Of a DNA stretch of 23,830 nt, positions 1 to 23,830 are shown piece after piece. Origin of the DNA: a virus; IMG/VR virus record IMGVR_UViG_3300035698_002964, positions 1 to 23,830 of that record. One strand, written 5' to 3'. Every line of letters starts with the position of its first letter. The first letter of the stretch is position 1. The position numbers were made by a program, and so were the translations under genes. Under the pieces are notes generated by a model. The model ran no database searches, was not told the origin of the DNA, and saw only the letters and a list, made by a program, of their open reading frames with translations.

Positions 1-1
1 A

Positions 2-145
2 GGGTTTCCTGATGCTTGGACTCTTGTAAAGATGCCTAATGATAAGATGATGAGTAATTCACAGCGATATAAGATGATGGGTAATGCAGTAACTGTTAAT
101 GTAGTGCAAGCGATCATGGAGAAATTACTCTATGAAACAGAATAA
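2..145 (+). CDS. DNA (cytosine-5) methyltransferase, C-terminal end (partial)
   Basis: The frame is open from base 2 to a TAA at 143-145 and gives 47 residues; the rest of the gene lies before the window. The segment SNSQRYKMMGNAVTVNVVQ matches the last conserved motif (motif X) of C5-cytosine DNA methyltransferases, where the GNAV turn helps build the S-adenosylmethionine site. Such enzymes methylate cytosine in DNA; viruses often use them to protect their genome from host restriction. Only the extreme C-terminus is visible, so target sequence and integrity cannot be judged. The next ORF begins inside this one at base 132. Confidence 0.85.
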   Translation, partial: GFPDAWTLVKMPNDKMMSNSQRYKMMGNAVTVNVVQAIMEKLLYETE

Positions 146-336
146 TCCCTCTGATAAAGTTAAGCCAGGAGAAGATTATGTATGGAATAATATAGCATCG
201 CTGGACAACGTTCATAGTAGACTCTCTAACTGGGGACTCATATACACATGAGCAAGCATTAAAACTCCCTAAACAGGTACGTTCAAGATTAGTAATACGA
301 TACGCAGAGCAAGGCACATGGGTGAAAAAAGCATGA
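132..336 (+). pseudogene. Small gene, apparently frameshifted
   Basis: An ATG at 132 opens a 39-codon frame ending at TGA 249-251. The +1 frame is open from 196 to TGA 334-336 but has no ATG or GTG start. Its translation (THEQALKLPKQVRSRLVIRY and onward) looks like normal soluble protein and its stop overlaps the start of the next gene as ATGA, as in a real operon gene. The simplest reading is one gene of about 68 codons split by a frameshift near 230-250, either real decay or a sequencing error. Alternatively these are two tiny genes, the second with an unrecognised start. No function is recognised. Confidence 0.35.
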
Positions 337-575
337 ATTATTTAGTTATACAATGTCCTAAATGTGGACGACACAGCGCATGCAACACAACCAAGCCAAT
401 AAAAGAACACACGTTCAAATGTAGATATTGCTCTACTTCTAATAAGACTCGAAGCAAAGGGCACACATTAAAAGTCATTAGTTGTAACCATCCAGATGTA
501 GCCCGGAGAACTGTGGCAGAACTTAACGGTGCAAATAAAGAGCTAGGGTTTGTTACTCACACCTTCCACGAGTGA
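333..575 (+). CDS. Small zinc-ribbon protein
   Basis: This is an 80-residue protein. I chose ATG 333 because it overlaps the preceding stop as ATGA; an in-frame ATG at 318 would add five residues. Cysteines at 8, 11, 30 and 33 (CPKCGR and CRYC) form a two-knuckle zinc ribbon, followed by a short helix rich in Ala, Val and Arg. The layout (ribbon near the N-terminus, then a helix, about 70-80 residues) resembles archaeal DUF1922 zinc-ribbon proteins, though this is from memory. The role is unknown; zinc ribbons of this size commonly bind nucleic acid or protein partners. Confidence 0.7.
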   Translation: MNYLVIQCPKCGRHSACNTTKPIKEHTFKCRYCSTSNKTRSKGHTLKVISCNHPDVARRTVAELNGANKELGFVTHTFHE

Positions 576-578
576 TAC

Positions 579-591
579 TAAGCGTTATAAA
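579..591 (+). promoter_or_regulatory. Late-type archaeal promoter, TAAGCGTTATAAA
   Basis: This exact 13-mer recurs at 9742, 12176 and 12635, with close variants at 8136, 16057 and 16732. The TATAAA core is about 27 bases from the ATG at 615, the archaeal TATA-to-start spacing for a leaderless or nearly leaderless mRNA. The AAGCG part is where a BRE or activator contact would sit. Confidence 0.7.
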
Positions 592-614
592 GTCTCTTTC
601 TAATAATAAAAGGT

Positions 615-812
615 ATGCTTCCATGGACAGAATTAAAACCTATTGTGTGGTTCGCTGTAGGCTTCATAATCCTTTACAGTGTTCTTGAAAGGATCAGCCC
701 ACTAACAAATAATAAGATTGATGATAGAATATTCGAGATTATGAAATTGATATGGAAGCATCTAAAAGAGCTTGTAGAATGGATATTAGGCATTTACCGT
801 AAGAACAAATAA
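615..812 (+). CDS. Small single-span membrane protein
   Basis: This 65-residue protein has one hydrophobic segment at about residues 9-24 (IVWFAVGFIILYSVL), followed by an amphipathic, Lys/Trp-rich tail (MKLIWKHLKELVEWILG). It has no clear Shine-Dalgarno site, and the late-type TATA box at 579-591 suggests leaderless translation. It stands as a one-gene unit. Size, topology and late promoter would suit a holin-like lysis protein, but no family is recognised and that role is only a guess. Confidence 0.65.
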   Translation: MLPWTELKPIVWFAVGFIILYSVLERISPLTNNKIDDRIFEIMKLIWKHLKELVEWILGIYRKNK

Positions 813-831
813 TAATTCTAGTGCCACAAGG

Positions 832-839
832 TTTATATA
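832..839 (+). promoter_or_regulatory. TATA-box promoter inside a short palindrome
   Basis: TTTATATA lies inside the imperfect palindrome AAGGTTTATATACCTT (829-844). Transcription would start near 860-865, more than 250 bases before the next gene at 1119. The transcript would therefore begin with the hairpins at 877-966, either as a long leader or as a separate small RNA. Confidence 0.55.
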
Positions 840-876
840 CCTTAGACTGGCGTACTATTCATTACGAATAAAAAAC

Positions 877-966
877 CCCTGTATATACAGGGTGTATATA
901 TGGCTACCAACCATATACAGTAGAAATAGAAAACACTTATCGCAATGACATGTAACTATTTCTACT
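877..966 (+). ncRNA. Three-hairpin structured leader or small RNA (candidate)
   Basis: The 306-base gap between 812 and 1119 has no convincing gene. It holds a perfect 16-base palindrome CCCTGTATATACAGGG (877-892); a 7-bp stem TATATGG/CCATATA with a 7-base loop (897-917); and a perfect 11-bp inverted repeat AGTAGAAATAG/CTATTTCTACT (919-929 and 956-966). CTGTATAT at 879-886 can also pair with ATATACAG at 913-920, so two exclusive folds are possible. A TATA box lies about 40 bases upstream. The element could be a structured RNA, a set of protein-binding palindromes or an origin-like region. A further GC-centred near-palindrome lies at about 1080-1098. Confidence 0.4.
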
Positions 967-1118
967 ATATAAATATATTGATTGAGCTAGAGTGGAGAAT
1001 AATAACAGATTATAATAAATTTGCTGATTCGTAAGAATTACCAGATTAGGAGATCTGTACCTATTCTTTTTCGAAGCCATATATGCGGGCCGTATATACA
1101 ACAATTGAGGTGTTAACT

Positions 1119-1235
1119 ATGAATGAAGCAATAAGAAGAAGAGACTTAGGCAGAGCATGGGAATGTTCAGTGTGTGGAAGAATCAAAAGCATCAGATGTG
1201 CAGCAGAAGATTGTTGCCCAACCAAAGAGGTATAA
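1119..1235 (+). CDS. Small cysteine-rich zinc-binding protein
   Basis: This 38-residue protein has a Shine-Dalgarno site GAGGTG at 1107-1112. It begins with a basic stretch (IRRRD) and carries CSVCG at 16-20 followed by a Cys at 27 and a Cys pair at 32-33, enough for one zinc site. It ends two bases before the next start at 1238 and is probably translated with it. No function is recognised; the fold suggests a nucleic-acid or protein-binding zinc knuckle. Confidence 0.55.
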   Translation: MNEAIRRRDLGRAWECSVCGRIKSIRCAAEDCCPTKEV

Positions 1236-1237
1236 TT

Positions 1238-1591
1238 ATGGGACGACTAAAAGACCTAAGCAAAAAGAAGAATCGAACAACAACCATAGTAACCAATCAC
1301 CGAGCGAGCGTAATACTTAGAGGCATACGTGCAGAAAGTAAAGCATTTGATCTGAGCGCATTCGTGAGTAAATGTTTAATAGAAGTATTCGGCGGAGATA
1401 CACAAAGAGCCAAACAAGGACAGCTCGACATGCTAAATGCACTACGACAAAACGAAATTAAGGCCATAATCAATAAGTACGACGTAGAAACCAAAAGCTT
1501 ATCGAGAGAGATTGACATCATGGAGCACAACGAAATCATGGTCGAAGCAAATCCCTACATTAATCCTGCAGAAATAAAGTCACAAGGTTAA
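1238..1591 (+). CDS. Putative ribbon-helix-helix-like DNA-binding protein
   Basis: This is a 117-residue protein. I chose ATG 1238 because AGAGGT lies about nine bases upstream; the frame also stays open upstream to an ATG at 1157, which would overlap the previous gene. After a basic N-terminus (RLKDLSKKKNR), a predicted strand and helix (ASVILRGIRAESKAFDLSAF, then VSKCLIEVFGG) look like a ribbon-helix-helix module, with the typical 'DLSAFV' entry to the second helix. The second half (about 65-117) is helical and acidic and may be a dimerisation or partner domain. Its stop codon lies within the operator at 1586-1597, so it could regulate the downstream promoter. Family assignment is tentative. 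Confidence 0.5.
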   Translation: MGRLKDLSKKKNRTTTIVTNHRASVILRGIRAESKAFDLSAFVSKCLIEVFGGDTQRAKQGQLDMLNALRQNEIKAIINKYDVETKSLSREIDIMEHNEIMVEANPYINPAEIKSQG

Positions 1592-1636
1592 ACCATTCCG
1601 GAATGTTTATATAGGAATTGCTCTAATGGTTTAACC
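1586..1636 (+). promoter_or_regulatory. TATA promoter flanked by paired GGTTWAACC operators
   Basis: GGTTAAACCATT (1586-1597) and AATGGTTTAACC (1625-1636) are a perfect 12-base inverted repeat flanking TTTATATA at 1606-1613. The GTG start at 1640 is 27-34 bases from the TATA box, so the mRNA is probably leaderless. The core GGTTWAACC is itself palindromic. The same 12-mer and core flank the promoter at 4547-4612, so one regulator probably controls both. Confidence 0.75.
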
Positions 1637-1639
1637 AGT

Positions 1640-1963
1640 GTGGATCGGCAACGAATAATTAATGATAATGCGAGGGAGTATTTGCATCCTCATAGTAAGA
1701 GGCATTGGTTACGAGGAATTAGTACAGCCAACTCATTAGCGCATGAACTAAAAAAGTTAGAAGTCGCAACTCGATTAATATATGAAGAACGGTGTGAAGT
1801 ATTAATCGAACCTATATTACGCAATGGTAAACGTCCGGATGTTTTAATCATGGACACACCAACACCTATAGCTTATGAAATCATGTGCACTGAAACCGAA
1901 GAGCGACTAATGAAAAAGCACGATGAATATTTAGGTATCAAGATTAAAAAGGTGAAATTATGA
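1640..1963 (+). CDS. Putative PD-(D/E)XK nuclease-like protein (CoiA-like)
   Basis: This is a 107-residue protein starting at GTG, four bases after the operator, with no Shine-Dalgarno site. The core RPDVLI (65-70), then IAYEIM (77-82), then a lysine-rich helix and 'DEYLGIKIKKV' follows the order Asp-strand-Glu-helix-strand seen in PD-(D/E)XK nucleases of the CoiA type. D67 and E80 are the candidate metal ligands; a catalytic lysine immediately after E80 is not apparent, so activity is uncertain. Its stop overlaps the next start (ATGA). It could be a small nuclease or a DNA-binding derivative of the fold. Confidence 0.45.
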   Translation: MDRQRIINDNAREYLHPHSKRHWLRGISTANSLAHELKKLEVATRLIYEERCEVLIEPILRNGKRPDVLIMDTPTPIAYEIMCTETEERLMKKHDEYLGIKIKKVKL

Positions 1964-2124
1964 TTACAGCAAAAAACCGGAAGCTAGTAAAGATTGGTCG
2001 AGGGACCTACGTTAGCGTTCCAAACAAAAAACTACGAGAGACTGACTTACAAACAGGAGACGAAGTAGATATTACAGTCAAACGATCAACAACAAAAAAA
2101 GGTGAATCTAATGAAAACGAGTGA
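1960..2124 (+). CDS. AbrB/SpoVT-type transcription regulator
   Basis: This is a 54-residue protein; ATG 1960 overlaps the preceding stop, and AGGTGA at 1950-1955 is a good Shine-Dalgarno site. The pattern 'KLVKIGRGTYVSVPNKKLRE' followed by 'GDEVDITV' matches the swapped-hairpin AbrB domain (strand, G-x-x-hydrophobic-x-V/I-P-x-x-L, then GDEV). Such proteins dimerise and bind DNA; archaea use them as repressors and as antitoxins. It is co-transcribed from the operator-controlled promoter at 1606, so autoregulation through GGTTWAACC is plausible. It overlaps the next gene by 14 bases. Confidence 0.75.
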   Translation: MITAKNRKLVKIGRGTYVSVPNKKLRETDLQTGDEVDITVKRSTTKKGESNENE

Positions 2125-2293
2125 ATTTGTAGCAAAGCTTGAACAATTCTTTAAGGATGAATTAGACTGTCGACCAACTATTCAACTGCAACCAATAGAA
2201 GAATCAGTAGCTCGAGGTTTAGGATCCAAAGAAATTAAGGAATATCGTGGACATTCAATAATGATTGAAGCGAAGGGGATCTTTGACGAATAA
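2111..2293 (+). CDS. Small protein of unknown function
   Basis: This is a 60-residue protein. ATG 2111 is preferred, with AGGTGA at 2100-2105; an in-frame GTG at 2102 is possible. It is acidic and probably alpha/beta, with one pair of strands near the C-terminus (YRGHSIMIEAKG). The gene overlaps the AbrB-like gene in another frame. If the AbrB-like protein is an antitoxin, this would be the position of a partner, but no toxin family is recognised. Confidence 0.55.
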   Translation: MKTSEFVAKLEQFFKDELDCRPTIQLQPIEESVARGLGSKEIKEYRGHSIMIEAKGIFDE

Positions 2294-2312
2294 TTAAACT
2301 GAGGTAAATACC

Positions 2313-2918
2313 ATGACAGAAGCATATCCTTTACAATGGCCCGCGGGCAAAACAAGAACACTGAACCGTGTTCGTAGTAAATTCAACGAGAAAAGGCATT
2401 CTGGCTATGGATCAAAACCCATCAGTCACACTAAAGCATTAAACACACTACAATCAGAACTCGACAGATTAGGAGCGAGAGGCACTGTTCTAAGTACAAA
2501 CCTTGAACTAAGATTGGATGGATTGCCAAGAGCAGGACGATCAACACCACAAGATCCAGGCGCAGCAGTTTATTTCAAATTAGATAATGAAGACTTATCC
2601 ATGGCATGTGACAAGTATGACCGCGTAGAAGATAACATGTACGCAATAGGAAAAACCATTGAAGCAATTCGTGCAATTGAACGATGGGGAAGTAAAGAAA
2701 TGATGCACGCAGCGTTCAGTGGATTTAAAGCACTACCCGGACCTGGAGATATTATCAGCACTTTACCGCAATACTTCCAAGACGTATCAACTGTTGAACA
2801 ATTCAGATCTCGCCATCGGCAACTAGTCAAAGAATTACACCCTGACGTAGGTGGTGACTTGGCAACATTCCAGGAAATGCAACGACAATACGATATGATA
2901 CAACATCAATATGGTTAA
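2313..2918 (+). CDS. J-domain-containing protein
   Basis: This is a 201-residue protein with GAGGT about eight bases before ATG. The N-terminal part (about 1-145: YPLQWPAGKTRT, LPRAGRSTPQDPGAAVYF, CDKYDRVEDNMYAIGKTIEA, IERWGSKEMMHAAFSGFKAL) matches a family well known in plasmids and phages. The C-terminus (about 163-200) is a J-domain with the diagnostic HPD at 176-178 (VKELHPDVGGD). J-domains stimulate the ATPase of DnaK-type chaperones, so the protein probably recruits host Hsp70 to a viral process such as replication. It overlaps the next gene by eight bases. Confidence 0.85.
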   Translation: MTEAYPLQWPAGKTRTLNRVRSKFNEKRHSGYGSKPISHTKALNTLQSELDRLGARGTVLSTNLELRLDGLPRAGRSTPQDPGAAVYFKLDNEDLSMACDKYDRVEDNMYAIGKTIEAIRAIERWGSKEMMHAAFSGFKALPGPGDIISTLPQYFQDVSTVEQFRSRHRQLVKELHPDVGGDLATFQEMQRQYDMIQHQYG

Positions 2919-3162
2919 GATCTACGACTTGTACCAGTTCGCATTCCCTACATCTGTACGTGGTTCAAGGATTCACGCCTACAAAACAGACGGTATAGGT
3001 AAAACAATATGCCAAGAGCACCGTAGAGATCAACTGCACAAAGCTATACCATTAACCAAAAGAAATGTAGCTTATATGTGTAGCAATTGTAAAAAAGCAT
3101 TACTTACTTGCAAAACATACCACAGACTCATTAATTCAAAGCTAACACCCGGAGGTAGATAA
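2911..3162 (+). CDS. Small zinc-finger protein of unknown function
   Basis: This 83-residue protein overlaps the end of the J-domain gene. Cys/His residues (TICQEHRR near 33-40, YMCSNCKKALLTC near 55-67) could hold one zinc ion. The protein is basic throughout and ends in a Gly/Arg tail, so nucleic-acid binding is plausible. Its end carries the GGAGGT Shine-Dalgarno of the histone-fold gene. No specific family is recognised. Confidence 0.6.
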   Translation: MVKIYDLYQFAFPTSVRGSRIHAYKTDGIGKTICQEHRRDQLHKAIPLTKRNVAYMCSNCKKALLTCKTYHRLINSKLTPGGR

Positions 3163-3163
3163 A

Positions 3164-3325
3164 GTGTTAATCGTAAAAAGTAAAGTGAAAGAGTACGCTG
3201 GAGATCAAAACATTAGTGGAGATTTCTGCGAAGCATTAGACCAACAAGTACAGGAAATAGTTACTAAAGCTAAAGAACGAGCTGAAAGTAACAACCGCCG
3301 TACTTTGATGGCAAGAGACTTATAA
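3164..3325 (+). CDS. Histone-fold protein (DUF1931-like)
   Basis: This is a 53-residue protein starting at GTG, with GGAGGT at 3151-3156 seven bases upstream. The sequence (LIVKSKVKEYAG, then ISGDFCEALDQQVQEIVTKA, then NNRRTLMARDL) follows the archaeal DUF1931 histone-fold pattern: short helix with the VKS-VKE opening, long helix containing GDF-EALD, and a final R-T-M-A-RDL segment equivalent to histone loop 2/helix 3. These proteins form histone-like dimers that bind DNA. Here it may compact viral DNA, compete with host chromatin or act as a transcription factor. It closes the operon; a T-rich terminator follows. Confidence 0.8.
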   Translation: MLIVKSKVKEYAGDQNISGDFCEALDQQVQEIVTKAKERAESNNRRTLMARDL

Positions 3326-3341
3326 GGTCTCTTCTTTTTTT
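3326..3341 (+). terminator. T-rich archaeal terminator
   Basis: GGTCTCTTCTTTTTTT follows directly on the histone-fold stop. Archaeal RNA polymerase stops at such T-tracts without needing a hairpin. A similar AAGTCTCTTTTTC sequence follows the methyltransferase remnant at 4518. Confidence 0.55.
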
Positions 3342-4121
3342 ATGAGTACCAGGAGAGAATTGTGTGAGGTAAACGTGGCAAAAAAGAAATGGCGATACGC
3401 TAAATATTGTAAAGCAATGGTGACAACGCTGTGCATATCGCCCTTTATTGCCGACACCAAACGTACACAGGCATGTCCTTTTTGCACGGCACACCTGCAC
3501 AATCTCAACTGGAGTGTGAGAGAATACGTTAAATGGAGGTCAAAGATGACAGACGGAAATAGTTATAAAGAAAAGATTAAATGGGAAGACGCTGATAATG
3601 GCGTTTTCGAAAGTGAACGAGTAATTGAAATCAACAACGGCAAGAACGAAGTACAAGGTCTCAAAACAGAAAAGACCAGCACCAAAGTTACTCGCATGGA
3701 ATTAGAGCTAGGTATGGCTGAGTTACAAAGAAAGACTCACCAGATCAACAACCAAATCATGGTTAAAACCAAAGAGATGGGAACTGATAAACCAAAAGTC
3801 TTAACCGGCGCACAAGTAAAACTCCAACGAGACCTAGGTATATTACGATTAAATGAAATGTATAAAAAGCACGGTCCAGAACTTGAAGGATTACGAGCAG
3901 AGCTTGGACGTACTCAGTTAATGATTAATGAACGTCTTATCACTATGCAATCAGCACCGCATAAAGATTTATCCGAAGAAAACAACCAACGCCTACAATT
4001 ACTTCTTAGAGTGTACGGTATAGGTGACATTGATGTGACTGATGACAACCGACAGGACGTAATCGTTAAACTCAACAAACTGACAGGTCCTAAAGATGAG
4101 CAACAAAGTAATACCAATTAA
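3342..4121 (+). CDS. Coiled-coil protein with N-terminal Cys cluster; possible dual start
   Basis: The open frame gives 259 residues. Residues 1-68 are basic and carry cysteines (YCKAM, TLCISPF, CPFC) that could bind zinc. Residues 69-259 form a charged helical protein with predicted coiled coils (MELELGMAELQRKTHQI; LEGLRAELGRTQLM). Three starts are possible: ATG 3342, GTG 3375 (GAGGT at 3364-3368) and ATG 3546, which has a strong GGAGGT at 3535-3540 and would yield a 191-residue protein without the Cys region. Two proteins from one frame, or an old fusion, are both possible. It overlaps the ParB-domain gene by 26 bases. Function is not recognised. Confidence 0.6.
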   Translation: MSTRRELCEVNVAKKKWRYAKYCKAMVTTLCISPFIADTKRTQACPFCTAHLHNLNWSVREYVKWRSKMTDGNSYKEKIKWEDADNGVFESERVIEINNGKNEVQGLKTEKTSTKVTRMELELGMAELQRKTHQINNQIMVKTKEMGTDKPKVLTGAQVKLQRDLGILRLNEMYKKHGPELEGLRAELGRTQLMINERLITMQSAPHKDLSEENNQRLQLLLRVYGIGDIDVTDDNRQDVIVKLNKLTGPKDEQQSNTN

Positions 4122-4449
4122 GGTACTTGGTTGTTCACTTAAACCTGTAGAGGATTTCGCACCATTCCAAGGTGAACTTAAAGACTTAAGAAAGAAAGGT
4201 ATTGAAAAGATCAAAGCCAACATACTCCACAACGGATTTGTAGCACCAATATTTATCTGGAAAGGTCACGACTTCATACTAGATGGACACCAACGACTAA
4301 AGGCTGTAAACGAATTACTCTCTGAGGGCTGGGAATTAGAGGAGAAGAACGAAGAAGGGAGCTCCTTATTGCCTTATGTAGAAGTTGCAGCTGAAACAAA
4401 AAAACAAGCAGCATGGTCGATCTTGTCGTATGATGGAATTAGATCCTAA
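4096..4449 (+). CDS. ParB/Srx-domain protein, probably truncated
   Basis: This is a 117-residue protein. The core shows the ParB N-terminal domain: 'KIKANILHNGFVAPIFIWKG' (recruitment helix and strand), then 'ILDGHQRLKAV' at 61-71, the D-G-H-x-R motif that binds CTP/phosphate in this superfamily. In many viruses and genomic islands this domain is fused to an adenine/cytosine-N4 methyltransferase. Here the frame ends shortly after 'ETKKQAAWSILSYD', and the end of such a methyltransferase follows in the +1 frame (4418-4519). The gene is therefore best read as the surviving N-terminal domain of a deleted ParB-methyltransferase fusion; it may still make a stable ParB-fold protein. Confidence 0.75.
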   Translation: MSNKVIPIKVLGCSLKPVEDFAPFQGELKDLRKKGIEKIKANILHNGFVAPIFIWKGHDFILDGHQRLKAVNELLSEGWELEEKNEEGSSLLPYVEVAAETKKQAAWSILSYDGIRS

Positions 4450-4519
4450 ATATGCGCAGATTATTATTGCTCGCTGGGAACAGTTTACTGGTGAAAAGGC
4501 TAAGCGTATTGGCGTTTAA
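4418..4519 (+). pseudogene. C-terminal remnant of DNA methyltransferase
   Basis: In the frame of 4418 the translation RSCRMMELDPKYAQ, then IIIARWEQFTGEKAKRIGV and a stop, is the signature C-terminal end of beta-class N6-adenine/N4-cytosine methyltransferases, which normally follows the SAM-binding FxGxG motif. The catalytic and SAM-binding motifs are absent. It overlaps the ParB gene in a different frame, so it is probably what is left after an internal deletion. The codons end mainly in T (GCT, GGT, CGT, GTT), unlike the ParB part. Confidence 0.75.
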
Positions 4520-4546
4520 GTCTCTTTTTCTTTTTTCTTTTTATAT
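4520..4546 (+). terminator. T-rich terminator
   Basis: Runs of T broken by single C residues (CTCTTTTTCTTTTTTCTTTTTA) follow the methyltransferase remnant and precede an independent promoter, as expected for an archaeal terminator. Confidence 0.55.
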
Positions 4547-4612
4547 AATGGTTTAACCAAAACGCAATGTTTATATATACGGGAATCACTGAAAACAGTA
4601 TAAGGTTAAACC
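4547..4612 (+). promoter_or_regulatory. Second TATA promoter flanked by GGTTWAACC operators
   Basis: AATGGTTTAACC (4547-4558) lies upstream and GGTTAAACC (4604-4612) downstream of TTTATATATA (4570-4579). The downstream site ends two bases before the ATG at 4615. Centre-to-centre spacing of the GGTTWAACC cores is 54 bp, against 42 bp in the promoter at 1586; both are near whole turns of DNA, suiting cooperative binding on one face. Confidence 0.75.
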
Positions 4613-4614
4613 AA

Positions 4615-4743
4615 ATGATACAATCAACACATAACACAACCACTATGGGTGGATTCTGGTACATCTGCACGACTATTCAAAGTATGGGCATTTGTGATCG
4701 AGTAACTTCTCATGGTGAAATATTCCGCGGATTAGTAGATTAA
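4615..4743 (+). CDS. 42-aa ORF under the operator-flanked promoter
   Basis: An ATG two bases after the operator opens a 42-residue frame (MIQSTHNTTTMGGFWYICTT, then IQSMGICDRVTSHGEIFRGL, then VD). There is no Shine-Dalgarno site. The TATA box lies 36-45 bases upstream, so a short leader of 10-15 bases is expected. Two cysteines and aromatic residues are present, but no family is recognised. The shared operator suggests co-regulation with the AbrB/nuclease operon at 1640. It could also be only the start of a transcript that runs into the structured region downstream. Confidence 0.45.
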   Translation: MIQSTHNTTTMGGFWYICTTIQSMGICDRVTSHGEIFRGLVD

Positions 4744-4759
4744 TCCTTCATGCGTAAAC

Positions 4760-4924
4760 TCCGGTTCGAGCTTTTGGGTTTGTTAAGCCTTATTCAATTG
4801 TTCAAAGTTTTGGATGATGAAATGAACCGGATATTCATCCCCCAACTGTAAACGGGTCGAGTGACGGGCGGCGAGCACACGCGGAGTCAAGCATTACAGG
4901 ACGCAGCGATAGATTAACTCTATC
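4760..4924 (+). ncRNA. GC-rich structured element; reverse strand resembles 16S rRNA near helix 44
   Basis: This gap between 4743 and 4985 has no gene with a start codon. It folds readily: TCCGGTTC/GAACCGGA (4760-4767 with 4824-4831, 8 bp), CTGTAA/TTACAG (4846-4851 with 4894-4899), and hairpin GATAGA-TTAAC-TCTATC (4908-4924). The part around 4850-4910 is GC-rich in an AT-rich window. The reverse complement of 4853-4873 (CGCCGCCCGTCACTCGACCC and one more G) matches the universally conserved CACCGCCCGTCACTCCACCC-type segment of archaeal 16S rRNA at 19 of 21 bases, by my recollection of that segment. It could be a captured rRNA fragment, an antisense RNA or an unrelated structured RNA. Confidence 0.35.
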
Positions 4925-4984
4925 AAGGACAAAGTGCAACGCCGGACTGGGATGTCTGGCACCATTTATTTACTGAGGTGTAAA

Positions 4985-5353
4985 TTGATAATAACTATAG
5001 CATGCAACGAAGAAGAAGCCCCCAACATACTTGCACAGATCAACAAAGAAGCAACAGTCATAGTGACTAAACACAATGATAAAATCTTTAGCTCCGACCC
5101 TAAGGCGCACCGTAATCGTAATGCTCGATTATTAATAATTCTTGGTAACATGGAGAACAATACGCGAGAGGCTCAGATGGTGTTATTTAATCGTATGAAA
5201 CAAAACGGTTATTATGAAAGTTACAAAACCATGCAACGCGATATGCGATTCTTGTGTATGTATAATTGTATAGGTACAGATCGTGAACTAGGCAGTGGCG
5301 GTCCAGAGCGTGTTTATCATACTAAGCTTAAGGAGTTGTACCTTGACAATTGA
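4985..5353 (+). CDS. Putative winged-helix protein of unknown function
   Basis: This is a 122-residue protein. I chose TTG 4985 because GAGGTG at 4975-4980 precedes it; an upstream in-frame GTG at 4934 lies in the GC-rich element and has no ribosome site. The second half (about 50-120) has a helix-helix-helix-hairpin arrangement: 'NARLLIILGNMENNTREAQM', 'LFNRMKQNGYYESYKTMQRD', then a strand pair ending 'GPERVYHTKLKELYL'. This suggests a winged helix-turn-helix DNA-binding domain. It begins a run of overlapping small genes reaching the terminase. The assignment rests on predicted fold only. Confidence 0.5.
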   Translation: MIITIACNEEEAPNILAQINKEATVIVTKHNDKIFSSDPKAHRNRNARLLIILGNMENNTREAQMVLFNRMKQNGYYESYKTMQRDMRFLCMYNCIGTDRELGSGGPERVYHTKLKELYLDN

Positions 5354-5579
5354 AGAATCTATAGAAGCATACGAGGAAGATGATCCATTTAATGAGTTTG
5401 GCGAAAATTATGATGATAACTTCATGTTGCAGTCTTATGTTGATGATGAGGATTGGTACGATTCACAGTTCCCTGAGGTTCCTCGTAAACCTCGTCGTAG
5501 TATTGAAGAGTTATCTAATATATTATCACTTAACAATCCTAAGAAGGAAGAAGTGGAGGCTTTGATGACCGATGAGTAA
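5343..5579 (+). CDS. Small acidic protein of unknown function
   Basis: This is a 78-residue protein starting at TTG 5343, with AAGGAG at 5331-5336; the start overlaps the previous gene by 11 bases. The first half is strongly acidic (IEAYEEDDPFNEFGENYDDN, VDDEDWYDS), then PRKPRR gives a short basic patch. It has no enzyme motif. Such acidic small proteins in viruses can mimic DNA or bind basic partners, but nothing here proves this. From here on codons end mostly in T. Confidence 0.5.
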   Translation: MTIEESIEAYEEDDPFNEFGENYDDNFMLQSYVDDEDWYDSQFPEVPRKPRRSIEELSNILSLNNPKKEEVEALMTDE

Positions 5580-6048
5580 AACTAATAGTATAAATAAAGA
5601 TTTGATTACTCGCACTGAGGCTATGCAGATATTAGCTAATTGTCATTCTATCGATGATAAACCATTACGTAAGAAGCTTTCTAAGTTATTCTCTAAAATT
5701 AATAATGCTTTTTCTCTTGATGTTTTGCGTTCTTCTATCCTTGATGGTCATACTACCGAGGTTGAGTTGCGTTCTTTAATGAAGGAGTATAAGGTTTCTC
5801 GTGTTTCCCTTGGTGATGTATTTATTCATTTGTATGATTTAGGTATTGAGATTGATGACAATGATTCATCTACTAAAATTATTAAGATGATTTCTATGCC
5901 TGGTTCTACTTTGTATAAGTTGAAGGGTTATATGAAGTCTCGTTTTGATATTGATGTTATTAGTATGTCTGAGGCTTCTGCTGATATTAAAGCTTTGGAG
6001 TCTGCTGCTGTTAAGGATAAGATTAAGGACTTGGGGTATATAGGATGA
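5572..6048 (+). CDS. Helical protein of unknown function
   Basis: This is a 158-residue protein; ATG 5572 overlaps the preceding stop. It is mostly helical with a Lys-rich N-terminal part (KPLRKKLSKLFSKINNAFSL), a possible helix-turn-helix around 'TEVELRSLMKEYKVSRVSLG' and an acidic centre (LGIEIDDNDSS). Codons use GTT, TCT, CGT and GCT heavily, in contrast to the A-ending codons of most genes in the window. It overlaps the next gene as GGATGAG. No family is recognised; its position before terS would fit a packaging-related or accessory role. Confidence 0.55.
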   Translation: MSKTNSINKDLITRTEAMQILANCHSIDDKPLRKKLSKLFSKINNAFSLDVLRSSILDGHTTEVELRSLMKEYKVSRVSLGDVFIHLYDLGIEIDDNDSSTKIIKMISMPGSTLYKLKGYMKSRFDIDVISMSEASADIKALESAAVKDKIKDLGYIG

Positions 6049-6332
6049 GTGATTATGCTGATATTACCGTGGCTCGCTCTGAACGATACTTTGTCGCTAC
6101 AGGCATGGAACGGTATGGTGGTGGCTTTGTTAAGAAGTTAGGTGTAGCTTTATGGAATGCTGATGATAACAATGTCTTAAAGATTAAACATACCTGGCCT
6201 GAGTATTGGGCTGAGTATTTACGTATAGGTGAAGGTCTAGAGGATCGTTCACTAACACTTACAGAGTTAGAATTACTCAAGAACAAGGGAAAAGGAATAC
6301 CACTAGGTACACCTAAAGAGGACCAACAATGA
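6045..6332 (+). CDS. Conserved phage-type hypothetical protein
   Basis: This is a 95-residue protein. The segment 'ATGMERYGGGFVKKLGVALWNADDNNVLKIKHTWPEYWAEY' has the layout of a small protein often seen in tailed phages (GGGFV-x-LA...-ADPxN...FPEYWxxY); its function is unknown. The codon style changes within the gene: T-ending codons up to about 6235, then A/C-rich codons. It overlaps both neighbours by four bases, so the operon is translationally coupled. Confidence 0.6.
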   Translation: MSDYADITVARSERYFVATGMERYGGGFVKKLGVALWNADDNNVLKIKHTWPEYWAEYLRIGEGLEDRSLTLTELELLKNKGKGIPLGTPKEDQQ

Positions 6333-6580
6333 TAGATGCAGATTTAAATAACGCAACAGACATAATCCAATGGAACGATAACAAGACATCATTCCACATC
6401 AAAACACTAAATACCGTAGTCACACACGCTTACACGTGCGTTCTAATGCCAGAAACAAGCATGGTACAAATAACAACCTTCACCGACGAAGACACGGACG
6501 GTAAAGTAACACTCGAAGTAAGCTACGACGTAACACTCGCAGATCTAATAAGCTTAATAATCATCAGCGACAAGATATAA
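6329..6580 (+). CDS. Small beta-rich protein of unknown function
   Basis: This 83-residue protein has strand-like segments ('TSFHIKTLNTVVTHAYTCVL', 'MVQITTFTD', 'KVTLEVSYDV') and a hydrophobic C-terminal helix (LADLISLIIIS). The base composition is A/C-rich on the coding strand, strikingly unlike the genes on either side. ATG overlaps the previous stop (ATGA). No family is recognised. Confidence 0.5.
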   Translation: MIDADLNNATDIIQWNDNKTSFHIKTLNTVVTHAYTCVLMPETSMVQITTFTDEDTDGKVTLEVSYDVTLADLISLIIISDKI

Positions 6581-6582
6581 GT

Positions 6583-7131
6583 ATGGAGCAGGACAATATG
6601 GGACTAACAAAGAAATCATTAGCAACAACTAAACCTTCTAAGCAATCGAAGGGTGTTAATAATAACACCAAGTACGAAACTTTTAAGGAGGACCTCGTGC
6701 ATGAGTTCTTTGTTAACTACAAGACTGTTAGAGAGGTTTCTGCGACTATAAATATTCCTGTTGCTACGGTTGGTCGTTGGCGTCAAAAGTTGTTCGATGA
6801 GCTTGGTACTTTGTCTAAGGAGCGTATCAGTGCCTTACAGAAAAAGTTTACTATTGAGAGTTTATCCAATCTTAACTTTTCGAAAAAAGCAGCTCTAGGT
6901 ATTTATGGCACTCCTGGCGCTGATCTTAAAGAGAAGGCTATTGCTCTTAAAGTGTTGAATCAAACTATTAAGCAAGAACAGGATACATTGCGTGCCTTGG
7001 GTGTTATTAGTCCAGAGAAGCATGACGTGTCTGTTGATTTCCCTGCTAGTCAGATTGTTATTAATCCTTTGAGTATTGCTAAGGTTAAGCAGATGCAGAA
7101 GGATAACCTCAAGAAAAAGAATAAAACTTAA
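6583..7131 (+). CDS. terS: Terminase small subunit
   Basis: This is a 182-residue protein starting at ATG 6583; ATG 6598 is an alternative. An N-terminal helix-turn-helix lies at about 47-72 (YKTVREVSATINIPVATVGRWRQ in pattern: helix, 'SATINIPVATVGRW' turn and recognition helix). A helical middle (LSKERISALQKKFTIESLSN; GADLKEKAIALKVLNQTIKQ) would drive oligomerisation, and a basic Lys-rich tail (KDNLKKKNK) ends it. Terminase small subunits form rings that recognise the viral DNA and load it onto the large subunit. Size, domain order and position directly before the first copy of the terL 5' end support the call. Confidence 0.75.
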   Translation: MEQDNMGLTKKSLATTKPSKQSKGVNNNTKYETFKEDLVHEFFVNYKTVREVSATINIPVATVGRWRQKLFDELGTLSKERISALQKKFTIESLSNLNFSKKAALGIYGTPGADLKEKAIALKVLNQTIKQEQDTLRALGVISPEKHDVSVDFPASQIVINPLSIAKVKQMQKDNLKKKNKT

Positions 7132-7249
7132 GCTCATGGGATTGGAGGCTTGGAAGAGATTGTAATTGAATAGGTTCTTAATCACCCTCCTCCCTTTCCA
7201 CTCACACTCACCCCATGATTGCACATGGAACTAATAGGAGGAAACCACA

Positions 7250-7435
7250 ATGGACATGAAAGAAATACAAGAATACTTACAAGAGAAAGGCTATACATAC
7301 CTTATTTACAACAAAGAAGAAGCCATCAGTAGAGTAGAAGTAGACTTTACACCTAAACAACTTGACGCATGGGAGTTCTTACACGACAACGAAACAACAG
7401 AAATCTTTTACGGTGGAAATTATGAAATCGATTGA
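7250..7435 (+). pseudogene. Truncated 5' end of terminase large subunit (terL copy A)
   Basis: ATG 7250 has the strong site AGGAGG at 7236-7241. The first 22 residues are unique; then 7318-7417 is identical, base for base and in the same frame, to 8372-8471 of the intact terL. The frame leaves the terminase sequence just before the Walker A residues (after FYGG) and stops at 7435 after NYEID. It may be the original terL start, cut off by insertion of the 7418-8371 cassette, or a duplication. A 61-residue product without ATPase motifs could be made, but terminase function is excluded. Confidence 0.8.
7318..7417 (+). repeat. 100-bp perfect direct repeat, copy A
   Basis: It is identical over 100 bases to 8372-8471. 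Sequence differs immediately outside both ends (A versus C before, A versus G after). It encodes the residues from EAISRV to FYGG of the terminase. Confidence 0.97.
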
Positions 7436-7622
7436 TAAATACCTGCAGGCGGGTTGGATCATAAGCGACGAGAACGACTACGTCTACCACTTGTACCGTA
7501 TTAAATCATTCGGTTGGCTATGGTGTTTCTTCTGGTTTATAATCGTACCATTCATAGGAGCCTTAATGTACATAGTGTACTATATTGCCACTAAGAACGA
7601 GAATAAGATGGTGAAGAAATGA
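7422..7622 (+). CDS. Small two-span or hairpin membrane protein
   Basis: This is a 66-residue protein starting at ATG 7422, just past repeat copy A. After a soluble N-terminus (about 1-28) comes a long hydrophobic stretch (WLWCFFWFIIVPFIGALMYIVYYIA, about 31-57) that could form a re-entrant hairpin or one to two spans, then a Lys-rich tail. Its stop overlaps the next start (ATGA). A holin-like or envelope-active role is possible, but no family is recognised. Confidence 0.6.
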   Translation: MKSIDKYLQAGWIISDENDYVYHLYRIKSFGWLWCFFWFIIVPFIGALMYIVYYIATKNENKMVKK

Positions 7623-7777
7623 ATAGCGACCACTTAACCATGGACGTAACCAAGCAGCCAAACGTGCAACAATGCGCAAACTGTAAAGCTAAAGAAACTA
7701 TAAACGATTACTTGCACGAGAGGAGAATCTGCGAGCTGATGCATTGCAAGAAGGCATGCGGTACATTAAGCGAATGA
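7619..7777 (+). CDS. Small Cys-rich protein
   Basis: This is a 52-residue protein; ATG 7619 and the stop at 7775-7777 both overlap neighbouring genes as ATGA. Cysteines at 19 and 22 (CANC) and at 38, 43 and 47 (ICEL, HCKKAC) could hold a zinc ion. It belongs to the set of tiny genes between the two terL repeats. No function is recognised. Confidence 0.5.
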   Translation: MNSDHLTMDVTKQPNVQQCANCKAKETINDYLHERRICELMHCKKACGTLSE

Positions 7778-7854
7778 GTCATCCAGAGTTTGTACGTAAA
7801 GAAGTTAAGCATTCTGTTCCTGGAGAAGAACCTTTGACGGAGATTAAAGGATGA
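7774..7854 (+). CDS. Very small ORF of unknown function
   Basis: This 26-residue frame links two better-supported small genes by ATGA overlaps at both ends, which is the main reason to list it. An in-frame ATG at 7756 would make it 32 residues. Codons are T-ending, unlike those of the neighbours. The product has no motif, and it may be a remnant of a larger gene. Confidence 0.35.
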   Translation: MSHPEFVRKEVKHSVPGEEPLTEIKG

Positions 7855-7979
7855 GAAAAGTCATGTGGCATTGTTCTTATTGTAAAAGACCCAACAACTA
7901 CTGGGAGACTCACTGCAAAGAGTGCGGTAAGAAAAGCGTTTTAAAGAACAACGACTCAGAGTTAGTATTACCAGAGTAA
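7851..7979 (+). CDS. Small zinc-ribbon protein
   Basis: This is a 42-residue protein. CSYC (8-11) and CKEC (22-25) form a compact two-knuckle zinc ribbon with aromatic residues between (NNYWETH). Its start overlaps the previous stop. Similar tiny zinc ribbons are common in archaea and their viruses and may bind nucleic acid or partner proteins. The 7980-8135 gap after it contains no convincing gene and ends in a C-then-T tract (8119-8133) that may act as a terminator. Confidence 0.6.
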   Translation: MRKVMWHCSYCKRPNNYWETHCKECGKKSVLKNNDSELVLPE

Positions 7980-8135
7980 CTTCTGCGTAAGATAGGGGAG
8001 CTGACTATAGGGTACGACAAGTAAAGAATACGAGATATAGGAGAATGGATTTATCTATTTATAATATGTTACTATGCTAACTAAACCTCTTAACACACCA
8101 CTAGTGCACTTGATGATGCCCCCGCCTTTTTTTCG

Positions 8136-8148
8136 TAAGAGTTTTAAA
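8136..8148 (+). promoter_or_regulatory. Late-type promoter variant, TAAGAGTTTTAAA
   Basis: It differs from the TAAGCGTTTTAAA form at one base and ends 23 bases before ATG 8171. A GGCTTAACC sequence (8162-8170), one mismatch from the GGTTTAACC operator, lies directly before the ATG. It would drive the membrane gene and terL. Confidence 0.55.
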
Positions 8149-8170
8149 CAAGCGAGTCCATGGCTTAACC

Positions 8171-8386
8171 ATGCACAAAAGAATACAAAACATTCTACGC
8201 TCTTTACTATCAGTTATTGAACTACCCCTAAGTGCAATAATAGCTATTTCTATATTACTAATCTTTCGAAGTGATGAATCAACAGGCCTATGGGTCTTAC
8301 TAACATTATACATTTACTGGCATGCATTACTAATGACCTGGCCAGAGATGGGGGATTGGATACAACATGCCAGAAGCCATCAGTAG
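8171..8386 (+). CDS. Two-span membrane protein overlapping terL
   Basis: This is a 71-residue protein with two hydrophobic segments (SVIELPLSAIIAISILLIF at about 14-32; LWVLLTLYIYWHALLMTW at about 40-57), a basic N-terminus and a polar tail. It has no Shine-Dalgarno site; the late-type TATA box suggests leaderless mRNA. The last codons (ending HQ and stop) are formed by the first bases of repeat copy B, so the gene's end was created or altered when the repeat arose. The size and two spans resemble holins, but that is not proven. Confidence 0.6.
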   Translation: MHKRIQNILRSLLSVIELPLSAIIAISILLIFRSDESTGLWVLLTLYIYWHALLMTWPEMGDWIQHARSHQ

Positions 8387-9737
8387 AGTAGAAGTAGACT
8401 TTACACCTAAACAACTTGACGCATGGGAGTTCTTACACGACAACGAAACAACAGAAATCTTTTACGGTGGAGCAGCAGGCGGTGGTAAGAGTTGGCTAGG
8501 ATGTATATGGCTACTTAGCAATTGCTTATCAATGCCAGGAAGTCGTTGGCTAATGGGTCGAGCAAAACTAGTAGCATTAAAACAATCAACACTATTAACC
8601 TTTTTTGAAGTATGCCAAGAGTTCAATTTACGAGCAGGCGAACACTACACGTACAACAGCATGAGTAACGTGATTAAATTCTATAATGGCAGTGAGATAT
8701 ATCTTAAAGACTTATGCTTATACCCTGCGGACCCAGAGTTTGACAGCTTAGGAAGTACAGAATATACTGGAGCATTCATTGATGAAGCCAGTCAGATTAC
8801 AACTAAAGCAAAGAACATTGTAGCAAGCCGTTTACGTTATAAATTGCAATTATTCGATACTATACCTAAGCTATTAGTAACTAGCAATCCAGCAAAGAAC
8901 TTCTTATACTCAGAGTTCTACAAACCTTTTAGACAAAAAACACTCATCAAATACCGAAAGTTTGTAGCTGCACTAGTAACCGATAACCCATTCATCAGTC
9001 CACACTATATAGAGAATCTTAAGAAGTTAGCAACAACAGACCCTGTAGCTTATGAACGATTGTATAAAGGTAATTTCGAATATGACGATGACCCTTCACG
9101 GATCTTTGAGTTTGATGACTTACAAGACTTGTTCACTAATGAGCATGCAAAGAAAGCAGGTGGCGAAGGGTTCTTATCCATTGACGTCGCAAGGTTCGGA
9201 CAAGATAGAAGTATCTTCTACCGTTGGGAAGGATTACATCTTGCAGAAATTAAAGCTTATAAAAAACTCGCTATCGATGAACACGAGACTATAGCATTAC
9301 AACTTTGCGAAGAACATAACATACCACGAAGTCATGTAGTCATAGATGAAGATGGTGTCGGTGGTGGCCTAGTAGATAATCTCCGGGGATGTAAAGGATT
9401 CATTAATAATGCAAAGCCTAAAACAGAAAGCAAGAAAAGAAACTATCAGAACCTAAAGACTCAATGTTACTTCAAACTAGCAGAATATGTACGCGATCAC
9501 AAGATAAGCATATCAACACATGCAGAGTACCGAGACTTTATAATCAGTGACCTGGAGCAGGTTAAAAGAAAAGACAGTGACAAAGACGGCAAGGTAAAAC
9601 TACTAGGTAAGGATCAGATGAAAGAACACTTAGGACGTAGCCCTGACTTTGGTGATGCTATGATGATGCGCATGTTGTTCGAAGTACAATCAGGAAGAAG
9701 TGTGGTGCTATTTGATACTAAAGGGTCTTTCTTGTGA
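8367..9737 (+). CDS. terL: Terminase large subunit (packaging ATPase-nuclease)
   Basis: This is a 456-residue motor that pumps DNA into the prohead and cuts it. Walker A is GGAAGGGKS at 34-42, Walker B with catalytic glutamate is AFIDE at 136-140, and the coupling motif is TSN at 172-174. The RNase H-like nuclease half has D273 (FLSIDVARFG), D327/D329 (VVIDEDGVGG) and D427/D430 (SPDFGDAMM). Size and motif order are typical and the gene looks intact. ATG 8367 has no good ribosome site and lies inside the upstream membrane gene, so translation may be coupled. The start lacks the 22 extra residues that precede the same sequence in copy A. Confidence 0.95.
   Translation: MPEAISRVEVDFTPKQLDAWEFLHDNETTEIFYGGAAGGGKSWLGCIWLLSNCLSMPGSRWLMGRAKLVALKQSTLLTFFEVCQEFNLRAGEHYTYNSMSNVIKFYNGSEIYLKDLCLYPADPEFDSLGSTEYTGAFIDEASQITTKAKNIVASRLRYKLQLFDTIPKLLVTSNPAKNFLYSEFYKPFRQKTLIKYRKFVAALVTDNPFISPHYIENLKKLATTDPVAYERLYKGNFEYDDDPSRIFEFDDLQDLFTNEHAKKAGGEGFLSIDVARFGQDRSIFYRWEGLHLAEIKAYKKLAIDEHETIALQLCEEHNIPRSHVVIDEDGVGGGLVDNLRGCKGFINNAKPKTESKKRNYQNLKTQCYFKLAEYVRDHKISISTHAEYRDFIISDLEQVKRKDSDKDGKVKLLGKDQMKEHLGRSPDFGDAMMMRMLFEVQSGRSVVLFDTKGSFL
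8372..8471 (+). repeat. 100-bp perfect direct repeat, copy B
   Basis: This is the second copy of 7318-7417, at an offset of 1054 bp. It encodes residues just before Walker A in the intact terL, in the same frame as copy A. Recombination between copies would remove 1054 bp and give an uninterrupted longer terL directly after terS. Confidence 0.97.
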
Positions 9738-9741
9738 GACG

Positions 9742-9754
9742 TAAGCGTTATAAA
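9742..9754 (+). promoter_or_regulatory. Late promoter, TAAGCGTTATAAA
   Basis: This is an exact copy of the late motif between terL and the portal gene. The ATG is 41 bases further on, so a leader of about 15-20 bases carrying GAGGT is expected. Confidence 0.75.
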
Positions 9755-9795
9755 CTAAGTAAATTATATGTTTAAACTGTAGAGGTAATTCTAAC

Positions 9796-12036
9796 ATGGG
9801 CGTATTCGATAATATAAAAAAACTTAATCCAATCACGCAACTGAAAGGACAAGTTGCTAAATTAGGCAATACTCTACGTATATACCAACAAGGAACTCTA
9901 CGACCTGTTAACAACGGACAATTTAGTTATAAAGGATATAACTATTCACCAATACTTCTTAACCAATTCTACTTCTTAGCTGAACAAGCTGCAATATTAA
10001 GAATTATTAATCGAGCTTTACGTACGGAAATGTTCCGTAATGGTTTTGATGTAACACCTGCAGGTGATACTGACCATGAGACACAATCCAGTGAAGAAAC
10101 TATAGTTATAGAAAACCAAGACGAGGAACGGAAAAAACTTCTTAAAAAACTCGAATGCATCAACTGTAACGATCAAGGCGTACTCGACGTGTACCGAGAA
10201 TTAGAAGATGACTTTAACATTGCAGACAACGCATACTTATTTATTAGTCAAGAATACGACCTGAACAATAAAGGTGAAATCATAAAGAGTCATTTCGTAG
10301 AAGCCTTACGAATAGATCCCCGAAGCATTGTACCTGTAATGAATAACCGTGACATGTTCGGTTTTGATGATGACGGTGATGAACTACTAGCTGCACCAAG
10401 TGATCGAGCAACCATTTATACATCCTCCAAATCTAACCCGCGAACACACCACCCTAACGGTGAAAAACTATACCGTGTATGGTACAAGGTAACTAGCGGA
10501 TCCAATGACATGTATTACTTCAAAGACGAAATAGTACACGACATGAAATACTACCCTCGAAAGAAAGGCGGTATAAGTCCAATCTTTGCAGTCCAGGAAA
10601 AAGTTAAACTCTTAGGAGCACAAGATCGTTACATGCTTAACCTCTACGAAGGAGAACGTCCACCTAAAGGATTACTAGTTGCAAAAACTACGAACCTTGA
10701 CAGTTTAGAGAAATCATACGAGACCATGCTTCAAAAAGTCGAAGAGAACCCACACCACATTCCAATGCTTGCAGTAGAGAATGAAGACGGTGGAGGAAAA
10801 CCTTTAGAGTTTATTGACTTCATGAAGACACTCGAAGAAATGCAGTGGACTGAAGCACGTGAAGAACAACGAAGAGTTATCGGCGCAGTGTATGGTGTAA
10901 TGCCAATATGGCATGCTGACATAAGTACTTCAGGTGGATTAAACAATGAAGGTATGCAAGTAACCGTAACTAACAGAACAATCGAAGATGGTCAACGACC
11001 TTACAATCAAAAGTTCTCAACTAGACTAATCAAAGCAATGGGCTTCGATGGATGGGTATTACAATTAAACCCTAGCGAAGAACAAGACGAAGCAGCAAAA
11101 GCTGAACGATTAGAAAAGAATATTATCATAGGTCAAGCTGCAGTCGCGGCAGGATTAGAAGCTGAGTTCATAGAAGAAACTGGCGAAGTAAAGATTAAGA
11201 GTGGAAGATTTCAAAAACAAGCAAACCCATTCGGTGAACCTCAAGGACCAGGAGAGGGCGGATCAGATACAGAATTTAGTGGTCACTCTAGCGGTGCACC
11301 AGCAGCACCCGAAGTAGTAAAGAGTACACCGGAAGCTCGACGATTAACTAAAGCCCTCCAGGAAGAAATCAATAAAGTACTCAAAAAGTATAAACGAATG
11401 CCAAGTGAAGAAGAACTATTCAAAACACTCGATAAGATTAAAGGACGATTAGGTACAGAACTTAACGCAATCACTAGATCAGAATTTACTAAAACATACA
11501 CTGGTGAATTAGACCGTGTAGGTAAAGACTTAGGTATGAACTTCTTAGTAGAACGAAGCGATGAAGCAATGATTGCAAGCCTAACAAACCAAAGCGTACT
11601 ATCCAAAGCATACAGTCAATTATCAAAAACACTAACTGATACAGTAAACAATGTCCTAACTGCTAAATTTAACGCTGGACAGTTCGAAGTTAACAGTCTA
11701 ATCAAAGACTTAAGAGGAGCAACTGATATGGCAGAAAACCAAGCAGAGCGAATCGCACGAACAGAAACAAGCAAAGTAGCGGCGGCGGCTAGACGACAAA
11801 GTTACCAAAAAGCAGATCCTGAAGGTGCATTCAAATACGAATGGATCGGACCTAACGATAACAGAACAACAGACACTAGTCGACAAATAAAAAACCGGAC
11901 TAAAGGCGGAGTATCGTATGATGAAATGGTTACTATTGTACAACAAGAAGCTACTAAGATGAACGCTCAGTGGATTGTTAACAAAGAAGCACCAGTGAGT
12001 CACCCGAACAGTAGGCACACCTTTGTCAGAGTATAA
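9796..12036 (+). CDS. Portal protein fused to MuF-like head protein
   Basis: This is a 746-residue protein with GAGGT at 9782-9786. The N-terminal two thirds (about 1-480) read as a portal: 'LNQFYFLAEQAAILRIINRA', acidic linkers, 'YYFKDEIVHDMKYY', then 'GISPIFAVQEKVKLLGAQDR', a long helix region and 'VIGAVYGVMPIWH'. After a Gly/Pro/Ala linker (about 480-510) comes a MuF-like domain ending 'ARTETSKVAAAARRQSY' and 'WIGPNDNRTTDTSRQIKNRT'. The portal ring is the DNA entry channel; MuF-type proteins are minor head components, sometimes injected. The two are usually separate adjacent genes, so this is a fusion with no stop or frame change between. Confidence 0.88.
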   Translation: MGVFDNIKKLNPITQLKGQVAKLGNTLRIYQQGTLRPVNNGQFSYKGYNYSPILLNQFYFLAEQAAILRIINRALRTEMFRNGFDVTPAGDTDHETQSSEETIVIENQDEERKKLLKKLECINCNDQGVLDVYRELEDDFNIADNAYLFISQEYDLNNKGEIIKSHFVEALRIDPRSIVPVMNNRDMFGFDDDGDELLAAPSDRATIYTSSKSNPRTHHPNGEKLYRVWYKVTSGSNDMYYFKDEIVHDMKYYPRKKGGISPIFAVQEKVKLLGAQDRYMLNLYEGERPPKGLLVAKTTNLDSLEKSYETMLQKVEENPHHIPMLAVENEDGGGKPLEFIDFMKTLEEMQWTEAREEQRRVIGAVYGVMPIWHADISTSGGLNNEGMQVTVTNRTIEDGQRPYNQKFSTRLIKAMGFDGWVLQLNPSEEQDEAAKAERLEKNIIIGQAAVAAGLEAEFIEETGEVKIKSGRFQKQANPFGEPQGPGEGGSDTEFSGHSSGAPAAPEVVKSTPEARRLTKALQEEINKVLKKYKRMPSEEELFKTLDKIKGRLGTELNAITRSEFTKTYTGELDRVGKDLGMNFLVERSDEAMIASLTNQSVLSKAYSQLSKTLTDTVNNVLTAKFNAGQFEVNSLIKDLRGATDMAENQAERIARTETSKVAAAARRQSYQKADPEGAFKYEWIGPNDNRTTDTSRQIKNRTKGGVSYDEMVTIVQQEATKMNAQWIVNKEAPVSHPNSRHTFVRV

Positions 12037-12077
12037 ATCACAGTCATGAAAACACCTCAGTTTAATTGACAACCCAA

Positions 12078-12163
12078 GCAATAAGTAAGGATTTAGCCAA
12101 GCGTTGCAAGTTTGATTCACCTCTTTTCTTGTTCTCTAACTAACCCCCATCCTTACTTATTGC
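12078..12163 (+). repeat. 15-bp perfect inverted repeat in the portal-neck gap
   Basis: GCAATAAGTAAGGAT (12078-12092) and ATCCTTACTTATTGC (12149-12163) are exact reverse complements separated by 56 bases rich in pyrimidine. They could form a long RNA stem after the portal gene, be the ends of a small 86-bp element, or bind a protein. No gene lies inside, and the next late promoter begins 13 bases further on. Confidence 0.85.
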
Positions 12164-12175
12164 CCCCCTATTTCT

Positions 12176-12188
12176 TAAGCGTTATAAA
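12176..12188 (+). promoter_or_regulatory. Late promoter, TAAGCGTTATAAA
   Basis: An exact motif copy ends 22 bases before ATG 12210, which has no ribosome site; leaderless translation is expected. Confidence 0.75.
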
Positions 12189-12209
12189 CAACGAAACAAT
12201 AAGCTTATC

Positions 12210-12626
12210 ATGGTCTCACAAAGTGAAGTAAAGATAGCCACTGATACAGTCCTCAAAGAAATGGATGCTAAAGTACAGCAATTCATAGATAGAGTTTTTG
12301 AATATTCACAACGGAACCTAATACAGGAAGGCAAAGTAGACACTGGAACATTATTAAAAACTGGTAATGTTGAACGTGAACTAATGGGTGGCAGTATCAT
12401 TTACCCAGTACCTTATGCTGACGTTATAGAAAACGGACGCGATCCAGGCACAATGCCACCAGTCGAACCAATACAACGATGGGTACAAAGAAAGCTAGGC
12501 ATTAAAGATTTGATTAAGTCACGACAAGTTGCATTCGCAATTGCTACACAGATTAAAAAACGTGGCTTAGTAGGTACTCGGTTTTTACGTGATGCTGTAG
12601 ATCAAGCCGAAAGTGATTTCTCGTAG
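12210..12626 (+). CDS. HK97 gp10-like neck/tail completion protein
   Basis: This is a 138-residue protein. An N-terminal helix pair (AKVQQFIDRVFEYSQRNLIQ) is followed by the characteristic 'GKVDTGTLLKTGNV', 'IIYPVPYADVIENGRDPGTM', 'PIQRWVQRKLG', 'FAIATQIKKRGLVGTRFLRD' series of HK97-gp10/tail-component proteins. These sit at the head-tail interface and help join the tail. In many phages the gene lies after the capsid gene; here it precedes the protease, which is a modest rearrangement. It is likely leaderless from the promoter at 12176. Confidence 0.8.
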   Translation: MVSQSEVKIATDTVLKEMDAKVQQFIDRVFEYSQRNLIQEGKVDTGTLLKTGNVERELMGGSIIYPVPYADVIENGRDPGTMPPVEPIQRWVQRKLGIKDLIKSRQVAFAIATQIKKRGLVGTRFLRDAVDQAESDFS

Positions 12627-12634
12627 TTTTTGAG

Positions 12635-12647
12635 TAAGCGTTATAAA
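12635..12647 (+). promoter_or_regulatory. Late promoter, TAAGCGTTATAAA
   Basis: An exact motif copy lies 47 bases before ATG 12695. The transcript should have a leader of about 20 bases carrying GCGAGG. It probably serves protease, capsid and possibly later genes. Confidence 0.75.
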
Positions 12648-12694
12648 CTGGCATATCTAATTATAATTTACATACGTGCGAGGCAATTCGATTA

Positions 12695-13951
12695 ATGGTA
12701 ACCGAAAAACTACATTTCACAGCTAAAGAAGAAGAGCAAGGTTTAGATACAGAGTCAGTACTGACAGTATTCCAAGGCTCTAACGATTTAGCAGATATTA
12801 AACAAATAGTCGAATCAGCAAAAGAACGACTTTATACTTCTTGGGCAACAGTGGACATGGTCGATAAAGACGGTGAACGAATACCAATTGAAGATGTTAT
12901 CAGTCAACAAGAAGTACTAATGAAAAGAAACGGTACAGTAATTGATGGCCATAGTAACCGACACGTAGGACAAACATTAGCCTACAAAGTTCTAACACAT
13001 CCCGATAGCGGTACTCTAGGAGTATTACATCTTAACAAGATATTTAACGATAACAAAGTAGACGACAAAGTATGGACTGAAACTGTAAGCGGTGAGCGAA
13101 CAGGATCTAGTGTCGGTGGAAGTGTAGACCTCCCTACTTACGAATTAGATGAAAAGACTGGCCAACACGTTAAAGTCCTTAATGGATTTAAACAATACGA
13201 GACCAGCAATGTTTACAGTCCTGCAAATCCATTAGCTCTAAACCATGCAATCAGCGCGGTAGCAAAGAGCACGACAATGGATGCTGCTGACAAAGAACAA
13301 CCATTCGCCGGGTATAAAAACATGGCAGAATGTGTTGCAACAAATAGTGACGTAGAAAACCCTGAGGGCTATTGTGCTGTATTGTACCACCAAGTCGGTG
13401 CGATGAAAGCAGTATTAACAAAAGCCAAAAAGACGGGCGAAGAAAACGACACAGAAACAACTACAAAAGACGAGGGAACTCCAATGGAAACAAGTGTAAC
13501 TAAAGAAGAATTTAATGCTTTTAAAGAAGAAGTATCCAAAGGTCAAACTGCAATCTTAGAAGCTCTAAAGGCGAAGAAAGAAGAAGCGCCCGAAGATGAT
13601 GCTGAGAAACCAGTAGATACTGAGGAAAAGAAAAAAGAAGATGAAAACGCTAAAAAAGATGGCGTTGATCTAAATGGCGACGCAGAAAGTGAGGCTCCTG
13701 GCCCAGAAGAAGCTAACCAAGAAGACACATTCAAAGCACGTATGGACAAGTTCGAAGCTAATCTAATGAAAAAAGTAGAAAGCTCCGTAGCTAAATCTGT
13801 AAGTGCAGCTCCAAGACCAAACAGTAACAAATTTGCTACTGCAACATCTAAAGCTTCCGAAGTAGCTAAAAGTTTAGCTAGCGGAAAGAAGATGAGTTGG
13901 TCTGCTGTTGAGAAATTAAACTCTCAATTGCAAAAAGAGGCAAGTAATTAG
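12695..13951 (+). CDS. Prohead protease fused to scaffold
   Basis: This is a 418-residue protein. Residues 45-150 (YTSWATVDMVDKDGERIPIE, TVIDGHSNRHVG, then ERTGSSVGGSV) resemble XkdF/HK97-type head maturation proteases; H86 and S138/S139 are candidate catalytic residues. Residues 205-235 (FAGYKNMAECVATN, PEGYCAVLYH) carry a Cys motif often found beside such proteases. Residues 255-345 are very rich in Glu, Lys and Asp and form a coiled-coil scaffold, and the C-terminal part (VESSVAKSVSAAPRPNSNKF onward) probably contacts capsid protein. The scaffold would shape the prohead and then be digested by its own protease. It sits directly before the capsid gene. Confidence 0.8.
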   Translation: MVTEKLHFTAKEEEQGLDTESVLTVFQGSNDLADIKQIVESAKERLYTSWATVDMVDKDGERIPIEDVISQQEVLMKRNGTVIDGHSNRHVGQTLAYKVLTHPDSGTLGVLHLNKIFNDNKVDDKVWTETVSGERTGSSVGGSVDLPTYELDEKTGQHVKVLNGFKQYETSNVYSPANPLALNHAISAVAKSTTMDAADKEQPFAGYKNMAECVATNSDVENPEGYCAVLYHQVGAMKAVLTKAKKTGEENDTETTTKDEGTPMETSVTKEEFNAFKEEVSKGQTAILEALKAKKEEAPEDDAEKPVDTEEKKKEDENAKKDGVDLNGDAESEAPGPEEANQEDTFKARMDKFEANLMKKVESSVAKSVSAAPRPNSNKFATATSKASEVAKSLASGKKMSWSAVEKLNSQLQKEASN

Positions 13952-13960
13952 GTGATTATG

Positions 13961-15094
13961 ATGACTGAAACATTTAAAACTATAGGCGATATGATTGACT
14001 ACTTTTACGGTGCCGATCAGGTAATGAAATCCGACGCTCCAGTACTTTCGAGTACATCAGGCTTCTTTAACGGAGTTTACGGTGCAATGGCTTTCTCACA
14101 ACTTAACAACGAGAGTAATGCATTTGGTATCTTACCAAAGTATCCATGGCAACATTCTGGCTTCCGTGTAATTAGTGCGGATGCAGGTGCAGCAGCTGAT
14201 GGTGGAGTATCACAAACTGGTGCAATCCCTGACACTGTTAAACCAACAGTAATCGAAGTGGATGTATCACCTAAACAAGTTGTTCATAACTTCCAAGTAT
14301 CTATGATCCAAGAAGGTCTAGTGAAAAAAGGACAAGATGACGCTTTAGGAGATATGGAGTTCTTACGTAAGTATTTCTCTACTCTACACGGTAAACGTAT
14401 TAATGAACAATTACTACGTGACGCAGATACATTAGCAGGAACTGGATTCGAAAGTATTGATCGAGTAACTGGTACAACTGCTTCTTTAGTTACTGCTTTA
14501 TCTTACACTGCAGGCGATGAAGACATCTACGACATTGATCGTTCCGTTGTCTCATGGGCTGATGCTGTTGTAAGTCATGCAAGTGGTACAGACCGTACAT
14601 TCCAACTAACTATCTTGGCGGACATGCTTGCAAGTCTTGAAGATAACGGTGGAAACACTAACGTAATCCTTACAGGAAACGACACTAAATGGCGTATCTT
14701 CCAACTAGCTGAAGGGCAAGTTCGATATGCTGGTGTAGTAGATCGTAATGTTATGGTACAGTTAGGTCTTAACGGTGTAACAACTGAAGAAGGTCAAAAC
14801 TATGGTGTACGAGTTGCAACTGTTTACAACATCCCATTGTTTACAAGTCAAGCTGTAGCTAAAGACACTATTAGTCGTATCTATTGTTTAGATACTACTG
14901 AGAACGAAGATGGTACTCCTCGATTAGGTATTGCTTTACTACATCCAACTCTATACGTAGAATCTGGATTAGGAGCAGCTAATAGAGACCCGTACAGTAT
15001 TGGTTTCTTAGGTACTAAAGGTATGTACTACACATCAGGTGAACTGATTTGTACATTCTTCGCAGGCCAAGGTAGTATCCGAGACCTTAAATAA
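13961..15094 (+). CDS. Major capsid protein, HK97 fold
   Basis: This is a 377-residue protein. Two ATGs (13958, 13961) follow AGGTGATT; I chose 13961 for spacing, and the difference is one residue. A short helical N-arm (FKTIGDMIDYFYGADQVM) is followed by a region fitting the E-loop and spine helix ('GVSQTGAIPDTVKPTVIEVD', 'VVHNFQVSMIQEGLVKKGQD'), then 'HGKRINEQLLRDADTL' and a P-domain/A-domain with many short strands. The long assembly arm seen in phage HK97 is replaced here by the separate scaffold in the gene before. It is followed by a strong T-rich terminator, consistent with a very highly expressed gene. Confidence 0.85.
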   Translation: MTETFKTIGDMIDYFYGADQVMKSDAPVLSSTSGFFNGVYGAMAFSQLNNESNAFGILPKYPWQHSGFRVISADAGAAADGGVSQTGAIPDTVKPTVIEVDVSPKQVVHNFQVSMIQEGLVKKGQDDALGDMEFLRKYFSTLHGKRINEQLLRDADTLAGTGFESIDRVTGTTASLVTALSYTAGDEDIYDIDRSVVSWADAVVSHASGTDRTFQLTILADMLASLEDNGGNTNVILTGNDTKWRIFQLAEGQVRYAGVVDRNVMVQLGLNGVTTEEGQNYGVRVATVYNIPLFTSQAVAKDTISRIYCLDTTENEDGTPRLGIALLHPTLYVESGLGAANRDPYSIGFLGTKGMYYTSGELICTFFAGQGSIRDLK

Positions 15095-15098
15095 GCTT

Positions 15099-15127
15099 AA
15101 CGGCTTTTTTTCTTTTTCTTTTTTTTA
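15099..15127 (+). terminator. Strong T-rich terminator after the capsid gene
   Basis: A weak 4-bp stem (AAGC/GCTT) leads into about 24 bases that are almost all T with a few C. It lies directly after the major capsid gene. Confidence 0.7.
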
Positions 15128-15178
15128 TTATTTCAACACACATACATTCGAATAACTAAACCAAGGAGGCATGGTATC

Positions 15179-15574
15179 ATGAAAAAACAAAACTTTATAC
15201 TCCTCACACAAGTTTCCGGCATGCAAATCGTTAAAGGTCCAAGTGGCGAACGATACACTAGCATTAAAGGACAAGGGTTCCCGGTAACATCTGAGGTAGA
15301 TATTGCACACTTCAAAAAACAGAACAAACGATACGCTAAATACTCCGCTAAAACAGGCGCAGAAGTACAAGGCGATAGTATCGAGAGTGAGATGGAACAA
15401 CTACTTACAAGTCTTGGTTTCTCACAGTCAGCTAAAGATAAAGTTAAAGTACAGTGTGATGCTGTGCCTGAACTAGAGTCGCTTTTCGAAGAAGGAAAAG
15501 AGGGTATGCTTAAACTAACTGATAAACAAACTAAAGATATTTACAATACGCTTTTCAAAGCTGAACAACTATAG
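15179..15574 (+). CDS. Small virion-cluster protein of unknown function
   Basis: This is a 131-residue protein with AAGGAGG at 15163-15169. The N-terminal half has strands and a basic segment (VDIAHFKKQNKRYAKYSAK); the C-terminal half is helical and acidic (ESEMEQLLTSLGFSQSAKDK; LESLFEEGKEGMLKLTDKQT). It lies between capsid and decoration-like genes, where head completion or capsid-associated proteins are usual. No family is recognised. Confidence 0.55.
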   Translation: MKKQNFILLTQVSGMQIVKGPSGERYTSIKGQGFPVTSEVDIAHFKKQNKRYAKYSAKTGAEVQGDSIESEMEQLLTSLGFSQSAKDKVKVQCDAVPELESLFEEGKEGMLKLTDKQTKDIYNTLFKAEQL

Positions 15575-15584
15575 GTGATTAATC

Positions 15585-15860
15585 ATGGCATTTACATATA
15601 CAGAAAACAATAACGGAATCCCAGTAATAATGGGTAACAAAAAGATGACTAGCGGAACTTTCGCTAGTTCTGGCGGATCAACAGGCGGAGATATTGTAAC
15701 AGGTTTACGAATCGTTGAAGCATTCCATTTAACACATACAGCCGCTGCTGTAGTTGCGAGTGCACCAGTAGCTAATGAGACTTTCCCATTCTCTGGATCA
15801 GGCGTTACTATTGTAACAGTAGCAAATACTACAGGTATTTGGACTGCAATCGGTGAATAA
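15585..15860 (+). CDS. Small beta-rich head protein, possibly decoration
   Basis: This is a 91-residue protein with AGGTGATT before ATG. Sequence features 'VIMGNKKMTSGTFASSGGST', 'GGDIVTGLRIVEAFHLTHT' and the final 'VTIVTVANTTGIWTAIGE' match a small all-beta phage protein type often encoded just after the capsid gene. Such proteins may bind the capsid surface or form trimers. The exact role is inferred from position and strand pattern only. Confidence 0.6.
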   Translation: MAFTYTENNNGIPVIMGNKKMTSGTFASSGGSTGGDIVTGLRIVEAFHLTHTAAAVVASAPVANETFPFSGSGVTIVTVANTTGIWTAIGE

Positions 15861-15862
15861 GT

Positions 15863-16021
15863 ATGGCAGCAGGTGACGCAGTATTATATGGACCTTATCT
15901 GGCAACAGATACCACTGCAATCGCAGCAGGTCTTACCGCAGGAACTATTGTTGTAGCTGATGATATTACTTCTTACGTATTCCAAGGGAATGTGTTTTTC
16001 GTAGTTATTAAGGCCGCATAG
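15863..16021 (+). CDS. Small alanine-rich head-region protein
   Basis: This is a 52-residue protein starting two bases after the previous stop, with GGTGAA upstream. The composition (Ala, Gly, Val, Thr; strands 'AGTIVVADDI', 'YVFQGNVFFVVIKAA') resembles a small beta-barrel or a capsid-decoration partner. A terminator follows at once. It is too small to assign, but operon position, spacing and codon use make it a believable gene. Confidence 0.6.
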   Translation: MAAGDAVLYGPYLATDTTAIAAGLTAGTIVVADDITSYVFQGNVFFVVIKAA

Positions 16022-16028
16022 AACTGCT

Positions 16029-16054
16029 CTTTTTTTCTTTTATCTCTTTTTTTT
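16029..16054 (+). terminator. T-rich terminator
   Basis: Two T-runs separated by a short C/A-containing stretch follow the 52-residue gene and directly precede the next late promoter. Confidence 0.6.
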
Positions 16055-16056
16055 GG

Positions 16057-16069
16057 TAAGCGTTTTAAA
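16057..16069 (+). promoter_or_regulatory. Late promoter, TAAGCGTTTTAAA
   Basis: The motif has T in place of A at position 9. It ends 27 bases before ATG 16096, which lacks a ribosome site. Confidence 0.7.
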
Positions 16070-16095
16070 CAACCTTATCTATTCTATACATTAAG

Positions 16096-16734
16096 ATGAC
16101 AGCAACATATTGCCAGGCAACGGACGTTCAAAGGATTCTACAGGCAGAGACAGCCTACGCTGTAGGTACTAACCCTTCACTTGCACAGGTAGAATTAACT
16201 ATCAACGCTGTAGAGAATTGGATTGACAATTGGACTCGTAGAGCATGGCGAGAAAAAACTGTCGCAAATGAAATATATGACATTCCCCTGGTACGTTATA
16301 ACAACAGCACCGGGATACCTGTATATCTTAAACGAAGATTTCTTAGAACATTATCTACAGGCGATAGTGATAAGTTGGAGATCTGGAACGGTAGCGCATA
16401 CGAAGACTATGTAATTACTAAATCCGAAGATCGAGCTGGTGACTTCTGGTTAGATTATGACCGAGGAGTATTATACATTAAAAGCAGATTCCAATTCCAC
16501 AGAGCAAGAGCCTTACGATTAAGTTACCGATACGGTGAATCAACTGTACCTGCTGATATAACAGAAGTAGCGGCTTTAATGGCTGCAGCTCAAGTATTAC
16601 AAGGTGATGATCGAAGTATGCAACTAGCAGATGTAGGCGATCCCACAAAGTTAAGTTATGATGACCGGTCACGTAAGATGGTAGGACGAGCAATGTCTAT
16701 TCTCAAACCATACCGAGAGTTCTCAGTAGCGTAA
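16096..16734 (+). CDS. Head-tail adaptor (gp6-like connector)
   Basis: This is a 212-residue protein. 'YCQATDVQRILQ' followed by 'LTINAVENWIDNWTRRAW' is the usual opening of gp6/connector adaptors. Then comes an inserted beta domain (IPVYLKRRFLRTLSTGDSDK to WLDYDRGVLYIKSRF), then 'LRLSYRYGESTVPADITEVA' and a C-terminal helix pair (AALMAAAQVLQG, MVGRAMSILKPYRE). Adaptors form a ring under the portal. Its TAA stop is the first three bases of the next promoter motif. Confidence 0.75.
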   Translation: MTATYCQATDVQRILQAETAYAVGTNPSLAQVELTINAVENWIDNWTRRAWREKTVANEIYDIPLVRYNNSTGIPVYLKRRFLRTLSTGDSDKLEIWNGSAYEDYVITKSEDRAGDFWLDYDRGVLYIKSRFQFHRARALRLSYRYGESTVPADITEVAALMAAAQVLQGDDRSMQLADVGDPTKLSYDDRSRKMVGRAMSILKPYREFSVA

Positions 16735-16744
16735 GCGTTTTAAA
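16732..16744 (+). promoter_or_regulatory. Late promoter, TAAGCGTTTTAAA
   Basis: The motif overlaps the stop codon of the adaptor gene. The ATG at 16823 is 78 bases away with GAGGT close to it, so the tail operon mRNA would have a leader of about 50 bases. Confidence 0.65.
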
Positions 16745-16822
16745 CATGCTTGCATATATTCTTTTTTATACCTTTGTCATTATTACAAATGTAAGTAAAC
16801 CTTAACGAGGTAATTGTATATT

Positions 16823-17260
16823 ATGGCTGACGCATTAGCAAGTATTGTAACCCTACTGACAGATAACTGGAACGATTCCAACACAGGAAGTAACACACCA
16901 GTCATCGACAAGATCACTTCTTACAAAAAGATAGACTTTAACAAGAATAAAGACTGGGTTTTAATACAACGTGGACAGAATACACCATCACCTGCAGGCG
17001 TTGGTGCATCACGTAAGAACGTAATACACACGATTTCTATTGATATACGAACATCACAACCAGGTAGTGCAGGAGAAAGCCATTGGCAAGATGTAATCGC
17101 AGAAGTACGCCGAATACTAGGAGCTAACATTGTGAACCCTGACGCTAACTTTAACGAGATTATACCTGACGTTAGAGAGCAGGACCTATCAGACAAGACG
17201 AGAGACTTATGGCGTATAATCATTGATATTAAACTAAGAGAATTAAATAAAGCGAGGTAA
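16823..17260 (+). CDS. Putative tail completion/terminator protein
   Basis: This is a 145-residue protein. ATG 16823 is chosen with GAGGT at 16808-16812; the frame extends three codons upstream to a TTG. The alpha/beta layout (helix 'ALASIVTLLTDNW', strand 'DWVLIQRG', strand 'VIHTISIDIRT', helix 'SHWQDVIAEVRRILGA', strand 'DLWRIIIDIKLREL') fits the tail terminator fold that caps the tail tube. It lies directly before the tail tube gene, the usual position. Family placement is by layout, not by a signature motif. Confidence 0.6.
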   Translation: MADALASIVTLLTDNWNDSNTGSNTPVIDKITSYKKIDFNKNKDWVLIQRGQNTPSPAGVGASRKNVIHTISIDIRTSQPGSAGESHWQDVIAEVRRILGANIVNPDANFNEIIPDVREQDLSDKTRDLWRIIIDIKLRELNKAR

Positions 17261-17266
17261 AAACCC

Positions 17267-17458
17267 ATGGTAAAGATAACGTGTAAAAGAAAAGGATTAA
17301 CATTCAACCACAACGGATCACCTAACTACAACATCACATTCACAAGTAACGAAATGGACGTTTCAGCTGAAGCAGCTAAACACTTGCAAGCAGCACATCC
17401 TTCTTACTTTGCGAAAGCAACTAAAAAAACCACTAAAACAACGGAGCGTGAAGACTAA
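17267..17458 (+). CDS. Small basic protein between tail terminator and tail tube
   Basis: This 63-residue protein has GAGGT nine bases before its ATG. An N-terminal beta part (VKITCKRKGLTFNHNGSPNY; ITFTSNEMDVS) leads to a helix 'AAKHLQAAHPSYFAKA' and a Lys/Thr-rich tail. Short proteins ending like this, with one hydrophobic patch followed by a 'HPxxF' turn, are common before tail tube genes in tailed viruses. The role is unknown. It shares one base with the next gene. Confidence 0.55.
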   Translation: MVKITCKRKGLTFNHNGSPNYNITFTSNEMDVSAEAAKHLQAAHPSYFAKATKKTTKTTERED

Positions 17459-18378
17459 TGACATATTCAAGTGTAACTAAATACGTCCTTATAGGTAGAG
17501 AATCTACACAAGGGACACCAGTAACAAGAGACAGCGACGTCGGACTCGTACAAAGTGTTAGTGATGACAATACCACAGAACCAATCGAAACTAAAAGTAT
17601 CTCGAGCATTGAAGTTAAAACTGTTTCAGCAGGTAGCCAAACATTCTCTCACAGTCACACAGTAGACGCTCAACATGGTCGACTATTAGAATATGGCTTA
17701 GGTGCAGTTGCACATGCAGAGACAACAGGCAACTGGAAACACACGTTCACAATAGCAAATGATCCACCTTTCGCAACTATTGAAAGCGGAGAAAACGATA
17801 CAACAGATAATGCAGGACTATTTGCGGGATCTCTTATTGAACGATTAGAACTAACATCAGCACTTAATGAGAATCTTAAGATGACAGCAGACTGGAAGGC
17901 TATAGGTTTAACAACTACAGCATCAAGCACTACAGCTATAGAGGATGCATTCCAAACATTCCCTCATAGTCAAGTAAATGTAGAACTTGCAGGTGTTGCC
18001 GCAGCTGAAGTACAGAGTGCAAGTATCGTATTAAGTAAAAGAATACAACAAGCGTATGGTCTTTCAAGTACTACACCGCAACAAAGTAAAGCAACCGACT
18101 TAAAGTTTGAATACTCAGCGACACTAGGCTTCAGAGACAAAACAGAATACGACTTATGGTTAAATAAAACCAGTCACTCATTCCTTATCAACGCACACAA
18201 TGGAGTAGCTCTAGGTAGTGGTCGAGCAGAAATTAAGTTCGAGCTTACAGGTTGCATCATGACAAGCTTTAGAAAAGTAGTCGAGATAGGTAACTTGATC
18301 TATGTAGAAATTGCGGGAACAGGAACATTAAGCGAATGTTTCAGTGTTGATGATATTAGCAGTTCCAATTGGAATTAA
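17458..18378 (+). CDS. Major tail tube protein
   Basis: This is a 306-residue protein. The opening (YSSVTKYVLIGRESTQGTPV) is the typical beginning of tail tube proteins in siphoviruses and archaeal tailed viruses. It is followed by strand-rich sequence with many Ser/Thr, two similar halves (about 40-150 and 160-300) and a final 'VYVEI'-like strand region (NLIYVEIAGTGTLSE). The protein forms stacked rings that make the tail tube. No sheath gene is found on either side, so a non-contractile tail is favoured. Confidence 0.75.
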   Translation: MTYSSVTKYVLIGRESTQGTPVTRDSDVGLVQSVSDDNTTEPIETKSISSIEVKTVSAGSQTFSHSHTVDAQHGRLLEYGLGAVAHAETTGNWKHTFTIANDPPFATIESGENDTTDNAGLFAGSLIERLELTSALNENLKMTADWKAIGLTTTASSTTAIEDAFQTFPHSQVNVELAGVAAAEVQSASIVLSKRIQQAYGLSSTTPQQSKATDLKFEYSATLGFRDKTEYDLWLNKTSHSFLINAHNGVALGSGRAEIKFELTGCIMTSFRKVVEIGNLIYVEIAGTGTLSECFSVDDISSSNWN

Positions 18379-18404
18379 ATAAAGCATACAAGGAGGAAAT
18401 TAAT

Positions 18405-18701
18405 ATGCCAGAAATAACTATAATTAAAGACGGTGAAGAGAAACTCATCAATGTAAAACCATTAACCAATCGACAAGTCGACGAACTAATGGCGAAAGAA
18501 GTACAACTCAACAAAGAAGTCCAGGAAGATGAAGACTTCGCAGCAGTGCAAAGGTACAAAGATTATCAATATGATCTAGCCAGCAAACAAACACTTATCC
18601 CAATCGAAGAGATTCGAGACATGGACGCTGAACAATACGAAAAGATTAAAGCAGTGTTTGAGGGTGTGGTTAATAGATCAATGGGTTTTCGGAAGCCCTG
18701 A
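18405..18701 (+). CDS. Tail assembly chaperone, short (0-frame) product
   Basis: This is a 98-residue protein. ATG 18405 has the strong site AAGGAGG at 18389-18395. It is a small alpha/beta N-terminal part (PEITIIKDGEEKLINVKPLT) followed by charged helices, in the classic position between tail tube and tape measure. The stop TGA 18699-18701 lies ten bases after the slippery heptamer. The 0-frame protein corresponds to lambda gpG. It is thought to coat the tape measure protein with the longer frameshift product before the tail tube assembles. Confidence 0.8.
   Translation: MPEITIIKDGEEKLINVKPLTNRQVDELMAKEVQLNKEVQEDEDFAAVQRYKDYQYDLASKQTLIPIEEIRDMDAEQYEKIKAVFEGVVNRSMGFRKP
18683..18689 (+). promoter_or_regulatory. 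Programmed -1 frameshift slippery site GGGTTTT
   Basis: In the 0 frame the bases read as G GGT TTT, the canonical X XXY YYZ pattern. A -1 slip continues as TCG GAA GCC CTG and stays open to 18949. The 0-frame stop follows at 18699. Confidence 0.85.
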
Positions 18702-18949
18702 TCGCAGCAGGTAAACTACTCGCTCAGGGACATGTCGGCATACTTGAACGGTTCATGGAACCAGGAAAACAATTTGCTACATACAAAAGAGAACTTATCG
18801 ATACATTACAAACATACAATTTATGTTTAAAGTTCGGATGGACACCTGATTATGTCCAGAATATGAACCCAACAACTAAAAGATCATTCCTTGCAATCAT
18901 GCATGGTGAAGATGAAGGCGCAGAAGCAATGCGACAACTAGAGAAATAG
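18689..18949 (+). CDS. Tail assembly chaperone, frameshifted extension (gpT-like)
   Basis: Entered by -1 slippage at 18683-18689, this frame adds 86 residues (SEALIAAGKLLAQGHVGILE, then RFMEPGKQFATYKRELIDTL and onward) to the 98-residue chaperone, replacing its last few residues. A separate start at ATG 18755 is possible but has no ribosome site, while the 22 codons before it are well-formed protein, which favours frameshifting. The helical character and ending just before the tape measure gene match lambda gpT. The fusion protein spans 18405-18949. Confidence 0.82.
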   Translation, partial: SEALIAAGKLLAQGHVGILERFMEPGKQFATYKRELIDTLQTYNLCLKFGWTPDYVQNMNPTTKRSFLAIMHGEDEGAEAMRQLEK

Positions 18950-18952
18950 ACA

Positions 18953-19987
18953 ATGGCAGAACTGAAATTTACTATAATGGGCGACCTTAAGAAGCTCAAA
19001 AAGGAACTACGTCAAACTTTCAAAGAAAACTTTAAAGCTAAAGTTGGTGGTGATGGTGGCGGATCCGGCGGAAGTAGTGGAGGCTCTGGTGGAGGAGCTG
19101 GTGGTTCAGGTAAAAAGGCTACTAGTTTCTTAGGACAAATTGCAAAAGCTGTTGGTGTTCTCGGTGTTCTTTCTCAATTAAAACCTATCATGGACCTGCT
19201 TGCTATAATCACAGGATTCATCGTTATCGGTGGTGCCAAGCTAGTGGAGGGTATTATATTCATAGAAAAGAAGGTAGGTCTATTACGTACTGCAATAAAA
19301 GAATACCTCCTTGGTTTAAGAGAACAATTCATAGCGTTAAAACTAGCATTCATCGAAAAGATCTCAGCAGTAAAGAATAAGATTGCTGAATGGATCGGTA
19401 AAGCTAAAGGCTTCATTGCTAACCTACGCGCGAAAGTATCCGAAAAACTTAGTGCAGTAAAAACAGCTATTTCTGACTGGGTGAGTAAAGCCAAGGAATG
19501 GTTCCAAAGTGTTAAGGATGGCATATCTGAAAAGGTCGCGGCACTAAAAGAGAAGGTAGCTACGAAGCTAGACATGGTAGTTACCTGGCTTACAACAATC
19601 AAGGAACAACTTATTGAGAAGCTCGCAGACACAAAGAATAAGATTGTCGAATGGCTACAAAAAACAGCCGATTATATTAAAGAATTACCTAAAAAGATTG
19701 GTGACAAGATCAAGGGATTTGTAGATAACATAGTCTCAAAGCTTAAGAGTGCAATACGAAGCGTTAACCCTTTCAAAAGAGAAAGGAATGTGAACGATGC
19801 AATCATTACACCAGGTGGTGTAGTACGAACTGATCCTAACGATTTCATCATAGCAACCAAGAACCCCGGAGGATTAGGCGGTGGCGGTAGCAAAGTGATT
19901 AATATGTATGGAGTTACAGAAAAACGATTCTTAGATACGATACGGAGGGAACTAGGCAAGGACAAGATCTTCGCCAGTAATATGTAA
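18953..19987 (+). CDS. Tape measure protein (short)
   Basis: This is a 344-residue protein starting three bases after the frameshift product. Domain order: basic helix (5-30), Gly/Ser linker (32-53), hydrophobic segments (about 58-103) likely to enter the membrane during DNA delivery, then tandem 29-residue amphipathic helical repeats (106-250), a basic helix (251-278), and a Gly-rich C-terminal part with 'AIITPGGVVRTDPNDFIIAT', a sequence style common at tape measure ends. Length sets tail length; at the usual about 0.15 nm per residue this implies a tail of only around 50 nm. Gene position is decisive for the call. Confidence 0.82.
   Translation: MAELKFTIMGDLKKLKKELRQTFKENFKAKVGGDGGGSGGSSGGSGGGAGGSGKKATSFLGQIAKAVGVLGVLSQLKPIMDLLAIITGFIVIGGAKLVEGIIFIEKKVGLLRTAIKEYLLGLREQFIALKLAFIEKISAVKNKIAEWIGKAKGFIANLRAKVSEKLSAVKTAISDWVSKAKEWFQSVKDGISEKVAALKEKVATKLDMVVTWLTTIKEQLIEKLADTKNKIVEWLQKTADYIKELPKKIGDKIKGFVDNIVSKLKSAIRSVNPFKRERNVNDAIITPGGVVRTDPNDFIIATKNPGGLGGGGSKVINMYGVTEKRFLDTIRRELGKDKIFASNM
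19268..19702 (+). repeat. Five tandem 29-residue (87-bp) repeats in the tape measure gene
   Basis: Residues 135-163, 164-192, 193-221 and 222-250 each begin with E-K-(I/L/V) and share hydrophobic positions with a Trp near residue 13 or 20. Residues 106-134 are a weaker first copy. The DNA copies are diverged, so the repeats are visible mainly in the protein. Confidence 0.75.
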
Positions 19988-19989
19988 AT

Positions 19990-20469
19990 ATGACAGACGC
20001 AACCGTAAGAGGAAACTTTGCACTTGATGATAACGCACTGAACCCTATATTCTTTTTCGAAACTATAGCACCCTTCGTTGACGATATGAGTCAGAACGTA
20101 CAGAGCATTCCGTTAATAAATACTAAACCAGAAAACACTTTCTTATTTCGATTTACCGGAAAAGAAGAGAATATAGACTTTTCCTTCTTCTTAACAGCTT
20201 CATCTACAGATCTAAGCAACGGAACGAGTGCGGGAGTAACTGGATACTCTGATGGTGTAAAGACACTCATTGAACAAATTAGGTGGTTAAGATCATATTT
20301 ATTTGATGAAGACTACAACAGCGATTGGACTGTTGGTGTGGCTTCGTTCTTAGGTAATGATACTGTCACTGGTGTAATAACTAATGTACGATTAGAATCA
20401 CCACCTGGAAGTCCTTCAATAATCCAAGGATCATTCACTCTTAAACGAGGAAATATTGGAAGTATATAG
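19990..20469 (+). CDS. Putative distal tail/baseplate protein
   Basis: This is a 159-residue protein between tape measure and tail hub. It is beta-rich with 'PENTFLFRFTGKEENIDFSF', a helix 'VKTLIEQIRWLRSYLF', then strands ending 'IIQGSFTLKRGN'. The layout resembles small baseplate or distal tail proteins that connect the tube to the hub, and the 'G-x-F-T-L-x-R-G' ending is typical of beta-sandwich tail proteins. No Shine-Dalgarno site is obvious, so translation is probably coupled to the tape measure gene. Confidence 0.55.
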   Translation: MTDATVRGNFALDDNALNPIFFFETIAPFVDDMSQNVQSIPLINTKPENTFLFRFTGKEENIDFSFFLTASSTDLSNGTSAGVTGYSDGVKTLIEQIRWLRSYLFDEDYNSDWTVGVASFLGNDTVTGVITNVRLESPPGSPSIIQGSFTLKRGNIGSI

Positions 20470-20478
20470 GGACGTATT

Positions 20479-22545
20479 ATGACTGTTGAACGACTACGAA
20501 TATTCAGAGGTGTAACAGAACTCAGTTATAACACTGCAAACATTATTCGTGGCGGTGATTATATCACTGACCGGGCAACCCTGGACATAAAAGCAGACGC
20601 TAATGTAATACAAAGTTCTACTATTGACTTCAAAAAGTCGGATGGATCAACTACAGTATGGAGTGGTACAGTTGCTGAGATTAAAGAAAGCATCTTATGG
20701 GCTATCGAAGTTGAAGGTTTAGGATCTGAATTAAACAATATTCGTGTAGAAAAGATATACACAGCAACCAGTCCCGAGGCTATAGTCCAGGATGTAATAG
20801 ACACTTTTTCTATTAACTTAACGTATGTCGCAGGTATAGCGTCAGGTATTACTCTTGACAAATACATAGCTAAAGGTTACGCTATAGATATTATTAAAGA
20901 CATGATGGAATTTTTAGACTGGCAATTGCGAATAACAAGCAGTGCTAACGTGTACTTCGAATCTAAAGGAGTAACTAATAACGGTCTAGTATTCACTAAC
21001 GGTACCAATTGCCAAATCGATAGCTGGAACAACGACAAGTTAAGCATTATCAATCATGTGCGAGTAGTTGGAGGTTTCGAAAACCAATTCACCAGCGAAA
21101 CAGTAAGTGGCACAGGCACAACTTTTGCCCTTACCTATAAACCTGAAGGTACCTTCAAGGCTACAGTGAGTGCTGCGGAAGTAGACCCTGAAACCTACAC
21201 TGTAAATGCAGAAGATAAAACGGTTGTTTTTGACAGCAGCCAAACAAACCCTACACTTGATTACACATACAACGTGCCTATAATTGTTAATGACCAATTA
21301 GACACTAGCGTAACAGCTCACGGTGAAAGATTTAAAGAAATACCCGCACCCTGGCTTAATAGCTTCACAGACGCACGTGCATACTCTAAAAGTGTACTAT
21401 CTGCTTACGGGCAGGCACAAACACAAGCTACAGTTTTAATACCTAATATGTATTATACGGCTGACGTGGGCGAACAGGTACAATTGGTTGATCCTTTACG
21501 AAGTAACCGAACACGTAACCTAATAATTAATACCATAACTTATGAAGCTCACAATAACCAAACAGTACTCCAACTAGGCACTAGGCCTTTTGTCTACCAA
21601 GACTGGGCTAGAGGTGTAGAAGAACGAATTAAGAAGATTGAGCGAAGAACAACTGACACTGCTGTTGAAACTTTTGCTCGATTATTACAATATAATCTTA
21701 AGGTTACACTTCGAGCATGCGCGTACATAATGACTAACAGCCCCGCTAATAGTTTTATACCTGGCCACACGACTCTAGGCTATCCACGAACAGACTTCAC
21801 AATTGAAGCTGACTGCAGTGCAAATGCAAGACATGGAACTTGGGCAGGGACAGATGTAGCAACAGGCGGACAATTCTCTGATGATGGATTCAGACTAGGA
21901 TACAGTGTATTTAACGGTTCAGATCGAAAGATTACAGTGAGTCATGTATCTGCATTAGAACCCACAACACAATTGCACGTAACAGGAGCGATAAGAGTAG
22001 CAAGCTTACCTGACGCAGAAGATTATTTAATTCACAAATGGGATGGTACCGATGGCTATGCTGTAAGAATTAACAGCAGCAACAAGGTCGAGTTAGTAAT
22101 TGCTAACGCTGGAACAGTAAACACTGTAGAATTTGCAACTGCATTAACAATTAACACATGGTTCCACTTCTCAGCAGACTATAACGCTGGAGCGGTCATA
22201 CTATACAAAGACGGCTTAAGTAATGCAACGGACACTATAGCAAACGCGAGCATAGGATCCAGCAGTGCAGCATTAGTAGTTGGCGAATATGGTAGTAACT
22301 TTTTAACAGGAGACCTTGACGAAGTAATGGTTTATAGTGGAACCCGAAACAGCGCAAGCGTATTAAATAACTTTAACAAGATATTTGACAGTACAAACTT
22401 AGAATTATATCTGAGCATGGACAATCCCATACTCGGAGATCAAGAAACCATTCCCGAACCAGACGTTAATACTGGAGCAGAAACATTCCTCGTTGACGAA
22501 AACGATAACTATATCGTGGGCACTTGTGGATGGATAATAGAATAA
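20479..22545 (+). CDS. Tail hub/baseplate protein with C-terminal LamG-like lectin domain
   Basis: This is a 688-residue protein. Residues 1-400 read as a tail hub: beta domains (ERLRIFRGVTELSYNTANII; ATLDIKADANVIQSSTIDFK), 'SPEAIVQDVIDTFSINLTYV', 'MMEFLDWQLRITSSANVYFE', and an end typical of such proteins (VGEQVQLVDP, LQLGTRPFVYQDWARGVEER with a short coiled coil). Residues about 425-650 form a LamG/concanavalin-like module: 'YSVFNGSDRKITVSHVSALE', 'YLIHKWDGTDGYAVRINSSN', 'INTWFHFSADYNAGAVILYK', 'LTGDLDEVMVYSG'. The hub closes the tail tip and the lectin module probably binds host surface glycans. It may be the receptor-binding protein. Confidence 0.75.
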   Translation: MTVERLRIFRGVTELSYNTANIIRGGDYITDRATLDIKADANVIQSSTIDFKKSDGSTTVWSGTVAEIKESILWAIEVEGLGSELNNIRVEKIYTATSPEAIVQDVIDTFSINLTYVAGIASGITLDKYIAKGYAIDIIKDMMEFLDWQLRITSSANVYFESKGVTNNGLVFTNGTNCQIDSWNNDKLSIINHVRVVGGFENQFTSETVSGTGTTFALTYKPEGTFKATVSAAEVDPETYTVNAEDKTVVFDSSQTNPTLDYTYNVPIIVNDQLDTSVTAHGERFKEIPAPWLNSFTDARAYSKSVLSAYGQAQTQATVLIPNMYYTADVGEQVQLVDPLRSNRTRNLIINTITYEAHNNQTVLQLGTRPFVYQDWARGVEERIKKIERRTTDTAVETFARLLQYNLKVTLRACAYIMTNSPANSFIPGHTTLGYPRTDFTIEADCSANARHGTWAGTDVATGGQFSDDGFRLGYSVFNGSDRKITVSHVSALEPTTQLHVTGAIRVASLPDAEDYLIHKWDGTDGYAVRINSSNKVELVIANAGTVNTVEFATALTINTWFHFSADYNAGAVILYKDGLSNATDTIANASIGSSSAALVVGEYGSNFLTGDLDEVMVYSGTRNSASVLNNFNKIFDSTNLELYLSMDNPILGDQETIPEPDVNTGAETFLVDENDNYIVGTCGWIIE

Positions 22546-22558
22546 AGGTGACATACTT

Positions 22559-23713
22559 ATGACAGCAACAACTAAACGAATCAGTCAATATACAAATTTA
22601 GGAGCAACTCCTGCAACTGACGATGAATTACTAATATGGGATACAAGCGGATCAGCAACAAGAGCCATAACTGTAGCTAACCTTTTAGGTGCGGGAAGTG
22701 TTAGTGGCTTAAGTGATGTAACTATTACCAGCATTGCAGCTGATGAGATTCTTAAATGGAATGGTAGTGCTTGGATCAATAACACCCTATTAGAAGCAGG
22801 AGTGCAGGAAATTCTTAGCGGTGCAACATTATCTACTGCAACTGTAGCAACTGATGACAAAGTCTTAGTTCAAGATACTGACGATAGTGATAATCTAAAA
22901 ACCGTTACAGTCTCGAGTATTGTTGCTTTAGCAAGTGGTATGAGTGCGTCAACGTATGATCCGGCAAGTATCGCAGAACAGTTAGTTGGTCTTGTAGCAT
23001 CACAAACATTAACAAACAAAAGTATTGATGCAGACAACAATACAATCACTAATCTAGCTATAGGTGCAGAAGTTACCGGTGCAAGTACAGACCTTTCAGA
23101 TACTGCAGACTTAACATACAATACAGACTCTGATGTTTCCGCAAATGGTTGGGTTATAGATGAAGATGCAATGGGTACTGACTCAGCAACTAAAGTACCT
23201 ACGCAGCAAAGTGTTAAAGCATACGTGGATGCTAACGCAGGTATTACTGATGTAGTAAATGATACTACACCTCAACTTGGTGGAAACTTAGATATGAATC
23301 AGTTTAACTTAAACTTTGATCCAACACCAACAAGCGACCACACTTGGAATGGTAGAATAGCAACCTTCACAGCAGGAGAAAGTCTTGTTATCGGAGACTT
23401 ATGCTACTTAAAAAGTGACGGTAAGTTTTGGAAGGTAGACGCTAGCGCAGAAGCAACAGCTAAAGGGATGCTCTCACTTTCAACAGCAACTATAAGTGCA
23501 GATGCAACAGGAGTATTTCTTCTTGAAGGATTTATTCGTGATGATACGTGGGCGTTAACTATAGGCGGGACCTTGTATGGTTCTGAAACACCCGGAAATC
23601 CAACAGAGACAGCCCCTACTGCTAGTGCATCAATCGTTCGCGTCATTGGTTACGCTTACAGTGCAGATGTGATTTACTTTAGTCCCGATAATACTTACAT
23701 AGAAAACAGTTAG
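22559..23713 (+). CDS. Tail fibre-like protein
   Basis: This is a 384-residue protein with AAGGTGA before ATG. It starts 'KRISQYTNLGATPATDDELL' followed by 'IWDTSGSATRAITVANLL', an opening common in phage fibre proteins. A related unit recurs at about 90-125 ('TATVATDDKVLVQDTDDSDN'). The middle has repeated short Asx/Thr/Ser-rich strands (SQTLTNKSIDADNNTITNLA; VKAYVDANAG), typical of trimeric fibres. The end (SLVIGDLCYLKSDGKFWKVD, then YSADVIYFSPDNTYIENS) looks like a compact beta tip domain. It likely attaches to the tail tip and binds the cell. Confidence 0.7.
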   Translation: MTATTKRISQYTNLGATPATDDELLIWDTSGSATRAITVANLLGAGSVSGLSDVTITSIAADEILKWNGSAWINNTLLEAGVQEILSGATLSTATVATDDKVLVQDTDDSDNLKTVTVSSIVALASGMSASTYDPASIAEQLVGLVASQTLTNKSIDADNNTITNLAIGAEVTGASTDLSDTADLTYNTDSDVSANGWVIDEDAMGTDSATKVPTQQSVKAYVDANAGITDVVNDTTPQLGGNLDMNQFNLNFDPTPTSDHTWNGRIATFTAGESLVIGDLCYLKSDGKFWKVDASAEATAKGMLSLSTATISADATGVFLLEGFIRDDTWALTIGGTLYGSETPGNPTETAPTASASIVRVIGYAYSADVIYFSPDNTYIENS

Positions 23714-23714
23714 A

Positions 23715-23830
23715 ATGACCGTAGCAAAAATCTTAGGAACAGCAACAGGCAGTATTGCCAACATCACCGGTATAGCTATAGCTAGCATTGGAAAGATTAT
23801 TGGACAAACAGTAGATGCTGGAGGAGTAGC
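23715..23830 (+). CDS. Start of a further tail-region gene (partial)
   Basis: ATG 23715 follows one base after the previous stop and the frame is open to the window end (38 codons: TVAKILGTATGSIANITGIA and onward). It is rich in Ile, Ala and Gly with short repeats (SIANITGIAIASIGKIIG). Too little is present to name it; it could be a small fibre or hydrophobic tail-associated protein. Confidence 0.55.
   Translation, partial: MTVAKILGTATGSIANITGIAIASIGKIIGQTVDAGGV

Follow-up and report, generated by a model that had tools for sequence, protein, structure and literature searches.

The 5' end of the terminase large subunit gene terL is present twice in this viral contig, and we propose that a recent, local, out-of-register recombination in the virus duplicated it, a reading to which we assign a probability of about 60%. 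The window, that is the whole stretch of DNA analysed, is the linear IMG/VR virus record IMGVR_UViG_3300035698_002964 of 23,830 bases. The exact, same-frame direct repeat of 100 bp named in the preliminary description is present in this contig. Its two copies are spaced by 1054 bases, are identical at 100/100 positions and lie in one reading frame (ORFs from 7250 and 8367). In 20 mononucleotide shuffles of the window the longest exact repeat was 13-16 bases, and with copy A taken out the longest exact repeat of the window itself is 16 bases. The repeat and the gene that opens with its second copy are:

7307..7317, plus strand, imperfect left extension of copy A, TACAACA + AAGA
7318..7417, plus strand, copy A of the repeat, exact 100 bases, without the terL start codon
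8361..8371, plus strand, imperfect left extension of copy B, TACAACA + TGCC, containing the terL ATG
8372..8471, plus strand, copy B of the repeat, exact 100 bases
8367..9737, plus strand, intact terminase large subunit, 456 aa (Pfam Terminase_6N and Terminase_3; PHROG terminase large subunit)

To the left of the 100 bases, four mismatches (AAGA in A, TGCC in B) are followed by seven identical bases, TACAACA, and the chance of such a 7-base match so near a random junction is ~5e-4 to 1e-3. Since the similarity continues past the mismatches, the homology block comprises 111 nt and not 100, with 96% identity and a single four-base difference; to the right, homology ends at GGTGGA. The four-base difference sits on the terL start codon, which reads ATGCC in B and AAAGA in A. 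The 100-base identity means either that the repeat is of recent origin or that conversion between the copies is ongoing. Together with the imperfect homology beyond it, on the left side only, this identity supports a recombination scar.

The earlier statement that the repeat splits terL is not literally right, because the ORF from copy B is full-length. The encoded TerL has an intact Walker A motif and is up to 59% identical to IMG/VR relatives. Interruption of terL by an intron or a homing endonuclease was rejected as well, since terL is intact and neither a significant Rfam match nor an endonuclease domain was found. The related view, in which terL originally started at copy A and was then hit by a cassette, was checked against 98 relatives that lack an intein and have a closed 5' end, by counting the residues between the earliest possible start codon and the invariant Q of the Q-motif. 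This distance is mostly 7-18 residues, with a maximum of 29 from ATG and 36 from GTG. Copy B, at 16 residues, falls within the range of the relatives, whereas the fusion through copy A, at 37 residues, lies beyond the maximum of all 98. Whether relatives lack a copy A-type leader had been set beforehand as the refuting test, and it came out against the original-start view, with a leader this long in 0/98. Given the variable length of the N-terminus among relatives, a longer original TerL is improbable rather than impossible. The normal-length TerL N-terminus of copy B supports a local scar, as does the lack of a second copy of their own TerL N-terminus in the relatives (0/105). Exact repeats of more than 18 bases touching terL were likewise absent from the relatives' viral loci. 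The marks of a local duplication are thus seen here: an identical segment near its source, an intact source gene and no such segment in relatives.

The genes around copy A and within the 1054-bp unit are listed below; the small ORFs (TM and Cys-rich), the strong Shine-Dalgarno (SD) sequence ahead of copy A and the late promoter motif were found as earlier described.

6583..7131, plus strand, probable terminase small subunit (HTH), assigned mainly by its position upstream of terL (sub-threshold HTH_Tnp_1 match, weak DNA-binding PHROG)
7250..7435, plus strand, chimeric 61-codon ORF from the ORF list: 22-residue leader, copy A TerL N-terminus (EAISRVEVDFTPKQ...FYGG), NYEID and stop
7422..7622, plus strand, small one-TM membrane protein (hydropathy 2.24, 1 TM, SD -5.1)
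7619..7777, plus strand, small Cys-rich protein with 5 Cys
7851..7979, plus strand, small zinc-ribbon-like protein with 4 Cys (weak, sub-threshold Pfam zinc-ribbon match, E 0.0018)
8135..8149, plus strand, late-promoter-like motif GTAAGAGTTTTAAAC
8171..8386, plus strand, small one-TM membrane protein, overlapping the terL start by 20 bases

In the copy A ORF the TerL part spans the residues EAIS to FYGG, the leader contains MDMKEIQEYLQEKGYTYLIYNKE, and the ATPase motif is absent. The ORF is preceded by the strongest SD of the region (AGGAGG, -10.2 kcal/mol). Copy A ends in GGTGGA, and these 6 bases serve as the SD of the 7422 membrane gene, whose reading frame overlaps the copy A ORF by 14 bases; translational coupling of the 7422 gene to copy A is therefore plausible, and copy A would now supply the ribosome site of this first membrane gene. 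Copy A likely has either no role or that of a translated leader which couples to the 7422 gene and gives its SD. The copy A leader has no convincing relative in the IMG/VR and phage records searched. In IMG/VR, no confirmed relatives were found for terS, the 8171 membrane protein or the copy A ORF, and the copy A leader and both membrane proteins gave no significant match against phage records. DNA similarity among phages was limited to part of terL, in Flavobacterium phage 11b, and none was seen among plasmids. A 22-mer of the repeat had no match in IMG/VR, where no second record of the virus was found.

In three relatives (L026, L035 and L038) several other small genes lie between a terS-like gene and terL without any repeat, the identity of terS being based on PHROG matches in L026 and on weak or only positional evidence in L035, L038 and the window. 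TM proteins are predicted in this gap of L035 and L038, and the gap of L038 encodes a four-Cys protein like that at 7851. L026 is the relative with most genes in common around terL: it shares terL itself, the portal, a ParB domain and two small genes. A direct overlap of terS with terL is the arrangement in many other relatives. The small genes in the gap of the three relatives show that the terS-terL gap is a variable slot in which a cassette is ordinary; they support a local scar and speak against the earlier idea of a cassette inserted into terL, since the same gap is filled there without a repeat.

The three genes nearest copy A differ in composition from the rest of the window. Their GC3 values are 0.61 (7422 gene), 0.58 (7619 gene) and 0.52 (7851 gene), with z of 4.9, 3.9 and 2.8 against 0.32 for the genome overall, while the 8171 membrane gene (0.31) and terL (0.35) resemble the genome. 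Allowing one mismatch, the motif GTAAGNGTTWTAAAC is found at six sites, all on the plus strand (8135, 9741, 12175, 12634, 16056 and 16731), and with one mismatch it also precedes the portal gene and the protease gene of L083, a relative by the capsid module. The 8135 site is predicted to serve the 8171 gene and terL, which agrees with the earlier notion that terL now stands behind a late promoter. Because of their genome-like GC3 and the shared late motif, the 8171 gene and terL appear to belong to the late programme of the genome, while the 7422-7979 genes appear to be more recent arrivals. The native GC3 and late-family promoter of terL and the 8171 gene also support a local scar. The motif stands 35-80 bases ahead of genes, of which several lack an SD, and it looks like an archaeal TATA box. 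Among cellular matches to TerL the best comes from a Nanoarchaeota MAG. A sigma-70 promoter scan performed no better than on shuffles.

Packaging and capsid modules have different histories: relatives by the major capsid protein (MCP; 58-63% identity) carry a very different TerL, 30% or 24% identical where comparable, and L083 has no detectable match to the TerL of the window. In turn, relatives by TerL (up to 59%) have portals at most 35% identical or none detectable, and the portals at 36-41% identity come from MCP relatives without this TerL. These discordant TerL, MCP and portal relatives mark the terL-portal border as a site of past exchange. A further rearrangement is present in the ParB-methyltransferase gene at 4096-4519 of the window, which has lost ~290 codons by an internal deletion: its ParB part matches phrog_498 38-109 and is followed by a frameshifted tail matching 397-430, while the full-length gene of L026 and L035 encodes 404-408 aa. 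Both the mosaicism near terL and this second deletion scar support a local recombination event.

We infer two steps for this event. A tandem duplication of the 1054-bp unit, comprising the small genes and the first 100 bases of terL, would have arisen by an illegitimate join at GGTGGA|AATTATG. The first, redundant set of small genes would then have been lost when a small ORF recombined with the duplicated terL start over the imperfect match TACAACA-N4-AGAAG, leaving the terL fragment fused in frame to the small ORF with its strong ribosome site. This duplication-deletion route would explain why the right edge is clean and the left one ragged, and also the spacing; one event with two template switches would look identical. 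Two points weigh against it: no near relative with the unduplicated state was found in IMG/VR, so that the order of events is not seen, and an in-frame fusion arises by chance one time in three.

Some of these features would also suit a cassette insertion, in which terL originally began at 7250 and a piece carrying the small genes, the late promoter and a replacement terL 5' end integrated by recombination over the 100 bases, placing terL under late control. The unit is flanked by direct repeats with both copies in frame, the strongest SD stands before copy A, many relatives have terS directly next to terL, and the first three genes after copy A are foreign in GC3. Such an insertion is nevertheless unlikely, as a copy A-type leader occurs in no relative, the 8171 gene and terL look native, as does the promoter before the 8171 gene, and other relatives fill the slot with small genes without a repeat. 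In addition, Pfam and PHROG scans of the ORFs of the unit, and Rfam, revealed no recombinase, intron or homing endonuclease in the interval. The possible join between assembled variants, raised earlier from the exact length of 100, is still a candidate in weakened form: an assembly or library chimera, with one copy A junction absent from the real virus, appears quite improbable. The record is metagenomic, no near relative confirms the contig, and the identical stretch has a round length of 100 bases. Against this, the similarity runs beyond 100 bases across four mismatches, a k-mer join would not be expected to leave a ragged left edge, and 100 is an even number. Common assembler k values are usually odd, with the exception of IDBA-UD, which uses a k of 100. 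Each copy has its own two flanks, and all four junctions would need a real or a chimeric molecule behind them; if every molecule had a single copy, a graph error alone would need chimeric reads or an excised circle to join them, and such a circle would itself imply a real event.

As described earlier, recombination between the copies would delete 1054 bp; the reading frame would be kept, and TerL would lengthen to 477 aa by arithmetic. Such an excision could take place. We regard it as very doubtful that excision serves as a population-variable switch between a late TerL of 456 aa and one of 477 aa made from the SD after terS. Perfect 100-bp homology at 1 kb, in one frame and with genes intact in both predicted states, would suit a switch; however, no excised form and no conservation of the repeat appeared in any collection searched, a dedicated recombinase is lacking, and the long leader falls outside the range of the family. 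Still less credible is that the start-less TerL N-terminus has been retained for its expression and regulates packaging, either as a free N-terminal peptide or through an excision switch to the 477-aa TerL. A separate TerL N-terminal peptide is at least conceivable, because L012 and L052 stop TerL at Walker A via TARCA. These relatives carry 5 extra nt (TAGCA and TAACA; L012 ~285-310, L052 1684-1707) at the same Walker A codon position, which creates an in-frame stop, and deleting the 5 nt restores GGGAGGGK(S/T). A scan for TARCA insertions returned both and one unrelated chance match, L129; a programmed frameshift or hop, the scar of an element, or an error common to one study are candidate causes.

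In L064, L067, L068, L070, L072, L073, L074, L076 and L077, TerL carries a long, intein-like insertion in frame at its Walker A. The repeat ends four codons before the GGAAGG insertion point of L067; unlike these relatives, the terL of the window carries no insertion and its Walker A is intact. Integrated elements that restore a gene end share with the window the flanking direct repeats derived from the end of the target gene, one of which completes that gene, and the supply of a new promoter. This comparison was rejected because the unit encodes no site-specific recombinase or integrase in the Pfam and PHROG scans of its ORFs, and the predicted empty site is present in 0/98 intein-free relatives. 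Amplification of T4 gene 17 (terL) repeats the whole gene in tandem. Such mutants resemble the window in showing rearrangement and duplication in the terminase region, but only 100-111 nt of the terL 5' end are repeated here, and with 111 nt in place of a whole tandem terL an amplification of the T4 type was discarded. Since gp16-dependent amplifications are reported around the pac site of bacteriophage T4, rearrangement near terminase genes has precedent (PMC3012670). The mosaic junctions left by illegitimate recombination in dsDNA tailed phages are a close parallel: there, too, small accessory genes occupy a variable slot next to a conserved gene of a module, with a scar at the boundary and mosaic ancestry of adjacent modules. 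Unlike those junctions, the scar here is an identical, in-frame partial duplicate of a core gene that is still present. No paper on a partial terL duplication was found in the literature searched.

An ordinary recent recombination scar is thus the most likely explanation, and an exact repeat at a core gene is no proof that the gene was split by a cassette. If real, the duplication would be a fresh snapshot of how the terS-terL gap is rearranged in tailed viruses, and as an unstable repeat it could be tracked while it is lost or used.
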